A stretch of DNA of 64,000 nt from a virus: positions 38,154 to 102,153 of the IMG/VR virus record IMGVR_UViG_3300028874_000370; one strand, given 5' to 3'. The translations under genes were made by a program, and so were the position numbers. A model generated the notes under the pieces. The model saw nothing but the letters and a program-made list of their open reading frames with translations, did no database searches and had not been told where the DNA came from. Shown piece by piece: positions 1-64,000 of this stretch; position 1 is the first letter of the stretch; every line of letters begins with the position of its first letter.

Positions 1-15
1 ACTCTCCAATTGCGG

Positions 16-52
16 CTCATTCCTGACCAAAGTATTTATAGTCAGGAATGAG
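16..52 (-). promoter_or_regulatory. T4-type late promoter box inside a hairpin
   Basis: A TATAAATA octamer (minus strand, 33-40) sits in the 13-nt loop between two perfect 12-bp arms (16-27 and 41-52). It points off the window towards lower coordinates, so it should drive the next gene there. The same late-box-in-hairpin arrangement recurs at 27345-27374, 35830-35858 and 59016-59041. The arms could terminate upstream transcription while the loop starts a new late transcript; that role is inferred. Confidence 0.6.
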
Positions 53-71
53 ATTTTGGAGTTTAATGCGA

Positions 72-587
72 TTAATAAAGTAGTTCAGCAGCACTCATAT
101 CTTTGAGATATTTTGAATAAAGATCATGCGGGCCAATCATCACACATAGAATATTTTCGATATCATCACGCCTAACTTCGGGGCCTATTGGGTGACACAT
201 CATTGTTCCTTTAGCGACCATTGGATGATAACATGAATACACTGGATGTAAATCAACAACACGAATTTCACCCTTTCGGATTTTAGAATCATGTGCAGAC
301 ATCAATAAAACTTTATGGCTACCAGTAGCACAATTTGAAATAGGAACAGTATCAATCGTAGTTGTCTCATCATCAACAACCAAAATATTCCAAGATGCAG
401 GGATTATGAAAGTAAACCCTTCTACCATAACTTCAATAGAAGGACCTTTTGTTTCCTCAATATATGGGATAGTTGAAAGTTTAAAATCTTTCATTGATCC
501 TGAAAGAACCCAATGGTGTCGAGTCACCAAAGGTGTATCCAATGAATCCACGATAAGTGGGCGGGCGTAATCGGTGAAAATCAACAT
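72..587 (-). CDS. hypothetical protein (171 aa)
   Basis: I do not recognise this protein. It is a soluble, mixed alpha/beta-looking sequence with no signal peptide or transmembrane segment and several His and Cys residues (HPVYSCYHPMV near residues 114-124). It follows the 593-937 gene with a 5-nt gap, so it is probably translated from the same message as the two genes upstream and ends just before the late promoter at 33-40. Its place downstream of uvsW, where T4 keeps baseplate and recombination genes, does not decide its function. Confidence 0.7.
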   Translation of the reverse strand: MLIFTDYARPLIVDSLDTPLVTRHHWVLSGSMKDFKLSTIPYIEETKGPSIEVMVEGFTFIIPASWNILVVDDETTTIDTVPISNCATGSHKVLLMSAHDSKIRKGEIRVVDLHPVYSCYHPMVAKGTMMCHPIGPEVRRDDIENILCVMIGPHDLYSKYLKDMSAAELLY

Positions 588-592
588 CAGGT

Positions 593-937
593 TTAGTATC
601 CTAGGGTTACAGCAAGTGCATCTGACATTTCTTCTAGCTTTTGTGATTCATCAATTTTAGGATTCATAGCTCTTTGAAGTTCATCAAAATTAAATGGAGT
701 CATATACACAAAATTAGACGGTTTGATTGGATTTATTGACAGACGGATATCACGATGTTCGATATCGAATTCTAAGGAAAAGCCTTGTATTTGATTAGAT
801 AAAACTAGTTTATCTAAGTCATTTTTCATATCTTGTAGTGTAATATCGTCCATAGGTTCCATCATGTATTTAGTTAGGAGTTGGCATCTTAAACTTAGTC
901 TAAGACGCTCAACATTCATTTTGTTGAGCGCGGTCAT
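593..937 (-). CDS. hypothetical protein, possible tail/baseplate-associated (114 aa)
   Basis: The start is taken at ATG 937, one base after the stop codon of the preceding gene; an in-frame codon six residues earlier is possible but lies inside that gene. The sequence (MTALNKMN, then NDLDKLVLSNQIQGFSLEF) has the pattern 'helix, short linker, G-I-x-x-F strand' that also occurs near the C-terminus of phage tail sheath proteins, but the match is weak and visual only. It is tightly coupled to the 939-1565 gene, suggesting that the two work together. Confidence 0.65.
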   Translation of the reverse strand: MTALNKMNVERLRLSLRCQLLTKYMMEPMDDITLQDMKNDLDKLVLSNQIQGFSLEFDIEHRDIRLSINPIKPSNFVYMTPFNFDELQRAMNPKIDESQKLEEMSDALAVTLGY

Positions 938-938
938 A

Positions 939-1565
939 TTAAATCCCCAATGCACGCACTAAGGTTTCTGGCATTTCTTTGTATGTTGGAGTATTCATTG
1001 AAAGAATCGCCCCAGACATTTCTGCTTCTAAATCAATCCCGGTAAACTTACCAACTTCGAGTTCATCGTCTGTTTTCTTGACCTGCCATGCCCCACCCGA
1101 TAATGAAACATCTGAAGTGTTCTCCACTGAAGCTTTTATATTTTCTAAGAATTTCTCAATTGCAAATTCTATTTCACTACGAACGTCAATAGAAAACACA
1201 TTGCGTTCAGGTATTGCATCGACTGTAGCTTTTCGTTGAAAGAACAGAATGCTGATATCCGGGTTATATCCGTTAATACCAGGAGCAATTTTAAATTCGC
1301 CAGTAAATGAAAAATTATCTAATACAAAAAGAGCATCGATATTCAATTGTCCTTTGTCAACAACTTCACTTGGATTATTTGATTCATCGCAAATTACTAT
1401 AGCTGAACGAGTTTCTTCAAAGCCATAAAGGTATTCGGTAATCAATGCGGTGATTGTTTCTCGTGTATCTTCATCATTGTAATAACCGACTACATGTTGA
1501 AGTAAATCTGTTAATTCAAAATGAATTTCTTCTACGATGACTTCTATTCTTGCTGGAATGTTCAT
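939..1565 (-). CDS. hypothetical protein with a sheath-C-terminus-like motif (208 aa)
   Basis: A good ribosome binding site (AAGGAT) precedes ATG 1565. Residues about 36-82 contain ITALITEYLYGF, VICDESNN and GQLNIDALF. The order resembles the conserved C-terminal part of contractile tail sheath proteins; compare FLGDVLIKRGL, SLCDTSNN and NQLWCDVAL in the sheath protein of this same window. That makes a virion or baseplate protein with a sheath-like subdomain plausible, but the rest (residues 90-208) is unrecognised. It lies between uvsW and two hypothetical genes. Confidence 0.7.
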   Translation of the reverse strand: MNIPARIEVIVEEIHFELTDLLQHVVGYYNDEDTRETITALITEYLYGFEETRSAIVICDESNNPSEVVDKGQLNIDALFVLDNFSFTGEFKIAPGINGYNPDISILFFQRKATVDAIPERNVFSIDVRSEIEFAIEKFLENIKASVENTSDVSLSGGAWQVKKTDDELEVGKFTGIDLEAEMSGAILSMNTPTYKEMPETLVRALGI

Positions 1566-1580
1566 TATTTTTATCCTTAT

Positions 1581-2987
1581 TTAGTAGACGACTTTTCTTG
1601 GCTTAGAACGTGGATAGCCTGCTTCGTCATACCATTTGATACGTTCTTTCATATGTTTCTTCGAATACTTCAACGAAGAAGAAACATCTTTAACATAGAT
1701 TTTCTTTTTGTCTGATGCTAATCGTAATCCGCGCCCTAGAGATTGGATAGCTTTAATAAAAGATTTACCGGCATCGATTAGATACAAACAAAAAATCCGG
1801 TCAATAGAAATCCCAGTTGATGCAATTCCGGATGTTGCAATAACAATCACATCATTATGATCTTCATAGTTTTTATAATTATCTTTACGAAGATCTTTAT
1901 CACTTTCCCCAGAGAGGAAAACAGAATCTGGAATTAGCTTCTGGAGTTTTCGACCGAACTGAATACTATTTACAAGAACTAAAGTGTTCCCGTATTTGTT
2001 CATATCATTTTGAATTTCTTCTGCTAAATAATCAAGACGATCTTCAGCTCTAGCAAGATATGATTTTTCAGAACTATAATCAGGGAGGTCTACAGATTCT
2101 TGTGTTTGACTAAGATCAATTTCAATCTCGGCTAAGTAACCATTTTCAATTAGCCATTTTGATGGTATTGTTTTTAATATTTGGCCAATAGAACATTTCA
2201 AACTCATTTGATCTATAGGAGCTTTAGGGAATGTTCCTGTTACTCCAAATCGAAATGGGATATGGGACCCATGATCGTTAATTAGAGATTTTATCACCGT
2301 TGCAGCAGCTCCATGTGATTCATCAATGATCACAACTTGGAATAATTTCATGATATGAGGATTATTCTGAAGACTTTGCCACGTAGCAATCATATGAGTT
2401 GTATCTAATTCTTTTTTATCTCCAGAATATTCGCCAACATCCATTCCACACATCCGATAAGTGTCCGCTGTTTGCGTTACTAGGTCCCCAGATGGCACGA
2501 TGACTAGAGTCTTATAACCACTGCGGCCATACACTTCGGAGAGCCCTGCGGTCATAATTGACTTACCTGCCCCAGTTCCGGCGATAACAAAGCCAGAGCC
2601 TTCTTCGACTAGAGCATTAATAGCATCAACTTGATATTGTCGAATTTCTAGTGGTTGATTTTTATATCCGATGATGTGGCCGAACATATCAGTTGTTGCT
2701 CTGATAGTTGGATGGAGTGCAGATTTACGGTGATCTTCTAAAGTGATATCATATTCCCATTCTACTAGATAAGGAACAATATCAGGAAGTAAGCGACTAA
2801 AGGTTTTGCCAGTGGCTTCGAAAAATCTGATTCTACCATCCCACCGACCTAACTTAACAGCAGGAAGAAAAACTGCACCCTCAACTAGAATACCGAATTT
2901 GTTATACAGAATTTCTGTATGGGCTTTAGTGAGGCCTGTAATTGTACAAACTACTTCGTCTTTTATTGATATTTTTGCTGATGCCAT
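1581..2987 (-). CDS. uvsW: UvsW-type RNA-DNA / recombination helicase
   Basis: This is a superfamily 2 helicase of 468 aa, close to the 503 aa of T4 UvsW. A Q-motif-like IRQYQ stands before the Walker A motif GTGAGKS (residues 137-143). Motif II is DESH, motif III is GVTGTF, and the C-terminal RecA-like lobe carries the motif VI-type QSLGRGLR. In T4, UvsW unwinds branched DNA and R-loops, drives branch migration, and switches replication from origin to recombination mode late in infection. It lies next to uvsY and uvsX, as a recombination cluster. The upstream RBS is weak. Confidence 0.93.
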   Translation of the reverse strand: MASAKISIKDEVVCTITGLTKAHTEILYNKFGILVEGAVFLPAVKLGRWDGRIRFFEATGKTFSRLLPDIVPYLVEWEYDITLEDHRKSALHPTIRATTDMFGHIIGYKNQPLEIRQYQVDAINALVEEGSGFVIAGTGAGKSIMTAGLSEVYGRSGYKTLVIVPSGDLVTQTADTYRMCGMDVGEYSGDKKELDTTHMIATWQSLQNNPHIMKLFQVVIIDESHGAAATVIKSLINDHGSHIPFRFGVTGTFPKAPIDQMSLKCSIGQILKTIPSKWLIENGYLAEIEIDLSQTQESVDLPDYSSEKSYLARAEDRLDYLAEEIQNDMNKYGNTLVLVNSIQFGRKLQKLIPDSVFLSGESDKDLRKDNYKNYEDHNDVIVIATSGIASTGISIDRIFCLYLIDAGKSFIKAIQSLGRGLRLASDKKKIYVKDVSSSLKYSKKHMKERIKWYDEAGYPRSKPRKVVY

Positions 2988-3080
2988 TACACATATTTTT
3001 ATTTTTATTGTTGTGTTTCATAGCAAAATAAGGAACTTCTTTGAGTCCCTTATTAGGTACTACTGTAGAAACTTATTTGA

Positions 3081-3251
3081 TTAGCACCAGAGTATGATGC
3101 TAACGAAAATGATGATACACCAAATAACGAATTTCACTGCCCAATAAGCCAGACCTAAAAGAAAGGTCCCAAGAACAATTATCGCAAACCATTCAAACAA
3201 AGACGGGGTTGGAGCCTTGGCTGGTTCGCGTTTTGCTAATGTGGTTCTCAT
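3081..3251 (-). CDS. small membrane protein (56 aa)
   Basis: An ATG at 3251 opens 56 codons ending at TAA 3083-3081, in the otherwise empty gap between uvsY and uvsW. Translation gives a basic N-terminus (MRTTLAKREPAK) followed by a long hydrophobic stretch from about residue 19 to the end (FAIIVLGTFLLGLAYW, then VIWCIIIFVSIILW). This fits one or two membrane helices. A host-type promoter (3281-3310) stands directly upstream. Small inner-membrane proteins near early genes are common in T4-like phages; the function here is unknown. Confidence 0.6.
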   Translation of the reverse strand: MRTTLAKREPAKAPTPSLFEWFAIIVLGTFLLGLAYWAVKFVIWCIIIFVSIILWC

Positions 3252-3280
3252 GATGTTCTCTTAATTGGAGTAGTTAATTC

Positions 3281-3310
3281 ATAGTATCATGAATTAAAGT
3301 GAAAGTACAC
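3281..3310 (-). promoter_or_regulatory. sigma70-like promoter for the small membrane protein
   Basis: On the minus strand, GTGTAC (3305-3310) is followed by an 18-bp spacer and TACTAT (3281-3286). The pattern, with a -35 ending in TAC, matches other candidate early promoters in this window (for example 60219-60247 and 17786-17814). It would start transcription about 20 bp before ATG 3251. Confidence 0.4.
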
Positions 3311-3316
3311 AGTTAT

Positions 3317-3775
3317 TTACACGACTGCATATTCTAATTCTTTAACACGGAGTTCAGTAACATGTTTGATTTGGAATCCCATCGATTCTAATCCTTTTGA
3401 ATAGGCCTCTAATTCTCTGCGGACTAAGAGAATTTCGTGTTTTAATTCCATCATATCTAGATAATCTTGCTCGCCACCAATATAAGCAATGATATCTTTT
3501 TGTGATAGTTTCACATTATAATTTTCGGTATATTTTTTCCAAAGAGGAGCTTCTACTTCTTTCAATCTAACATCAAATGTATCTTCCAATGATTTCATTT
3601 GAGCTAAATGCCTATTAGTTTGCCATACACACTTGGCATGCTCTTTACTAACTTCTTCTAATAATCGTCCATAAAAATTAGTACATTCATCAGCTTTTGA
3701 TAAGTGTATACGCGCCAACTCTATTTGTTTGTTAATAGAATTTATGTTGGCAAATGCTTCTGTGACAATTGACAT
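3317..3775 (-). CDS. uvsY: UvsY-type recombination mediator
   Basis: The protein has 152 aa, against 137 for T4 UvsY, and is mostly helical. Its C-terminus (SMGFQIKHVTELR) closely follows the T4 UvsY ending SRGFAIKHIQDMR, which is the main evidence. UvsY loads the UvsX recombinase on gp32-coated single strands. Synteny supports this: uvsW lies downstream, uvsX and gp32 upstream. A strong terminator (3794-3823) lies just before the gene, so it may need its own promoter or read-through from uvsX; no clear promoter is visible in the short gap. Confidence 0.8.
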   Translation of the reverse strand: MSIVTEAFANINSINKQIELARIHLSKADECTNFYGRLLEEVSKEHAKCVWQTNRHLAQMKSLEDTFDVRLKEVEAPLWKKYTENYNVKLSQKDIIAYIGGEQDYLDMMELKHEILLVRRELEAYSKGLESMGFQIKHVTELRVKELEYAVV

Positions 3776-3793
3776 AAAATTAATTTAAATAAA

Positions 3794-3823
3794 AAAGAGG
3801 CTATTTTGCAAAATAGCCTCTTT
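3794..3823 (-). terminator. rho-independent terminator after the 62-aa gene
   Basis: A perfect palindrome with 16-nt arms meeting at a central GC spans this site and is followed on the minus strand by a run of six T. It closes the gp32-uvsX-3831 transcription block just before uvsY. Because the arms are palindromic and A-rich on the other side, it could work in both directions. Confidence 0.8.
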
Positions 3824-3830
3824 AGTTGTG

Positions 3831-4019
3831 TTATTCTTCTTCTTCCATACGTTCAACGATAACTAGATCTTGGCCACTATGAACATATTGTTCTGTTCTT
3901 TCGCCTTGCTTTAAAGTAGCAAGAATTGAAATCAACAAACCATTTTTATCCATTGTGAAAATATCGATCTCATCAGCATGATTGTTATCCGGCAATTCTA
4001 TTATTACGCGAGTTGTCAT
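3831..4019 (-). CDS. small acidic hypothetical protein (62 aa)
   Basis: An ATG at 4019 follows a clear RBS (GAGGAATAATA) that overlaps the end of uvsX, two bases downstream of the uvsX stop. The protein is acidic, with a C-terminal MEEEE tail, and looks like a small beta-rich fold. It is not recognised. Translational coupling to uvsX suggests a role in recombination or replication. Confidence 0.65.
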   Translation of the reverse strand: MTTRVIIELPDNNHADEIDIFTMDKNGLLISILATLKQGERTEQYVHSGQDLVIVERMEEEE

Positions 4020-4021
4020 TA

Positions 4022-5092
4022 TTATTCCTCTGTATTAGCTTGTTGTGTTTCTACAATCAAAGCATCTAATTCAGCATCAGCTTGTTCGAAATCTTCTTCC
4101 ATCTTTCGGATCGTTGGATGTTTAATCAATTTCTGCCAAATCTCGTCGGTCAGTGTAGATTCTTTAAACTTAAGAACTTCACCATTCACTGTGGTAGTCA
4201 CACTATGTCCTTCTTTTGTTACGATGCCATCAGATTCTAGAAGTTCTACTACTCCGCTAAACTTATTCATTCCTGTTGAATATGGAACTTCAACTTCGGT
4301 CTTAGTCTTTGGTTTAGCAAATCGGGACTTATATGATTCAACTCGCAGTTTGATCCCAATAAAATTAGCATCTTCTTTCAAATTCAATTTAGTAAGTAAT
4401 GCAATTTGTGATGTTGAATATTTCACACCATTAGTAATGGCCCATGGGCCATCGCCTAACATCGGATCTTGTGGATATACCTGATCAGTAAACAACATCG
4501 GAATATCAAGACGCGCAAAACGTGCTACCAATGAACGAAGTAAATGTTTTTTAAGCTTTGCAGATTGGCCTTGATCACCAGTCTGAACACCCTTTTCAAA
4601 TTTCTCATCTTCACCAGCAGTTAATAGATTGCCAAGTGAGTCTAATACTATAAGAACATCGAGTGCATCTTTGTTGTAACGTCCAAATTCTTTTTCATAT
4701 CCAACCAAAAAGTCCGAAAGAACTTTAGTCACATCTTGAATAGTAACGACTTGGATGTATTGAAGTTTATCTGGTGAAATATCAACACCAATTTTCTTCA
4801 TGAATACCGGATCTAATGCATTTTCTGAATCAATAACTAAAATGAAAGCGCCTTCGTTCTGTGCTTCGCGAATTGCATTACATGTTAGAAATGATTTACC
4901 TGATGCTGAAGGACCAGCGAATAGCGATAGGCGACCTGCTGGATATCCGCGAATATATGAACCGGATAAGACTCGATTGATCGCATAATTGCCTGTTGAA
5001 TACCACTTCTTTGGCGGTTGGAAAATAGTAGAAACATTCTCCATTTTGTCCAACTTTTTTCTGAACTCTTTTAAGAAACTAAAGGTTGCCAT
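4022..5092 (-). CDS. uvsX: UvsX recombinase (RecA family)
   Basis: The protein has 356 aa (T4 UvsX 391) and carries the RecA-type ATPase core: Walker A GPSASGKS at residues 60-67, Walker B LDVLIVLDSLGNL near 145-157, and the RecA-like block VPYSTGMNKFSGVVELLESDGIV. It forms filaments on gp32-coated ssDNA and catalyses strand invasion for recombination-dependent replication and repair, helped by UvsY. The C-terminus is acidic (DFEQADAELDALIVE), as in RecA. The start ATG 5092 has a good RBS (AGGAG). It is preceded by the terminator at 5135-5166. Confidence 0.95.
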   Translation of the reverse strand: MATFSFLKEFRKKLDKMENVSTIFQPPKKWYSTGNYAINRVLSGSYIRGYPAGRLSLFAGPSASGKSFLTCNAIREAQNEGAFILVIDSENALDPVFMKKIGVDISPDKLQYIQVVTIQDVTKVLSDFLVGYEKEFGRYNKDALDVLIVLDSLGNLLTAGEDEKFEKGVQTGDQGQSAKLKKHLLRSLVARFARLDIPMLFTDQVYPQDPMLGDGPWAITNGVKYSTSQIALLTKLNLKEDANFIGIKLRVESYKSRFAKPKTKTEVEVPYSTGMNKFSGVVELLESDGIVTKEGHSVTTTVNGEVLKFKESTLTDEIWQKLIKHPTIRKMEEDFEQADAELDALIVETQQANTEE

Positions 5093-5134
5093 GAGATTTT
5101 CTCCTGAGATTATTATTTTATTTTTATGGAGTAA

Positions 5135-5166
5135 AAATCTAGAGATCTTTTACAATCTCTAGATTT
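5135..5166 (-). terminator. terminator between gp32 and uvsX
   Basis: Two perfect 12-bp arms (5135-5146 and 5155-5166) enclose an 8-nt loop, and the minus strand continues in five T. It would limit read-through from the strongly expressed gp32 gene into uvsX. Confidence 0.75.
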
Positions 5167-5205
5167 AATATGCATATGCTAATTACAACTTAGCACAGAT
5201 ATTTC

Positions 5206-6189
5206 TTAGGCAGTTTCAGCTGCTGCGGCAGCCGCTTTATTAGCAGCAGCACGTTCACGAATTTGAGCTAAGACATCAGTCACTTTACCTGGAACTTGTG
5301 CTGAAATAGAGGTGGTATCAACATCAGGAGTTTCAACAGCTTCCATCACTGAAGATGAAGAAGTGTAAGCGCTAGGAGTAGCTTCACTAGGAGTTGATTC
5401 GTTAGAAGCCTTAGTTGGCAAAACTAGTGGTTGACCGGTGCGATCAGCAAGAAGTAATGCTTCTACTACAGCTAAATCAGTCTTCCGACTACGAAGAGTT
5501 GAAAGATCATACAAATTCAAATTAGCAATTACATCATCATCTAAGTCTGATTGCTTTGGAGCGAAAGATGACAAGGTGTAATTAGCACTAGTGCCTTGCA
5601 TTGACTTCTTGATACGGAAATCATATCCGCCTTTTTCTTCGAACGGAACATTTTCAAGATCCCCAGAACCAAAAGCAGCTTGGATCAAATTGAAAATTTG
5701 AGGTCCTAACTTAATAGGAGCTTCATGTTCATGTCCTTCATTACCAGCAAAATCAACAGTTGATGATTGGATCTTAACTTGAGCTAAATATTCGCGCTTG
5801 CGGAAGTACTTCTTACCCAGTGTGGTCAAAGGACCAGCAAAAATACCTTTAGCCGGATCTGGTTTTGGTTCGCCAGCAGCTTTTGCTTCGTTGTAATATT
5901 GACGGGAGAGTTCGCAAACAGGACATTTTTCACCATACATTTCAAGACATGCCACTACACGTGTCTTACCACCGATGTTGAATGAGTGCGTGAAATTTTC
6001 TACTACGAATTGGCGGGGATTATCTGGGTTAGCATCGCGGAGGAAACGAACGACGTTAGTTTCGCCTTCCAACATTTTCCAAAAATCAAAGTACTGAGTA
6101 TAAACAATCTCATTCTTTGCCTTTGGCAAAAGTTTTTCTTGTAATGCTTTTAGTTGTGCTAGCTTTTCTTCGCGGGTTGAATTTGACAT
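5206..6189 (-). CDS. gp32: gp32-type single-stranded DNA-binding protein
   Basis: The protein has 327 aa (T4 gp32 301). The zinc site is clear: His68, Cys81, Cys89 and Cys92, the H-x12-C-x7-C-x2-C arrangement of T4 gp32 (H-x12-C-x9-C-x2-C). Aromatic and basic residues around it (VYTQYFDFWKML, KKYFRKREY) fit the OB-fold core. It coats ssDNA and recruits UvsX, UvsY and replication proteins. The C-terminal tail is unusual: Ser/Thr-rich, then Arg- and Ala-rich (AAANKAAAAAAETA), not the acidic tail of T4. A late promoter (6267-6274) and a GGAGT RBS precede ATG 6189. Confidence 0.93.
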   Translation of the reverse strand: MSNSTREEKLAQLKALQEKLLPKAKNEIVYTQYFDFWKMLEGETNVVRFLRDANPDNPRQFVVENFTHSFNIGGKTRVVACLEMYGEKCPVCELSRQYYNEAKAAGEPKPDPAKGIFAGPLTTLGKKYFRKREYLAQVKIQSSTVDFAGNEGHEHEAPIKLGPQIFNLIQAAFGSGDLENVPFEEKGGYDFRIKKSMQGTSANYTLSSFAPKQSDLDDDVIANLNLYDLSTLRSRKTDLAVVEALLLADRTGQPLVLPTKASNESTPSEATPSAYTSSSSVMEAVETPDVDTTSISAQVPGKVTDVLAQIRERAAANKAAAAAAETA

Positions 6190-6507
6190 AAAATGTTACT
6201 CCAAAATTAGTTATTAAAATTTTTATAAAATAGACTACAAAGTTTTGTCACGTTGCATGACAAGAGTATTTATAGTAGATTTTTGGATGTAACGGAAAAC
6301 CGAATAAGATTTATTTTGAATAAATCTTAGGCGCATTATTACCGTTTGTTATTATTGGTTTTGGTTAAGCGTGTATTGTACTACGTATTTTAATTATTCA
6401 TCAGGATCGGTGAGAGGGTTCACCGTCCTTGAGTTTTTAATATGGTTTAGACCATGAAGCTATTCTACTACGGGACCAACGGAATGTACAATAATATGTT
6501 CTTGGTA
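6190..6507. other. 318-nt gene-free stretch with hairpins upstream of gp32
   Basis: No convincing gene is present. It holds the gp32 leader and late promoter, an AAGATTTATT stem-loop (arms 6305-6315 and 6319-6329, 3-nt loop), and a 10-bp stem with one bulged T (arms 6403-6413 and 6420-6429). A 6-bp inverted repeat (6245-6250 and 6258-6263) borders the promoter. The 6403-6429 hairpin could terminate the HD-Pnk transcript, but a U-run is lacking, so a structured leader or small RNA is also possible. Confidence 0.5.
6267..6274 (-). promoter_or_regulatory. late promoter box upstream of gp32
   Basis: An exact TATAAATA octamer on the minus strand lies 78 bp before the gp32 start codon. In T4-like phages this octamer is recognised by the gp55-type late sigma factor. 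Confidence 0.65.
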
Positions 6508-7698
6508 TTATTGGATTTTACATTTTGTTTGGCCATCAACATTAGTCATAACAAGTTCTACGTAATCTGTTTCTTTGCCTAACCAAGGCATAGAAATTCT
6601 AGAATACTGATCCATCACAGCGACCATAGGTACACACTTATCTGTGCGGGCCTTTTGGCGACCCGCCAATTCTTTACGAGTGATAGGAAACAAAACACAA
6701 ACAATGTCATATCCGCTTTTTTTGGCCTCATAGATATAATCACCCCGAGCATCACTTGATACATTAGTGTTATCTACTATGATTGACACATTAGATTTAA
6801 CAAGATCTCGGAATATTCTATCAGCGTATTGCCTAAATGGTCCGCGATGCTTGCCACAATATGCAAAGGCTCTTCCATATGCATCAACAGGATTACTTCC
6901 TTTGACTCCATTATCCGCAGCGTATGAAAGCCTAGAGGCATCTAATGAAAAATATGATGCTCCATCTTTAATTTTTTTATCAGAATATGTTGACTTACCG
7001 GATCCAGAGGCCCCGATTAATACATACAGTTTAGGAGCACTACACCCAAGAACTTGAAGATCAGATCTCTTAAGAGAATAATTAGCTTTAAGTTTTTTAA
7101 TCCCATCAACAAAAGCAAATACTTCGGCCAAGTTCTTTTCATGATCATCCGAAATCCGACCAGATTGATCGGAAATAATTTGGTCATAATATACATTAGC
7201 TAACTCACCAAATTCAAATGGCTCTGAATCAAGTTGATTGCGAATATGCTGCAAATCTTCTGGAGTATCCAGATCATGAGGCAAATGGTTTTCTATGATC
7301 CATGAGATCACATAGATATCAGAATCTTTAAGACCAAATGTCTTCTTCAATTGTTTCCATTTGTTCCAATTCTCGACAGCGTATTCTTCCCACAAACGAG
7401 CAGACTTATGTTCATGGCCACCAAACGAAGTATATGTTCCTCGAGATTCTGAAGTCTTTGTTTTAGCTGCACTAGGTTTTCCCGTATCATGAAAGACCAC
7501 GGATAGAAAGGTCAAGGCTTGCTGGCGGTCAGTCCGATGTTGAGCAAAGTTCTCGAAGTAATGATCTAAGATCATTTCAACATGTTTTGAGACAGAAGAT
7601 TCCCGGTGCCAAGGTGAATTTTCGCATGTGGCTTCCATATCTGTCCACAGCTTAGTAACCTTGAATTCATCAAGGAATTTTTGAAATTTTGGTAACAT
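6508..7698 (-). CDS. HD-Pnk: HD phosphoesterase fused to polynucleotide kinase
   Basis: The N-terminal half has HD-superfamily metal motifs: His39, the VVFHDTGK motif (His70-Asp71) and HEH at 96-98. The C-terminal half is a P-loop kinase: Walker A GASGSGKS at 229-236, SLDASR, the IIVDNTN motif and a lid GRQKAR. This order (HD then 5'-OH kinase) is that of HD-Pnk end-healing enzymes described from Runella, and is unlike T4 PseT (kinase then HAD phosphatase). It would remove 2',3'-cyclic phosphates and phosphorylate 5' ends before sealing by the RNA ligase at 60550. Start ATG 7698 is preferred; an in-frame TTG at 7707 is possible. Confidence 0.82.
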   Translation of the reverse strand: MLPKFQKFLDEFKVTKLWTDMEATCENSPWHRESSVSKHVEMILDHYFENFAQHRTDRQQALTFLSVVFHDTGKPSAAKTKTSESRGTYTSFGGHEHKSARLWEEYAVENWNKWKQLKKTFGLKDSDIYVISWIIENHLPHDLDTPEDLQHIRNQLDSEPFEFGELANVYYDQIISDQSGRISDDHEKNLAEVFAFVDGIKKLKANYSLKRSDLQVLGCSAPKLYVLIGASGSGKSTYSDKKIKDGASYFSLDASRLSYAADNGVKGSNPVDAYGRAFAYCGKHRGPFRQYADRIFRDLVKSNVSIIVDNTNVSSDARGDYIYEAKKSGYDIVCVLFPITRKELAGRQKARTDKCVPMVAVMDQYSRISMPWLGKETDYVELVMTNVDGQTKCKIQ

Positions 7699-7781
7699 GA
7701 TATCCAACTTATTATTATTTTATTATTGAGGATTGTTGCTCCTCTTTTATTTCATTGTAATGTAGTTGTGGATATCCGTAA

Positions 7782-8126
7782 CTAGATAAATGGATTCCAC
7801 GCAAACATTTTCTTATATCCCGGTTTTACTACATCTTTGTTTCGCCAAGTAAATAACCAAGTTGGTCTACAAGGACTAGTCTTATCAATACAATCCTCAG
7901 GACATGTATACGTAACAGTTTTCTTAAACGGGAGTTCTATCCGGATAAATGTTCCTTCTTGAACAGGCATTCTATGAAAAGCAGAAACATCTCTACCGTC
8001 TTCACTCCGCTTAATCTCTTCTACATCCATATTACGGTGTATTTTACCAAAGGCAAAAATGATCCCTAGTTTATATACATCGCCATATGCCGATAAATTT
8101 ATATCATATTTCTTAAATAATTTCAT
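7782..8126 (-). CDS. hypothetical protein (114 aa)
   Basis: A clear RBS (AAGGAAC) precedes ATG 8126, 11 bases after the large terminase stop codon. The protein has a basic N-terminus, a short Cys-containing segment (TCPEDCIDKTSPC) that could bind metal or form a loop, and an aromatic C-terminus. It is not recognised. Co-transcription with the terminase suggests late expression. Confidence 0.7.
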   Translation of the reverse strand: MKLFKKYDINLSAYGDVYKLGIIFAFGKIHRNMDVEEIKRSEDGRDVSAFHRMPVQEGTFIRIELPFKKTVTYTCPEDCIDKTSPCRPTWLFTWRNKDVVKPGYKKMFAWNPFI

Positions 8127-8137
8127 TATAGTTCCTT

Positions 8138-9664
8138 TTAAAATATCATTGGTGCAGCTTCATTACCATAAGGATCATCGCTATCAAGAAGATCATCATC
8201 CTCAGTCGAATACATCATCTCAAATACTGATTCTTCATAATCCGCTGCTTTCTTTAATACATTCATAACAATCAACATGGCTGCTACTAAGTCATCTGTT
8301 GCACCGGGTTTAGCATGATATGTTGTCTTACCATTCGAAATATAATTCTTGAGTTCCATCAATAGTAATTCAGAATTAACAGTGAGACCTCCAGTAGTTT
8401 TTTCTATTAATCGTTTTAATTCTAGGCAAGCTAGTAATTTGGATTTGGCTGAAGTATTCATTCCAATCCGATCATCATCGCTAAGCAGGACGGCGTCAGG
8501 GAACTTGTCTTCATTTTGGTATAGTGCAACAATAGAAGCACCAACGCCGTTGTTCTCGAAGCTCCAGTAGACCTCAGGGGACTTTCCTCGATCAGTCTTA
8601 GGTGCCTTTAGATAAGTCAGTATCCATTTGATTCTGGCATACAATTGTTGCGGTGTAATTGTATTAGATCTAAATTCAGCGAATTGTTTCATTGATGGAA
8701 ATTCAAGAACTTGGATAGTCGAATAATCCCCAGAGACGCCTACTGAAATATCAACACCAACATAGTATGAATTTCTGACATCGACCTCACCCCAGAATTT
8801 AAATCCGCGATCTTCCATAATAGGCATAGAAGATTTAAGTTGTTGGAGCTTAATTGAATTAATCAATAATGGATCCGATGATAAAAATTCACATCCATAC
8901 TCTTGGCGAAATTTCAATTCGCCAATTTGGCCAATCATTTTATCTTTGAACGTCGCATCTCTTTCCGGATGTGCATCCCACGAAGTTTCGAATGGAGTAA
9001 ACCCATTTGTCCCAAGAACTGCGCCGCGCCATAAGGTAGCAAACAATTCATTATCGCCATTAGGCGTTGATGAAATAATTAAATCGCCACCAGTTGATAA
9101 TGTTGGCGCCATCGAAGTCCATAAATCTTCCTGAATAGATTTACGAACGAAAGCAATTTCATCAATGAAAATTTTAGCACAAGCAAGACCACGACCAGTA
9201 TTAGCTGTTGTCGCTTGTGATATCATTCTAGAATCATTATCAAATTCTATTGAAGTCTTATTGTAGCTCTTAACACCCGGTTTCAGCCAATGTGGAAGTT
9301 CTTCATACGCATATTGAATTCTCTGCATAATTTCAATAGCATTACTGAATTTATTACTAGCAACAAGAACCAATTTATCCGAATGGAAAATAGCAAACCA
9401 AAAGAAATAAATTGCAACAGTCAATGTTTTACCTTGTTGACGCCCAACTTTCAGAATATTAAATTTATTGGCATGCAGTTGTTTAACCATATCTATTTGA
9501 TATGGGTATAAAATAAACTTTACTTTCCCTCTTACCGGATGTTGTATGTAAACATAATTCTCCATAAAGTACACAGGATCTTTCTTACACTTAACTAATT
9601 CTTGGATTAATTCTGGTGTATATTCAGAAAGAGCATTTGGCGCTTTTAAATAATCATTCGCCAT
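8138..9664 (-). CDS. gp17: large terminase subunit TerL (gp17-like)
   Basis: The protein has 508 aa (T4 gp17 610). The N-terminal packaging ATPase has Walker A GRQQGKT (74-80), Walker B IFIDE (165-169) and the coupling motif SSTPNG near 199. The C-terminal RNase H-fold nuclease keeps its acidic triad: Asp305 in GVDISVG, Glu370 in WSFENNG and Asp457/458 in TDDLVAAM. It powers DNA translocation into the prohead and cuts concatemers. Its start overlaps the end of an ATPase-only paralogue (9654-10406) by 11 nt, so the two are translationally coupled. Confidence 0.95.
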   Translation of the reverse strand: MANDYLKAPNALSEYTPELIQELVKCKKDPVYFMENYVYIQHPVRGKVKFILYPYQIDMVKQLHANKFNILKVGRQQGKTLTVAIYFFWFAIFHSDKLVLVASNKFSNAIEIMQRIQYAYEELPHWLKPGVKSYNKTSIEFDNDSRMISQATTANTGRGLACAKIFIDEIAFVRKSIQEDLWTSMAPTLSTGGDLIISSTPNGDNELFATLWRGAVLGTNGFTPFETSWDAHPERDATFKDKMIGQIGELKFRQEYGCEFLSSDPLLINSIKLQQLKSSMPIMEDRGFKFWGEVDVRNSYYVGVDISVGVSGDYSTIQVLEFPSMKQFAEFRSNTITPQQLYARIKWILTYLKAPKTDRGKSPEVYWSFENNGVGASIVALYQNEDKFPDAVLLSDDDRIGMNTSAKSKLLACLELKRLIEKTTGGLTVNSELLLMELKNYISNGKTTYHAKPGATDDLVAAMLIVMNVLKKAADYEESVFEMMYSTEDDDLLDSDDPYGNEAAPMIF

Positions 9665-10406
9665 TATCTAAGTCCCACTCAAACTCTCTATACCAGGCTT
9701 TCTGTCCAAGTACAGCCATCATATTTTTTTTGAATTCTTGTCCTCTTTCAGGATGCTCATCCCATCTAATATGACACTGTTCCAATATCGAACTATCACA
9801 CAGTGTTTTAGCGATTTCATCATCATCAGACATAGTAGATAAGATTGCAACACTGCCACCTCGGTCATAAGTTAAACCAATATTACCTAGTAAATATTGC
9901 TGAACAGATTTCCTAACAAATAAAAATTCATCAAAAATTAAATATGATACTTTAATTCCTCTACCAAAATTATCGGAGGAGCATGCATTAGATATAATCC
10001 TGGAACCATTAAAAAATTCCAGTTTTTGCATTGTATTAATATTTACTTTTGGAATTAACCATGTTGGCAATTCCTTGAGTGCGATTCTAATAATGCTCAT
10101 TATGTGTTGTGCATTATTGACATTGATTGTGCCAATCAAGATATTTTGGCTGGGCCAGAAGATTGCTAACCAAAGAGAAAATAGTGCAGAGATAAGAGTT
10201 TTACCAACCTGTCTTGGCCCAATAGAAATAATATTGCCACGATGCATAGCATTGATTAAATCAATTTGGTATGGGTATAGATTGATAGACACCAATCCAT
10301 TAATTGGATGTTGAAACTTGCAATACTTGTTGATGAAATAAACTGGGTCTGTTTCGCAGAGGAAAAACTCATTAATAAGTTCTTCAGAATACCCTATTGG
10401 TAGCAT
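9654..10406 (-). CDS. ATPase-only terminase paralogue (250 aa)
   Basis: This protein aligns along its whole length with residues about 10-262 of the adjacent TerL: DPVYF, LYPYQID, Walker A PRQVGKT (64-70), Walker B LIFDE (156-160), FVRKSVQ, and WDEHPERG. It stops where the TerL nuclease domain would begin. The catalytic motifs are intact and the frame is open with its own late promoter, so it looks like a functional ATPase-only protein, not debris. It could be a regulatory or hetero-oligomeric motor subunit; this is inference. Confidence 0.85.
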   Translation of the reverse strand: MLPIGYSEELINEFFLCETDPVYFINKYCKFQHPINGLVSINLYPYQIDLINAMHRGNIISIGPRQVGKTLISALFSLWLAIFWPSQNILIGTINVNNAQHIMSIIRIALKELPTWLIPKVNINTMQKLEFFNGSRIISNACSSDNFGRGIKVSYLIFDEFLFVRKSVQQYLLGNIGLTYDRGGSVAILSTMSDDDEIAKTLCDSSILEQCHIRWDEHPERGQEFKKNMMAVLGQKAWYREFEWDLDNGE

Positions 10407-10432
10407 ATAAATAAATCCTTTTAGATAGATTT

Positions 10433-10440
10433 ATTTATAT
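10433..10440 (-). promoter_or_regulatory. late promoter box for the terminase operon
   Basis: An exact minus-strand TATAAATA lies 27 bp before ATG 10406. The AAAGGA RBS follows it. It should drive the ATPase-only paralogue and then TerL. Confidence 0.65.
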
Positions 10441-10467
10441 GGCAGGAAAGTGATGTCAAAAATTGAT

Positions 10468-10496
10468 GTACATTCCAAAAATATCAAGTTATAATT
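10468..10496 (+). promoter_or_regulatory. sigma70-like promoter on the plus strand
   Basis: TGTACA (10468-10473), a 17-bp spacer and a perfect TATAAT (10491-10496) stand 27 bp before a small plus-strand gene with its own RBS and terminator. It is the only clear plus-strand transcription unit seen in the window. Confidence 0.5.
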
Positions 10497-10523
10497 TCTT
10501 TAACTTAAACATGGAGTTCAATC

Positions 10524-10658
10524 ATGAAAGAATTAAAAGCCATTGCTCGTGACTTCTGTCTTGGTGTTGGTATTGTTGTAGTCATTGCTTCGATTGGCAA
10601 TCAACTGGATCTGTGGAATGCAACCTTCATGATTTGCTTCCATCATTTGACTTGTTAA
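10524..10658 (+). CDS. small plus-strand membrane protein (44 aa)
   Basis: The gene opens at ATG 10524 with a GGAG RBS eight bases upstream and ends at TAA 10656-10658. The product has a short charged N-terminus (MKELKAIARD), then a hydrophobic helix (CLGVGIVVVIASIG) and a polar tail with HH and Cys residues. A -10/-35 pair precedes it and a hairpin terminator follows, so it is a complete unit. It lies against the direction of all neighbouring genes, between two terminase-like genes, as an inserted 'moron' cassette would. The function is unknown. Confidence 0.55.
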   Translation: MKELKAIARDFCLGVGIVVVIASIGNQLDLWNATFMICFHHLTC

Positions 10659-10661
10659 AAT

Positions 10662-10692
10662 AAATTCTAATCAAAGCATTCGATTAGAATTT
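10662..10692 (+). terminator. terminator of the plus-strand gene
   Basis: Perfect 11-bp arms (10662-10672 and 10682-10692) enclose a 9-nt loop, starting four bases after the stop codon. The downstream T-run is broken (TTCATTTCATT). It could also end minus-strand transcription arriving from 10710. Confidence 0.6.
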
Positions 10693-10709
10693 CATTTCAT
10701 TACTTTCAT

Positions 10710-10960
10710 TTATTTTCCACTTTTCTTTTTTAAACGGTTCATCAGAGTGTCATACTCTTTATGTGCGTCATCTGTGATTTTGACTTTATCGATTGCGGGG
10801 ATGCCTTCTTTTTAGTACTGACAATCTTACTGGCATTTTTACTGACTTTAGCTAAATATTCTGGAAGATGGGCTTCAAGATACTGGTATAACATATATGC
10901 TCTTAATCCGCTAGCAACTTTAGCCTCATGTTCTGTTTGGTTTGCTGTACTATGCCAATC
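10710..10960 (-). pseudogene. relic of a small protein gene, frameshifted and lacking its start
   Basis: Below the stop of the third terminase-like gene, two minus-strand frames carry protein-like sequence without a start codon. From 10960, one frame reads HEAKVASGLRAYMLYQYLEA and continues to STKKKA. Near a poly-A tract at about 10804-10814 it would need a one-base shift into a second frame reading VKITDDAHKEYDTLMNRLKK and ending at TAA 10712-10710. The upper end overlaps the terminase fragment in another frame. This looks like the 3' part of a gene fused by recombination to the truncated paralogue. Its original function is not recognised. Confidence 0.45.
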
Positions 10961-11313
10961 TTAAACATATCTGGAAGATGTTGATATGCGATTTTTATAA
11001 TTTCCATCATGTAAACTGATGCATGAAAATTATGTGCGCCTAATAAAATATTTTTTTCGTAGTAAAATATCGCATACCAAAGAGCAAATAAACATTCAAT
11101 TGTCGTCTTACCAAACATTCTTGGAGCCTCAATGATAGCATTTCCTTCTTGCATTGCACGAATCATTGCTATATGAGAGTCATTCAAATTAATAAAATCT
11201 AAACCTTTATCTCTATTTACTATTTTGCAATACTTTGAAATGAAGTGAACTGGGTCAGCTTGACATTTGCGAAGCTCATTTATTGGCAGTCTTGTGTATT
11301 CTATATTTTCCAT
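10903..11313 (-). CDS. third terminase-like fragment (136 aa)
   Basis: From ATG 11313 (RBS AAGGATTG) the protein follows TerL and the 250-aa paralogue: LRKCQADPVHFISKYCK, a Walker A-like PRMFGKT, LFALWYAIFYYEKNILLGA and a helix ending LPDMF. It stops before the Walker B position, so it cannot be a complete ATPase. It is either a decaying copy or a short regulatory derivative. A box differing by one base from the late octamer (CATAAATA) lies just upstream. Confidence 0.6.
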   Translation of the reverse strand: MENIEYTRLPINELRKCQADPVHFISKYCKIVNRDKGLDFINLNDSHIAMIRAMQEGNAIIEAPRMFGKTTIECLFALWYAIFYYEKNILLGAHNFHASVYMMEIIKIAYQHLPDMFKIGIVQQTKQNMRLKLLAD

Positions 11314-11359
11314 AAACAATCCTTAAAAAGATTATTTATGGATCCTGAAAGACATCAGT

Positions 11360-12070
11360 TTATTCTGCTGATTCACCAAACTTTTGTTTCTTAAGTTGTT
11401 TTAACGAATCAACTAGATTTTTTAAGAATGCTGTAATTTCATCGATAGTATCTTCACAAGCTTTCCAATTTTTGTCAAGTGTTTTTGTTGACTCGCCTGC
11501 TGTTTTCATTTTTTCTAGTCTATGAGACATGACTAGATTGTCTGTAGATGGAGAAATCGAATCAGCTTCCGTTTTTACCTTGTCGTATTGTTCTTTTAAT
11601 TCATCTACTAATTTCGATAAAATTAATTCCGGATCATTAATTTTTACAGTCTTTAACCAATACTCTAACAGGCCGTGAGCATCATGTCTTTCAGAAACAT
11701 CAATAACAGTTGATAGATCAGAAAGCATTTTGTCAATTCTAAATTCTGCTCTATCTACTTTAGGTAGATATTTGCTTAGTAATGATTTGATAAAATCTTC
11801 TAGATATGCTTCTAATGCTTTTTCTATAGAACCTTTATCTGAGTATTTGCTAAATCCTTTTAATGCTAAAGATTTTGGCATATCGCCATCATTGTAATAA
11901 CGATAGTATGCTCTAAAGATCGAATCCTTTTTAGCCTTTTCGCCCTTTGTAAGAATGTCTTTGTCATACATCCATGCTAAAAGCGCATCAATCTTTTTCA
12001 ATTTGCCTTCCCAAGCTCTTCCAGCCGTTGAAGCTTCATTCAACAACAATAATTCTTTAACTAATTCCAT
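11360..12070 (-). CDS. hypothetical, possible packaged internal protein (236 aa)
   Basis: The start is set at ATG 12070 (MELVKELLLLNEAS); the longer open frame has no better start. The short amphipathic N-terminus ending in NEA resembles capsid-targeting peptides of T4 internal proteins and Alt (MELITELFDEDT; MKTYQEFIAEA). The rest is highly charged and helical, with coiled-coil character (residues 150-236, rich in Lys and Glu). No enzymatic motif is seen. A role as a protein packaged in the head and injected is plausible but inferred from the N-terminus only. Confidence 0.65.
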   Translation of the reverse strand: MELVKELLLLNEASTAGRAWEGKLKKIDALLAWMYDKDILTKGEKAKKDSIFRAYYRYYNDGDMPKSLALKGFSKYSDKGSIEKALEAYLEDFIKSLLSKYLPKVDRAEFRIDKMLSDLSTVIDVSERHDAHGLLEYWLKTVKINDPELILSKLVDELKEQYDKVKTEADSISPSTDNLVMSHRLEKMKTAGESTKTLDKNWKACEDTIDEITAFLKNLVDSLKQLKKQKFGESAE

Positions 12071-12119
12071 TTTATAAAAAAAAGATGTAAAAATGATACT
12101 TAAGTGTAATTGATACAAA

Positions 12120-12560
12120 TTAATGCCAGTATTCCATGTCGTTAATCTGACTCAATGTAAAATGAATACTCTGTTCAAGCAGCAAGCTTAGCATTTCTTC
12201 AATGACCTTAAGTTTATCGTGCATCAGTTTGTTCATGATTTCAAACTGTTCATCAGTATAAATAGTGCGTTTTGGAGCTTGCCCATAGGGCACCTCAAAT
12301 GCCTCTCCAGTTTGTCCATTAAATGTCACCCCATAAATAATATCGGGGGTCATGATGGTCGCCAGTTTTTCCTGTTCACGTTTAAGTTCACGCCGCAATG
12401 CCTTAGTCATTTTGGCAGCAATGGCGGGATGTTTGGAATTATCAAAAATAACTTCAAAGGCATCTTGAAGATCGAGCAGTTTGCCTGAAAAAAGTGCAGT
12501 TTTTTCAACCTTCGCCGGTTGAGCCAGAACACCACTAAACTGGTAACGATGAATGCTCAT
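12120..12560 (-). CDS. hypothetical protein, paralogue of 12660-13310 (146 aa)
   Basis: ATG 12560 follows a GAGG RBS. The protein aligns with its upstream neighbour: DNSKHPAI versus DNAEHDKI, ALRRELKREQEKLATIM versus LNELQKDSWKVRSIIS, then RTIYTDEQFEIM versus PTIYSFEQMQEK and a closing helix plus strand (LEQSIHFTL versus LGQTVVFKI). The family is unknown to me. It has its own host-type promoter (12592-12619) and is separated from its paralogue by a terminator, so it is expressed independently. Confidence 0.75.
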   Translation of the reverse strand: MSIHRYQFSGVLAQPAKVEKTALFSGKLLDLQDAFEVIFDNSKHPAIAAKMTKALRRELKREQEKLATIMTPDIIYGVTFNGQTGEAFEVPYGQAPKRTIYTDEQFEIMNKLMHDKLKVIEEMLSLLLEQSIHFTLSQINDMEYWH

Positions 12561-12591
12561 GTGTGCCTCTATAAATCAAATGGAATAGTCC

Positions 12592-12619
12592 ATTATACCA
12601 TACATATAGCAATGTATCA
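12592..12619 (-). promoter_or_regulatory. sigma70-like promoter for 12120-12560
   Basis: Minus strand TGATAC (12614-12619), a 16-bp spacer and TATAAT (12592-12597, in the context GGTATAATGG) precede the gene by 31 bp. Confidence 0.5.
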
Positions 12620-12633
12620 TGATAAAAAATAAA

Positions 12634-12661
12634 AAAGCCTGCAATGAGAATTGCAGGCTTT
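12634..12661 (-). terminator. terminator after the 216-aa gene
   Basis: Perfect 11-bp G/C-containing arms (12634-12644 and 12651-12661) with a 6-nt loop are followed on the minus strand by six T. The stop codon of 12660-13310 overlaps the first arm. Confidence 0.85.
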
Positions 12662-13310
12662 AGTTCATATAAAAATTTTTTAAATGCTTAAAAAAATTAG
12701 ACTCATAAAAGTTACACTCAAATCCATTGAATTCCTGAATTTTGAAAACCACAGTTTGTCCTAGTATAAGGCTACTTAGTTTTTCAACCAGTTCAAGTTT
12801 GGCACTCAGTGCATCATGTTTTTCCTGCATTTGTTCAAAACTATAAATCGTGGGAGCAGGGCTATAATCATCTTTAATATTCCACACACCACTTACACCA
12901 TTAAGGCAATCACACAATTCATTTTGATTACTGATAATGCTGCGCACCTTCCATGAATCTTTTTGCAATTCATTTAAAGTAGTATCACTCACCAGAGTCT
13001 TGATTTTATCATGCTCTGCATTGTCAAGATAGGCAACCTCGCCAATTGCTCCAAGTGTCCGGCCAGTTGTAGCATCAACATGAACCATGATCTTACCATC
13101 ACCCATATCAGTGATCTTAATATCCTCATATCCGGGAATTTTCATACTAACATCACCAGAGGTAATTGCAGTTTTGCGACTAGGACCCCATCCGTTACCA
13201 GTAGCCTTTTCTATAGCCAATGGCCAATTTGGAAGCTCCATTTTTTTCATATATTCAGATGCGGTTTTTACATCTTTGAACATGAGGTGGGTTGGATGTT
13301 CTTCAGCCAT
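12660..13310 (-). CDS. hypothetical protein, possibly 5'-truncated (216 aa or longer)
   Basis: The Met at 13310 is the first usable start, but it has no ribosome binding site. Protein-like sequence continues in frame upstream without any ATG, GTG or TTG (SGEYKARIVLGEIYDIKNDH, then LTKLQKQAKEKLAK) to a TGA at about 13478, crossing a 24-nt palindrome. The gene may have lost its 5' end or use an unusual start. The C-terminal 110 residues are paralogous to the 146-aa neighbour downstream. No motif suggests a function. Confidence 0.6.
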   Translation of the reverse strand: MAEEHPTHLMFKDVKTASEYMKKMELPNWPLAIEKATGNGWGPSRKTAITSGDVSMKIPGYEDIKITDMGDGKIMVHVDATTGRTLGAIGEVAYLDNAEHDKIKTLVSDTTLNELQKDSWKVRSIISNQNELCDCLNGVSGVWNIKDDYSPAPTIYSFEQMQEKHDALSAKLELVEKLSSLILGQTVVFKIQEFNGFECNFYESNFFKHLKNFYMN

Positions 13311-13437
13311 CTTAGCTAATTTTTCTTTGGCTTGTTTCTGTAGCTTAGTTAGGACATCTTTAGAAAATTCATGATCATTCTTAATATCATATATTTCCCC
13401 AAGAACTATTCTGGCCTTGTACTCACCGCTCTTAGCC

Positions 13438-13461
13438 CAACTCGACCATATGGTCGAGTTG
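13438..13461. repeat. perfect 24-nt palindrome
   Basis: Twelve bases on each side of the centre are fully complementary (half-site CAACTCGACCAT). It marks the boundary between the open frame of the 216-aa gene and the structured gene-free stretch. It could be a protein-binding site, a hairpin or a recombination junction. Confidence 0.8.
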
Positions 13462-13499
13462 CTTCAGATAATATTTCTGTTACTTTAATTTATGTTTAA

Positions 13500-13960
13500 T
13501 TTATGTTTCTTTTATTTATTAGTATTTTCGGGATAGCCGAGCTTCTTCTCTATCACCTATAATAGAAAGAATATAGGATGAAAAAGTTCAGAATCAAAAA
13601 GATTCTGCTACGAAATTCTATTGACAAAATGGTCTGTGGTGAATAGTCGTAAAGCGGACGACAGTATATTTCGACTTACCGAAGGTCGAATTTTGGCCGC
13701 CAATTATCAGCAGTGGAACGTACCACAATGAATACCCGTTAGGGAAGGATTTAAAGAGTTTTGCTGTTTATTTCTGATGCGCTTACATCAGTGTGCCCCG
13801 AAGCTCGGATGACTTTAGTTTTTATAATGTCGAGAGGGCCGCCATAATTTACTATTACTAGTGTGCTAAGGCCTGTAGCACATACGCTTTCATACTCCAC
13901 GCACGCACATATTGAACGTCTTAATTAAAGGGTTGGAGTCCCTAAAAAATTTCTTAAATT
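13500..13960. ncRNA. candidate structured non-coding RNA
   Basis: This stretch (within 13464-14082, which lacks genes) is dense in complementary segments. A 9-bp long-range helix pairs 13537-13545 with 13800-13808. Inside it are local hairpins: CCTATA/TATAGG (13556-13577), AGAATC/GATTCT (13590-13606), GTCGT/ACGAC (about 13646-13662), TCGAC/GTCGA (about 13671-13689), GTGG/CCAC (about 13712-13725) and CTGATG/CATCAG (about 13774-13791). Outside is a TGTGCTA/TAGCACA hairpin (about 13862-13882). Hairpin loops are purine-rich when read on the plus strand, but neighbouring genes are on the minus strand, so the orientation is unsettled. No tRNA, tmRNA, RNase P or group I intron signature was found. 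Confidence 0.4.
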
Positions 13961-14082
13961 AAGATCATGAAAGAAAGATCACAAACAGAAGTGTTACAAA
14001 AATGCAGAGATACAAATTCGATATCATAAATTTATTATTTTAATTATGTGAATATTATAACACAAAAGGTATTTTACGTTTG

Positions 14083-14508
14083 TTATTTTTCTAAGATGGC
14101 CAAGAGTTTTCTGTATGTTGCTTTATCATGTGGTTGGCCATGCCCATCACCGCCGCCAACAGCAGATTCATGGCCAGCATCGTCTTCATATGTGCTTGTA
14201 TGAAAATTAGAGCCTTTATTGAATTTGACTGGTTGGTATTCATATTTGTCATTCAGTTCGCCTTGCCCATCATAGAGTTTGCCATTATACTTGACTACGA
14301 TATGAGCTAAGTTTTCATCTTCATCATCACTTAGAATTCCATAGTACTCGAACTCAGAATTAAGGAGATGATACATGAATGCGGCATCTCCACATTCTCC
14401 ACCATCTAAAGAATTACCAGTTTCTTTATACAATTGAGTGAAAGCTGCAATAACTTGTTCTGGAGGATATTGTTTACTTTCACTCAAAAATTGTTTAAAT
14501 GTTTTCAT
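14083..14508 (-). CDS. small packaged-type protein (141 aa)
   Basis: ATG 14508 is chosen because it begins MKTFKQFLSES, a capsid-targeting-like N-terminus shared with the 37068-37754 gene (MKTFKQYITE) and resembling T4 internal proteins (MKTYQEFIAEA). The body is acidic (GDDAGHES-like region, DDEDENLAHIVVKYNGKLYDG), ending in a His-rich, Gly-rich segment. A motif such as DGGECGDAAFMYHLL could be a small enzymatic or binding core, but I cannot assign it. It ends the operon that begins with the homocitrate synthase and borders the structured region. Confidence 0.7.
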   Translation of the reverse strand: MKTFKQFLSESKQYPPEQVIAAFTQLYKETGNSLDGGECGDAAFMYHLLNSEFEYYGILSDDEDENLAHIVVKYNGKLYDGQGELNDKYEYQPVKFNKGSNFHTSTYEDDAGHESAVGGGDGHGQPHDKATYRKLLAILEK

Positions 14509-14518
14509 ATTGATACTT

Positions 14519-14974
14519 TCATTGGTTGGCGTAGCTCTTAGCAAGTTCAGCAATACTTTCTTCTAATTTTTTATTAGCTTCGTCGGAAGTATGTATGACT
14601 TCAAGTAATTTTTGTTTGGCTACATTAGTAAAAGCAATACTCATTTTAGATAATACAGCAGTCACTTCTTTTATTTTGTTGTTCATTAAATCTCTATGAG
14701 TAGATCTTAATTCTGCTAAAGATTCACTATTAAACTTTTTTCTAGTTTCTTCAAGTTCTTTATCCGAAGCACCATTATGCTTCATAATTCTTTCCAATTC
14801 TTTCCAATTTTTATCTCTAGAGTCAACATATACATCAAATGTATCTTTAAATGGATGTTCTATTTCTGTTGGAAGTTCACTACCAAATCTTAATGTAATA
14901 TTGTCCATGGAAGAAAATATTGTTAAGGGGCTAGTTCCATATGTATTAACTTTAAATGCTTTGTTTTCACTCAT
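14519..14974 (-). CDS. hypothetical helical protein (151 aa)
   Basis: Its ATG shares one base with the stop codon of the preceding ADP-ribosyltransferase gene (TAATG), showing translational coupling. The protein is charged and mostly helical (residues 50-151) and has no signal peptide or recognised motif. A chaperone, inhibitor or partner role for the ADP-ribosyltransferase is possible from position only. Confidence 0.75.
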   Translation of the reverse strand: MSENKAFKVNTYGTSPLTIFSSMDNITLRFGSELPTEIEHPFKDTFDVYVDSRDKNWKELERIMKHNGASDKELEETRKKFNSESLAELRSTHRDLMNNKIKEVTAVLSKMSIAFTNVAKQKLLEVIHTSDEANKKLEESIAELAKSYANQ

Positions 14975-16152
14975 TATACTTCCTCTATTTGTACAACTTT
15001 AGCTTTACTTGCATCTATTAAAATTTCTTTTTCATTGTAAGCAGTACCAAGTATATATGTTACTAATACAATCGAATTAAAATCAACTTCATATTCAATT
15101 AGATAACCAAGTTCAGAACGTCGTACTGAATCTAGATGTCCTTTTTGAAGAGCAAAATTCATTGCAGCATGTTTACTTGGCGAGGTAGCAACAACTTTTT
15201 CTTTTTTATCTAATAATACTGCTTTGGCTGATGAAATGGTACGTTCGTCTTTATCAGCCGGAACTCCACGATAAACTGTTTTAATTTTCTTTTTAGCCTT
15301 ATTATTAGCATCCCGGATTTCAGGATGATCTTCAATATAAGACATAATTTTAGGAATCAAGGTCTTATTATTTGATTGAAGATAATTTTGAACTAGATCC
15401 ATTAATGTTTTATATGAATCACTACCTGCTTTAGATAACATTAAATATTTTCTAAATTCATCATTACTATCAATTCGTTTTGGCTTATCAGTGGTTGACA
15501 AATTGAGCATAAATGCGATAAGATATTTTAGATTTTCAGCCATCTTATTAACTGGGAAATTTGTGTATGTAAAAATATCACTTGTGAAATCAAGTTCGAT
15601 AATCTTTTTATACATATTGCCATCAATGATATCTATAATATCTGTTGATCCACCACTAAAGAAACCCATATTCTCTCTAGTGAAAGTTTGTTTCATTTGG
15701 CGTTTTGCTTTCTCGTTGACATCTACGTGTGCATCTATTTGATCTAATAGTGCACCTAATGCAGTCGAAACATCATGAACTTTATCTAAATCTCCAGCTA
15801 ACATAGCAGCAAGAATATCATCTGAATGTTTATTCATCTTAGTTCGATGCTTAACCATATTCTCACGAGCTTGTCCCATCTTACCAAATGCAGAAATACA
15901 GTCTTCTAGTTCTTTGATAGCATGGTCCATAAATGTGAAACGTTTGAATTTTTTAAGGGACCTAATTAATTCTTTAACATGTTGATCGGTCCATGATTCT
16001 TTTGATTTATCACCAACAATATAATCATGGATAACTGAACATAGACCTTGGAATTCTTGAGCTAGTTTAGCTTCCATTTTATTTAATGGACGAGCTAGGA
16101 CTGTCATAATTTCTTTAGATTCGGCAAGGAGAAAAATATCTGATACTTTCAT
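14974..16152 (-). CDS. Alt-like ADP-ribosyltransferase (392 aa)
   Basis: Start ATG 16152 gives MKVSDIFLLAES, a capsid-targeting-like N-terminus. The C-terminal ~105 residues carry the three R-S-E landmarks of arginine-specific mono-ADP-ribosyltransferases: the Arg in KTVYRGVPAD (near 295), the S-x-S-type VVATSPSKHAAMNFA (near 322) and the E-x-E of NEKEILID (near 377). T4 Alt is packaged, injected and modifies host RNA polymerase; a comparable role is inferred. The N-terminal 290 residues are helical and unrecognised. A late-like box (GATAAATA) lies 14 bp upstream. Confidence 0.75.
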   Translation of the reverse strand: MKVSDIFLLAESKEIMTVLARPLNKMEAKLAQEFQGLCSVIHDYIVGDKSKESWTDQHVKELIRSLKKFKRFTFMDHAIKELEDCISAFGKMGQARENMVKHRTKMNKHSDDILAAMLAGDLDKVHDVSTALGALLDQIDAHVDVNEKAKRQMKQTFTRENMGFFSGGSTDIIDIIDGNMYKKIIELDFTSDIFTYTNFPVNKMAENLKYLIAFMLNLSTTDKPKRIDSNDEFRKYLMLSKAGSDSYKTLMDLVQNYLQSNNKTLIPKIMSYIEDHPEIRDANNKAKKKIKTVYRGVPADKDERTISSAKAVLLDKKEKVVATSPSKHAAMNFALQKGHLDSVRRSELGYLIEYEVDFNSIVLVTYILGTAYNEKEILIDASKAKVVQIEEV

Positions 16153-16180
16153 TGGCGTATTATTATAGTGTGCCAAGTAT

Positions 16181-17296
16181 TTATCGTATAGCAAAAAGAA
16201 ATCTTTTCAAATCTTGTTCAGAGGGTTCACATTTAAATTCCATAGCATGATTTCTAACATCAGTTAATAACAATCTAACTTGTCTTTCAGTAGGAAATAA
16301 TCCAAGCAACTCATAGGCTTTACGAATACCCTGAGACCCAGAATGCTTACCAAGTACTATCGAATGTGTCCGGCCAAGTTCAGCCGGATCGAATCCTTGA
16401 TATGTCAAAATATTCTTAGCCAAACCATCAGTATGAATTCCAGCCTCGTGAGAAAAGACTCCAGCACCTACAATGCTCTTATTAGTCGCTACACTGCGCC
16501 CTGAGGCTTTCTCGACGAGCCGTGATATACCAAGTAAGGCTTTTGGATCGATCCCACTATCGGTGTTATAGAGATGCTTAACGCCCATGACTATTTCTTC
16601 TAGTGCAGCATTACCGGCACGCTCGCCAAGTCCATTTACTGTGGTATTAGCATGAGTAGCTCCAGCTTTTAAAGCTGCCAAGGTATTTGCTGTTGCTAAT
16701 CCAAGATCATCATGAGCATGAATTTCAAGCTCAATATCAACAATCTCTAATATTCTAGAAATACTTTCATAGGTAGAAAATGGATCTAAAACACCTAGAG
16801 TATCAGCAAACCGAATTCTGGAAGCTCCAACCTGTTGAGCTCGTTTAGCAACCTTGATTAAAAATGAAAGATCTGCTCTTGATGAATCTTCAAGACCTAG
16901 GGATATTTTATATCCTGTCTTGACTGCTTTACCAATAACCCTGGTAATTTCATCAAGAACCCATTCTCTAGATTGTCTGAGTTTATATTGGAGATGAATA
17001 TCCGATACAGGAATAGAAAGATGGATAATGTCTGGTGTACATTGTAATGCCGCATTAAGATCCGAATCTGTTAGACGACCCCAGACCATTAATTTGGAAT
17101 TGAGATTTAATGAAGTGATAGCTTGAATACATTCAATCTCATCGTCGCCCATAATAGGAATTCCTATTTCTAATTCTGGAACTCCAGCATCAGATAAAGC
17201 TTGAGCTATATCACATTTTTCTTTTGTTGTGAAGGCTACACCAGCAGTTTGTTCACCATCACGAAGAGTTGTATCATTAATAATTGGATTTTGCAT
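16181..17296 (-). CDS. nifV: homocitrate synthase, NifV-type
   Basis: This 371-aa DRE-TIM enzyme condenses acetyl-CoA with 2-oxoglutarate in the NifV family, giving the homocitrate of nitrogenase FeMo-cofactor. Visible motifs: the metal/substrate motif [10 protein letters not shown] at the N-terminus, [22 protein letters not shown], the [12 protein letters not shown] metal motif, [31 protein letters not shown] and LGKHSG. The [18 protein letters not shown] wording is that of NifV, against the NCTINGIGERAGNA-type of isopropylmalate synthases. It lacks the LeuA regulatory domain, as NifV does. ATG 17296 is used; a TTG eight codons earlier abuts the late promoter. Isopropylmalate or lysine-pathway homocitrate synthase remain alternatives. 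Confidence 0.85.
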
Positions 17297-17320
17297 AACT
17301 TGTATTGTAAGTATATGCAA

Positions 17321-17328
17321 TATTTATA
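17321..17328 (-). promoter_or_regulatory. late promoter box for the homocitrate synthase operon
   Basis: An exact TATAAATA on the minus strand lies 25 bp before ATG 17296, giving a very short leader with no strong RBS. It follows directly after the terminator at 17334-17361, so this operon is set up for independent late expression. Confidence 0.65.
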
Positions 17329-17333
17329 TGCCC

Positions 17334-17361
17334 GAAAAGAGACCTGATCAGGTCTCTTTTC
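17334..17361 (-). terminator. terminator after the 119-aa gene
   Basis: A perfect 28-nt palindrome (two 14-nt arms) holds an AGAGACC/GGTCTCT core with A-rich and T-rich ends. It insulates the early-type block above from the late homocitrate synthase operon. Confidence 0.8.
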
Positions 17362-17396
17362 TAGAAATTATTCTGGCTTTCAACAAACAAAGATCA

Positions 17397-17756
17397 TTAT
17401 TGATTGACGAATTCATTCAGAAAATCAACAATCAACATACTAAGGCTGCGTGGCCGATTAGAGATGAACGCAATGCCGCGCTGTTTCAAATGTGTTTGTA
17501 ATGCAATACCATTCGCATCATCGGTAACACCGCCGCTGCTCATCATTTTGAGGTACACCATCTTTTTTGTATAATCTTCTTCATCTTCATCATAATCAAT
17601 TTCGATAGATGGGTGGCGTCCAGGCGGTTTGTGGGTCAAAATCATCCCAGGCAATGCCATAATCGATTTTTCTGCTTGAGCCCATATCGGCTCAGCTTTT
17701 TCAGATTCGACTAAAACATCAAATTCTTTAACTGTAAGATTCGTTTTATTTGACAT
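17397..17756 (-). CDS. hypothetical protein (119 aa)
   Basis: The protein is soluble, with an acidic patch (YDEDEEDYTKK) in the middle and a Gly-rich turn (MMSSGGVTDD). I do not recognise it. It has its own host-type promoter (17786-17814) and terminator (17334-17361), so it forms a one-gene early-type unit. Confidence 0.7.
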   Translation of the reverse strand: MSNKTNLTVKEFDVLVESEKAEPIWAQAEKSIMALPGMILTHKPPGRHPSIEIDYDEDEEDYTKKMVYLKMMSSGGVTDDANGIALQTHLKQRGIAFISNRPRSLSMLIVDFLNEFVNQ

Positions 17757-17785
17757 GATATTTCCAGGATTGTTGATGTTGATTC

Positions 17786-17814
17786 ATTATATACTATATC
17801 TTGAAAAAGTAAAA
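17786..17814 (-). promoter_or_regulatory. sigma70-like promoter for 17397-17756
   Basis: Minus strand TTTTAC (17809-17814), a 17-bp spacer and TATAAT (17786-17791) are followed by GAATC. The layout and surrounding bases (TTTTACTTTTTCA) are very close to the promoter at 60219-60247. Confidence 0.55.
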
Positions 17815-17816
17815 CT

Positions 17817-18248
17817 TTATTTTGTGTCATCCCATTTAGACAAGATGTCTTTAATATCATTAGCATAAGCTTCACGTTTGTCTGGGGTTTCGGAATGATA
17901 TGCACCAACTGCGGCCCAAGTATTCCCGTGTTTTACCATCTTTTGTTTAAGAAGCCAAGCCGCAACATAGACATTGGTGCACTCATTATACAGTTGATCT
18001 GATTTAATACCATACTCAGAAAGTTCTGAGAAATGAATTGAATTAATCTGGGATATACCAATGTCGACTGAGCCATCATCATTTTTATGAATGGCATCAG
18101 GTTTATTATGGGATTCTTTCCATGCAATAGCTTTCAGTAAAAGCTGATTGACATGTTGATAATTAGCTGCCTCTTCAAAGCAATCGGCATTTGAAGAGGC
18201 ACTAAATAATAGACAGAATAAAGTAATACAAATTTTCAGGCAGTCCAT
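17817..18248 (-). CDS. exported lytic transglycosylase (IagB/SLT-like)
   Basis: ATG 18248 gives a classical Sec signal peptide (residues 1-20, MDCLKICITLFCLLFSASSN, then A-D). The mature part is a compact SLT-type transglycosylase: catalytic Glu45 in AWKESH, the GISQIN motif at 64-69 and AVGAYHS in place of the usual AAYNAG. Such IagB/VirB1-like enzymes cleave peptidoglycan glycan strands in the periplasm, typically for secretion or conjugation machines. In a phage it may aid lysis or be a host-derived accessory gene. A longer open frame upstream lacks a signal-compatible start. Confidence 0.8.
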   Translation of the reverse strand: MDCLKICITLFCLLFSASSNADCFEEAANYQHVNQLLLKAIAWKESHNKPDAIHKNDDGSVDIGISQINSIHFSELSEYGIKSDQLYNECTNVYVAAWLLKQKMVKHGNTWAAVGAYHSETPDKREAYANDIKDILSKWDDTK

Positions 18249-18315
18249 GATAAACACCTTTAAATAAGTCAACCATACTTTATCTTACCAAAAACTTTTA
18301 AAAACGAAACTGGAA

Positions 18316-18510
18316 TTATTTCTTTTCGGCGCGGTTGAGATTTTCCATTGCATCCCAGAGTGCATCGCCCCACCGAATTAGGCCATTCCATTCACAATAC
18401 TCGCGAAATGCTTTTTGTGGATCCATATCTGCAATAGCCTCGAGCGAGTGGCCTCGCTCTTGCAGATCACTGATAATTTGTTTCGGGATGTGAGCAATAT
18501 TGAGTGCCAT
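18316..18510 (-). CDS. small hypothetical protein (64 aa)
   Basis: A strong RBS (AAGGAAG) precedes ATG 18510. The N-terminal half (PKQIISDLQERGHSLEAIADM) could be a helix-turn-helix-like or binding helix pair, and the C-terminal half is Trp-rich (EWNGLIRWGDALWDAM). No function is assigned. It belongs to a run of three small genes with near-identical RBS context (GGAAnTAAAATCATG type). Confidence 0.7.
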   Translation of the reverse strand: MALNIAHIPKQIISDLQERGHSLEAIADMDPQKAFREYCEWNGLIRWGDALWDAMENLNRAEKK

Positions 18511-18522
18511 GATTTCACTTCC

Positions 18523-18786
18523 TTATTTAGCTTTTCGACCTGTTATAGCTACGTAAGTTTCCTTACTTGTATTGAGTCCATAGAACGGAGTCATAATGAT
18601 TTCATGATCTGCCGGATATCCAGCATCAACCACCATTTGGCGCGCTTCTTGAACAGTATCGCCAGTCGCCATACCGATCCACCAATCATTCCGCCATAGA
18701 TCAAAAGTCAGCTTTGACAGTTCAACCCATTCAACCCGGCCACTTTCGGCTTCTTCTGTTATAACGCCTTGAGATGCAATACTCAT
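18523..18786 (-). CDS. small hypothetical protein (87 aa)
   Basis: RBS AAGGAAATAAAATC precedes ATG 18786. Residues 28-60 read like a small alpha/beta fold (LTFDLWRNDWWIGMATG, then TVQEARQMVVDAGYP), resembling dsRNA- or DNA-binding-size phage accessory proteins, but no family is recognised. It is co-transcribed with the genes on both sides. Confidence 0.7.
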   Translation of the reverse strand: MSIASQGVITEEAESGRVEWVELSKLTFDLWRNDWWIGMATGDTVQEARQMVVDAGYPADHEIIMTPFYGLNTSKETYVAITGRKAK

Positions 18787-18798
18787 GATTTTATTTCC

Positions 18799-19053
18799 TT
18801 ATTTAGCAACAGTTGTTGGGAGTGCACTAGCACCTTTCCACTTGCACACTATTTGACGAGTCCCAGTCATCACGATGTCACGAGTAATGCTGCTGATTGC
18901 TCCAGATGGAGTGAATAGTATCCAGTCCGGATATACATTGTTTTTAATCACCAAATCTCCATCCCAACACGTGAAGTGAAAGTTCATCGCTCCTTCCTTC
19001 TTGAGCTTACGAATTTGAGCAATGAAGGCTTTCTGTTCGGTGGTCAGTTTCAT
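18799..19053 (-). CDS. small hypothetical protein (84 aa)
   Basis: RBS GGAAGTAAATC precedes ATG 19053. The protein has a helical, basic N-terminus (EQKAFIAQIRKLKKEG) and a beta-rich remainder with one Cys in each half. It is the first gene of the small-gene run and lies directly behind a TATAAT box. The function is unknown. Confidence 0.7.
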   Translation of the reverse strand: MKLTTEQKAFIAQIRKLKKEGAMNFHFTCWDGDLVIKNNVYPDWILFTPSGAISSITRDIVMTGTRQIVCKWKGASALPTTVAK

Positions 19054-19084
19054 GATTTACTTCCAAGTTCGTTACGTTAGAATC

Positions 19085-19113
19085 ATTATAACATAAACTT
19101 AAAGAATGTGTAG
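19085..19113 (-). promoter_or_regulatory. sigma70-like promoter of the small-gene run
   Basis: Minus strand CTACAC (19108-19113), 17 bp, then TATAAT (19085-19090) followed by GATTC. The -35 element is weak, but the -10 and its context match the promoters at 60219 and 17786. Confidence 0.45.
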
Positions 19114-19134
19114 GAAAAAGTGTAACAAAAAAGG

Positions 19135-19151
19135 AGACTCATTGCGAGTCT
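19135..19151 (-). terminator. short terminator after the 45-aa gene
   Basis: A 6-bp stem (AGACTC/GAGTCT) with a 5-nt loop overlaps the end of the 45-aa gene and is followed on the minus strand by CC and six T. The stem core and loop bases recur in the stronger terminator at 53354-53384. Confidence 0.6.
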
Positions 19152-19276
19152 GGATCAATGTCCGCGCCTTTGTGCAAGATGTCAACGCATACCTTTATTG
19201 CGCCGGCATTACCATTTGCCATTTTCAAAATAGCATCCATTGCACTATCTTCTAGCATAATACGAGTTTTGGCCAT
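19139..19276 (-). CDS. very small conserved-type protein (45 aa)
   Basis: ATG 19276 with an AGGAAA RBS opens 45 codons ending at TGA 19141-19139. The core ILKMANGNAGAIKVCVDIL resembles the GNPGA-type motif found in short hypothetical proteins of many phages, where the proteins are usually longer. This one stops soon after the motif, and its stop lies inside the terminator, so it may be a shortened version. Too small for automatic gene calls, but the codon context and RBS are good. Confidence 0.55.
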   Translation of the reverse strand: MAKTRIMLEDSAMDAILKMANGNAGAIKVCVDILHKGADIDPDSQ

Positions 19277-19342
19277 TTGCATTTCCTATTTTTTAATTTT
19301 GGAAATGCAATTATACACAAATCACACTCCTAAAAACTAGAA

Positions 19343-21007
19343 TTACATGTAGATTACCAATTCTTGCCAATTTTCCGCGCCTGATCTGACAATGTCCAAA
19401 CCTTTTACAAATTCTCGGATCGTCACTACATCAAGGATTTTCTTTTTATTGAGATCTAAAAGAACACCTATCAATTTTTCTTTGTCTTCGATAGAAACAT
19501 CAGTCCCGCCAAGTGTAGGAAGAATAGAACGGATACGAACTAGTGTTTCTTCTGGTGTCAATGACATATCAATCTTAGCAGAACGTGAAAGAATAGCTTT
19601 ATCGAATTCTTCTTTCTTAAGATTTGAAACGAATACTACCCGCCCTCTGAATTCGAAGGTAGACGGGAATTTCATTTTATCTTCTAGACCGGTATCTCTC
19701 TTTGAATCGCCTTCTTCCTCTTCTTCAGTTTCATCTTCTTCATCTGGCTGAGTCCCAGCTAGATAATGATCCATTGAAGTATTATACTTTTCACGTTCAT
19801 CATCTGTCCATTTAGATACATTTTTAGTTTGTGCATTTGCCGAAGAAATTTCACGAACTGGCGAAGTATCTAATGCAGCTTTTAAATAATTAGCAGCATC
19901 TTGATTCTTCCACATTGAATCGCAATCATCAAATAAAATTAAACCACCTTTACGAAACATAAACAATGTCTTATACAATTCAGTAGGAGTAATCTTACCA
20001 GAAAGTTTAACATAATCTTCACCTTTAACTAATCCGGCTGCCTTGATAGCTTCCATAATCGTAAAGGTTTTACCAGTCCCTGGCCCGCCATATATCAATA
20101 ACGCTTTAAGTTTATCTTTACATGCTAAGGTCACTAATTGAAATAAGTGACCATATAGCATATCGACATCACGCATTTCCTCTTCAGTTGGATTAGCAGC
20201 AAGCTTATCTTGGATTTGATTATATAGAGCTTGGGCTTGTTTATTTTCACCAGCCGAAATAAATCGTTTTGTTACTGGGTCTTGCGCAGTAACTTTAATA
20301 TAAAGAATTGGTTCCGCTTTACCTGAAGATTTAGAATCTGGTTTATTTGGTTCATCTGATTTCGATTCTTTTTCTGATGAACCGCCAGGAATTAGAGACC
20401 AACGACCGCGACCAACTTTCTGGCCATCAAGATATTTTTTGCTTGGAACACCAACATTATTATCACGAGCAATTTTAACAATCTGATCAAAGGTAACATC
20501 TTTAACTTGGGCATCACTCAAGTCTTTCTTAGCAAGCTTTAGAAATTCTTCAGGAGAAACACCTTTAGCTTCAAATAGATCAGCACCAATCTCTAGTGAA
20601 ATAGATTTAGCTTCTTCTACAGCAGTAATTTCTACTTTGCCTTCTTTAGGAGATTTAATCAATTGAGCAATCTTCTTTAGCTCGGACGCAATTGCTGCAA
20701 CACTGAGATTTTCAGTGTGAATTGTGTAATCTGCTGTTGCATTCATTCCGTATTTTGTCCATACGTCAAATGCAATAATTGTACTTCCTTTAGTTCTGAT
20801 TCTGAAAGCTTTTCCCTTACCAAAGAAATACAAATACCCGACTCCAGATTTTAGTTGTTCGGTACCATCTTTACCGCCGAACCTATAGAGCTTAGTATTT
20901 AGTAATGCTGGTAAACGTTTTTCGATTGCATTAAGAACACGATCTAGACCTGATCCATGTTCTTTGTCTTCTACAACGAATAGCTTAAATGATGATAGTG
21001 TTGACAT
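19343..21007 (-). CDS. AAA+ ATPase (554 aa)
   Basis: The N-terminal 130 residues form an unrecognised alpha/beta domain, followed by a Ser/Lys-rich linker (about 208-232). The C-terminal half is an AAA+ module: Walker A GGPGTGKT at 307-314, Walker B LILFDDCD near 345, sensor-1-like VVFVSNL and arginine-finger-like AILSRSAKIDM. A Glu/Asp-rich insertion (DEEDETEEEEEGD) interrupts the module between Walker B and sensor 1. Such ATPases in T4-like phages are uncharacterised; remodelling of a nucleoprotein or assembly complex is likely. A late-like AATAAATA box lies upstream. Confidence 0.8.
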   Translation of the reverse strand: MSTLSSFKLFVVEDKEHGSGLDRVLNAIEKRLPALLNTKLYRFGGKDGTEQLKSGVGYLYFFGKGKAFRIRTKGSTIIAFDVWTKYGMNATADYTIHTENLSVAAIASELKKIAQLIKSPKEGKVEITAVEEAKSISLEIGADLFEAKGVSPEEFLKLAKKDLSDAQVKDVTFDQIVKIARDNNVGVPSKKYLDGQKVGRGRWSLIPGGSSEKESKSDEPNKPDSKSSGKAEPILYIKVTAQDPVTKRFISAGENKQAQALYNQIQDKLAANPTEEEMRDVDMLYGHLFQLVTLACKDKLKALLIYGGPGTGKTFTIMEAIKAAGLVKGEDYVKLSGKITPTELYKTLFMFRKGGLILFDDCDSMWKNQDAANYLKAALDTSPVREISSANAQTKNVSKWTDDEREKYNTSMDHYLAGTQPDEEDETEEEEEGDSKRDTGLEDKMKFPSTFEFRGRVVFVSNLKKEEFDKAILSRSAKIDMSLTPEETLVRIRSILPTLGGTDVSIEDKEKLIGVLLDLNKKKILDVVTIREFVKGLDIVRSGAENWQELVIYM

Positions 21008-21066
21008 GTTTATAATTATTATTAGTGGATAAAACTATTTATTCATAATTTGAATTGCTTCTTACT

Positions 21067-22851
21067 TTACATTAACAATCCATACCTGGAACCATTGAAG
21101 TCTTGTGATGTTAAAAGAGTTCCATCTGAACCAATAACAACAATATTATTCTTTCCTACTACTATTTGGACATATGCAGCCGCAAATGGCATCGCATAAC
21201 TTTTCCAACTCTTTCCATCATAGCTGAGAAGCATAGTTGATCCAGCTGTTGCGACTGCCATGAATGAACCAAATACGAATTGTAAATTTGACCAAACTGC
21301 ACTAACCGGTAATGTAACTGGATTCCAAAATAATCCATCAACAGAAACAGCTCCAGCTGTAGTAGTATTCATAGCAACAAATACTCCTCGTCCATATGCT
21401 ATACACCCCCAAGTTGTTGATGACGGCATTGCACCCGCTCTCGGAAAAGCGTTCTGTGGTGTTCCAGTTGATGAACATACCGATGTTCCGGTTGTTATCC
21501 CAGCAAATAAATTATTCCCAAATGTATTAACAGAAACACCTGTGGCTACTTGAGATCTAGCATACCATTCTATTCCATCTGTACTATACATTGCCTGTGC
21601 AGCGGTAGCACCAGTAGCAAGAAATCTACCATTACCGTATGCAATACATGCGCCTGCCGTTAATGTGGTTGGTAACGTAATAAGTGTCCATTCAACTCCA
21701 TTTAATGAAACCATACCAGTAGTTCCAGTTACCGGAAAGGCGACAAATATTCGGCCGCCCCATATAATAGAACTCCAAATTTGAGAAACAGGTAATGGGA
21801 TTTGTTTCCATGTGGATCCGGTGCTTGATATAAATGCATTACTATTATTGTTAGATAGAATTACATAAGTTGAATTACCATATGCTCCACATGCATATTG
21901 TTGTGCATAATTATTAGCAGTCCAAACAGAAGCAGTAGGACTAGATACTGATAAAACACCAGTACTAAATACAATAATGAATAAACCAGATGTTGGTAAA
22001 TATGTAATTCCACTAGCACCGGTATATGATAATGTTGTTCCGTAAGTATTTGCAATACCATTTGTACTAAATTCATTATCACCAGATGTTGCACAAGCCA
22101 TGAACATACCATTACCATAGCAAATACTAGTGTAATCATCATTATCCCAGGCTTGTGCTGTCCAATTGATCCCATCTGGGCTAGTATTAATAGTTGCAGC
22201 ACCATTTGATACACAGACAAATAACCCGCCGCCATAAGTAATGGACCACCATTGTGATGTAGTCGTCATTGTACTAGTTGTCCATGTAGTTCCATTTGAA
22301 CTATATGCAGCTATTGTTGTATCAAATGCACAACATACGAAAATACCATTACCAAAAGTTAATGCTTGCCAGGCTTGTGAACTTGGCATAGACATCAGCG
22401 TCCAATTGATCCCATTTGGTGAAGTTGCTCCAACCGAATTTCCATATTGTATAGCAACAAAGGTACTATTTCCGTATGCTATATTAACAGCCCCAGTAAG
22501 AACACTAGTCGCTAATGCCCACGTCATTCCATCTGGTGATGAAATGACATTTGTTGTAGTACTACTAACAGCTACGAAAATACCATTGCCATATGTAATA
22601 GAAGACCAAGTATCACTAACTGGTAAAGCGACTAATTGCCAGTTAGTACCATTTGATGTAATAGCACCTTGTGCAGTTCCGCTAAATAGAGTAACAGCTA
22701 CAGTTCCATTATTAGTAATACATGAAGCATTAGCTGAAGTAAATGGTGCAGAAATATTACTAAATTTTGGAGGTTGCTCCCATACATAATCAATACTCTC
22801 TGATTTCACTGGAGGATTTATTGAATTGATTGGAGTATGAAACATTTCCAT
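21067..22851 (-). CDS. beta-propeller-like tail/adhesin protein (about 594 aa)
   Basis: The protein consists of about 12 imperfect repeats of roughly 45 aa with the signature 'AYGNGxFVAxxxxxx-xxSxDGxxWxxxxLP', as in Kelch/BNR-type propeller repeats of phage receptor-binding and sialidase-like proteins (SPDGMTW, SSNGTTW, STDGIEW). It likely binds surface sugars. The start is set at ATG 22851, two bases after the stop of the preceding gene; ATG 22845 is also possible. It ends the fibre cluster. No catalytic residues are identified. Confidence 0.75.
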   Translation of the reverse strand: MEMFHTPINSINPPVKSESIDYVWEQPPKFSNISAPFTSANASCITNNGTVAVTLFSGTAQGAITSNGTNWQLVALPVSDTWSSITYGNGIFVAVSSTTTNVISSPDGMTWALATSVLTGAVNIAYGNSTFVAIQYGNSVGATSPNGINWTLMSMPSSQAWQALTFGNGIFVCCAFDTTIAAYSSNGTTWTTSTMTTTSQWWSITYGGGLFVCVSNGAATINTSPDGINWTAQAWDNDDYTSICYGNGMFMACATSGDNEFSTNGIANTYGTTLSYTGASGITYLPTSGLFIIVFSTGVLSVSSPTASVWTANNYAQQYACGAYGNSTYVILSNNNSNAFISSTGSTWKQIPLPVSQIWSSIIWGGRIFVAFPVTGTTGMVSLNGVEWTLITLPTTLTAGACIAYGNGRFLATGATAAQAMYSTDGIEWYARSQVATGVSVNTFGNNLFAGITTGTSVCSSTGTPQNAFPRAGAMPSSTTWGCIAYGRGVFVAMNTTTAGAVSVDGLFWNPVTLPVSAVWSNLQFVFGSFMAVATAGSTMLLSYDGKSWKSYAMPFAAAYVQIVVGKNNIVVIGSDGTLLTSQDFNGSRYGLLM

Positions 22852-22852
22852 T

Positions 22853-23263
22853 TTAGTAATTACCACCAATAACGGATACCGCATATCCGGCTGCAACAGT
22901 TGTACCGATAGTTACCGCTAATGTATATCCAGCAGGCAAAGCAAATCCCAAATAAATTTCCTGATTCAACAACTGGGTAGTTTGAGATAGTGTTGTTGCT
23001 GGTAGTGTTATTTCTTCCCATAAAATATTGTTTGTTGCAGTAGCCAAAGTGGACCCATTATTAATGAATACCCGTGCCACTGTTGCAACGTTTGTACCAA
23101 GTGCACGAAATCGAATTTTCTCAACTCGACTTCCGTTAGATCCCGCAGTAAAAACGTTTGTTGCACCAACACCAGTTACCGCGGTTACTGCGGTTACTAG
23201 TGCGGCTGTCGCCCAGCTTATATTTGCTGATACACTATAAATCGGAGCTGTATTTGCTGTCAT
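22853..23263 (-). CDS. fibre-associated structural protein (136 aa)
   Basis: This is a beta-rich, Ala/Thr/Val-rich protein with the phrase GTNVATVARVFINNGSTLAT and a final ALPAGYTLAVTIGTTVA. That pattern is common in small phage head-decoration, fibre-tip or fibre-associated proteins. It lies 12 bp after the long fibre gene. A fibre tip or accessory role is inferred from position. Confidence 0.65.
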   Translation of the reverse strand: MTANTAPIYSVSANISWATAALVTAVTAVTGVGATNVFTAGSNGSRVEKIRFRALGTNVATVARVFINNGSTLATATNNILWEEITLPATTLSQTTQLLNQEIYLGFALPAGYTLAVTIGTTVAAGYAVSVIGGNY

Positions 23264-23275
23264 TTGTAATTCCTT

Positions 23276-26200
23276 TTACATGAAAGTGTTTGCTGTTAGT
23301 AATGCTGTTAATAATCCTAGTGAAGGCCCAGTTGGAGCTGTTGCACTGGTTAATACTGCTGTGAAATATGTATTTGTCGCTACTGCGCTTAGTGCTTGAC
23401 CAGTAGTGACATAACCCCATAATTCGATATAATCCGATGATCCATTTAAATAAACTACAGATGAAACTGTTCCGGTTGTTGAAGATGCGGCTTGAACACC
23501 AGCAGAAAAACTAGATCCGTTTTTATAAATTGCACTAATTATTGCTGTTGTTGAAGATCCAATAGTTATTGCACCAGACACACTGTAATAACCTGCAACC
23601 AATGGCTGATACCGATAATTTGTTACATTATCAAATGCCACAGTTGTATCAAAAGTTTTTGTCTGTAACTGAATCTTAGTAAACGTAGTACTAGAAAGAG
23701 TTTGTGCAGAACTTTGATATGCACTGAAAGCTACTGGTGTTCCAATAGCTGCAGCAATTGCCGTAGTGACGTATTTGGTACTTGCTATTTTATCTGTACT
23801 ATCGCCAAGTGATGCCAATGGAGTAGTATTAGAAGATGCAACCATCCCAGTAGAACCTAGTGATATAATCTCTTGGCTTCCATTCTGATCAACTGTAGTA
23901 ATATTTGAACCAGAACCATTAGTAAGGATTAGTGAATATCCACCAGTAGTACTGTTATATATAGTCCACTGTCCGGACGTTGGAAATGTCAATGTTGCAT
24001 TACTAGTTAATGTTCCAGACACTACAATAATAGCACAGCCATATTGGGATGCGCTTAATATCGTAGCTCCGCCAGTTGTACTAACTGATGAACTTACTTG
24101 AGTTGCATTATATACGAAAGCAGTAGATGATACTTGGGTTGTATTATTCCCTAATGAAGCTGTTGTCGTTGTTGGTGTTCCTGATAATGCTGGGCTAGCT
24201 AACAATGCATACGGCGATAAAATAGAAGTAAGTGCAGTATTTGCACTCAACGAAGTATTAATCCATTTAGAACTTGATGAATTATATGTAAGCACTTGTT
24301 GGTTTATTGGACCAGATACTGAAACATCACCAAGACCTATAGCAGCAGATCCAGCCGAACTAGCCCAGGCAGAATATCCTGAAGGTATAGTTTCGGTAAA
24401 TGATCCAGCTAAATTGATAGTCCATACAGAAGCAGAATCAGAACAGAATGCCGGATAGATTGTTGCGGTTCCACCAATCGGGATACCACCAGTATCAGTT
24501 GCTGGATTAGCCGTTCCGCTACCATTCCAATTACCTGTCCCAGTTCTAAACCAAACTAATCTATTTGTAGCATCAACAGCAACACAAACTATATTTCCTG
24601 CTGTTGAAAAGTTTTCTGCTGTACCATCAGCAGTTCCGCCATTATAGTAAATATTACCAGATGTTTGGAACACACCAGTGCTTCCAACCCCATCATTATA
24701 TCCGATTTGTGCTGTCAAACTTTCTGTCTGTGGAACAACACCAACTGCGGCATTACTACTGGATGTCCCAGAAACAAATGTTAGTTCATAATAATATTTA
24801 CCACCAGTTAAACCAGTATTACCGAGTGTTACGCAAACGCCAGTGCCACCAGCAAATGTTGCTGTTAAATTACTATTTGATAATGTAATCCCGGCTTCTG
24901 TATGAGTTGGATCTAATGCAGGTGTTGCTGCAGACCCTAGAAGAATAGAGAAATTACCAAGAGTTGAATTGCTGTTATAACCAATCGCAGTACTTGCCAT
25001 AGAGGCAATACCAAGTGCAGTTGCAACATCTGAGGTTGTTAATGTAATAGCCCCGGTTCTTGTATTAAATGCTGTTACACCGGAACTTATTCCGGATATA
25101 GCAGACATGACATATGCGGTTGTTGCTATTTGAGTTGTATTAGTCCCAGATGTTGCTGTTGGAGCCAACGGAGTTCCAGTCAATGTTGGTGAGGCCAACG
25201 GAGCATAGGCGGATATGCCAGACATGACATATGCGGTTGTTGCTATTTGAGTTGTATTAGTCCCAGATGGTGCTGTTGGAGCCAATGGAGTTCCAGTCAA
25301 TGTTGGTGAGGCCAACGGAGCATAGGCGGATATGCCAGAAATATCAGTTGTTGATAACACAACTGTGCCAGCGCGCCCGGCTACAGTTTGGACATTTGCA
25401 CTTAACGAACCTGAACTAATAGTTAAACCGGTACCTACTATAATCCCACCAGATGTTGTAGTTGTTGCAGCTGGAAGTACATAAGCCGCTGTACTAACAG
25501 CTGATGTAACATATGCCGTTGTTGCAATTTGTGTTGTATTAGTGCCAGGCGTTGCTGTTGGGGCTAATGGGACTCCGGTTAATGTTGGTGAAGCTAATGG
25601 AGCCACCAATGAAGCATTAGCCGGTGTAAACCCTAAAGCCGATGAAACATCAGAAGACATTAAAACTACTGCGCCAACTCGTCCAAAAACTGAAGATACT
25701 TCAGTTGACTGACCGTCTATTTTATCCCATGTAGTTCCATCAAACGCAAGCATATCGCCAATATTCCATGACGAAATTCCATCGACCGTTGTAGTCCCAG
25801 CTACAGAAACTTTATATAAACTTCCTTTGGTCCCTGTTCCAGATGTGATAGTTGGAGTATTAGTAGAAGCATTCCAAGTTCCGGTATAATTCAATCCACC
25901 AGCCAATGCAATAATCGTATTTGCGACGAATGCAGTAGTTGCAATCTGTGTAGTACTAGTCCCAGTAGTTGCTGTAGGTGCAGTAGGTATACCTGTTAAT
26001 GATGCACTTGAAATTGGTGCATAAGTAGAAGCCGCTGAAGATAATGTAAGATAAGTCGAGGCCGCAATAGTACTGGTTAAATAATTAACTAGATTATTTT
26101 TTACATACGCCGTAGTCGAAATAGTAGTAGAACTATCTGATGTGCTTGGTGTAACAGAAGTAGGTGTTCCAGTCAATGCTGGTGATGCAAGAGGTGCAAC

Positions 26201-27295
26201 CAATGTAGAATTAGCTGGTGTAAATCCTAATGCTGTAGTAATATCTCCTAGGTTTAAAATGATATCGCCAAATCGAGTATTGAAACTAGTAACAGGAAAA
26301 TAATTGCCATTTACCTTATTCCAATTACTTCCATTGTAAAAAACAGTATCACCAACACTGAATTGAACATGTCCATCCAAATAAGTAGGATAGAATGTTA
26401 GATTGCCAGAGATTGATCCTGGGTTATTGACTGCAGTTAAAATAACAATATTGCCAGAAATACTACCAACATATCCTAAAAATGTAGTACCAAAATACAT
26501 TGCCATACCAACAACAATACCTGTTACAGAAGTCACAGTAAAATGTTGTCCATCACCAGAGTAAGTTCCAACTAATGGAGCGTTGATTGGAATAACACCA
26601 GTACTAACTGTATAAAGATTTCCTGTTGATCCAGTCCCAGATACAAGAGTTGGTGTATTGGTAACCGGGTTCCATGTTCCTTTGTAAGTCAATGATGTTT
26701 GGTTGACTGGAAGCCATGTAGAGCCGCTATACGATAGGAGTTGACCTATTGTTGGTGTTCCAATAGTGACATCAGTCAAAGATGCTAGGGCGGCCGTAGG
26801 CGGCGCAGAATTAATCCAATTTGTTCCGTTATAAGTTAAATATTGACCGGTCGATGGACTAGACAACGAGATACCAGACAATCCACTAAATGCATATGTT
26901 GGTGCTGGCGAATTGATCCAGTTGGTTCCATTGTAGGATAAAAGTTGATTCGCGCTAGGGCTTGTGATAACAACACCGACTAATGAATCAAATGCTGTTG
27001 CACCGCCATCTCCAGAGAGAGTTGAATTAATCCAATTTGTTCCGTTGTATACTAATGACTGGCCTTCAGATAAATCATTAAGTGAAACATCGACCAGTGT
27101 AGCTAATGTCCCAAGAACATTTGAAGTTAATATCCAAGTTGTTCCATTATAGACATAAAGCCCAGGAGCAGTTTCCGTTAAATAGAAAAGTTCACCTAAA
27201 GATGAATTTGATGTGGATGGTAATGATGAACCACTCTCAACCACCGCATTATCTAGAGTAGCACCAGATGTAAATGAAAGTGTATCTACTAACAT
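23276..27295 (-). CDS. long tail fibre protein (1339 aa)
   Basis: The N-terminal ~55 residues (MLVDTLSFTSGATL, LGELFYL, LYVYNGTTWI) form an adaptor shared with two other fibres in the window. There follow four 'LLSYNGTNWINS' units, then several ~39-aa units of the type LTGTPTAPTxxxGTNTTQIATTAYV known from phage fibres. A SPRY-like domain (GKYYYELTFVSG, VCVAVDATNRLVWF) comes next, and a final ~150-residue beta-rich tip resembling C1q-type heads. It is a receptor-binding fibre. Two of the 39-aa units are a nearly identical DNA duplication (25104-25337). A late box in a hairpin lies upstream. Confidence 0.85.
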   Translation of the reverse strand: MLVDTLSFTSGATLDNAVVESGSSLPSTSNSSLGELFYLTETAPGLYVYNGTTWILTSNVLGTLATLVDVSLNDLSEGQSLVYNGTNWINSTLSGDGGATAFDSLVGVVITSPSANQLLSYNGTNWINSPAPTYAFSGLSGISLSSPSTGQYLTYNGTNWINSAPPTAALASLTDVTIGTPTIGQLLSYSGSTWLPVNQTSLTYKGTWNPVTNTPTLVSGTGSTGNLYTVSTGVIPINAPLVGTYSGDGQHFTVTSVTGIVVGMAMYFGTTFLGYVGSISGNIVILTAVNNPGSISGNLTFYPTYLDGHVQFSVGDTVFYNGSNWNKVNGNYFPVTSFNTRFGDIILNLGDITTALGFTPANSTLVAPLASPALTGTPTSVTPSTSDSSTTISTTAYVKNNLVNYLTSTIAASTYLTLSSAASTYAPISSASLTGIPTAPTATTGTSTTQIATTAFVANTIIALAGGLNYTGTWNASTNTPTITSGTGTKGSLYKVSVAGTTTVDGISSWNIGDMLAFDGTTWDKIDGQSTEVSSVFGRVGAVVLMSSDVSSALGFTPANASLVAPLASPTLTGVPLAPTATPGTNTTQIATTAYVTSAVSTAAYVLPAATTTTSGGIIVGTGLTISSGSLSANVQTVAGRAGTVVLSTTDISGISAYAPLASPTLTGTPLAPTAPSGTNTTQIATTAYVMSGISAYAPLASPTLTGTPLAPTATSGTNTTQIATTAYVMSAISGISSGVTAFNTRTGAITLTTSDVATALGIASMASTAIGYNSNSTLGNFSILLGSAATPALDPTHTEAGITLSNSNLTATFAGGTGVCVTLGNTGLTGGKYYYELTFVSGTSSSNAAVGVVPQTESLTAQIGYNDGVGSTGVFQTSGNIYYNGGTADGTAENFSTAGNIVCVAVDATNRLVWFRTGTGNWNGSGTANPATDTGGIPIGGTATIYPAFCSDSASVWTINLAGSFTETIPSGYSAWASSAGSAAIGLGDVSVSGPINQQVLTYNSSSSKWINTSLSANTALTSILSPYALLASPALSGTPTTTTASLGNNTTQVSSTAFVYNATQVSSSVSTTGGATILSASQYGCAIIVVSGTLTSNATLTFPTSGQWTIYNSTTGGYSLILTNGSGSNITTVDQNGSQEIISLGSTGMVASSNTTPLASLGDSTDKIASTKYVTTAIAAAIGTPVAFSAYQSSAQTLSSTTFTKIQLQTKTFDTTVAFDNVTNYRYQPLVAGYYSVSGAITIGSSTTAIISAIYKNGSSFSAGVQAASSTTGTVSSVVYLNGSSDYIELWGYVTTGQALSAVATNTYFTAVLTSATAPTGPSLGLLTALLTANTFM
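25104..25337 (-). repeat. tandem 117-bp in-frame duplication in the fibre gene
   Basis: Two adjacent 117-bp copies (25104-25220 and 25221-25337) differ at only two positions that I can see. Each encodes one 39-aa fibre repeat. The near identity, against much more divergent neighbouring units, marks a recent duplication or recombination that lengthens the fibre shaft. Confidence 0.85.
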
Positions 27296-27344
27296 AGTTT
27301 TCCTATAAAGATTATTTTATCGAACTATGTTAGCTAAAACATGA

Positions 27345-27374
27345 ATCGACTCCTATATTTATATAGGAGTCGAT
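27345..27374 (-). promoter_or_regulatory. late promoter box inside a 13-bp hairpin, upstream of the long fibre
   Basis: Perfect 13-bp arms (27345-27357 and 27362-27374) leave a 4-nt loop, and the late octamer TATAAATA (27356-27363) spans loop and arm ends. It follows the stop codon of the 921-aa gene and precedes ATG 27295, so it can both end one late message and start another. Confidence 0.7.
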
Positions 27375-27387
27375 CTTTAAATCAATA

Positions 27388-30153
27388 TTATGTTGATTGG
27401 TAACTTAACTTATTTCCTTCCTTAAGCCATATCAATAGAAGGCCTAAAGCTCTTAAAATTTCACCACCCCAGAAGCCATAAAAATAAAACCCGCCGACAT
27501 AACTAGAATATGAACCACTCATATGTTGATATGTGCCTTGTTCAATAACATAAGTATCTTGTAATTGATACCAGCATCCATTAATAACTTGGATAGGAAT
27601 TCCAGTATTATCTCCAGCATTTAACATTTCTATACACCCAGCCATAAACAATGCAGTCATATGTCCAACATTAGATGGATCACTAGTTTCTGGATCTGAA
27701 GTATATCCATCATTAAATGCTGGTGCATTAGATGGAAAATCTGAAGGAGTTAATCCTCCATTATTCTGCTGAAAATTTAATAAGTAAGCTGCATAATTCT
27801 GACAAACCGTAATTAATTTTTCATTAACTGGCTGCCCCAATCTAACTTGAGTAGCCCAAAGATGACAAGCCGACCAAAATGCTCGCGCTTCATACCCACC
27901 CCATGGATAAGGACTATCTGTACCCCATGAAAATGTATCAACCGGGCCTGCACCTAAATCATCGTATCGTGGCCAAACATAAACTGGGCTGAATGGACCA
28001 AGCACCCCAATAGTAGAATGGTATGATTGTTGAGCATCATAATAAAAATCTACACAATTATCAACATATGTCGTTAAATTTTGATTAGCCCAATTAACCG
28101 GATATTGATAACCTGCATAGGGTGTTCCGCGCCAAAATTCATTTCTTCTAACTGATGGCGAATATTGGTTTGAAAATGGAACAACACCAGGAGTATAATT
28201 TAATCCTGCCGGATATTCATTTTGAATTACTACATTACCAACAGTCCATGTAAATGCATTAACATCCGAGACATGGAGATAATATGTGGTCGACCAATCG
28301 GTTGATGGGACATAATATCGTGGTAATTCGCCCCAACAATATACTGCAATTGATGCGGCATCAGCAGAATCTGTTTCGAATATTATCTGCTCCATTAATG
28401 TATTAACCGATGGAACAATTTCAGTAGGAGTCGGAGTTTGATATGGAACCAAAGTAAATTCAGACCAATCTGATGATAATGTAATAGTGGTCCATTCTGC
28501 ACTATATGGAAGTGGATACCACCATTTAACCCCTGCAGTATCAGTCAAAGTTAAATACATAGTATAAGTATTTAGACTTTTATATGTCAATGATTCAAGT
28601 GGTAATAATGTTATTGAATTATCCCAAAATCCAATCACCATACCAGAATCAACATCAGGGACAGTTAGAACACCAACCCAATCGGTATAAGTTGTTCCAT
28701 TAACAGTGAATGTTTGATATTCACTGGATCCGTATGCACTACCAAATGGAACAAAGCTCCCACCATCTAACATGACATTATCGTTACCACTAGTTGCAGT
28801 AACAGAAATCATTTGATTGAAAGGAATATTGAGAGGAGTAATAGTAGAAATTATTCCTGGATGATACGCATATCTATATTCAACTCCTGCATCATTTAAC
28901 GTAGGTTGGATTAATGTAAAAAATTGAATTCTAGCTGTGGGACTTGATAATGACATATTAACCTGCATTGATGTTTCAGCGACAATTCTATTAAAAATAG
29001 CAATCTGTTCCATAGCAACCGTTCCAGCACTAGTTCCAGTTTCGGCTGTTTTTGTAGCGACTGTGTTCCCATAAATATCACGCACCATTGTAGTAACACT
29101 AGTTGATGGACTATAATCCCACCAATATGAAATTCCATAATCAAATAATTGTCCGCCAACTTCCTGATTAAAATATGTAGTTACATCATCAACTATTGAA
29201 GCCTGAACACATGTTTCAAATGAACTTAAATAAACATTATTGTATAGTTCATTTCCGGTTGCTTGATACATCAATAAACAAATTTCGCAGAACCATTGTT
29301 CCGAGTCTATTGAATTGCCCCATTGATCTGGTGTTAATGCGCGCCATGTTGGCCATACATCAAATAATGCATTTCTTTCTATTACACCACCATCTGCAAT
29401 AACATATGCGACATTTGCAGTCCCATTATAGGTCAAATCAGATAGAACAATATTACCGACTATAGCACCTTCTGGTGTAGAGACAGAATCACCATTCGAA
29501 TCCCAGCTTCCGTTGGTCGCTGTATATGACGTAAAAGGCAAATCAACTCCGCCATCCGTTGGATTAGCTTGAACAGAAACATACCCTAATTGGCCCGTAT
29601 AGACTTGGTAAAGTCTAACTAATTGATCGCCAAACGTTGTTCCACCTGCTGGTATATTTCCTACTCCATTAGTGAATGTAACAGGGATGCCTAGATATCC
29701 AGGACTATCTGGGTTTTGGATACTGGTTGGTCCATATGCAGTAAATGGATTTTTCGCATTGATCATCCAATTAGATGCATAAACATCTGGCGGATTTGGT
29801 GGAGCTATACCGCCATAAAAATATGTAATATATGCATTAAGATATAGTTCTGCTTTAGCTAAATATGCTGGATTCCCAGTGGCCTTCCAAATATAATAAT
29901 ATCCCTGGATTAATAATGCTTGACCTTCAGTTGTTCCACATTGAGTTGGTGAATATCCTTGTGGCCCACCCTCAAAGTGGAGATTGTTTGCAATAATCCC
30001 TTGGTTATTGATAATATAAGCATTGGCTACATTATCACCATCATCATCGACATCCCCTGTTGCATTAGCTAAAAAGGTATCTAAACCATTTATAATACTC
30101 AATACATTCTGTTGATTTACATCTAGTGCAGAAGCACGCAAACTTTGTAACAT
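27388..30153 (-). CDS. tail-associated glycosidase-like protein (921 aa)
   Basis: N- and C-terminal thirds have helical-hairpin signatures of alpha/alpha-toroid glycosidases and lyases: EGQALLIQGYYYIWKATGNP, AYLAKAELYLNAYI, SEQWFCEICLLMYQATGN, and near the end GGYEARAFWSACHLWATQ. The middle (about residues 430-640) is a beta-rich insertion. It lies between two fibres that share an adaptor, so it is probably a virion depolymerase or sugar-binding protein. The exact glycoside hydrolase family and catalytic acids are not settled. RBS AAGGAT precedes ATG 30153. Confidence 0.65.
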   Translation of the reverse strand: MLQSLRASALDVNQQNVLSIINGLDTFLANATGDVDDDGDNVANAYIINNQGIIANNLHFEGGPQGYSPTQCGTTEGQALLIQGYYYIWKATGNPAYLAKAELYLNAYITYFYGGIAPPNPPDVYASNWMINAKNPFTAYGPTSIQNPDSPGYLGIPVTFTNGVGNIPAGGTTFGDQLVRLYQVYTGQLGYVSVQANPTDGGVDLPFTSYTATNGSWDSNGDSVSTPEGAIVGNIVLSDLTYNGTANVAYVIADGGVIERNALFDVWPTWRALTPDQWGNSIDSEQWFCEICLLMYQATGNELYNNVYLSSFETCVQASIVDDVTTYFNQEVGGQLFDYGISYWWDYSPSTSVTTMVRDIYGNTVATKTAETGTSAGTVAMEQIAIFNRIVAETSMQVNMSLSSPTARIQFFTLIQPTLNDAGVEYRYAYHPGIISTITPLNIPFNQMISVTATSGNDNVMLDGGSFVPFGSAYGSSEYQTFTVNGTTYTDWVGVLTVPDVDSGMVIGFWDNSITLLPLESLTYKSLNTYTMYLTLTDTAGVKWWYPLPYSAEWTTITLSSDWSEFTLVPYQTPTPTEIVPSVNTLMEQIIFETDSADAASIAVYCWGELPRYYVPSTDWSTTYYLHVSDVNAFTWTVGNVVIQNEYPAGLNYTPGVVPFSNQYSPSVRRNEFWRGTPYAGYQYPVNWANQNLTTYVDNCVDFYYDAQQSYHSTIGVLGPFSPVYVWPRYDDLGAGPVDTFSWGTDSPYPWGGYEARAFWSACHLWATQVRLGQPVNEKLITVCQNYAAYLLNFQQNNGGLTPSDFPSNAPAFNDGYTSDPETSDPSNVGHMTALFMAGCIEMLNAGDNTGIPIQVINGCWYQLQDTYVIEQGTYQHMSGSYSSYVGGFYFYGFWGGEILRALGLLLIWLKEGNKLSYQST

Positions 30154-30163
30154 TAGAATATCC

Positions 30164-31801
30164 TTATGCTGGGTTTATTTGACCGACTGGAAAACCATAA
30201 TATGTAATGCCATCAAATGTCTCCCATTCAATTATGGTTTTTGAACCAACAGTAAAACCTAATATTGGTGGACCACCAACCCATAATACTGATGTTGGAT
30301 AAGTCAATAAACTTGAGCCAACGCCTTGTTCGATATATGTGGTGAATCTTTGTGTAAACCCAGAAGGAACAGAACAATTAGCAAATGCTAATACTGCAGA
30401 AGATTCATTCAATATCAAATGATAGATTGGAGTATTCAATGATAAATCTATTGTTGGGGTAGATCCAGCTGGACTTAATGTTGTTACACCGGTAAATTTG
30501 CTTGTTGTGACTTGGCCTGATGTAATAGATAATCCTGAACCAAATGATGCAACACCTAAAGAATTCGAAGTAGCAATATTAGGATTTAATACACCAAGCG
30601 GAGTCACATTCATCAATGAACCAGTAATGACACCACCAGCAGTAGCAGTAGTACCAATTGGCATAATATAGGTATATGGATTAGCACCCCAAGCATTAAA
30701 TCCTGATGGGCATGTAGTCACGAAACTTCCATCAAAATTTGCAGTCATTACACAAGCTTCATCTGTAGCAACAGCTAAATACATCAAGCCTGTATTAGTA
30801 TATGCTAGGCCGCCAGTGCCTGTACTTGGATTTGCTGTACCACTTCCATTCCATTCACCACCACTTGTGCAAAACCAAATCAATTTATTCGTGAAATCGA
30901 CAGCAACGCCAACAGTGTTTCCAACTGTTGAAAATGGAGAACCGGATCCAACCGATGTTCCATTGCGATAAATATTTCCGCTATTTTGGAATATCGCAAT
31001 AGCACCAGAAGAATCGTTATATCCTATTTGGCTAGATAATGGCTCTGTAGAAGGAGCAAGACCTATCGAACAATCACCACTAGCTGAACCACTAACAAAT
31101 TTTACTTCGGCATAATATTTACCACTATTATACCCGATAGTACTTAATACTCCGGATTGGGTTGCTATAAAAGTCGCAGTTAAATTATTATTAGAAAGAA
31201 CAATAGAAGAATTAATAGTCACTGTGCTGAATGTGACTGGGTTTGCATTGACCTCTTGAGCAATATTCGCCCAATATTCTGCTTGTGCTTCATAATTTGG
31301 AATATCTTGATTTGTCCATTCGGTCCCACTATACATCAATGCTTGGCCTGTTACAACATCAGTAATCAATACATCGCTTAATCCAGTTATTGGTGTTGAA
31401 GAAATAGACTCAACAACGAAAGCGGTTGTTGAGATCTGTGTATTGTTGGAGCTTGATATTGGAGTTGGCGCTGATGGTGTTCCAGATAATACCGGTGATG
31501 CTAAAGTGGCATATAGAGAAATGTTAATAGATGGCGTATTAACCCATTTAGTACCATTATAGATTAATGTTTCACCGGTAGTTAGTGATGTAATTGATGT
31601 ATCTGATAATGTTGCTAGTGTACTATCTCCACTAGATATCCAAGATTCGCCGTTGAAAATATATAAACCAGCAAGCCCAGAAGTCAAATAAAATAGTTCG
31701 CCAATGTCTGCACTATCAACCGTTGGAAAAGCCGGTCCGCTTTCGACTGGAGCATTCCCTAAGGTTGCTCCAGTCATAAATGAAAGTGTATCTACTAACA
31801 T
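30164..31801 (-). CDS. tail fibre with SPRY-like domain (545 aa)
   Basis: The first ~55 residues (MLVDTLSFMTGATLGNAPVE, IGELFYL, LYIFNGESWI) are the shared adaptor. Then come one NGTKWVN unit and one LSGTPSAPT...TTAFV repeat. Residues about 200-370 form a SPRY-like domain (GKYYAEVKFVSG, VGVAVDFTNKLIWF) that is clearly paralogous to the one in the 1339-aa fibre. The C-terminal ~150 residues are beta-rich. It is a receptor-binding or accessory fibre; a late-like AATAAATA box and an AGGA RBS precede it. Confidence 0.8.
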   Translation of the reverse strand: MLVDTLSFMTGATLGNAPVESGPAFPTVDSADIGELFYLTSGLAGLYIFNGESWISSGDSTLATLSDTSITSLTTGETLIYNGTKWVNTPSINISLYATLASPVLSGTPSAPTPISSSNNTQISTTAFVVESISSTPITGLSDVLITDVVTGQALMYSGTEWTNQDIPNYEAQAEYWANIAQEVNANPVTFSTVTINSSIVLSNNNLTATFIATQSGVLSTIGYNSGKYYAEVKFVSGSASGDCSIGLAPSTEPLSSQIGYNDSSGAIAIFQNSGNIYRNGTSVGSGSPFSTVGNTVGVAVDFTNKLIWFCTSGGEWNGSGTANPSTGTGGLAYTNTGLMYLAVATDEACVMTANFDGSFVTTCPSGFNAWGANPYTYIMPIGTTATAGGVITGSLMNVTPLGVLNPNIATSNSLGVASFGSGLSITSGQVTTSKFTGVTTLSPAGSTPTIDLSLNTPIYHLILNESSAVLAFANCSVPSGFTQRFTTYIEQGVGSSLLTYPTSVLWVGGPPILGFTVGSKTIIEWETFDGITYYGFPVGQINPA

Positions 31802-31846
31802 AATTTTCCTATAAATGTCTCTCCTATATTTATTAAATGGATGATA

Positions 31847-32083
31847 TTAGAAAGAAATTTTTTGTTGGCCTACATTAGGAATATCTCTTTGTGCCGCTTG
31901 TGTAGCAAGACGTTGCGGAAATACTCTAGTATTAAATGATCTATATGTATATCGATGTAAGTCATTAGCATCTTCAGCTACAACTTCTCCAGATCCGGTA
32001 ACTCTAACGTGTCGAACTACTAAAACGATAGGCGGATTTGTAAAAAATGGATTAGGACCCGCTGGGGTATTTGACACAGCCAT
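31847..32083 (-). CDS. small structural-type protein (78 aa)
   Basis: ATG 32083 lies one base after the stop of the preceding gene, with GGAGA as RBS. The protein is beta-rich and Pro/Arg-containing (VVRHVRVTGSGEVVAEDAND), as in small tail accessory proteins. It lies between a GH114-like protein and a fibre, and is probably a virion or assembly component; no family is recognised. Confidence 0.65.
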   Translation of the reverse strand: MAVSNTPAGPNPFFTNPPIVLVVRHVRVTGSGEVVAEDANDLHRYTYRSFNTRVFPQRLATQAAQRDIPNVGQQKISF

Positions 32084-32084
32084 A

Positions 32085-35036
32085 TTAATAAGTCTCCAAT
32101 TGAATACGAGTAAAATTGTTTGTTGTGATAGGTAATCCTGGAGTAGTCACTACACTATTTGCTGCCGGATTATTCAAATCTATAGTGGATTGCCAAGATA
32201 GATATCCTTTTTTAGCATCTTCTGATCTACAATATGCTTGTATTGTTTCACCTGCAGAACCAGCATCACAATAATTTAAACTGTATACGTCAAACACATT
32301 AGTCAATCTGAGTTCTTGTAATTGTGCATTAATAGAATCATTAAATGACAATGATGGTTCATCAGTCACTATCGAATAAACGCCGGTATTTTCATCCCAA
32401 TCTACTAACCAAGATTCAAACATAACACCATGGCATGATTGGATATAATCATTTAAATTAGTAAATCCGCGATTCGATAATAGCATAACATCTTCACCAA
32501 CGTATGATTTTAAACTATTAATCATTGAAGACATTTCACTTCCTATTGCTGGATATACATCAGCATCATCAATAGTATCCATGAAAATACCATCCATTGT
32601 GTGACCCTTCTTAGTATAGTTAATAGTCAATACTTGTCCAGATATAACAGCTGGAGTAATCCCGGTGTTAAATACAAATGCACCAGTTTTCATATCAAAA
32701 GTAAAATCAACATTTGCTGTATAAGTCACAGCATCACCCGCAGTCATAACAGAAATAGTTGCGTCCGGATCAATTGGATATTGCGCAGTATTAAATACAA
32801 ACACCGAACCAGATGAAATTGTAGCTTCAGAAACAGTGATAGATTCTCCTGTGACTATAATAGGGCCACCCAATACTGTTGGTGCATAATAAGATTGGAT
32901 TCTGCTTAACCAACCACTTGAGCTAGATTGATTTGTATAATAAGAAGCAAAGACCCCATTTTGATCTGGAGTATCCGGAGATGATATGCTAAAATCCTGA
33001 AGATATGCGCCATTTGATAAATTAGCAGCTGCCGAGTATGTAGGGCATTTAGTTCCTGTTTGAATTTGGTGAATTGGATAATATGAAGGACATGATGTAT
33101 TAACACATGCTGAATTAGCCGATGCTCGTTTCCAATTATTAGCACTAGTGAATCCCGCACCACATGCACCACCAGTAGAAAATGCTGTATATCCATCTAA
33201 GCTATCAAACTTACAAGAAGATGAACATCTTCCTAATGGTTGATAATACATTGGCTGAGATAAGGCACAAGTTTTTGTTCCTAGGATAGCTTGATTATCA
33301 TTAGCACACTCATTACATTCTCTAGATTGGAATCCACCTTTCAAATAATATCCAGCTGTTCCTCCAGGTCCTTCGCCATTTCCTACATATGGCCCTGCAG
33401 CCGAAGTAAAATCATATCGATTAGAATAGAACCCATCTTCTTCACCAAGGGAAATATACCCGAATACTTTAATACCAAGTGCTTGCCAAGCTAAAACATC
33501 AGCAGCATGAGCAGCAAATGGATCAACAATCAAAATATCATATTGAGATAAAATATCTGCAAAACCTGGTTGATAGCATACTGCAAATGTTGGAAATCTA
33601 CTTAGGACTTCAGTGTATGCTATATCAGTATTCAATTGAACTGGTGTTGCTGTTAAATTTGATGATGATTCAATTGGCTGATTGAATGTCATATTGAATT
33701 CGCCAACGGCTACACCTAAAACTGGAGTTGCGACTGGTTGTGATGCATTGATTACCAAATTAACTGTTTCTGTGATTTCGGTAAATGTTTCAGAAATAGG
33801 CCATGATGCGGATACGAAGACTACATATTCAGTCGTATCGGTTGTGGTTTTTCTAAGATGGACAGTATTTGTACCGGTACTAAAACCTGTAAAAGTCTCT
33901 GAATATAATTGATCGGCATCAGCACTACATGAAATAGAATACAATAAAGTATTAGAAGTGTTATAAATTCCTAATGTACCATATCCATAATTTTGTTCTA
34001 CTGTAATAGTCAAGGATGAACCAGGAAATGAGAATGTTAATTCATTAGTAGTGGACCCCTTTGCATCAGAATAAATTCTTGGAACTCCACCAGGTGCAGA
34101 ATTATCAATAGCCCAAGATGTTCCACCAAGAGTCAATAATGAACTATTGGCTAATAATGTCGCAGTTGAATTTTCTACTATGACCCCAGTTGGATCCGGA
34201 TATTGCCCAGACAAAGTTAATGCATAAGTGAATGCACCACTGACTTCACTCCCAGTAAAATTTGGTAATAGTTCTTGACTTGATGGTAATGAAGTTGTCA
34301 ATGCAGTATTACTTAATGTTGATAATGCTGTATTTGTTCCACTGACTAATCCAGATGGGAATGCTAATGTCACATTTTGGATAGTGTTTGGGCCCTTCAT
34401 TAAAACAGTTAGAGTAGTTTCATTTTGAGTTAGTTCATAACTTGGTGGCATGATATACATGCCCGTTTGATTAATATTTTGACTAACAAATCCAGCAGTT
34501 TTAAAACCGGCTAAAGAAAAGAAACTAGAGCCAGTTTCATTAACATAGATATCAACAGTGTGTGATGTATTTGTTAAACCATCTGCGATCAACACATCTA
34601 CATAAGCCGGACCAGGAAACCCATATGTTTCGCTATCACAACTTACGGAATTGACAGCTGTTAAAATACCTGATATACTTGTAGGTTGGACTCCATCGAT
34701 GTATACAACATGATCATTACCCCAACCATAATCGGTATTTAACCGGATTAATAATGTTGTTCCTGTAAAAGTAAAATTGACTTTACCAACTAAACAAAAT
34801 GCTCTAGGTTCTTGTTCTGAAATGGCCATAGTATTTGGCCCACTATCTGATGTCCAAGCGGCGCCATTTACTATTGTTCCACCTGGCAAGGTGAATGTTG
34901 GGCTGATCAATGATAGATTGGAATTATTTAAATTGAACCATTTGGTTCTGTTATCAATATAATTTGCGCCGACTCCATCCCAAGTTTGGTTACTTTGAAC
35001 ATATAAAACATCTGTGTAATTTACTAATGCTGTCAT
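32085..35036 (-). CDS. virion depolymerase-like protein with GH114-type TIM barrel (983 aa)
   Basis: The N-terminal ~430 residues are beta-sandwich-like. From about 490 the sequence has the landmarks of endo-alpha-1,4-polygalactosaminidase-like (GH114/TM1410) barrels: YDILIVDPF, IKVFGYISLGEEDGF, MDGIFMDTIDDAD, MLLSNRGF and MFESWLVDWDE. The acidic residues in FMDTIDD and the later FESW are likely catalytic or binding. A Cys-rich insertion (about 550-650, with ECNECAND, CSSSCKF and CVNTSCPS) interrupts the barrel. It probably digests amino-sugar exopolysaccharide or capsule. Its start shares a base with the stop of the adaptor protein at 35036. Confidence 0.7.
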   Translation of the reverse strand: MTALVNYTDVLYVQSNQTWDGVGANYIDNRTKWFNLNNSNLSLISPTFTLPGGTIVNGAAWTSDSGPNTMAISEQEPRAFCLVGKVNFTFTGTTLLIRLNTDYGWGNDHVVYIDGVQPTSISGILTAVNSVSCDSETYGFPGPAYVDVLIADGLTNTSHTVDIYVNETGSSFFSLAGFKTAGFVSQNINQTGMYIMPPSYELTQNETTLTVLMKGPNTIQNVTLAFPSGLVSGTNTALSTLSNTALTTSLPSSQELLPNFTGSEVSGAFTYALTLSGQYPDPTGVIVENSTATLLANSSLLTLGGTSWAIDNSAPGGVPRIYSDAKGSTTNELTFSFPGSSLTITVEQNYGYGTLGIYNTSNTLLYSISCSADADQLYSETFTGFSTGTNTVHLRKTTTDTTEYVVFVSASWPISETFTEITETVNLVINASQPVATPVLGVAVGEFNMTFNQPIESSSNLTATPVQLNTDIAYTEVLSRFPTFAVCYQPGFADILSQYDILIVDPFAAHAADVLAWQALGIKVFGYISLGEEDGFYSNRYDFTSAAGPYVGNGEGPGGTAGYYLKGGFQSRECNECANDNQAILGTKTCALSQPMYYQPLGRCSSSCKFDSLDGYTAFSTGGACGAGFTSANNWKRASANSACVNTSCPSYYPIHQIQTGTKCPTYSAAANLSNGAYLQDFSISSPDTPDQNGVFASYYTNQSSSSGWLSRIQSYYAPTVLGGPIIVTGESITVSEATISSGSVFVFNTAQYPIDPDATISVMTAGDAVTYTANVDFTFDMKTGAFVFNTGITPAVISGQVLTINYTKKGHTMDGIFMDTIDDADVYPAIGSEMSSMINSLKSYVGEDVMLLSNRGFTNLNDYIQSCHGVMFESWLVDWDENTGVYSIVTDEPSLSFNDSINAQLQELRLTNVFDVYSLNYCDAGSAGETIQAYCRSEDAKKGYLSWQSTIDLNNPAANSVVTTPGLPITTNNFTRIQLETY

Positions 35037-35773
35037 TATTGTATTTTGATTATTAGTACCGATACTGCTAAAGACATAGCATCAGCATCAATGTTTGTTA
35101 TTTGTACAAATAGATTTCCGGTACTAAGTGCAGGCACAAAGAAAGATCCAGTATCTATGTAAGTCTGTTGTGTAATTCCTGAAGCTTGGTACAATAAAGT
35201 TCCTGATGTACTACCATCATAGATACTAAGTGAATAATTTTGTGAAGTTAGTGAGTTGACTGCTCGAACCATCAATACCATGAATTTAGAAGTTAATCCA
35301 GTCGCAATGTTTCCGCTTGCAGTAATTCCGGCTGTCGCTGCAATAGTTAGTGTTTCAGTTAGATTGGTAGATTGAGGACCACCGTCTAGTTGTGTGACTA
35401 CGAACCCTGTTGTGGCTAGTTGAGAAGTATTAGTCCCAAACGCTGCTGTTGGCGCTGACGGCGTTCCCGTGAATGCAGGAGACAACAGTGGGGCTGATGT
35501 AGCCGCGTTTGCCGGGGTGAAGCCAAGTGTTGTAACAATGTCTGAAGTTTGGAGTGTAATAGCACCAATTCTATCCATGAAGGAAGTAATCAATGAAGAA
35601 GCACTGGTTTGCCAAGAAGCCCCATTAAAAATATAAAGACTGGAAGTAGATCCAGTTAAATAATATAATTCACCTATGTCTGCTGTTGATGTCGATGGAA
35701 GTGTGGAACCGCTTTCGACTGGGGCATTTCCGAGTGTTGAGCCAGTCATAAATGATAGTGTATCTACTAACAT
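35036..35773 (-). CDS. short tail fibre / adaptor protein (245 aa)
   Basis: The protein begins with the shared adaptor (MLVDTLSFMTGSTLGNAPVE, IGELYYL, LYIFNGASWQ), followed by one fibre repeat (FTGTPSAPT, TTGFV) and a beta-rich C-terminal domain of about 105 residues. It is coupled to the GH114-like gene by a shared stop/start base, so it may be the adaptor that docks that enzyme to the tail. The late promoter-hairpin (35830-35858) precedes it. Confidence 0.8.
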   Translation of the reverse strand: MLVDTLSFMTGSTLGNAPVESGSTLPSTSTADIGELYYLTGSTSSLYIFNGASWQTSASSLITSFMDRIGAITLQTSDIVTTLGFTPANAATSAPLLSPAFTGTPSAPTAAFGTNTSQLATTGFVVTQLDGGPQSTNLTETLTIAATAGITASGNIATGLTSKFMVLMVRAVNSLTSQNYSLSIYDGSTSGTLLYQASGITQQTYIDTGSFFVPALSTGNLFVQITNIDADAMSLAVSVLIIKIQ

Positions 35774-35829
35774 AATTTTCCTATAATGGGTAAATGAGAC
35801 GAAAACCCACCTATGTGAATAGATCGGAA

Positions 35830-35858
35830 TCGGCTTCAGTATTTATACCGGAAGCCGA
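35830..35858 (-). promoter_or_regulatory. late promoter box in a hairpin loop, upstream of the fibre cluster
   Basis: Eight-bp arms TCGGCTTC/GAAGCCGA (35830-35837 and 35851-35858) enclose a 13-nt loop containing TATAAATA on the minus strand (35840-35847). It lies seven bases below the stop codon of the ADP-ribosyltransferase gene and 57 bp above ATG 35773. Confidence 0.7.
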
Positions 35859-35864
35859 CCTATT

Positions 35865-37031
35865 TTATAGTTTTGACATAGCCGTAATTACTGCACCTAT
35901 TTTTTTAGCATGCTTTGAAAAATCATCAGTGTTTTTCAGCGTTTTATTTGTTTCTCTAGAATTCAATTGGTGATATTTGTCACCAAGCATTCTTCGAAGT
36001 GGTTGAATAATTTCATCTGTTTCGGATGGCATAAATTGACGTAAAGCATCTACGCCGCCAATATCAAATTCTTCAATCTTATCAAAGTTTTTAGCATCTT
36101 CTATTTTCTTAAGTTCTTTGCCTAATGCCTTAACCATTACTAAGATCAACTTGTCTATTTTCTTTTGCATTGCTTCTGTTGATTTTTTATAAAGAATGAA
36201 GTCAAATGGGACTTTAGCATATACTTCTAATCGTAAAGAGCCATCGGTCTCGAATACTCTTTTTCTAAAATCACATGATATAGCTCTTTCAGCTAGTGTT
36301 GCGGCTGGAATAGAAAATGCTTTTTTGTTTGTATAATTAATCACCACATCGACTTGTTCAGGTGTTAATTTATTAATCCATGATCTTCTAACAAAATCAA
36401 CAAGTTTATCTAAATTCGAATTAGTTTCCTTTGCTTTTTTTAATTGCGATATAATATCTACAACTTTTTCAGGGGTATCGTATTTGCGATGGAATGGTTC
36501 AATTAATTCTTTCAATTTAATTTTGTAATGCCCATCAGGTAAAATTACTTCGTCTTCTTTAGAAAAACTACTTTTCCTTACATCACACCCGATATTTTTC
36601 CCGACTTTAGTTTCCATAACGATGCCACCATATCCAGTCATATGATCACCGCGGTCATTCATATCACGTTCAGCCTTCATCAATTCAAGAGTTGGAAAAT
36701 ATGATTTTTTAGATTTTGCAAATCCTATAGCAGTATTTAAATGCGTAGTCCATGAAGACGGTCCTTTAAAATCTACCGATCCATCTTCAATATCTTTGAG
36801 TAATTGATCATGTTGTTTTTGATTGTCAAAATGGAAGCCTCTATATAATGTTCCGCCATCATATGGATATCGTTCTATTAATGTATCAAGTGAACCATCT
36901 ATAGATGTAAATCCATCAGCCGTGTATTTGTATAGTGTTTGATCTGCATGATCAAGCTTATGATATTTGTCTTCATCAATTAATGATCCATAATTCATTT
37001 CAGCTAAAAATTGTGTTAATCTTTTTTTCAT
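35865..37031 (-). CDS. Alt-like ADP-ribosyltransferase (388 aa)
   Basis: The N-terminus MKKRLTQFLAEM resembles a capsid-targeting peptide. R-S-E landmarks occur early: Arg64 in GGTLYRGFHF, SSWTT at 92-96 and the E-x-E of SKEDEVILP (Glu159/Glu161). The domain is therefore N-terminal here, unlike 14974-16152 where it is C-terminal. The remaining ~210 residues are charged, helical and unrecognised. An injected host-modifying enzyme is inferred. It is in an operon with another MKTFKQ-type protein and head-completion genes. Confidence 0.75.
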   Translation of the reverse strand: MKKRLTQFLAEMNYGSLIDEDKYHKLDHADQTLYKYTADGFTSIDGSLDTLIERYPYDGGTLYRGFHFDNQKQHDQLLKDIEDGSVDFKGPSSWTTHLNTAIGFAKSKKSYFPTLELMKAERDMNDRGDHMTGYGGIVMETKVGKNIGCDVRKSSFSKEDEVILPDGHYKIKLKELIEPFHRKYDTPEKVVDIISQLKKAKETNSNLDKLVDFVRRSWINKLTPEQVDVVINYTNKKAFSIPAATLAERAISCDFRKRVFETDGSLRLEVYAKVPFDFILYKKSTEAMQKKIDKLILVMVKALGKELKKIEDAKNFDKIEEFDIGGVDALRQFMPSETDEIIQPLRRMLGDKYHQLNSRETNKTLKNTDDFSKHAKKIGAVITAMSKL

Positions 37032-37067
37032 TTGTTTAGATTGAGTGAATGTGTGTATAGCTAGTAT

Positions 37068-37754
37068 TTACGATAAGTCTGATTTGAGAGATTTTTTAAA
37101 ATGCAAATCACCTATCATTTTTTTGAATACTTCAAAATGTTCTAATATTTGGCTTGTTGGTATTGCATAAAAATACTTGCATTCAATCATTAGCTCATGG
37201 CCTTTATCTGCGCACAATATCAAATCTTTATTATGAACAAATTCATTATCTTTAATAAAGGCTTTTACTATTTTATCTTTTGATTTTTCGGTATTATGCA
37301 TATCGAAATACAATTCGCCTTCTTGTTCATTATGGCCTAGACTAGAGTTCAAATCTTTTATTTTTTCAGCCCAGAGGAAATCAAATTTACCAATAGGAAA
37401 TATCAAATGCTTTATTCCATCTACCATTGTTGGATCACCAGAACATAATATAGCATCAGACCCAAATGCTCTTCCAAATTTGTCTGTAAAAACTTCACGA
37501 ATGGTATCTCTTATTTCTTTATCAGTCGATTCATTTTTAGGACTATGTCTGACTTTTACTTCATATTTAGGCCAAGGCGATTTAGTAAGTCCTCGATATA
37601 TAGGATGGAATTTTCCATTAGTTGCAGCTTTATGAAGAAATTGTTGACAGTCTTTTTTAACAAGATTTAATGCATCAATGAGGTGCCATTTATCTTCAGA
37701 ATCAATTTGTTTTGGCTTATCGACTTCAGTGATATATTGTTTGAATGTTTTCAT
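37068..37754 (-). CDS. packaged-type protein, possible divergent ADP-ribosyltransferase (228 aa)
   Basis: The N-terminus MKTFKQYITE matches that of 14083-14508 and suggests capsid targeting. FHPIYRGLTK (Arg54) looks like a transferase Arg motif, followed by FGSDAILCSGDPT, IFPIGKFDFLW and, near the C-terminus, GHELMIECKYFYAI, whose acidic residues could supply the catalytic Glu. I recall a family of uncharacterised phage proteins with this wording but cannot name its reaction. ATG 37754 overlaps the stop of the small-terminase-like gene by four bases. Confidence 0.6.
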   Translation of the reverse strand: MKTFKQYITEVDKPKQIDSEDKWHLIDALNLVKKDCQQFLHKAATNGKFHPIYRGLTKSPWPKYEVKVRHSPKNESTDKEIRDTIREVFTDKFGRAFGSDAILCSGDPTMVDGIKHLIFPIGKFDFLWAEKIKDLNSSLGHNEQEGELYFDMHNTEKSKDKIVKAFIKDNEFVHNKDLILCADKGHELMIECKYFYAIPTSQILEHFEVFKKMIGDLHFKKSLKSDLS

Positions 37755-38185
37755 TTGTCTGAAGCTTCTCCAAGCATTTTCAAAAGTTCTGTTCGATCAG
37801 CAATTATTAAATTTTGATTAACTGTTCCTGGTGTTGTCCCATCGATTTTCATTTTTAATTTATTTTGCCTGATAGTAGCTCTTGATTTAATAGAGTCCAA
37901 TGCAATATTTAAATATTGTGCAGCCACTTCAGCATTCCGAGCAGCAAAACGAGGATCAACTTCAGAGACCATTTGCGTTTGTTGTTCAAATGCATCTATT
38001 GCATATCCATATACTGTAGCAAGCTGAGAAGCAACAGCTAAATCTTCTTCATTGATTAATGATGAAGTGTCAGTGTCATTAGTCGAGACTATTTCAGTCA
38101 TTGGTTTAGGATCTTGGACTTTAGAAATAGTTGTTCCGGGTTCTATACCAAATACAGACTCTAGATGATTATCTGTTAATTTCAT
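37751..38185 (-). CDS. probable small terminase subunit (gp16-like)
   Basis: The protein has 144 aa, with an acidic, flexible N-terminus, a central helical region (about 44-105) and a C-terminal segment VNQNLIIADRTELLKML. The latter parallels T4 gp16 'NIQNATVFMGSPTELMDEI' at the same position, and helix length and size also fit. A small terminase binds DNA and stimulates TerL cutting. It lies far from TerL (8138), next to gp4. Overlapping ATGA junctions on both sides show an operon. The assignment rests on pattern, not on strong identity. Confidence 0.5.
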   Translation of the reverse strand: MKLTDNHLESVFGIEPGTTISKVQDPKPMTEIVSTNDTDTSSLINEEDLAVASQLATVYGYAIDAFEQQTQMVSEVDPRFAARNAEVAAQYLNIALDSIKSRATIRQNKLKMKIDGTTPGTVNQNLIIADRTELLKMLGEASDK

Positions 38186-38628
38186 TTTATTTCCTTTTTA
38201 GGTGGTTTACCCGTCCTAAATAATGATTTTTCGGTGAGGACGCGGAATGACATACCATGATTTTCACAGAATTGTTTAGCAGCTTTCCATTTAGCCATAT
38301 TGATAGCAATCGCAACTTTGTCATATGTACTAGATTTTTTTGTTAACACAGATTCTTTATAAGGTTTAATCTCGATTATTTCTCGTATCATTTCACCTTT
38401 AGCATTTCTATACATAATAAAAAAATCCGGATAGTATCGATGTATTTTTTTAGTAGTAGGCTTCAAATACGGAATATGAATTTCTTCACTACCCCATTGC
38501 ATAATACTAATATTATTGTCACAAAACTCCATAAACCGTTTTTCCCAACTGGACCGATAGGTAATATTTTCTACATTACCTACATATTTTTCTGGATAAT
38601 TAGGATGGAATAAACCTTTTGATGTCAT
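38182..38628 (-). CDS. gp4: head completion protein gp4-like
   Basis: The protein has 148 aa (T4 gp4 150) and follows its pattern closely: YVGNVENITYRSSWEKRFMEF, SEEIHIPYLKPTT, KIHRYYPDFFI, EIIEIKPYKES and KWKAAKQFCENHGMSFRVLTE. The Asp and Glu in YPDFF and EIIEIKP look like a PD-(D/E)xK nuclease-type core. In T4, gp4 acts in head completion so that tails can attach. It overlaps both neighbours by four bases. Confidence 0.88.
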   Translation of the reverse strand: MTSKGLFHPNYPEKYVGNVENITYRSSWEKRFMEFCDNNISIMQWGSEEIHIPYLKPTTKKIHRYYPDFFIMYRNAKGEMIREIIEIKPYKESVLTKKSSTYDKVAIAINMAKWKAAKQFCENHGMSFRVLTEKSLFRTGKPPKKEIK

Positions 38629-39821
38629 ACTGATGTATCCATAGTAAATACATTTGGCGAACTAGGTGTATATGTTTCCAAACTATTAATTTGTGCAGCT
38701 TGTCCAGATGTTGGCGGGATAGTAAATGGATTAGAAATTCCAGATGTGCTCTGATCAATCATTGGTGTAGCTGAAGAAATTGTAGCTCCGGCCATATCTA
38801 ATTCACTAGTAGCAGATGATACAACACCTGGTGTTAATTGAGGCATCCATGATGAAGGGCTAGATGTCAAAAATGGTTGTGATGAACTAGATGATGTATT
38901 ATCAGCGCCCATTAATGTATAACTAAAAGGAGTTCTTCCAACCGATTCAGCATTCCCGATAATATCAGATTGGCCCCATGCATATAATGGAGTCCCTGAT
39001 GTTGGCGAATCCATCATATACAATGCATCATAGCTAAATGAACAAGCTAAACTATTTCCTTCCGATGATTCATGTGTCAAATTATCAAAGTCAAAACTTT
39101 CAATTTTTGGATTACTAAAAATGAAAGTATTCATTCTAGATCCATTAGCATAAACCTGAACAACCTCAATGTAATTTAAAATGTTCTTATTTCCACCAGC
39201 CAGTAAACCCATAGAAGCACTATATGTTCCTGTAGTTCCGGGAGTAGTAAAACTCATTCCAGATGTTTCAAACAATGAACTTTGACTATATGATAATGAT
39301 GATACTGGCGAATATGCAGTTCGATATGCATTAAAAAAATCAGAAACCTTATTTTGGATATCATCATGAAAAACCATATTCAAAGGCTCATGCTTAATAG
39401 ACTTTAATATCCTGGTTTTAAAGTTATACATATTGACATCTTCATATTCGAAAGTGACTTTTGGCTTATCAATTTCTTTGATGACATACATGAATTCTCT
39501 ATTGAATTGACTGCTGTATGGATCGTTGAAAATGAATTTAACTTTAAATAAAAATCTAAATTTTGGTTGGAATTTAACTAAGTCTGCTGCATATCGAATT
39601 GAATTCCAAACACCGTTTCCGCTTGTGTTTGCTGTACTGACACCAGATGGAATTCCTGTTGGTGAACTAGCACCCGAAGAAAATATTCCATTCGACCCCG
39701 ATGCGTCATAAAGCTGACTCAAAGATTGTTGATTATTGAAATTTTGAACACTTGACCCAAACACACTAGTAGACTGTTGTTGAATACTAGCATTGGTAAG
39801 AAGCGAAGAAAGATCTGACAT
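38625..39821 (-). CDS. tube-like baseplate/tail protein (gp54/gp19 fold)
   Basis: ATG 39821 (MSDLSSLL) is preferred; the longer frame starts with GTG. The core (about residues 85-270) reads FKPKFRFLFKVKFIFNDP, REFMYVIKEIDKPKVTFEYE, TRILKSIKHEPLNMVFHDD and NPKIESFDFDNLTHESSEGN. This is the strand order of tail-tube-fold proteins such as T4 gp19, gp48 and gp54. The Ser/Gly-rich ends are flexible. A tube-initiator or tube-terminator role is likely, but which T4 gene it equals is undecided. Late box 39845-39852 lies 24 bp upstream. Confidence 0.65.
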   Translation of the reverse strand: MSDLSSLLTNASIQQQSTSVFGSSVQNFNNQQSLSQLYDASGSNGIFSSGASSPTGIPSGVSTANTSGNGVWNSIRYAADLVKFQPKFRFLFKVKFIFNDPYSSQFNREFMYVIKEIDKPKVTFEYEDVNMYNFKTRILKSIKHEPLNMVFHDDIQNKVSDFFNAYRTAYSPVSSLSYSQSSLFETSGMSFTTPGTTGTYSASMGLLAGGNKNILNYIEVVQVYANGSRMNTFIFSNPKIESFDFDNLTHESSEGNSLACSFSYDALYMMDSPTSGTPLYAWGQSDIIGNAESVGRTPFSYTLMGADNTSSSSSQPFLTSSPSSWMPQLTPGVVSSATSELDMAGATISSATPMIDQSTSGISNPFTIPPTSGQAAQINSLETYTPSSPNVFTMDTSV

Positions 39822-39844
39822 AGTTAGCACCACTTATATTTCTA

Positions 39845-39852
39845 TATTTATA
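39845..39852 (-). promoter_or_regulatory. late promoter box for the 38625-35865 operon
   Basis: An exact minus-strand TATAAATA lies between the terminator (39859-39888) and ATG 39821. Short flanking complementarity (TTTCTATA/TATAGAAA, 39839-39856) again places the box inside an inverted repeat. Confidence 0.65.
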
Positions 39853-39858
39853 GAAAAC

Positions 39859-39888
39859 AAAAAAGGAGCCATTAATGGCTCCTTTTTT
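39859..39888 (-). terminator. terminator of the glycan island
   Basis: A perfect 30-nt palindrome with a GGAGCCAT/ATGGCTCC core and six A / six T at its ends lies 19 bp after the stop of the 719-aa gene. It is a bidirectional-type rho-independent terminator. Confidence 0.88.
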
Positions 39889-39906
39889 GAGTAGTGATAA
39901 AAAACT

Positions 39907-42066
39907 TTATGTGGTTCCGATGATCATATATCGATCATATAGCTCACATGGTAATGTTCCTTTATACAGAATATTACTAAAAGTACATTGGGCTTCGAAT
40001 GCTTCTAGGCTCTCTGAACTACTATGATGATCAATGTGTGAAAAATAATTATTGCTTTGTACAACTACGAGTTTGCCTTTTGGTATTTTCTCAAACCATT
40101 TAGGAATACTCTCCAAGTGTTCACAGCTAGTATTGATTAGGACGTTCCAAGAGATACCAAAGTGACCGGCAGCACTTAGACATGTAGTTCTTTCATAGTC
40201 TATGTCTAGCATGTCTCCTGTCGCCGCCTTAAACCTCCACCCATCAATGACATTATCGATGTTAAATAGGTCTGCTATCTTCTCGCATTTGGGGTCTTTA
40301 TCTAAGCTGACTATTTTCTGGATATTTTCTGGTTTATCATATAACTGAAATATGAAATTTGACAGTGAACCAATCCATCCGGCCAACACCAAGATATTTA
40401 ATTTGTCAACCAAATGTAGATTATTCAATTCATCAATGAGCCAAAATTTACTTAGCAATTGATCTCGACTTAAACAATCTCTGATCTCCGGTAAAGTAAT
40501 TTCAATAGATGGATCATATAAAAGACTAGTGAGATTGACTATTGTTTTTGTATCAATTTTGTTGTATCTGGTATACAGAAGTTCTTGTGTTTTTAGGTTC
40601 ATTAGTTGTTCTCTGAATTTTTTATTTAACCATTTAAAATCATTAATTTTAGATAGGTCATTTATACTATTAGCAAATCGTATTCCATATTCACCACCTA
40701 ATGTAGCACCCAATAACACAAAGAAAGAATAATCTCCTTTAGCTTCAGTTAGCCAGGTATTAAGACGTTGCTCTGATTGTGGATCGCTATTTTTAATCAC
40801 TCCACTAGCCAATTTGGTGCATTCTCTAAATGCACTACGAAAAGCATGAAATTCATCTGAATTAAAATGAGTAGTTGAGGCGACTTGATTTATAAGTTTA
40901 ACACCACTTCCTAATAATGTAGACATATCGACAAATTTATCACTAGCATTTTTGAACATTGACTTATGGAATAATTTAATGCCGCCATATCCGTATTCTA
41001 GGCCATTGACTGGATTTCTACATTTCCATATATGCACATATTGTTCTTCTTCAGCAAACCTAATATGGTCAAATTTAAAAAAATCTTCTACTATTGAATC
41101 ACCATCAACCACGTAAAAACTTGGAGTTGATGATAGAATACTTGCTTGAATGTGTGCATTTAGAATCCCATCGACTTTATGAACACACTTAGCATATGGA
41201 AATCTATTAATTAGATCTTCCCAATTTTTTTGTGCATTTGGCTCATCATATGATATGAAGATAATGTCATCCGATTGAAGAACATGACTGCATTTTATTT
41301 CATCGATTAATTTGATTTCAGCCCCACCAAAGTCATATTCGAAATTTGGTCTACTAGTATCTAAATTTTTAAAAGTGTTCTTATTGATTAAATACAATCC
41401 ATCATGAGTGAATCGCCTTTTGTGATCATAATCACAGGCCCAACTATGAATATATTTTTCATCATAAGAGTGAGGAACAAAACTAAAATCAAAATCTTCC
41501 GGGATGTAATCACAATGAATAACATAAAAATTATCCGTCTCTGCGATCTCACAAGCTTTTATTAACACTTCTTTCTTATTTGATGCGTCAACTCTTTTAA
41601 CTTCAGGCGCAATATTTTTAACAATATCAAAAGTTCTATTGTTTAATGGATCATTCTCTGATATAACCATAACATCAAGTAAACTTTTTTTAGATACTAT
41701 TCGGTCAATGTACTTTATATTTGTGGTGAACTCTGATAAAATTCTTTCTTTGTTGATTAAAAAAACTCCATCAAACCCGCTTTTATAATCATCACATGGA
41801 TTAGATTCAATCAACTCATATTGCCATGAATGACAATATTTTTCATCAAATTCAGCATACTCAAATTCAAAATCTAAAATTTCAAATTCATGATTAACAA
41901 CAAAGAAATTGGAAGTTAAAGAAAGTTTTGCTGCTTTCTTAAATGCAACAATTCCTTTATCTGAAGTAATCAGTTTTTTTAAGTGTGGATATTTTTTCTT
42001 ATGTCTGTTGAATCTGGATATGCTGCGTGCTGACCCATCTACTAAAAATATGATATCTAATGCCAT
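39907..42066 (-). CDS. multi-module glycosyltransferase-like protein with methyltransferase-like C-terminus (719 aa)
   Basis: The first ~410 residues contain three repeats of a glycosyltransferase-like unit, each with an acidic 'xxVVDGDSIV / YVIHCDYIP / FVVNHEFEI' segment and a 'HSW/HIW...YGYGGIKLF...FDGVFLINK' segment. The third repeat is clearly paralogous to 47506-48441 (YISYDEP, ITIDGDNIV, YGNGGVKLW). The C-terminal ~200 residues (LNILVLAGWIGSLSNFI, KIVSLDKDPKCEKIADLF) look like a Rossmann methyltransferase. It may build or modify a glycan. It has a TATAAT-like sequence upstream and ends at the strong 39859 terminator. Confidence 0.65.
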   Translation of the reverse strand: MALDIIFLVDGSARSISRFNRHKKKYPHLKKLITSDKGIVAFKKAAKLSLTSNFFVVNHEFEILDFEFEYAEFDEKYCHSWQYELIESNPCDDYKSGFDGVFLINKERILSEFTTNIKYIDRIVSKKSLLDVMVISENDPLNNRTFDIVKNIAPEVKRVDASNKKEVLIKACEIAETDNFYVIHCDYIPEDFDFSFVPHSYDEKYIHSWACDYDHKRRFTHDGLYLINKNTFKNLDTSRPNFEYDFGGAEIKLIDEIKCSHVLQSDDIIFISYDEPNAQKNWEDLINRFPYAKCVHKVDGILNAHIQASILSSTPSFYVVDGDSIVEDFFKFDHIRFAEEEQYVHIWKCRNPVNGLEYGYGGIKLFHKSMFKNASDKFVDMSTLLGSGVKLINQVASTTHFNSDEFHAFRSAFRECTKLASGVIKNSDPQSEQRLNTWLTEAKGDYSFFVLLGATLGGEYGIRFANSINDLSKINDFKWLNKKFREQLMNLKTQELLYTRYNKIDTKTIVNLTSLLYDPSIEITLPEIRDCLSRDQLLSKFWLIDELNNLHLVDKLNILVLAGWIGSLSNFIFQLYDKPENIQKIVSLDKDPKCEKIADLFNIDNVIDGWRFKAATGDMLDIDYERTTCLSAAGHFGISWNVLINTSCEHLESIPKWFEKIPKGKLVVVQSNNYFSHIDHHSSSESLEAFEAQCTFSNILYKGTLPCELYDRYMIIGTT

Positions 42067-42092
42067 ATGTTATTTTATTTTTCGTATACCTA

Positions 42093-42800
42093 TTATATCA
42101 TTGAATTGATATAGTTTTCTAAATCTTTTGGAGTTCCAACACCATGCATTTCATCCACTTGGCTTATTGCTATTTTATGACCCAATTCAGCATTTTGTGT
42201 ATAAATCGGAGCCACATAAAATTCATTATTAGTTCTGATGTTTTTATCAATCATCAATTCAGCGGCTTCAACAAACTTAGATCCATTAGACCAAAAATAT
42301 AATCCAGCAGTAGCGTGAGTTGAAATAGGATTTTTCTCTTCCACTTTAATAACTAGACCAGCATCATCTAGTAAGACAAAACTCCATTTAGGATCAACAT
42401 CTTCGAAAGTCATAATCAATCCATCATGAGTTAACAATAATGATAATGCTTTAGGATCCCAATGAATGATGTTGTCTGAATTCATTATAGCTAATACATC
42501 GTCATTGTTTATTAGATCTTTTGCTAATAACACAGTTCTGGCAGCCCCATCAGTAACATGGTCGATTAGTATTACATCAGAACCCAGCCAATTGGATGTT
42601 AAAAATTCTGTTGCATTATATAGAGCCTCATGTTCTTTCAATACCAGAAATATTTTATGTGACTCTACTGGAAAGGTATTGACCACATGCTCAATCATGG
42701 TTTTACCTAAAAACCTGATGAATGGCTTAGCATCTTCATATCCAGCGTTTTTAAATCTTTCTCCTTTTCCAGCCATAGGAATAACCAAATTTATTTTCAT
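42093..42800 (-). CDS. sugar-phosphate nucleotidyltransferase
   Basis: This 235-aa NTP_transferase-family protein starts with the nucleotide-binding signature NLVIPMAGKGERF (about 4-16) and DAKPFI (Lys25), followed by IMNSDNIIHW (metal Asp). It would form an NDP-sugar from NTP and a sugar phosphate. It overlaps the HAD gene (ATGA junction), a pairing typical of activated-sugar synthesis where the HAD protein dephosphorylates an intermediate. The substrate is unknown. Confidence 0.85.
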   Translation of the reverse strand: MKINLVIPMAGKGERFKNAGYEDAKPFIRFLGKTMIEHVVNTFPVESHKIFLVLKEHEALYNATEFLTSNWLGSDVILIDHVTDGAARTVLLAKDLINNDDVLAIMNSDNIIHWDPKALSLLLTHDGLIMTFEDVDPKWSFVLLDDAGLVIKVEEKNPISTHATAGLYFWSNGSKFVEAAELMIDKNIRTNNEFYVAPIYTQNAELGHKIAISQVDEMHGVGTPKDLENYINSMI

Positions 42801-43399
42801 ATTTTTCTAAGTTGCTCTAATGTGATCAGTGTACGGTTATTTACAAATTCTACATTAGCTTTGGCCTCATGAGCTGCTTTCAATCCAGCAATGGAATCTT
42901 CGAAAATTATAGTATCTTCATTAGAAATATTAAAACGAGCCATTATAGTATTAAAAATCTCTGGATCTGGTTTTGATCTAAATACTTCATTTCCAGCAAT
43001 ACTAAAATCTATGAATTCTGATAGACCAAGTGATTGAATAATTTTATCAACATATACTCTTCTCGAATTTGATCCTATTGCTATACGTATTCCTTTGTTC
43101 TTAATCCTTGAGAATTCAGATATAAGCAATTCATTCTTTTGAATAGAACCGAAAGCATTTAATGTCAAACTTTCTTTGAGTTCATCTATTGATTTAACAA
43201 TTTCATCAGAGAGACCATACTGCGCTCTCAGGCATTCCAATTTGTTGGTAGTACGGATACCATCACTCGCTGTTAGGTAATGTTCCCTGGACGCTTCCTC
43301 GTGAACCCGAGTGTATACTGCATCTCGTAATGCTGAAGTATGAATATGAGTTGTATTTGCTAATACTCCATCCATATCAAAAATGGCAAGTTTAATCAT
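42797..43399 (-). CDS. HAD-superfamily phosphatase / phosphoglucomutase-like
   Basis: The protein has 200 aa: motif I FDMDGVL (Asp8, Asp10), motif II in IGSNSRR, Lys in FRSKPDPEIF and motif IV IIFEDSIAGLKAAHEA. The cap is of the beta-phosphoglucomutase type. It acts on a sugar phosphate, probably in the pathway of the adjacent nucleotidyltransferase. A late box (43451-43458) lies inside the upstream gene and may add late expression. Confidence 0.85.
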   Translation of the reverse strand: MIKLAIFDMDGVLANTTHIHTSALRDAVYTRVHEEASREHYLTASDGIRTTNKLECLRAQYGLSDEIVKSIDELKESLTLNAFGSIQKNELLISEFSRIKNKGIRIAIGSNSRRVYVDKIIQSLGLSEFIDFSIAGNEVFRSKPDPEIFNTIMARFNISNEDTIIFEDSIAGLKAAHEAKANVEFVNNRTLITLEQLRKI

Positions 43400-43826
43400 A
43401 CATGGCTCCTACTAAATCAGAACATACTCCATATATATTGCTTTGGACATTATTTATACCCATACCGATTTCTGGCATGACCGCAATACTATTTTGGCAC
43501 AATTGTTTTCCTGGGTAGGTCCAAAAATAACCAGATGATGTTAATACTCGATCATCAGTATCGTGCCAGAAGAAGTGTTCGATTTGATTTTTATTTAGTT
43601 CTATCAATGCTTCTAAATTTTTAGCATGACACCAAAGGCCTTTCTTTTTTAAAAAAGATACCGGAACGGCATAAGTTGGAGTATCATGCCCGAGATAAAA
43701 TCCATCTTCGGTGTACCATACATCAATTTCGGTGTTGTATTTTTTTAAAGTGTTTACGACATATGTCGGATCATTCTCTAAAGTTGATGGGCCTTCAGTA
43801 TTACCCCGGTGCGATATTAAAATCAT
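43392..43826 (-). CDS. GDPD-like (glycerophosphodiesterase/PLC-type) small protein
   Basis: The protein has 144 aa. ISHRGNTEGP near the start, TEIDVWYTEDGFYLGHD at about 33-49 and HFFWHDTDD follow the His/Glu-Asp/His pattern of GDPD-type TIM-barrel phosphodiesterases, but it is shorter than usual (about 240). It is therefore a minimal or divergent member. Its place between glycosyltransferase-like and HAD genes suggests action on a glycerophosphate- or phosphosugar-containing substrate. Confidence 0.6.
   Translation of the reverse strand: MILISHRGNTEGPSTLENDPTYVVNTLKKYNTEIDVWYTEDGFYLGHDTPTYAVPVSFLKKKGLWCHAKNLEALIELNKNQIEHFFWHDTDDRVLTSSGYFWTYPGKQLCQNSIAVMPEIGMGINNVQSNIYGVCSDLVGAMYD
43451..43458 (-). 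promoter_or_regulatory. internal late promoter box
   Basis: An exact minus-strand TATAAATA lies within the 43392-43826 gene, 52 bp before the HAD gene start. It may be chance, because it is inside coding sequence, but its spacing is right for a late promoter. Confidence 0.35.
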
Positions 43827-44581
43827 GATATGTAAAAGTCCTCATGGATTTTATTGATTTTATGATAATCGGTTATATGATGTAGACCACTAGCATTGTG
43901 CCGCACTATTGTTTCGTGCGCATTAGTTACATTCATTTGGATATTGCTATCCCGACAATATTTGTATAATAATGCCTCTGGGCTACATATCATCTCGTTT
44001 GATGGCTTACGTTTTAATAGTGTCATACAGTTATTATACTGGTTTGCTAAATGATCCATCACAATAGAATTAGCATAATATATACGATCATGCGCAAATG
44101 GATAATTGCCAGGTCGGCTAACAGAATTATTATAAGTATTGTCAATCCATGAAAAATATGCAGAATTATGAACAAGTTCAACAGGATCAAAAAATAAATT
44201 ATGATTCCATATCAAATCAAATCTACATTTGACTACGATATCATATTGGAATTCATTCACTAATTCATAATTCTTTTTTAGATTGTTAGCATGCATCAAA
44301 GAATATAATTGTGGAAGAGTACTAGAATAAATAAATTTTTTATCTTCATCTATTTTAATAGAAATAGGATTATAAAATTTAACAATCTTATTGAAGGTCT
44401 CTTTTTGGACTTGATTAGTAGTAACAACACCTTTCTTTTCTGCATCACGATATCTAGTGGTATCATGATTCCATACATGGATAAAATAATCCGGATTAGC
44501 CTTTGAAAAATATCTAAGAATTCCTGGAGCAGCCGTTTCAAATGTTCTTGGCTGTCCAGTTAATAATACAGCAACACGCAT
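43823..44581 (-). CDS. glycosyltransferase-like protein (252 aa)
   Basis: MRVAVLLTGQPRTFETAAPG at the start, then FIHVWNHDT and YDIVVKCRFDLIWN (Arg-Phe-Asp as a D-x-D-like acidic site), match the style of uncharacterised glycosyltransferase-like proteins found in viral and bacterial surface-glycan loci. It overlaps the GDPD-like gene by four bases. Sugar donor and acceptor are unknown. Confidence 0.6.
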   Translation of the reverse strand: MRVAVLLTGQPRTFETAAPGILRYFSKANPDYFIHVWNHDTTRYRDAEKKGVVTTNQVQKETFNKIVKFYNPISIKIDEDKKFIYSSTLPQLYSLMHANNLKKNYELVNEFQYDIVVKCRFDLIWNHNLFFDPVELVHNSAYFSWIDNTYNNSVSRPGNYPFAHDRIYYANSIVMDHLANQYNNCMTLLKRKPSNEMICSPEALLYKYCRDSNIQMNVTNAHETIVRHNASGLHHITDYHKINKIHEDFYIS

Positions 44582-44583
44582 TG

Positions 44584-46086
44584 TTATTTTCCTGGTTGAA
44601 TATAATCTTGTGAACCTGGATTAGCTTTACATGGCTCAGCAATCCATCCTTCAGTTTCGGAAATATTATTTATTAATTGAATCGGGATTGTTTTCGTAAC
44701 TGGGATAGAATCATACCATCCAGATAACATAGGAAAAGTCTTTTTGAAATCTTTTCCTCTTCGTTGATCATACTGAGTAAAGAAACTTTTGAAATCCCGT
44801 TGTCTTGATTCTATACTGGATGTATAATCATGCCCAACTTGAATTTCTCTAAGATATGCGATTAATCTTTCCAATCCTTCGTATTCCATTTGATGAAGAT
44901 TGCCTCTGCCTCTGCCTCTTTTTGTTTGGGGCTGATTAAACCAATTTTCTTTCAACCAAACCTCTAAATGATCTGCTCGTTCATGCCTAAAGTTTTCCGG
45001 TAAAGTTACTACACTTTGAAAACTTGGAAATCTCAATATATTAAAGCTCATAAAAGCACAATGATTGCCATATTCCTTTTTGATTTCAATCATTGCATCC
45101 ATGAATTCAGTAATAGAAAATAAACAAAGACTATTGATAGTCATCATCATATTCAACTGCTTAATATTTCCTTCACTTAATAATTTTTTAATATTCCCTA
45201 GCCAAGACCCCCAAACCAGTCCATCTCGGATATATTCGGCCGCATTACCAAATGATTCATTAGAAGTATACAATACAAATTTTTTAAAGCTATGAGAGGT
45301 ATCGCATAGCTTTTGGATTAGTTTTTGATTAACACCCAAATTAGAATTAACGGCAAATTGAACTTCGCACTCGGGGTGTTCTTTCCACCAATCAATAAGC
45401 TTCCAAAAATCTTGGCTCATCATTGCTTCGCCACCAGTTACCCGGAGTTCAGTCAATGTATATTGAAGATCTTTCTCCCACCATTCCATGAAAGCTACCA
45501 CATATGGATTATTTTCATTCTTGATTCCATATGGCTGTGCCCATGATCCATCAGATTGAAAAGCCGCTGCTCCATCGCTAACCAAATGTTCATACTGTCC
45601 GTTAACCTTAATATCACTCATCCAAGTTGTTGAGAATGAAGGACTACAATATGAACACGCAAAATTACAATTAGAATCAAATGCGATTTCTAATGTTTTG
45701 AGATCTACATCCTGTTCAGGATCCATCTTAGAAGCCAACTCAAGTTCTTTATCTGTGTAAATTACACTTTTGAATACCCGATCGCTAACATGGGTAATCC
45801 CCAGATCTTCTACCTTCCAGCAATAGTCACATTCATCCGGACGGACTCCATCTATCATTTGACCACGAAGTGTTTTTTTGTATTTGGTATTGTGGAGGGC
45901 CTTATAATTATCTTTTAATTCTTCTAACGGGATTTTATGGGCCGGTGGATGATGACATGATGTAGTCATCCCGTTCCCAAGCCAAACAGTGGCATTATAC
46001 CATTTGGCCCCGCAAAAACTAGGACTTAGATTATCTAAGACCCTAGTTTTATAATCTTGGTATGATTCAGTAATTGGTTTAGGCAT
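44584..46086 (-). CDS. radical SAM protein, twitch type, copy 2 (500 aa)
   Basis: ATG 46086 (MPKPITES) is used; earlier TTG codons are unlikely. The [4Fe-4S] motif CNFACSYC is at Cys140/144/147, followed by RVTGGEAMM, the SAM-binding GGE. An N-terminal Cys/His set (Cys25, C44-H-H, C86-x2-C89) may hold an auxiliary cluster. It is clearly paralogous to its neighbour 46079-47506. Such proteins are common in T4-like aquatic phages, but their substrates are unknown. It overlaps its neighbour by eight bases. Confidence 0.85.
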   Translation of the reverse strand: MPKPITESYQDYKTRVLDNLSPSFCGAKWYNATVWLGNGMTTSCHHPPAHKIPLEELKDNYKALHNTKYKKTLRGQMIDGVRPDECDYCWKVEDLGITHVSDRVFKSVIYTDKELELASKMDPEQDVDLKTLEIAFDSNCNFACSYCSPSFSTTWMSDIKVNGQYEHLVSDGAAAFQSDGSWAQPYGIKNENNPYVVAFMEWWEKDLQYTLTELRVTGGEAMMSQDFWKLIDWWKEHPECEVQFAVNSNLGVNQKLIQKLCDTSHSFKKFVLYTSNESFGNAAEYIRDGLVWGSWLGNIKKLLSEGNIKQLNMMMTINSLCLFSITEFMDAMIEIKKEYGNHCAFMSFNILRFPSFQSVVTLPENFRHERADHLEVWLKENWFNQPQTKRGRGRGNLHQMEYEGLERLIAYLREIQVGHDYTSSIESRQRDFKSFFTQYDQRRGKDFKKTFPMLSGWYDSIPVTKTIPIQLINNISETEGWIAEPCKANPGSQDYIQPGK

Positions 46087-47506
46087 TATCAACAATAGGT
46101 TCTACTAAGTTTTTGCATTCGTTATAAAACGGAATCAACTCTGGAAAGGTCGCATGAAAATCGGTATGTCGACGTTTATCATATTCTTTATGATATATGA
46201 AAAAATCTTTCATATTTTTATTTAACTCAGGATCTATCTCATTCATATAATCAACTAGCCGTTCTACCTGATCGATCTCTTCTAAATAAATCCGACCAGC
46301 TTTGTTAGGACTTGTATTTTTTGCATGAGCATAAACATACTCTTTCCATTTAGCTCCATATTCTTTTTTAATATCATCTGGTAAAGATCTTAAATTCAGA
46401 TATTGGGGCCAACGGATATAGTTAATCATCATTGGGATTCTATTATGCGCATCATTGCCATTGTATTCAGTTCTCAGAGTAAAAATAAGATCTAAAAAAT
46501 TATGGAAAGTAGTGACACATAATAAATTTGTAGCGACCATGAAATGTAGACGTTGTTGATCTTCGGTGTTTGATAAAAAATATCTAACATTAGAAACAAA
46601 TTCATCGTAAACCAAACCAAATCTAATATACTCGGCTTGAGACCCAGTTGCTTCTAAACTAGTAAACACATCAAACTGTTTTACTTTACCTTTGAGCTTA
46701 TGTGTGTACTCAACCAATTTGTCTATTAGTTTTCTAGGAACATTCAAATTCGTATTAACAGCGAGTTCTAAATTTGGCTGTGGATTTTCGATTAGATAAT
46801 CAAACACTGCCCAAGTATGTTTAGAGAGCAATGGCTCACCGCCAGTAATCCTAAATACATTGAGAGTTTGAACCAGTTCAGGCCACCACTTCCAGAAAGC
46901 TTCGACATATGGATTGTAATCATCTCGTTTAATTGGAAATCTTCCGGCCGATTTCATCCATTGGATATCATGAATCTTTCCATCAGACAAAGTATAAGGA
47001 CCATACCTCTCAATTTCTTCTGTCCACTTTGAAGACACATCTGGTGTACAGTATGTACATTTGAAATTGCAGGTATTCTCGAATGCTATTTCAACATAGG
47101 TTGGATTGATATATTTACCAATACCCGAATCAAGAACAGTCTTCATACTATCCATGGCCCAAGGAGAAATGCTTTTATACGTCCGATCACTTAAATGATT
47201 ACCAGCATTCTCGATGTTCCAACAGTAATTACATTCCGGTGTCTGAACCCCGTTAAGCATATCTTGTCTAGCAACAAACTTAATTGGAGTATTATGTAGG
47301 GCTTTAGGATCGGCTTCAACCGCAGAAGCTTCTACTTTGTGGGCCGATGGATGATGACATGAATGAGTATATCCATTCCATAAATAAATTGTAGATTGAA
47401 GCCACTTAGCAGTACAGAATGTAGGTGACACTTTATTAATCACCTCATCACGCATTTTATAATACCCATCCATCGCTATTTGGTTGGGGCTTTTTTCTTG
47501 TTCCAT
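46079..47506 (-). CDS. radical SAM protein, twitch type, copy 1 (475 aa)
   Basis: ATG 47506 shares one base with the stop of the preceding gene. The motif CNFKCTYC (Cys146/150/153) and FRITGGEPLL bind cluster and SAM. It has the same N-terminal Cys/His set as the next gene (Cys31, C50-H-H, C92-x2-C95), conserved at matching positions, which argues for a real auxiliary metal site. Two tandem paralogues suggest consecutive or heterodimeric chemistry on a glycan or peptide in this island. Confidence 0.87.
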   Translation of the reverse strand: MEQEKSPNQIAMDGYYKMRDEVINKVSPTFCTAKWLQSTIYLWNGYTHSCHHPSAHKVEASAVEADPKALHNTPIKFVARQDMLNGVQTPECNYCWNIENAGNHLSDRTYKSISPWAMDSMKTVLDSGIGKYINPTYVEIAFENTCNFKCTYCTPDVSSKWTEEIERYGPYTLSDGKIHDIQWMKSAGRFPIKRDDYNPYVEAFWKWWPELVQTLNVFRITGGEPLLSKHTWAVFDYLIENPQPNLELAVNTNLNVPRKLIDKLVEYTHKLKGKVKQFDVFTSLEATGSQAEYIRFGLVYDEFVSNVRYFLSNTEDQQRLHFMVATNLLCVTTFHNFLDLIFTLRTEYNGNDAHNRIPMMINYIRWPQYLNLRSLPDDIKKEYGAKWKEYVYAHAKNTSPNKAGRIYLEEIDQVERLVDYMNEIDPELNKNMKDFFIYHKEYDKRRHTDFHATFPELIPFYNECKNLVEPIVDNA

Positions 47507-48441
47507 TATAATCCTAGTTCTGCTTCGATAGCCATAGACCATGGCGAATGTTGAATAGTTTGTACGCTTTTAAAGAATTTGCTTTGCGATGGATTATAAA
47601 TGCATAATTCCAATCCTATGTATTTTTTAATTTTACTTCCAAGCGCAAAGCACTCTTCGCCTAGTAGCTGATTGGTTTCAAGCCTAGACGAACTTTTGAA
47701 TTTGGCTAATTCTTCTTCACCAAAAGCTTTAAACCATTCATAATCACTAATGTTGGAAAGTTCAAAGTTTGGATCCAGATTAGTCATACAAATCCCGAGG
47801 CGAGTTCCGTAGATAGCAGCTACCCCATTATCGACATCTGCGCCAACACAGGACCACACCAGGAGACGTCGTAAATTTTCCTGATATACCACCTTAGAAA
47901 TCAACACGGGGTCCACTCTGGCTCCCTCGTTGAGTGTCATTTTACATCCTTCACGAAATCCTGCTCGAAAGGCTTGGAACATTGATCCTTCTGGGTGTGT
48001 TATCGATAGAACTGAATCTAATTGAAGATACGTTTTATCCCAACAAAAATCTAATTTTTCTTCTTCTGTTACTGCATTCTCATGAGATTTCATATTATGA
48101 ACCCAATCACGAGTCCACAATTTAACGCCGCCATTACCATAAACTAAACCGTTGATATTGTTGATCGAGTTCCAGCTGAATGCACAATTCTTATATTTTT
48201 CTGGAATATCTATAACCAAATCAAATAACTTTTCATCGACTATGTTATCACCATCTATTGTGATAAATCGGCCAGTTTCACTTTGGTCTGCGCAAGCTTT
48301 ATGGGCCGCATCAAATCCTTTCACACCATGAACCCGTTTAGCCCAGGGTGCTTTCTCTAATAGATTAGCCCAATTTTCTTCACACTTCGGCTCATCATAC
48401 GAGATATAAAATGTATCAAATTCTGATAGTTGTTGTTTCAT
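47506..48441 (-). CDS. glycosyltransferase-like protein (311 aa)
   Basis: The N-terminal half repeats the unit seen three times in the 719-aa protein: FYISYDEPKCEENW, RVHGVKGFDAAHKAC, RFITIDGDNIVDE (D-x-D-like) and NGLVYGNGGVKLW. The C-terminal half resembles that protein's middle region (MFQAFRAGFREGCKMTL versus EFHAFRSAFRECTKLAS). This may be the single-module ancestor or partner. A late-like AATAAATA box lies upstream. No donor specificity can be read. Confidence 0.65.
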   Translation of the reverse strand: MKQQLSEFDTFYISYDEPKCEENWANLLEKAPWAKRVHGVKGFDAAHKACADQSETGRFITIDGDNIVDEKLFDLVIDIPEKYKNCAFSWNSINNINGLVYGNGGVKLWTRDWVHNMKSHENAVTEEEKLDFCWDKTYLQLDSVLSITHPEGSMFQAFRAGFREGCKMTLNEGARVDPVLISKVVYQENLRRLLVWSCVGADVDNGVAAIYGTRLGICMTNLDPNFELSNISDYEWFKAFGEEELAKFKSSSRLETNQLLGEECFALGSKIKKYIGLELCIYNPSQSKFFKSVQTIQHSPWSMAIEAELGL

Positions 48442-48461
48442 ATTATTTTTTTATTGAATAT

Positions 48462-49016
48462 TTATTTTATCACTAATCCATATGTCTCAAATACTTTCCT
48501 CGTGAAAATACTGACCTTAGTGATATCGTGTTTAAAGTCATAGACCATTATTCCATTGGATTGAGATAAGTCCATCATATTAACTTTAATAATTTCTATT
48601 AATTTGTTTGGATTGTTCTTAGACGAAACATAATATTCTATATATTGTTTAGTTTTTTCTAGTGTCCCATATAAAGACCAAGCATATTGGATTAATTCTT
48701 TTTTAAGCTCAATAGTCATTTGGTTAGCTTTTATAGTTACTGTTATTTCAGGATCAGGAACATTCTCTTTTAACAGAATCGGAGTATAAAAAAACTGATT
48801 GACCGCTTCAGATGTTTTTTCTTTTTCTATCAGGTGAGCTTTGTCACCATCAAAATATACAACATATTGATTTAATAAATGAGGAGAGTGAATCAGTTTG
48901 GAACCTAAATCTGGATCAATTCTGATAATATGACATTCATCATCTTGTTTTAGCATTGGTGAATTTCTTCTAATCCTCAATGATTTTTTTTCTACATATA
49001 GATACCAATCATTCAT
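48462..49016 (-). CDS. hypothetical protein (184 aa)
   Basis: I do not recognise it. It starts by a four-base ATGA overlap with the preceding glycosyltransferase-like gene and is charged, alpha/beta, without signal or membrane segments. Position within the island suggests a role with the neighbouring transferases. Confidence 0.7.
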   Translation of the reverse strand: MNDWYLYVEKKSLRIRRNSPMLKQDDECHIIRIDPDLGSKLIHSPHLLNQYVVYFDGDKAHLIEKEKTSEAVNQFFYTPILLKENVPDPEITVTIKANQMTIELKKELIQYAWSLYGTLEKTKQYIEYYVSSKNNPNKLIEIIKVNMMDLSQSNGIMVYDFKHDITKVSIFTRKVFETYGLVIK

Positions 49017-49873
49017 ATCCCGAGTTTCCGTTCCATGGTTTCGATCATTTGATCCGTGATAAAGTCTTTTAAGTGATAATGAAAAGGTAAAGTTTGTTTA
49101 TAATTACCAATAAACAATTCGCCATCTTCAGTAAAATAAGATTGGATTACACTATTCCAATCCTCTGGAATTTTAGGAGCTTTTACTTCTAGATTCCATT
49201 TTTGTAATTGAGTCTTCATATGTACAAAAGTCGGAATTTCTAAATATGAATTATTATTTAATTGTTCCGTATCTAAAATTTTAGCCGCTATAGCAAAGAC
49301 TACATCAGTACTAACAAAAGTAGGTCTTGTTTCTGGTTCCAAAAACTCTGCAAAATATGATTGCCAATTGTAATATATATGCTCTGCTAATTTGAATAAT
49401 TCGAATGCATTATCAGATTTATTAAAATAGAAAAAAGCAGTATATACATTTGGTAAATTATTAGCGGTAAAAACTTTTCTATAATAATCAGATTCTACTT
49501 TCTCATTCCGGTATGTAGAGGCTGATGTAGTAAAAACAATATCTGATTTGCTAAGACTATCCCACCATAAACTGATATCTGTAGTGAATAACATATCAGC
49601 ATCAAGCTTAACAGTCTCATCATACGGAGACATATGGATTGCTTTCCATTCATTCTCCAATTTCCAATCAGAGGAAGCCGCGTGATCACCCCAGGGGATC
49701 TCAATGACCTGATCAAATATGTTCTTATACTGAGGATCAATTGTAGTCCCAGGTGTGATTCCTATTGATAAGGATGAATATTCGAGTTGAGATAGCTTAA
49801 GTGATAAAGCCAAGGCATACGCTAATCTGATATATGCATCACCTTGAGCAATTGTGAAAAATCCTTTACTCAT
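49013..49873 (-). CDS. glycosyltransferase-like protein, GT8-type (286 aa)
   Basis: ATG 49873 (MSKGFFTIAQG) is used; an upstream TTG lies inside the previous gene. The metal motif is LDADMLF, in the context DETVKLDADML, typical of GT-A retaining enzymes that bind a nucleotide sugar. TSASTYR and VYTAFFYFNK follow. It is paralogous to 49866-50765 (MSKG start, SPYDET, LDVDF). The pair overlap by eight bases. Confidence 0.7.
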   Translation of the reverse strand: MSKGFFTIAQGDAYIRLAYALALSLKLSQLEYSSLSIGITPGTTIDPQYKNIFDQVIEIPWGDHAASSDWKLENEWKAIHMSPYDETVKLDADMLFTTDISLWWDSLSKSDIVFTTSASTYRNEKVESDYYRKVFTANNLPNVYTAFFYFNKSDNAFELFKLAEHIYYNWQSYFAEFLEPETRPTFVSTDVVFAIAAKILDTEQLNNNSYLEIPTFVHMKTQLQKWNLEVKAPKIPEDWNSVIQSYFTEDGELFIGNYKQTLPFHYHLKDFITDQMIETMERKLGI

Positions 49874-50765
49874 CTTTATAAATCTCAATCAATTGGTCAA
49901 CAAATTTCAATAATGATAACTTGTTCATGATATGAATATTATGTCCTTTAATTTTTGTAATATAAAAAGCATGTTCATGGTTTTGGTTTTTATATCCGAG
50001 ATCATTGAACATGATAGTAATACTATCTTTTTCTACTTTATGAAGACAATCCCGATCTGTTGAAGTCAAGATAAATGGAGTAGGTAATTTTTTAAATTCA
50101 TCATTTTCTAAAAACCCATTTAGTATATGCAGTGCTATAGAAAAAGCAAAATCATTCCTAAATACGTACCCGCCAAACCCATACAACAATTTGTAATAAT
50201 TCCAGTTATCTCTGATGTATGAGACAAGATCGAAAACCAATTTAACTTGTTCTGTTTTTTTAAAATAGATTGCGGTTGCCCAGACCATTTTGATGCCGGT
50301 CGGATTAAGCCTATATTCTTCACCGAGTAATGGACAATGATCGAGGCCTATAGCTTGATCATTGATCATGAAATCTTCTACACTACCCCAGATATTATTC
50401 AATGATGAATCTTGGATTAGAAAATCTACATCTAATAATAGAGTTTCATCATATGGCGAAAGCGCATAAGCCGAATTTCTATTTGTATTAATGAATTTAT
50501 CGTTGATTGACCAATACTGTGTATTAGAATATTTTCTAATGTTATCAGCACCAGTAGTCCTATCATCTATAATAATTTTATCAAAGATGGCTTCGATTTC
50601 TGATTTATCATTTAGATTTTCTTCTATACTTTTAGAAGAGGTAATTACCGAAATAGATAAATCTTTACCTAAATTTCGTTTACACATTAGTGCATTAGCA
50701 TATGCGATTTTTAGATAATTGACATTTGTATTATTAGAAGCAAAAAATAATATTCCTTTAGACAT
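49866..50765 (-). CDS. glycosyltransferase-like protein, GT8-type (299 aa)
   Basis: The protein starts MSKGILFFASNNT. SPYDETLLLDVDFLIQ gives the D-x-D metal motif, with AIYFKKTEQ further on. It is the upstream paralogue of 49013-49873 and probably adds a related sugar. It begins six bases after the 50772 gene, so translation is continuous through the island. Confidence 0.7.
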   Translation of the reverse strand: MSKGILFFASNNTNVNYLKIAYANALMCKRNLGKDLSISVITSSKSIEENLNDKSEIEAIFDKIIIDDRTTGADNIRKYSNTQYWSINDKFINTNRNSAYALSPYDETLLLDVDFLIQDSSLNNIWGSVEDFMINDQAIGLDHCPLLGEEYRLNPTGIKMVWATAIYFKKTEQVKLVFDLVSYIRDNWNYYKLLYGFGGYVFRNDFAFSIALHILNGFLENDEFKKLPTPFILTSTDRDCLHKVEKDSITIMFNDLGYKNQNHEHAFYITKIKGHNIHIMNKLSLLKFVDQLIEIYKDE

Positions 50766-50771
50766 ATAAAA

Positions 50772-51140
50772 TTACCATTCTAATGCTGGAGAAACACTCC
50801 GGGCTGATCTGATTTTTTTATATTCTAACAAATATTCATTAGTGGCCTGATAGTATCGATCAATAATCTTATCAATAAATGATTCTAGATTTTCTATGAG
50901 AATAGGATTATTATTAATGTCAATCAAAATTGCTTCTTCTTGATTCCTTTGGATCAATGTCCCAACAAATGAAATCAATGATTCAGTGATATGAAATGTC
51001 CCGCCATTTTCAGCAAAGGCTAAAGCTTGCTTATATTTTAGATTGCAGTTTTGGCGTTGGAGAGTGAGAGTATACTTATATCGACTTTTATCAAGAGCTT
51101 GTTCTAAACGCTCGTCATGGTATTTTTGTTCTTCTGACAT
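50772..51140 (-). CDS. hypothetical helical protein (122 aa)
   Basis: A GAGG RBS precedes ATG 51140. Conserved-looking features are YKYTLTLQRQNCNLKYKQALAFAENGGTF and ESFIDKIIDRYYQATNEYL, a helical protein of the kind often found next to tail genes in T4-like phages. The function is unknown. A TATAAT-like sequence and a terminator hairpin (51181-51208) lie upstream. Confidence 0.7.
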   Translation of the reverse strand: MSEEQKYHDERLEQALDKSRYKYTLTLQRQNCNLKYKQALAFAENGGTFHITESLISFVGTLIQRNQEEAILIDINNNPILIENLESFIDKIIDRYYQATNEYLLEYKKIRSARSVSPALEW

Positions 51141-51180
51141 GTTATAACCTCTTATGGGCTTTTATGTTATATATTATACC

Positions 51181-51208
51181 ACAAACCCTAGACTGAGCTA
51201 GGGTTTGT
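51181..51208 (-). terminator. terminator of the tail operon
   Basis: Perfect 11-bp arms (51181-51191 and 51198-51208) around a 6-nt loop follow the stop at 51231 by 23 bp. There is no long T-run; instead GGTATAATATATAAC follows, which could act as a promoter -10 for the glycan island. Confidence 0.65.
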
Positions 51209-51230
51209 AAGATTATAAAACTACAAAATG

Positions 51231-52565
51231 TTATGTAGTGATTGCTGAAGATGTTACCGTAGGCCAAGCAATCACAGGATTATCAAGTATTGTATGTAAA
51301 GGACGAACTACAGAAGTCACTGAATGTAGTGTTCCACCCACACCACCATATAATGTTCCAGCACTACCATAATTAATCACAAAATTAATTTGATCAGTCC
51401 CAACCAAATATGCATTAATTGAATATGTATCTTGACCATCTGGATCACCACTAGAACCAGAAAATGTAAATATTTGCTGTGACGTAGTTGTCAAATTATA
51501 CAAACCAATTGATCCAGTATCACTAGCCGAATCGACTGTCCCGGTTACACTGAATGTAACGGTTCCGCGTGCTGCTAAGAATGCCTGAACATCAAAATCA
51601 CGACCGGTCAACGGACTAGTTAATGATGGAATAAATTGAATTTGGCCGCCAGCATTAAAGAAAGCATTCATTGCTGCTTGATTAGCCCATGTCACGGAAA
51701 TATCATGAACTAAAGGACCGTTCCATGTAGAAGAATATGTTTGAGTTCCGGCCGAAGGAGTTTCGGATTCTAATGAACCAGAAACTGGTTTAAACCGAGT
51801 TGTTCCGGCACTGAAACTATTTACCACCGTAAGAGTGTTTGCATATTGGGTTAGCATTGTCACTATACCAATAGGGATCACATTACCTGGCTGATACATA
51901 AACCCATATGGCGAAACATTAGTTGTACTTAAACCAAGATATGTACAAATGCTATTGATTTGTGCAATCAAAGAAAGCCACATAGTATTTGTTAGATTGC
52001 CAACAGTAGCATTAGGAATAACTGCGCCAGTTTGTCCCCAACCAAAGGCCGTAGCTAATGTAGAACCGACTGGGGATCCAATGATTTGATTAATCAATGC
52101 GGCCATGGCATTGTATTCCGTCACATATGCTACATTGACTGAAGTTGTGCTAGGATAAACTTGATCCCATTTTGTGCCATCATATATACTGAGGACACCA
52201 TTTGATGTATTGTACCATAGTTGACCAACTGTGCCTGGGCTTGGTTCTGTTGTTCCGGTAGAAACTCCACCACCACATTCAGCCCAGGGGCCATTAGATG
52301 TATCAATGTTTGCTGCATTATAAACCATCAACGATTGAGTTGTGGTATCATACCAGAGTTGTCCTGTTGTTGGAACAGCTGGTGCTGTACTGTCAGCAAA
52401 ATTTTCTAATAACCATAACAAATTTTCTTGGAGTTGTTGACCCCAATTTGCACTTCCTCGACCAGTCAAAGTAAGTGATGTATCTGATGTATCTGTTGTT
52501 TGTGGAAGTACAGTAAATGATGGCTTACTAGAACTTGTCCAGGTAAACGTATATTGATCGCTCAT
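51231..52565 (-). CDS. virion structural protein with GQLWY modules (444 aa)
   Basis: The N-terminal ~130 residues contain LTLTGRGSANWGQQLQENLLWLLENFA and two modules of the form GQLWYDTTTQSLMVY...W and GQLWYNTSNGVLSIYDGTKW. Such modules also occur in gp13 and in the fibre adaptors of this window. The remainder is beta-rich with a DISVTWANQAAMNAFFNAGG block. This protein type follows the tube and sheath genes in many T4-like phages and is probably a tail or baseplate surface protein. A late-like AATAAATA box and a 13-bp hairpin (52599-52635) precede it. Confidence 0.75.
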   Translation of the reverse strand: MSDQYTFTWTSSSKPSFTVLPQTTDTSDTSLTLTGRGSANWGQQLQENLLWLLENFADSTAPAVPTTGQLWYDTTTQSLMVYNAANIDTSNGPWAECGGGVSTGTTEPSPGTVGQLWYNTSNGVLSIYDGTKWDQVYPSTTSVNVAYVTEYNAMAALINQIIGSPVGSTLATAFGWGQTGAVIPNATVGNLTNTMWLSLIAQINSICTYLGLSTTNVSPYGFMYQPGNVIPIGIVTMLTQYANTLTVVNSFSAGTTRFKPVSGSLESETPSAGTQTYSSTWNGPLVHDISVTWANQAAMNAFFNAGGQIQFIPSLTSPLTGRDFDVQAFLAARGTVTFSVTGTVDSASDTGSIGLYNLTTTSQQIFTFSGSSGDPDGQDTYSINAYLVGTDQINFVINYGSAGTLYGGVGGTLHSVTSVVRPLHTILDNPVIAWPTVTSSAITT

Positions 52566-52598
52566 GAATTATCCTTTGCGCCGACTCACAAAAATTGA

Positions 52599-52635
52599 AA
52601 TCATTCAACTCGTCGGTATAGTGAGTTGAATGATT
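52599..52635. repeat. 13-bp inverted repeat in the 51231 leader
   Basis: Arms AATCATTCAACTC (52599-52611) and its exact complement (52623-52635) enclose an 11-nt loop, between an AATAAATA late-like box (52643-52650) and the start codon at 52565. It may terminate gp19 transcription or fold in the mRNA leader. Confidence 0.6.
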
Positions 52636-52655
52636 GTAGATCTATTTATTACTGA

Positions 52656-53237
52656 TTACAATGTACCGCCAATTGCTGTTCCTAGACCAGGTTGAACAAT
52701 AGTCTGTGAAGCTTGATCAAAGCGAATTTGTAAACTAATAGTCACAACTTCAGATGCACCATAATCTAGTTCGCCGTAATCACTACCAGTAATCCAGCAA
52801 CCTTCAATAAGCCATTCTTCTAGAACTGTATCATTACCATCTAGTTGATCTAGCTTAATACCAAATTTATAGGCAGAAGCTGTCGCAGCTGTAGCAAGGT
52901 ACGGACCTGAAGCACCAACCAAAAGTTGTTGTGCATCTAATTGTGATTGAATAATAGAAGTAGCAAGACCAGTCACATCATCTTGTACAACCAAATTCAT
53001 TGCTTCCCATTCATGCTTACCAGCCACATAGGCTGTTGAGTTATATCGATCAAGCTTAACTTGTTCGAATGTTAAATTGGGACGAGTTACAGTAATTGCT
53101 TGCATTGATAAATCAGACGAATTACCACCCGCACTAGATCCAATTCCTTGGAATAGCACGCGCCATTTATTTTTCAACTTAGGCATTAATATACCGAAAC
53201 CTACGCCAGGGATTCCGACTTGACTTAGGGTAGCCAT
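52656..53237 (-). CDS. gp19: tail tube protein gp19-like
   Basis: The protein has 193 aa (T4 gp19 163), with the tube-fold order: VGIPGVGFGILMPKLKNKWRVLF, LSMQAITVTRPNLTFEQVKLDRYNS, HEWEAMNLVVQDDVTG, LEEWLIEGCWITGSDYGELDYGASEVVTISLQIRFD in segments. It stacks as hexamers to form the inner tail tube. It lies directly after the sheath gene, as in T4. Two late boxes (53252-53259 and 53285-53292) precede it, fitting its need for high copy number. Confidence 0.9.
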   Translation of the reverse strand: MATLSQVGIPGVGFGILMPKLKNKWRVLFQGIGSSAGGNSSDLSMQAITVTRPNLTFEQVKLDRYNSTAYVAGKHEWEAMNLVVQDDVTGLATSIIQSQLDAQQLLVGASGPYLATAATASAYKFGIKLDQLDGNDTVLEEWLIEGCWITGSDYGELDYGASEVVTISLQIRFDQASQTIVQPGLGTAIGGTL

Positions 53238-53244
53238 GGATTTT

Positions 53245-53292
53245 TACTCCTTATTTATAGTACGAAAATGTACTTATTCAGGAGTATTTATA
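53245..53292 (-). promoter_or_regulatory. tandem late promoter boxes for the tail tube gene
   Basis: Two exact minus-strand TATAAATA octamers (53252-53259 and 53285-53292) lie 33 bp apart, 15 and 48 bp before ATG 53237. An inverted repeat TACTCCT/AGGAGTA (53245-53251 and 53280-53286) with an inner GTAC/GTAC pair surrounds the proximal box. Confidence 0.7.
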
Positions 53293-53353
53293 GAGAAAGA
53301 CTTTAAAAGTTGGTCTTTTTCGACAGTGCATTTTAGAAATTTCTTGGCAAACA

Positions 53354-53384
53354 AAAAAGGAGACTCGCAATGAGTCTCCTTTTT
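53354..53384 (-). terminator. terminator of the tail sheath gene
   Basis: Thirteen-bp arms AAAAAGGAGACTC and complement (53354-53366 and 53372-53384) with a 5-nt loop and flanking T-run lie 17 bp after the sheath stop codon. Confidence 0.88.
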
Positions 53385-53401
53385 ATTAAAAACTAATTCA
53401 G

Positions 53402-55066
53402 TTATGAATTGTTTGAGCTTGAACCAGTAGTACCGCCACCTGGCATTGCTGCACCGGTTGCTAATACTGTGATTGGGATGTAAATAAATTCTGCAGCAAT
53501 AACTGGTTGTAGTGCAACATCACACCACAATTGGTTTTGTGCAATCAAAGCAGGAGTGTTATTACTTGTATCGCATAACGAAACAAAGTCATACAAACCA
53601 CGTTTGATCAATACATCACCAAGGAATCCATCTACTGCGGCTTTCAAATTATCACGAGTGATTTGGTCATTCGGTTCAAACAAGAATGGGAAAGCGCCAA
53701 TACGTAATGCACGTTTGATATACATCAACAAACGAACTACGTTAACACGATCCAATGCTGAATCTGCTGAAGCTGAAGTTTTCTGACCAAACACGAAGAA
53801 GCCTTGGCCTGGGAAATATGCAAATGGATTAATATTTGCAAAGTCCTGATACAACACATCTCGTTGACCTTGATTCAAATTGACTTGATTGAATGTGGTT
53901 GCAGTTCCGATGGTTCCGGAAATATAACCAAAACCAGTATCAACACATGTGATCAAACCACGATTCACACCAGCTGGAGCGAACCAAACTTCTGATACAT
54001 TATCCGAATACGCATAAGTTGCTAAAGCAACACCAGATGCAGCTACGAATACTTCAACACCATTTAGGTTTGAAGTCATTGCATTTGGGTAGTAATAAGC
54101 AATGCTAGTACCATTTGCTCGTGCCGTTGTCGCTGCCCAGGTTGCTGTTGCTTCCGGGGTCAAAGTGAATGGAGTATCAGCAATAACAAATGCTTCTCCA
54201 TAAACATCAGCTGACAAATTAACTAAGTCTTCAGCAACTTCAAAATAGCCAGGGCATAGAATCAAGTTGTATGGGTAAATATCAGTTGTACGAACTTCAG
54301 AATTTGAATTAATCTGAGCAGCTAATGCAACAACGATATTAGCACGCTTTGCTGCATCACCAGTACCAAGCACACTAGTTACTACGGTTTCCGATACTGT
54401 GAATACGAATGTATCACCGATTTCAAATGCACCAGATCCTGCTGTAATTGTAAATCCGACTTTTGTGTTATCATATACAACACCAACTGAAGCTGCAGCT
54501 TTCGATCCAGATACAGAACCAACTACAGTAAATGTTTGTGGTGACCCAGTAGAATTACATGTTAATGTCCATGTTTCTGCTACTTCAGCAATATCAATGT
54601 TTGGTGTCGAAATTGTACCCTTTTGTGCATTTAGCCCTGATGTAACACCAGTAAAAATAGGGGTACTTGGTAGAAGTTCTGTGACTGGCAAATCAGCCAA
54701 ATCAACATCAGCACGAACTACATAGGCTTGATTACCAATACCTAGATATTGGTTGAGCGCAAATAATCCATATTCATTACGTGAATCACCATGTAATTGG
54801 GTCTGTTGAGCAAGCGGTAATGACGATGTTGATGGATCGATTCTGAATGCTGGAACACCATATGAAGTCACTGACATGCCTAGCGAAGTAATCGTGCGGA
54901 CGATCCCGCTTTCAGCAGTGTAAGCAGCAAGTGTCACTCCATCAGTCTGTTTTTTATTTGCTTGTGTAGCAATAAAAAACAAAGGCACTGTTGGCGACGT
55001 TACTGGGATGTAGAAGCTCTCGTCGATAATCGTCACGCTTACGCCGGGCGATACTAGAGTAGACAT
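53402..55066 (-). CDS. gp18: contractile tail sheath protein gp18-like
   Basis: The protein has 554 aa (T4 gp18 659). N-terminal VSPGVSVTIIDESFYIPV is the typical sheath start, and the C-terminal block (FLFEPNDQITRDNLKAAVDG, LYDFVSLCDTSNNTP, LWCDVALQPVIAAEFIYIPI) is the conserved sheath domain that forms the handshake between subunits. It contracts to drive the tube through the host envelope. A late-like AATAAATA box (about 55132-55139) lies upstream. Confidence 0.95.
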   Translation of the reverse strand: MSTLVSPGVSVTIIDESFYIPVTSPTVPLFFIATQANKKQTDGVTLAAYTAESGIVRTITSLGMSVTSYGVPAFRIDPSTSSLPLAQQTQLHGDSRNEYGLFALNQYLGIGNQAYVVRADVDLADLPVTELLPSTPIFTGVTSGLNAQKGTISTPNIDIAEVAETWTLTCNSTGSPQTFTVVGSVSGSKAAASVGVVYDNTKVGFTITAGSGAFEIGDTFVFTVSETVVTSVLGTGDAAKRANIVVALAAQINSNSEVRTTDIYPYNLILCPGYFEVAEDLVNLSADVYGEAFVIADTPFTLTPEATATWAATTARANGTSIAYYYPNAMTSNLNGVEVFVAASGVALATYAYSDNVSEVWFAPAGVNRGLITCVDTGFGYISGTIGTATTFNQVNLNQGQRDVLYQDFANINPFAYFPGQGFFVFGQKTSASADSALDRVNVVRLLMYIKRALRIGAFPFLFEPNDQITRDNLKAAVDGFLGDVLIKRGLYDFVSLCDTSNNTPALIAQNQLWCDVALQPVIAAEFIYIPITVLATGAAMPGGGTTGSSSNNS

Positions 55067-55152
55067 GTTAAATCTCCTTTTTTAATTTTGCACTTTAATA
55101 AGCACAAATTCTCTTTTGATCTTATAGTTCTATTTATTCATTTAGGCAGTTT

Positions 55153-55923
55153 TTACGGCGAATTAACTGTCACTTGAGATTCATCAATTGTTGTAGTAGC
55201 CCAGATATCACCAGCAAATGGTTCTAAATCCCCGGATTCTCCATATGTATCCAATGAAAATCCTTCAATGTCACCAAAACGTTGTATAATGGTTCTAACC
55301 AAATCATCTTTTAAGGCGCCTGGAGGACTAATCCAAGTCGACATTCTAAAATTCAAATTCCAAACTATGATTCGTTTTTCTGGTCCAGTTGGATAATTTT
55401 CTTCTGATGCTAAACTTAACAATTCAACCGAACATTGTCTAGCCCAATCAAACGGAGAATCATTAATCTGCAGTTGTAAAACAGGATCAAACACAATTAA
55501 AATCTGTTCTAAAATCTGAAACATTTGATCCATATTGGAAGCATAAATTGCCAACTCAAAAGTCAAGTCATATGGGATTGGCATTGCACGTTCCAAAACT
55601 TTTAAGTCTGTCGGAAATACTCCGCCGGCCGGCATAACAGTTTTTCTTTGAGTCATCCCAACACCCATTCTTCGTTCTGGCGCTAATTCAATTTCTAACA
55701 AATAGGTCGACATAACAGGAAGAACAAGCATTTTGTTCTGTGTAAAACCATTCGATATAGCAGCAACAACACGATCAATTGATCCATACCTAACAGGAAC
55801 ACTAATCATATGTTGGGTCCCGTCATCTTGAACCCCCGTCTCAACTTGTAATCCAGCAAAGATCGAAGAAAACTGCGTGATTAAAGTTTTAAATTGTTCA
55901 TTATAAAAATACCCGGTAATCAT
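55153..55923 (-). CDS. gp15: tail completion / sheath stabiliser protein gp15-like
   Basis: The protein has 256 aa (T4 gp15 272). Landmarks match T4: GYFYNEQFKTL, ISVPVRYGSIDRV, IPYDLTFELAIYASNMDQMFQILEQIL, FDPVLQLQIN and WNLNFRMSTWISPP. It forms the ring at the top of the tail that locks tube and sheath and joins the head. It lies in T4 order after gp14. Confidence 0.93.
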   Translation of the reverse strand: MITGYFYNEQFKTLITQFSSIFAGLQVETGVQDDGTQHMISVPVRYGSIDRVVAAISNGFTQNKMLVLPVMSTYLLEIELAPERRMGVGMTQRKTVMPAGGVFPTDLKVLERAMPIPYDLTFELAIYASNMDQMFQILEQILIVFDPVLQLQINDSPFDWARQCSVELLSLASEENYPTGPEKRIIVWNLNFRMSTWISPPGALKDDLVRTIIQRFGDIEGFSLDTYGESGDLEPFAGDIWATTTIDESQVTVNSP

Positions 55924-55933
55924 TTAAATCCTT

Positions 55934-57448
55934 TTATAGTTTATCTGCTAGATTGATTCGTTGACTCGAATCAATCAATCTACGCATTGATGGCTTATAT
56001 GAAGATTGTTGAAGTCTTCTATCTGTTTCTAAATAAATCCAGCGATTTTTAACTTGGTTCCATTGATACAATTTAGGAGGTAAATATGTATCACTCGTAT
56101 AATTCATTCTGAAATAATCTTCATTTGACGGCGAAGTTGGAAATGATGTTCCTTCAGTGTATGCTTGATTATTAGGAGGTAATCCATCTTCTACTGAATA
56201 ATCTCGACCATCGTATTTACCTCTCAAATGATCATCCGTCCAAATCAACGGCATACCACTACGCAAACCAGTGGTATCAGAACCAGTCAATGGAACTTCT
56301 TCTTCAGCTGTTTTTATAATAATTTCATTTGCTTCTTGAACAAGTTGATTCAATGGTGAATCAGACACCATAAATTGATCATCGGTTAATGTGGTATATC
56401 CTTTATCCGATTTAAACAAACTCATATTTTCTTGTGATGCAATTGCTGGTGTGGCCGTAATTCTATATAAAATAGGTCTCCAACCTGGCGCATATCCTTC
56501 TGTACTCCAAGTCGTATCAGTCACTTCTAACCATTTACGAACTTTAATTAGATTATTGTCATATTGCGCTTCACTTGGTAATTCGATAATGTCACCAATC
56601 ACGACAGGACGCCCCAATAAAGTCACCATCCTAGCGTATGATACTGTAAACAAATATTGCTGTGGTAAATCAATACCAAACTTAGTTAATTCTGTTTCAA
56701 CATCTATTAAATCGTAATGGCCTCTAAGCTGGATAGAAATATTTGCATAATCACGATCTCTATTTTCTAAGAAGATTAAATCTTCTATGTTACCCAAATT
56801 AGTCTGTGTGTAATTCATCATCTGGACCTGAACAACAATCCATCCATCAGAAGAGCCGCCAGCAAACATCAACGGAACTATTCTCCACATTTGTGAAGGT
56901 CCGGATTGTTTAACCGAAATCAATTCCAGTTCAGCAGTATTTGGTAGATTAACTACATCAGCTCTGAGCCAAGTTACACCGCCATCATCAGATCGTTCTA
57001 TACGAGCTTGGAGAACTCGATTTTGTGGATTGGGGCCTTGTTGAATATTGATTGATGTAATTTCTTGTCTAATAGGCTGTGATGGATTATATTGTTCTGA
57101 ACCTGAAGCAGTTTTCAATGTTCCGAAGTTATATCCAATGAATGAATTAAGTACAGAAGGTCCCACTTGTAAAGATTCCCATCCAGCTGTACTAGAGGTA
57201 AACGCATCAGCAAGAACATATCCACCAGCAGTACCAGATGATAAAGGATTTCCGGCACCGGTTAAATCTTGGAGTTGACCTTGCTCATGAACTCCTAACA
57301 TACGGAATACATTAATTTGAGCGCCAGCAATCTGCAAAGCTTCAGCAGCAAGATCTTCGGCGTAATATGTATCAGCATGATCACCGGAATAACTATTTAA
57401 ATCCCAATCACCGAAATGAAGTGGTGGCGGAACATATTTTTGAATCAT
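55934..57448 (-). CDS. gp14: neck protein gp14-like, enlarged (504 aa)
   Basis: The protein is twice the size of T4 gp14 (256 aa). The N-terminus resembles it (YVPPPLHFGDWDLNSYSGDHADTYYAEDLAAEALQIAG), and the C-terminal half has GDIIELPSEAQYDNNLIKVRKWLEV and ILYRITATPAIASQEN, like the T4 gp14 core. Between them (about 85-230) is a beta-rich discoidin-like insertion. A late GYF/WIYLE segment recalls the window's small surface module. It forms the neck with gp13 and gp15. Confidence 0.8.
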   Translation of the reverse strand: MIQKYVPPPLHFGDWDLNSYSGDHADTYYAEDLAAEALQIAGAQINVFRMLGVHEQGQLQDLTGAGNPLSSGTAGGYVLADAFTSSTAGWESLQVGPSVLNSFIGYNFGTLKTASGSEQYNPSQPIRQEITSINIQQGPNPQNRVLQARIERSDDGGVTWLRADVVNLPNTAELELISVKQSGPSQMWRIVPLMFAGGSSDGWIVVQVQMMNYTQTNLGNIEDLIFLENRDRDYANISIQLRGHYDLIDVETELTKFGIDLPQQYLFTVSYARMVTLLGRPVVIGDIIELPSEAQYDNNLIKVRKWLEVTDTTWSTEGYAPGWRPILYRITATPAIASQENMSLFKSDKGYTTLTDDQFMVSDSPLNQLVQEANEIIIKTAEEEVPLTGSDTTGLRSGMPLIWTDDHLRGKYDGRDYSVEDGLPPNNQAYTEGTSFPTSPSNEDYFRMNYTSDTYLPPKLYQWNQVKNRWIYLETDRRLQQSSYKPSMRRLIDSSQRINLADKL

Positions 57449-57508
57449 TATTTCAATCCTTTGTAGTTTTTATAAACAGAGTTCTAATTTGGTAATGGCT
57501 CAATCAAA

Positions 57509-58996
57509 TCAGCCAATTACAAAGCTGTAATTTCCGGCGTTATAGCCTCCGTTCCCAACTTCCATGTCCATGATTTGGCGTAGTAATTCTGTTTGGTCTT
57601 CGAATGCTGATTGTAGGAGTTCTGATCCGTTAAGATTTATACCGCCACCAGCACCAGGTAAAGAAGCAAACTTGGAACGGATATGCCCCAACATCATTTT
57701 AGCTTCAGAAACAGCCCAGCCTTGAATCCATTGAGTTGAATAGCGATCAACAAGAAGTTCTTGCTCGGTTCGCTCAGTCATTGCCTCTAATAAAACATGT
57801 TCGCGGCCAATGACTTGTCTAAAGGTTTCTAATAAGCGAGTTGCTTCATTAAATCTAAATGCGATTTCTCCAGCAAAAATCTGCGAGAATTGTTCAGCAT
57901 ATGCATTCATCATATAAATCGAAGTCAAATCGACAACACCTTGAGTGTATAACTGGACCAAAAATGATTGACCATAAATTCCATTTTCACCCTGAGCAAT
58001 CAATCCAAGCCCAGAGACGCGCCAAATCTTAACAATGTCTGTGATTTTATCTGTTCCGGCAACTGGATCATTTAGATAATATTTTTGCTGTTTATCTTCT
58101 AACCGAACAGCAAAATATTTTAAAGAGTATGCGTTATCCGCGCGACGTCTAAATTCTTGAAGTGCGTTATTGATAGCAATCTGGTAATGTTCTTCGTCAA
58201 GTTCAACAGAAATTCTAGGCCATCCTAATTGTCTTTTGATTATAGTAATTAAATTAGCACGTTCATTAAAGCTCCCATCTGTCCCTGGCGCTTTACTATA
58301 CATTGGGGTTCCAGCATCTGTTGTATTAACAACAGAATATCCTGTCCCAGTCCAGCAATAAAGCAATTTGGTCACTTCATGATAAAAGAATTGACCTATT
58401 TGGATATACGGAGCTTCTGGAAATTCAATCCCGACAAGTGTTCTATCTACACCAGCAAGAACCCAACCAGTCCCAGTCCACATACTGGTTGCGCCAGTTA
58501 AAGTGTTATAGTAAACTTGGCCTATAGAAGGTGATAGGGGCGGCGAGGTGGCTTGAGCGATATCACCTGAATAGGTATTAGAGTCTATCTGTAACGCATA
58601 GCTCTGGTTGCCCCTAGTGTAATATTGAAGTGTATTTGTAACTGGATGTCCGGATGCAAAATAGACTGAATCTGGATTCAGTCCAACAACATTAATCGAA
58701 GTGGAAATTTTATCGCCATACATAGCACCAACAACTTGAGCATCTCCAATCATTGATTGTGGGACACCCAGGTCTTGGGAAGCTATATAAGTTTGGCCAT
58801 CAACCGGGAAATTTTCAGGAAGGATTTGAGAAGTCTTTAATGTTGCCACTATCCCGTTATACAAAGAAAGGTCACGTGGCAAAACCCAAGTCAACACACC
58901 ATTAGTTGGTGATGTTCTTGTAAAGACTACTCTGATTTGATCACCAACAGAATCAATAGCTTGTTGGGTGAGAGGTGTTGAGTAAATTTGACTCAT
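57509..58996 (-). CDS. gp13: neck protein gp13-like with inserted surface modules (495 aa)
   Basis: The protein is larger than T4 gp13 (309 aa). The gp13-like core starts near residue 250: LITIIKRQLGWPRISVELDEEHYQIAINNALQEFR, and continues AEQFSQIFAGEIAFRFNEA to the C-terminus. The N-terminal 230 residues contain a beta domain and two small modules (IGQVYYNTLTGATSMWTGTGW, then IGQFFYHEVTKLLYCWTGTG), also found in the 51231 protein. It joins the portal vertex to the tail. The late-like promoter hairpin at 59016-59041 precedes it. Confidence 0.75.
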   Translation of the reverse strand: MSQIYSTPLTQQAIDSVGDQIRVVFTRTSPTNGVLTWVLPRDLSLYNGIVATLKTSQILPENFPVDGQTYIASQDLGVPQSMIGDAQVVGAMYGDKISTSINVVGLNPDSVYFASGHPVTNTLQYYTRGNQSYALQIDSNTYSGDIAQATSPPLSPSIGQVYYNTLTGATSMWTGTGWVLAGVDRTLVGIEFPEAPYIQIGQFFYHEVTKLLYCWTGTGYSVVNTTDAGTPMYSKAPGTDGSFNERANLITIIKRQLGWPRISVELDEEHYQIAINNALQEFRRRADNAYSLKYFAVRLEDKQQKYYLNDPVAGTDKITDIVKIWRVSGLGLIAQGENGIYGQSFLVQLYTQGVVDLTSIYMMNAYAEQFSQIFAGEIAFRFNEATRLLETFRQVIGREHVLLEAMTERTEQELLVDRYSTQWIQGWAVSEAKMMLGHIRSKFASLPGAGGGINLNGSELLQSAFEDQTELLRQIMDMEVGNGGYNAGNYSFVIG

Positions 58997-59015
58997 CGTG
59001 TAAACCTTGTATGTA

Positions 59016-59041
59016 TTCTAGATAAACATATTTATCTAGAA
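59016..59041 (-). promoter_or_regulatory. late-like box inside an 11-bp hairpin, upstream of gp13
   Basis: Arms TTCTAGATAAA and complement (59016-59026 and 59031-59041) enclose CATA. The minus strand reads GATAAATA at 59029-59036, one base off the late octamer. It opens the neck-tail operon. Confidence 0.55.
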
Positions 59042-59104
59042 ACCCATAAAGGATCACAATGACATTCACTTACTTAATTTGAGATACGCTGAGTTGGAGA
59101 AACG

Positions 59105-59134
59105 AAAAAAGGAACCTTTCGAGGTTCCTTTTTT
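59105..59134 (-). terminator. terminator after the 190-aa gene
   Basis: A 13-bp stem AAAAAAGGAACCT/AGGTTCCTTTTTT with a TTCG tetraloop lies 16 bp after the stop at 59150. It separates early-type genes from the late tail operon. Confidence 0.9.
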
Positions 59135-59149
59135 CCTGGTGACATCCCG

Positions 59150-59722
59150 TTATACTGCCGGGTTGTGCTTATAGGTTTTCGTTTCTTTGTTCTTCAGAAT
59201 CGGCATTTGGAACCGGTCGCTGGGTGAACGAATGATCGAAATGTACTGGTGAGCCATACCATCAGTTAGTGGATCTTTTTCTTTACTACAGACTTCCATG
59301 AGTTCCTTGATGGTCCATTCTTTGTAGTCACCGCTTTCGGTACGTTGACGGAATGCTGCAGCCATCCGTTGGAGCTTCGAATCACGGATCTTCGGTTTGC
59401 TTTCCGGAAGTGCTGCGGCGACTTCGACGATCTTTTCTTCTTCCTTGATGTCCAGAAGGATCAGCTTTTCGAGATCAGATGCTTCCATGGCGGCGAAGAC
59501 CTTTTCAGCGCTTTGCAGCTTGGAAGTCTTGAACACATTCTTCGTTTCACCAGTCACATTGTTATACAGTTCAGTAAGCTGGGCATTCGAGAAGACATGC
59601 AGATCTTCAGCTTTGGCAATGATGATCTGGTCGTTGCCAAAGAGATCGATATTCTTGACATTGGACACAACACCAATAATGGCACGAGTCACTTGGCTTA
59701 CAACGAAAGTGGTCTTCGACAT
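59150..59722 (-). CDS. hypothetical two-domain protein (190 aa)
   Basis: The N-terminal domain ends with FSNAQLTELYNNVTGETK, then KVFAAMEASDLEKLI, a helical motif common in phage proteins of unknown function. The C-terminal ~75 residues (RDSKLQRMAAAFRQR, KEWTIKELMEVCS, YISIIRSPSDRFQM) are paralogous to the start of the next gene upstream, 59815-60186. By wording this repeated domain could be a winged-helix-like DNA-binding unit. The gene looks richer in G and C than the virion genes around it. Confidence 0.7.
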   Translation of the reverse strand: MSKTTFVVSQVTRAIIGVVSNVKNIDLFGNDQIIIAKAEDLHVFSNAQLTELYNNVTGETKNVFKTSKLQSAEKVFAAMEASDLEKLILLDIKEEEKIVEVAAALPESKPKIRDSKLQRMAAAFRQRTESGDYKEWTIKELMEVCSKEKDPLTDGMAHQYISIIRSPSDRFQMPILKNKETKTYKHNPAV

Positions 59723-59814
59723 TTTAATTCTCCTGAAAGTTTAACTTCGTAAGTTTAATTCGTTTGGATCATGTAACTACTTTAACTTGTTTTTTAGAAC
59801 TTGTACAATGCTTT

Positions 59815-60186
59815 TTAAACCTTGTTCAAAAATTCAATGATCTTTGCATCTGCTTTTTTGGAAGCCATTTTGAACTGGCTGATGACAGTATCAAGGCCTG
59901 TTTCTTCCATCAAGACATGAAGCAGCGCAACTTTGTCTTGGTTGTTCAGTGCTTCCAAGGATGGAAGCGGACGATATTGGAAGCATCCGTCATGCTTGAC
60001 AATACGCATCTTAAACCGATCGTGTTCACTTCTGAGAATCGATATATACATATTCGCCATCATCTGATTTCCGACAATTTCGACAAGTTCATCGAAGGTC
60101 CATTTCTTGTATTCACCATCAGCCAATTGGTGACGGAAGGCTTGGGACAGGCGTTGAAGTTTGGAATCACGAACTTGGCTGGTCAT
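59815..60186 (-). CDS. hypothetical protein sharing the RDSKLQR domain (123 aa)
   Basis: Residues 5-68 (RDSKLQRLSQAFRHQ, KKWTFDELVEIVG, YISILRSEHDRFKM) match the C-terminal domain of 59150-59722, followed by a different helical tail (LHVLMEETGLDTVISQFK). It may be a DNA- or RNA-binding regulator; not proven. It is directly behind the best host-type promoter in the window and has an AACGGAGAAAC RBS. Confidence 0.7.
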   Translation of the reverse strand: MTSQVRDSKLQRLSQAFRHQLADGEYKKWTFDELVEIVGNQMMANMYISILRSEHDRFKMRIVKHDGCFQYRPLPSLEALNNQDKVALLHVLMEETGLDTVISQFKMASKKADAKIIEFLNKV

Positions 60187-60218
60187 GGTGTTTCTCCGTT
60201 TAGTTTGTCGATAGATCC

Positions 60219-60247
60219 ATTATATCAAGTCCTGGAAAAAAGTAAAC
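60219..60247 (-). promoter_or_regulatory. sigma70-like promoter for 59815-60186
   Basis: Minus strand GTTTAC (60242-60247), a 17-bp spacer and TATAAT (60219-60224), then GGATC. It lies 33 bp before the start codon. Confidence 0.55.
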
Positions 60248-60360
60248 TTTAATTTTCAAGATTATTAAAGAATTTTCTGGATATGGAATACACAACAATT
60301 TTTATATTGTACAGAGAACCAAGGTCATTGTAAATTGGATTTTAGTGATGATAGAAAACA

Positions 60361-60390
60361 AAATAGGATCTCAAATTTGAGATCCTATTT
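60361..60390 (-). terminator. terminator downstream of the RNA ligase unit
   Basis: A perfect 30-nt palindrome (two 15-nt arms, AAATAGGATCTCAAA and complement) lies just after the small 43-aa reading frame. The stretch between it and the promoter at 60247 (about 110 nt) shows nothing else. Confidence 0.82.
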
Positions 60391-60392
60391 TT

Positions 60393-60524
60393 TCATAAAA
60401 CATTATTGATTGGCGCGTATACAATATACTTGGGCTTCATCGCACCACCAATCAACCAACCAACCAACCTATCACTGCAAAAATCTGGGTGGCCGTACAA
60501 TGAAACAAAAATTCGCATTCGCAT
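60393..60524 (-). CDS. possible small protein (43 aa)
   Basis: Between the RNA ligase stop (60550) and the terminator, ATG 60524 (or 60518) opens a frame to TGA 60395-60393: MRMRIFVSLYGHPDF, then DRLVGWLIGG, then KPKYIVYAPINN. An AAGGAA sequence lies somewhat far upstream (about 15 nt). The Gly-Trp-Leu-Ile-Gly part is encoded by a GGTT-rich run. It could be a real small gene; the evidence is position and frame only. Confidence 0.4.
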   Translation of the reverse strand: MRMRIFVSLYGHPDFCSDRLVGWLIGGAMKPKYIVYAPINNVL

Positions 60525-60549
60525 TCTAGTATAAAGATTCCTTTTTTGT

Positions 60550-61596
60550 TTACGTAGATTCAACACTATAGCCTTCGTTGTATTTTTCAATGTACCACTT
60601 GCGGGCTTTATTAGAAATTGGTCCACCAAGCTTTTTGACTTCCAATTCAGACGCTACAATAGTGTCATGTTCTTCTTTGACCACATCATTAAAGATCCAA
60701 CGAATGAAATCACCAAGACTAGCCATTTCGAATGGCTTGAGTTGTTCGCGAACAAGATTTTGCAGACCTTGTTCTAGACGAGATTCTGTTACTGACATAT
60801 CAACGAAATCATTGATCGCAGTAATAGCTTCAACATCAACAGCAGCTAGAGTTTTAACCTTAGAAGCAGAATGCTTATCTCCTTTTACTTTAAACCAATA
60901 TTCGGAACTCCACCATCCTGGTTCAACGCACTGCCAGACTATTCCCTCGCCAGTCCCGATGTTACCAAATGCCTTACCCACTGGACATTCATTCTCGACT
61001 GCAGTAGTTAGTTCAATTAGTTGGTTTTGGATCAATTCAGGCTTAGCAAAATCAATTTCAATATCCCATTTAGCAAATCGTAGAATATTAAAAATTTGAT
61101 CTGATTCAACTTCGCAATACTGAATCTTTTCTAGATCAACCCATTTATCATCAATCTTAACAGCAAAGATGACAAACATTTTAGGCAAGCCATTTATAGC
61201 AACGCCGCTTTGAATATTACCACCACACCATTCACCAAAAATTGCAACTTCGGGAATACTATGTTCTAGATGAAACCCACATTCGATAATAATGTCTTCG
61301 ATCAATCGTTTGATAATCGGAAGACGATTTGCCATGAATGCATAAAATCCGGCATTGTCAGTCTCTAAAGAAAGAATTCTCTCACGAGATTGGAATTGTA
61401 GGGTGCCATCTACTTTCTGGATAATCCCGGCATTAGTCCCATGGAGTTTAGTTGTGCCACGGTACTTTAGCGTTGGAAGATCTTTGGTATGGATATACTT
61501 AGGTTTGCCTTCTTCATCAACACCATCATATCGTGTTTGATGCGTTACTTGTTTAATGACATTTCGGAACTGCTCGATACTAGGGAATTTTTTCAT
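60550..61596 (-). CDS. RNA ligase (Rnl2-like nucleotidyltransferase)
   Basis: ATG 61596 (MKKFPSIEQF) is preferred over two upstream in-frame ATGs that fall inside a repeated operator-like sequence. Motif I is TKLHGTNAG with catalytic Lys50; motif IIIa-type IFGEWCGGNIQ, motif IV EGIVWQC and motif V YWFKVKG follow, as in Rnl2-type RNA ligases. It seals 3'-OH/5'-phosphate ends in RNA through an adenylated intermediate. Together with HD-Pnk (6508-7698) it would repair cleaved tRNA. The C-terminal 100 residues are helical, as in Rnl2. Confidence 0.85.
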   Translation of the reverse strand: MKKFPSIEQFRNVIKQVTHQTRYDGVDEEGKPKYIHTKDLPTLKYRGTTKLHGTNAGIIQKVDGTLQFQSRERILSLETDNAGFYAFMANRLPIIKRLIEDIIIECGFHLEHSIPEVAIFGEWCGGNIQSGVAINGLPKMFVIFAVKIDDKWVDLEKIQYCEVESDQIFNILRFAKWDIEIDFAKPELIQNQLIELTTAVENECPVGKAFGNIGTGEGIVWQCVEPGWWSSEYWFKVKGDKHSASKVKTLAAVDVEAITAINDFVDMSVTESRLEQGLQNLVREQLKPFEMASLGDFIRWIFNDVVKEEHDTIVASELEVKKLGGPISNKARKWYIEKYNEGYSVEST

Positions 61597-61601
61597 TTTA
61601 G

Positions 61602-61650
61602 TGTATAAGATGTGATACATTTTGGATGAAATGTATAATGTGTGATACAT
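61602..61650. repeat. two near-identical 19-bp direct repeats before the RNA ligase
   Basis: Copies at 61602-61620 and 61632-61650 (TGTATAAnrTGTGATACAT type) are 30 bp apart and each contains the inverted half-sites TGTAT/ATACA. They sit between a TTGACT-type -35 (around 61683) and the start codon, where an operator would act. Regulator unknown. Confidence 0.55.
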
Positions 61651-61715
61651 AATTAATAGACACCCTAAAGCCTATTAAGTCAAATAAAGCTTCTTAATAG
61701 ACTAAATAAGATCTA

Positions 61716-61967
61716 TTACGTGGAAATGTTTTTGTCTAGGTAATCACCTAAAAATTCGAGTTCTGTATTGACTCTATATCCAGTAACGTCCAAGCCAGAA
61801 GAAATAAGAATGCCATCAGCATACTCATTTGCTAAATCTGATTTATTGTAGTGGATTCGTTTGTCGGCTAAAAAAGCCATTCTCTTATCATAATAATAAG
61901 TTCGCAACTTTTTTAAATAATCTCTCTGCTCGACTAGTCGGTCGAATCGTTCTTGTGATAGTAGCAT
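61716..61967 (-). CDS. small hypothetical protein (83 aa)
   Basis: A helical, basic protein (FDRLVEQRDYLKKLRTYYYDKR) with a more acidic C-terminus. It is not recognised. It lies between a terminator (61982-62014) and a weak hairpin with 8-bp arms (61672-61700), so it may be a single-gene unit; no clear promoter is seen. Confidence 0.65.
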   Translation of the reverse strand: MLLSQERFDRLVEQRDYLKKLRTYYYDKRMAFLADKRIHYNKSDLANEYADGILISSGLDVTGYRVNTELEFLGDYLDKNIST

Positions 61968-61981
61968 TTTTTATTTTTATA

Positions 61982-62014
61982 GAATCAAAAGGCCTAATTT
62001 AGGCCTTTTGATTC
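61982..62014 (-). terminator. terminator after the winged-helix-like gene
   Basis: Two 16-nt arms (GAATCAAAAGGCCTAA and complement) around one central base form a nearly perfect palindrome 20 bp after the stop at 62035. Confidence 0.88.
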
Positions 62015-62034
62015 TTGATTACTTGTGTTGCGTA

Positions 62035-62520
62035 TTACTTTTGTGTGGCGCTATACAGAAACTTGGATTGCGAGCTAACTGTATTTTCATCCGTCATCGG
62101 ATTCTTGGAACGATTGATAGGGTTCTTCTTTGCAAAGACCAAATCTTGCAGAGCACCCTGAACTTGAACTCGAGTAATTTGAGGATTCAGAGCATGAACC
62201 TTTTGAAAAACATCGAGACTGTCCGCGGCATCAACAGTTAGAACAGTGCGGACCAGTTTAGCCACACTGATATTCTTCCATGTCCGTTTTGTCATCTTAA
62301 CATTAAAGCCAGGAGCATAGGCAAATTTTGCTTTTCCTTCACCTGAAACCGGGATTTTTACGAGGCCACCAATCTTTGTGATTGTGCTGAGTGTGGTATT
62401 GATAGTATCAGCTGAAGTCCCGGGGCGTTTCTTTGCAACAATAGTGTGGATTTGGTGAGCGCGAAGAGCGCGTTTTGCGTTTGCTACTGCGGTGACAATG
62501 ATGGAATTCAGAGTTTGCAT
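62035..62520 (-). CDS. winged-helix-like putative DNA-binding protein (161 aa)
   Basis: Two segments have helix-turn-helix/wing rhythm: residues about 20-70 (RAHQIHTIVAKKRPGTSADT, LSTITKIGGLVKIPVSGEGK) and about 85-135 (SVAKLVRTVLTVDAADSLDV, ITRVQVQGALQDLVFAKK). Lys/Arg richness supports nucleic-acid binding. The gene looks richer in G/C than its neighbours. A phage transcription regulator is plausible, unproven. Confidence 0.6.
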   Translation of the reverse strand: MQTLNSIIVTAVANAKRALRAHQIHTIVAKKRPGTSADTINTTLSTITKIGGLVKIPVSGEGKAKFAYAPGFNVKMTKRTWKNISVAKLVRTVLTVDAADSLDVFQKVHALNPQITRVQVQGALQDLVFAKKNPINRSKNPMTDENTVSSQSKFLYSATQK

Positions 62521-62576
62521 TTCAGGACTTTCCTATTATTTTAAATTGATGCGGTATTTGAATTACCGTGATGTGC

Positions 62577-62606
62577 ATCATATCATTCAAAAATTGAAAA
62601 GTGCGT
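62577..62606 (-). promoter_or_regulatory. sigma70-like promoter for 62035-62520
   Basis: Minus strand ACGCAC (62601-62606), 18 bp, then TATGAT (62577-62582). Weaker than the other candidates but with the same layout. Confidence 0.35.
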
Positions 62607-62632
62607 TTTATTCACTGGATATTTACATTAGC

Positions 62633-62660
62633 GAAATGGGAATCTCACGATTCCCATTTC
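62633..62660 (-). terminator. hairpin after the 440-aa gene
   Basis: Twelve-bp arms GAAATGGGAATC and complement (62633-62644 and 62649-62660) with a 4-nt loop lie 18 bp after the stop codon. There is no clear T-run on the minus strand, so termination may be partial. Confidence 0.65.
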
Positions 62661-62677
62661 ATTAAAAGATAAAGTTT

Positions 62678-64000
62678 TTACATATCGCTTGGACGTGGAA
62701 TTTTCATCTTAGCATTAAATGCTTTTAGTTTATCACTTGCGCTCTTTGCCTTCTTCATAAGCTTATCATCATGCGATGGTGGAGTACCAGCAATACAAAG
62801 ATTATCAATCTCATCACTGTACTTTCTAAATTCATCTTTCAATACAGTAAGTTTACGCATATCAGCATTAGAAATTAAAGAACCAGGAGCCTTGTATTTT
62901 TCTTCTGTTGTTTTAGCTTCACTAACTGCTTCATGACGCCATTTCTTAGAATTTTTAGCAAACTCGGCCATTTTGACGACATGTGGATCATCAGACTTTA
63001 AGCCTTTAGCAATATCTGAATCCGTTAGTTTGTCACCTTCTTTCTTACCAAGCCATTTGTGGAATGCGCCTTTGTCTAAATCTAGATCTAGAGATTCAGA
63101 TTGTTGAGAAGGAGCTTGAGCTGTTCCAGTCTTACCATTCCAGCTTCCAACTAATACGGTTTGGCCTTGTTGGAAAGGCTGTTCACCTTGATACGCTGAG
63201 CATTCAGTATTGTCACCATCAAACCATACTTGTGAACGGCCTTCTGAGCAAGCTGATTTCCACTGGTTGAAGTCAGTATAGTTTTGATCTTCTAAAACAA
63301 GACTTTCTTCAACTGTGTCTGGAGCCTTAACAGCCTTCACTAGCGCATCTACTGCCTTATCAGATGCATCGATAGCTTTAAACACCGGTTTGAATACGGT
63401 TTTAAAACGTCTAACCAAATTCTTAATTACTTTAGAAAGATTTTCTTCCACGCCTTCTTTAAGTTCGCGTTTCACAGAATTAGTAAACAATTTTGGAAGC
63501 TTGGAAAAAACAGTTCTAGCCATAGAGCCCATTTTTCTAAACATATCCATACCAGAAACTTTCTTTACTTGAAGTAAATGTTTTTCTATTTCTGGGTCTG
63601 TTATAACTAAAACATCTCTGAGTTCGCCGGGGTTTGTTACAGTCTCAACAAATGCCAATATTACCCTCTGTTGAGCTTCATTGACCATTTTTAATGTATA
63701 GTCCAGCGCTTCTTTATACTTGACTGTTTTATTTCCTTTTTTCTGAATAAACTCGATAATAACACCGTCAACTACAGTTTTTTTACTATTCATTTGTTTT
63801 AGCATGTCAGCCATATCAGTTTCCAATTCACCAACTCTACTGGATACCGCTTTAGCAATTTTATCTATAACAATAAAATCTTTTTGTAATTGTCTCCATT
63901 CAGCGATAGTCTCTTTGAGAGCATCATCAATTGGATCTTTGCCTTCTTGTAAAATTTGATCAAGAATGCGATTTTCTAAGTCTAAGATCATGTCTGACAT
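62678..64000 (-). CDS. hypothetical, probable packaged/virion protein (440 aa, start at window edge)
   Basis: The frame begins with an ATG at the last base of the window (MSDMILDLENRILDQIL), so this may be the true start or an internal Met of a longer gene. Residues 1-140 are helical with coiled-coil character; about 165-225 are Lys/Val-rich (KLPKLFTNSVKREL, KAIDASDKAVDALVKAVKA). The phrase NYTDFNQWKSACSEGRSQVWFDGDN (in two parts) begins a C-terminal region rich in KSDDPHVVKMAEFAKNSKKW. No enzyme motif is seen. The ESLVLED/VSEAK segments resemble prohead-protease-type cleavage contexts, which is speculative. Confidence 0.6.
   Translation of the reverse strand: MSDMILDLENRILDQILQEGKDPIDDALKETIAEWRQLQKDFIVIDKIAKAVSSRVGELETDMADMLKQMNSKKTVVDGVIIEFIQKKGNKTVKYKEALDYTLKMVNEAQQRVILAFVETVTNPGELRDVLVITDPEIEKHLLQVKKVSGMDMFRKMGSMARTVFSKLPKLFTNSVKRELKEGVEENLSKVIKNLVRRFKTVFKPVFKAIDASDKAVDALVKAVKAPDTVEESLVLEDQNYTDFNQWKSACSEGRSQVWFDGDNTECSAYQGEQPFQQGQTVLVGSWNGKTGTAQAPSQQSESLDLDLDKGAFHKWLGKKEGDKLTDSDIAKGLKSDDPHVVKMAEFAKNSKKWRHEAVSEAKTTEEKYKAPGSLISNADMRKLTVLKDEFRKYSDEIDNLCIAGTPPSHDDKLMKKAKSASDKLKAFNAKMKIPRPSDM

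Follow-up and report, generated by a model that had tools for sequence, protein, structure and literature searches.

On the minus strand of the 64,000-nucleotide stretch of viral DNA that we analysed (the window) lies a tightly packed island of genes, listed with its neighbours in Table 1. A preliminary description had set its limits correctly and had called its genes mostly overlapping, which they are: seven of the 11 junctions overlap, the extremes being an overlap of 37 bp and a gap of 26 bp, and a gap of 90 bp forms the upstream flank. The same description spoke of ten genes, where we count 12 ORFs, g01 to g12. A terminator-like hairpin closes the operon. Sites of this type are, taken overall, no more frequent than in shuffled sequences, so for this hairpin only its position and its stem, the longest in the 15 kb scanned, count. 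The late-promoter motif TATAAATA occurred no more often than chance would allow.

Table 1. The island, its genes and its neighbours, by position in the window, with the evidence for each
Feature	Position	Strand	Evidence
Island, 12 ORFs g01-g12	39907-51140	minus	
Tail tube paralogue, Ser/Thr-rich ends, downstream neighbour	38625..39833	(-)	phrog_4542 1e-13
Terminator-like hairpin, 3' of g01	39858-39889	(-)	14-pair stem, loop 4, T-rich tail
g01, 719-aa fusion: g08-type domain copies + different C-terminal domain	39907..42066	(-)	alignments A3, A7
g02, sugar nucleotidyltransferase	42093..42800	(-)	PF00483 2e-10
g03, HAD phosphatase, beta-phosphoglucomutase subfamily	42797..43399	(-)	PF13419 3e-25; TIGR02009 2e-28, below its cut-off
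g04, GDPD-like short protein	43392..43826	(-)	HRG...D.W...DG...GHD motif by eye; phrog_34507 1e-16
g05, possible glycosyltransferase	43823..44581	(-)	phrog_13607 2e-17; DUF7796 2e-4, below cut-off
g06, radical SAM B, N-terminal twitch type	44584..46095	(-)	NF033640 302 bits; alignment A1
g07, radical SAM A, N-terminal twitch type	46079..47542	(-)	NF033640 336 bits; alignment A1
g08, GT-A-fold glycosyltransferase-like	47506..48441	(-)	alignment A6; predicted model pLDDT 92
g09, conserved 184-aa protein	48462..49016	(-)	alignment A5
g10, GT8-like glycosyltransferase, g11 paralogue	49013..49888	(-)	alignment A2; profile vs glycogenin 4e-8
g11, GT8-like glycosyltransferase	49866..50765	(-)	alignment A2; profile vs glycogenin 4e-8
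g12, conserved 122-aa protein	50772..51140	(-)	alignment A4
c9, fibre-like virion protein, first gene of conserved block	51231..52565	(-)	phrog_15511 5e-14; phrog_14394 1e-9
Tail tube protein, upstream neighbour	52656..53237	(-)	phrog_4542 2e-43; XacN1 ORF351 match 1e-52

PHROG matches place the island in the virion gene region, between the tail tube and head completion genes, and identify a sheath, tube, sheath stabiliser, head completion protein and large terminase of T4-like families; phrog_14394, matched by c9, is a virion structural protein. The sheath matches those of XacN1, GAP32 and CBB; the source is a large uncultured myovirus of the T4 superfamily, related to GAP32 and XacN1. Host assignment from MAG bins was rejected, since evidently viral contigs had been binned with many unrelated hosts. 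Of its cultured jumbo relatives, XacN1 and GAP32 have no such island at the corresponding place. Megablast of the island against phages gave no match, and tblastn against cultured phages gave none with g06, g07 and g08 or with relatives of g08, g10 and g12; a search with one relative of g07 produced the only match among cultured phages, a 23%-identical radical SAM protein in two Vibrio phages.

Five glycosyltransferase-like proteins had been proposed, and three of them are supported. In g10 and g11 the DxD motif is near-invariant, and their profile aligns with glycogenin around the DxD, over some 100 residues only, but none of 28 members of the family matches Pfam GT8, and g10/g11 themselves match no Pfam glycosyltransferase family. 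In g08 the support comes from the predicted fold: its DxD is invariant (D63 and D65), and Foldseek pairs the model with GT-A enzymes and nucleotidyltransferases, at best at 4e-4 and with low TM-scores of about 0.3. The fourth, g01, has g08-type domains, the A6 profile matching inside the gene at 2e-38 and 5e-5; the g08/g01 profile found nothing useful among solved structures. Its C-terminal domain, which occurs also as a separate protein, carries a motif suggestive of a methyltransferase, a reading we keep as putative because no relative turned up among solved structures. The fifth, g05, is a weaker candidate.

The two radical SAM enzymes, A (g07) and B (g06), had been described as twitch-type paralogues with an extra conserved set of cysteines and histidines, and both points hold. 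They score far over the curated cut-off of 170 bits for NF033640 (NCBIfam, N_Twi_rSAM), a family with no known function within which they belong to a CHHP-bearing branch, paired in one operon. Across 14 diverse sequences the extra set (C43, C62-H63-H64-P65, H68, C104 and C107-W108; CHHP/CxYCW) is invariant, as are C158, C162 and C165 of the radical SAM motif CxxxCxxC at 158-165, and the four N-terminal cysteines (43, 62, 104 and 107) could serve as cluster ligands. With the SPASM/twitch enzymes they share the radical SAM barrel and, in their paralogues, an auxiliary Cys-rich domain of SPASM type; in the well-known enzymes the auxiliary domain lies at the C-terminal side, whereas here its place would be N-terminal. 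Pfam SPASM (PF13186) matches neither A nor B; it does match paralogues in the same arrays, at an N-terminal position. Most SPASM/twitch enzymes have peptides or proteins as substrates, and few radical SAM enzymes are known to work on glycans. The predicted model of g07 (pLDDT 87) finds its best fold match in BlsE (7e-5), whose substrate is a sugar nucleoside; g07 alone, searched by sequence, found nothing useful among solved structures.

SkfB and EpeE are among the weaker fold matches of A. Together with the N-terminal SPASM of related paralogues and the presence of conserved small proteins, g09 and g12, they lend something to an explanation we consider improbable, that the radical SAM enzymes are maturases of a virion protein such as c9, g09 or g12, with the glycosyltransferases working either at the modified site or independently. 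In 19 of 38 dereplicated viral loci, however, the glycan block ahead of the radical SAM genes is a different one, with neither g09 nor g12, so these two are not a general substrate, and in bacteria the co-occurrence is with g08-type genes.

How the island hangs together is best seen in 60 viral loci whose sequence reached far enough upstream and, for the fibre-like gene, in 59 test loci. The conserved order is fibre-like protein, g12, GT8, GT8, g09, g08, that is, c9 and the upstream half of the island. The run from g12 to g08 is complete in 52/60 loci, g12 lies upstream of g08 in 59 and g09 is present in 56; a c9-like gene immediately precedes g12 in 57 of the 59. Radical SAM genes follow within 6 kb downstream of the block in 37 loci, and 23 have none nearby. 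At other viral loci they come after GT7, GT2 and methyltransferase genes and accompany genes for a UDP-sugar dehydrogenase, an NAD-dependent epimerase and a carbamoyltransferase.

The downstream end behaves differently. The sugar nucleotidyltransferase (g02) and HAD phosphatase (g03) were correctly recognised at the outset; the GDPD-like reading of g04 keeps its motif, with no Pfam match and only the unnamed phrog_34507 to add. Genes g01 to g05 differ between relatives and g02 to g05 are rare in them; one locus (L153) has homologues of g02, g03 and g04 together. On this pattern g02 to g05 act like a swappable cassette. A glycan pathway is well supported, but the original idea of one pathway went too far for twelve genes, because of that cassette; a single conserved pathway of all twelve is ruled out by the rarity of g02 to g05. 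The preliminary description had named scattered, independent occurrence as what would count against it; the core does not show this, being syntenic behind a fibre-like gene in most sampled viral loci, often with radical SAM genes after it, but g02 to g05 do. The variability of g01 to g05, and the other cargo that XacN1 carries nearby, between sheath and tube, might suggest a mere hot spot of unrelated passengers kept for different reasons. We think this quite improbable, and for the core it is already disfavoured, as its genes keep their order between relatives whose proteins are 38-50% identical and the pairing of g08 with radical SAM genes recurs in bacteria.

Those bacteria came as an addition to the first reading, as did the inclusion of the fibre-like gene in the module. 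The closest bacterial relatives of both radical SAM enzymes belong mostly to predatory bacteria: the family occurs in 55 of 192 Bdellovibrionota genomes, against 3 of 299 from Pseudomonadota. All 12 of the 192 that have g08-type genes also have the radical SAM family, often adjacent, and some of these loci have GT2, sugar transferase and polysaccharide genes next to them. Many bacterial relatives of A and B have no glycan genes nearby (L134). On a single Bdellovibrionota contig a fibre-like gene accompanies the complete block, which speaks for joint action of fibre and glycosyltransferases.

Islands of GT8 genes and radical SAM cassettes in pelagimyophages are prior art. In these T4-like marine phages the host recognition cluster shares with ours the structural-region site, tail-fibre genes, GT8 and radical SAM cassettes, but it lies between VrlC and gp14 and, as far as the available portion of that account goes, the radical SAM family goes unnamed and no Bdellovibrionota link is drawn (PMC7029224). 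The role proposed there for the GT8 genes is host surface remodelling (PMC7029224). Applied to our operon, this would mean remodelling of host surface polysaccharide during infection, for instance to keep out other phages, with the radical SAM enzymes editing a host glycan sugar, and some bacterial radical SAM loci do adjoin genes for O-antigen-type ABC transporters, GT1/GT2, carbamoyltransferases and sugar transferases. We hold it to be a serious but rather unlikely explanation, given that the block is tied to a fibre-like virion gene, in viruses and on the bacterial contig alike, and sits among virion genes.

From the families, gene order and linkage we infer reactions, cluster content, substrate, acceptor and timing that would make the island, at a little under an even chance, a module of the late structural region, linked to the fibre, that makes a glycan and uses it for decoration. 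The block from c9 through g12, g11, g10 and g09 to g08 would build and transfer the glycan; the downstream cassette would supply and tailor sugar, g02 to g04 yielding an activated sugar or sugar derivative. The two radical SAM enzymes would, by way of a 5'-deoxyadenosyl radical, epimerise, dehydrogenate or deoxygenate a carbohydrate, and the likely electron relay would be an N-terminal auxiliary [4Fe-4S] cluster. The outcome is probably an unusual sugar coating for virus particle or host. A virion protein, either c9 or the Ser/Thr-rich tube paralogue, is a slightly more likely acceptor than host polysaccharide. That paralogue is a possible acceptor: Ser and Thr make up 34% of its residues 277-402, and its XacN1 relative is without these ends.

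In favour of the decoration module we counted the enzyme families and folds, the linkage of block, fibre and radical SAM genes, the sugar genes around radical SAM genes at other viral loci, the Bdellovibrionota pairing, the bacterial contig with fibre-like gene and block, and the BlsE match. Against it we counted the bacterial loci free of glycan genes, the peptide bias of SPASM/twitch enzymes, the blocks lacking radical SAM genes, the low TM-scores of g08 and the missing Pfam match for g10/g11. T4-superfamily phages can glucosylate DNA, and the enzymes might likewise hypermodify viral DNA with sugars; we give this hardly any credence, since the location is late structural, family searches recognised no base-modifying gene in the operon and the key genes are shared with bacterial chromosomes. 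In mycobacteriophages, phage-encoded glycosyltransferases add glycans to structural proteins, tail tube C-termini among them (Freeman et al. 2023, via PMC12619734); the part of that source available describes no radical SAM enzymes, and for our island virion glycosylation is deduced from genes.

Should virion sugars prove to be what the enzymes edit, phages would be using radical chemistry to make coats of an unusual composition. The viral relatives number at least 529 and a partner glycosyltransferase recurs, which makes the system defined and testable. More speculatively, and we would not bet on it, large myoviruses and predatory Bdellovibrionota may draw on one modular toolkit, in which glycans are edited by N-terminal twitch/SPASM radical SAM enzymes, often arranged in arrays, along with a dedicated GT-A partner of the g08 family, joined in viruses by a fibre-like protein, as a new class of radical glycan tailoring that decorates adhesive or surface structures. 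Predatory bacteria use phage-tail-fibre-like adhesins (PMC10769870), and the genes that they have in common with these viruses make it possible to ask in concrete terms whether parts are exchanged between the surface systems of predator and phage.

Twelve ORFs (g12, at the upstream end, to g01) lie on one strand at 39907-51140, overlapping at 7 of 11 junctions, and a terminator-like hairpin of 14 pairs sits 3' of the last. g02 is a nucleotidyltransferase, g03 a HAD protein, and in profile comparison g10 and g11 resemble glycogenin. The predicted model of g08 is confident (pLDDT 92), and its structural matches are GT-A enzymes and nucleotidyltransferases, at low TM-scores. g01 is a fusion of a g08 domain with another that occurs alone elsewhere; g05 and g04 can be assigned only tentatively, from weak or motif-level resemblance. 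The two radical SAM proteins, A (g07) and B (g06), are members of NF033640, about 35% identical to each other. C43, C62-H-H-P, H68, C104 and C107-W are invariant in an alignment of 14 diverse members. A was modelled confidently (pLDDT 87), and among solved structures BlsE matches it best (7e-5). In related paralogues of the same arrays a SPASM domain precedes the barrel, which makes A and B look like divergent representatives of an N-terminal SPASM/twitch architecture.

The island sits among virion genes.

Structural genes neighbouring the island (window positions)
Feature	Position	Relation
Head completion	38182	island neighbour
Second tube-family gene (tube paralogue)	38625-39833	island neighbour
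Tail tube	52656	island neighbour
Tail sheath	53402	island neighbour
Sheath stabiliser	55153	island neighbour
Head-tail adaptor	57509	island neighbour

The window covers 38154-102153 of a 102,153-base record. Judged by the sheath, its nearest cultured relatives are jumbo myoviruses (XacN1, CBB and GAP32), so the full genome is probably larger than the record. In XacN1 tube, ORF350, tube paralogue and head completion follow one another without a break, and in GAP32 sheath and head completion have three genes between them; in the window this interval houses the island. XacN1 carries cargo of its own between sheath and tube (L150:17128-24082), mostly on the opposite strand and with an NAD+ synthetase gene among it; this part of the structural region thus appears prone to insertions.

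Families, gene order and linkage are direct observations, and other viruses show what travels together. A scan with g08, the reciprocal of the scan with A below, found at least 598 viral stretches. Of 60 viral loci with enough sequence upstream, 52 had the full set of g12, two GT8 genes, g09 and g08, and 37 had a radical SAM gene within 6 kb downstream; these counts are descriptive because the loci are not dereplicated and were picked by similarity to g08. In 57 of the 59 loci outside the c9 model's building set, a gene like c9 (the fibre-like gene upstream of g12) preceded g12 by no more than two genes. The module therefore consists of a fibre-like gene and a glycosyltransferase block; radical SAM genes are common yet optional cargo. 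Scanning with A found at least 529 viral stretches encoding relatives; 80 were kept, 38 after dereplication at 90% identity. Upstream of their radical SAM genes stood the window's block type (14), a second glycan block of methyltransferase, GT2, GT7 and GT7 (19) or neither (5), and each locus had from one to eight genes of the radical SAM cluster. Homologues of g03, g02 and g04 are adjacent in one further viral contig, g02 being rare otherwise. Six consecutive g05-like genes stand in tandem beside a radical SAM gene in one viral contig (L048:12134-17247). GCSxT-motif proteins, SGNH-hydrolase-like by eye and DUF6071 in some, recur near viral radical SAM genes (L053:15481-16260, L008:12197-13027, L007:663-1550). 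Islands in pelagimyophages that carry GT8 and radical SAM cassettes have been published before (PMC7029224).

Reaction, substrate, acceptor and timing we infer. At both ends the tube paralogue has Ser/Thr-rich extensions (30% N-terminal, 34% C-terminal), which its XacN1 relative lacks. Because of these ends, and because mycobacteriophages carry glycans on tube C-termini (cited in PMC12619734), it is a candidate for the acceptor, as a lead only.

The radical SAM family also occurs in bacteria. The A/B alignment, run against genome contigs, hit 65 loci; by our count 46 of these bear Bdellovibrionota-type names, and six look viral. At E 1e-40 the family model was positive in 55 of 192 genomes from the phylum of a Bdellovibrionaceae bin, in 3 of 299 from that of a Pelagibacterales bin (one of the three is the bin, by way of a viral-looking contig) and in none of 14 controls; phylum names were taken from record titles. 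Within the open library searched, no paper ties this family in viruses to Bdellovibrionota, an absence that is weak evidence. In a FastTree tree viral and bacterial sequences intermix, with at least seven forced changes, and A clusters with Oligoflexia and Bdellovibrionales sequences, the deep order being unsure; A and B are adjacent on one Oligoflexia contig.

Twelve of the 192 genomes have g08-type genes, and every one of them belongs to the 55 (hypergeometric P 1e-7, ignoring relatedness); of the 299, 0 do. In several of the 12, radical SAM genes and homologues of the g01 C-terminal domain lie directly beside the g08-type genes. One Bdellovibrionota contig (G169:C21) holds c9-like, g12, GT8, GT8, g09 and g08 (L237:10389-14800) together with radical SAM genes, and genes read as pheS and pheT lie upstream; g12 was found only in this 1 of 192 genomes, and chimaeric assembly is a possible alternative for the single contig. 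At another locus (L239, G129:C15:637000-656000) a g08-type gene and a gene for the g01 C-terminal domain lie with several radical SAM genes, which belong to different subfamilies. A Bdellovibrionia bin, a presumed predator, has a dense array of, by our count, 13 matches above the NF033640 cut-off within 29 kb (G002:C1:745513-774880, genome of L115). In several Bacteriovoracaceae-like contigs (L107, L096, L118, L135, L148) N_Twi radical SAM genes adjoin genes read as ribosomal proteins L21/L27, a recurrent chromosomal site.
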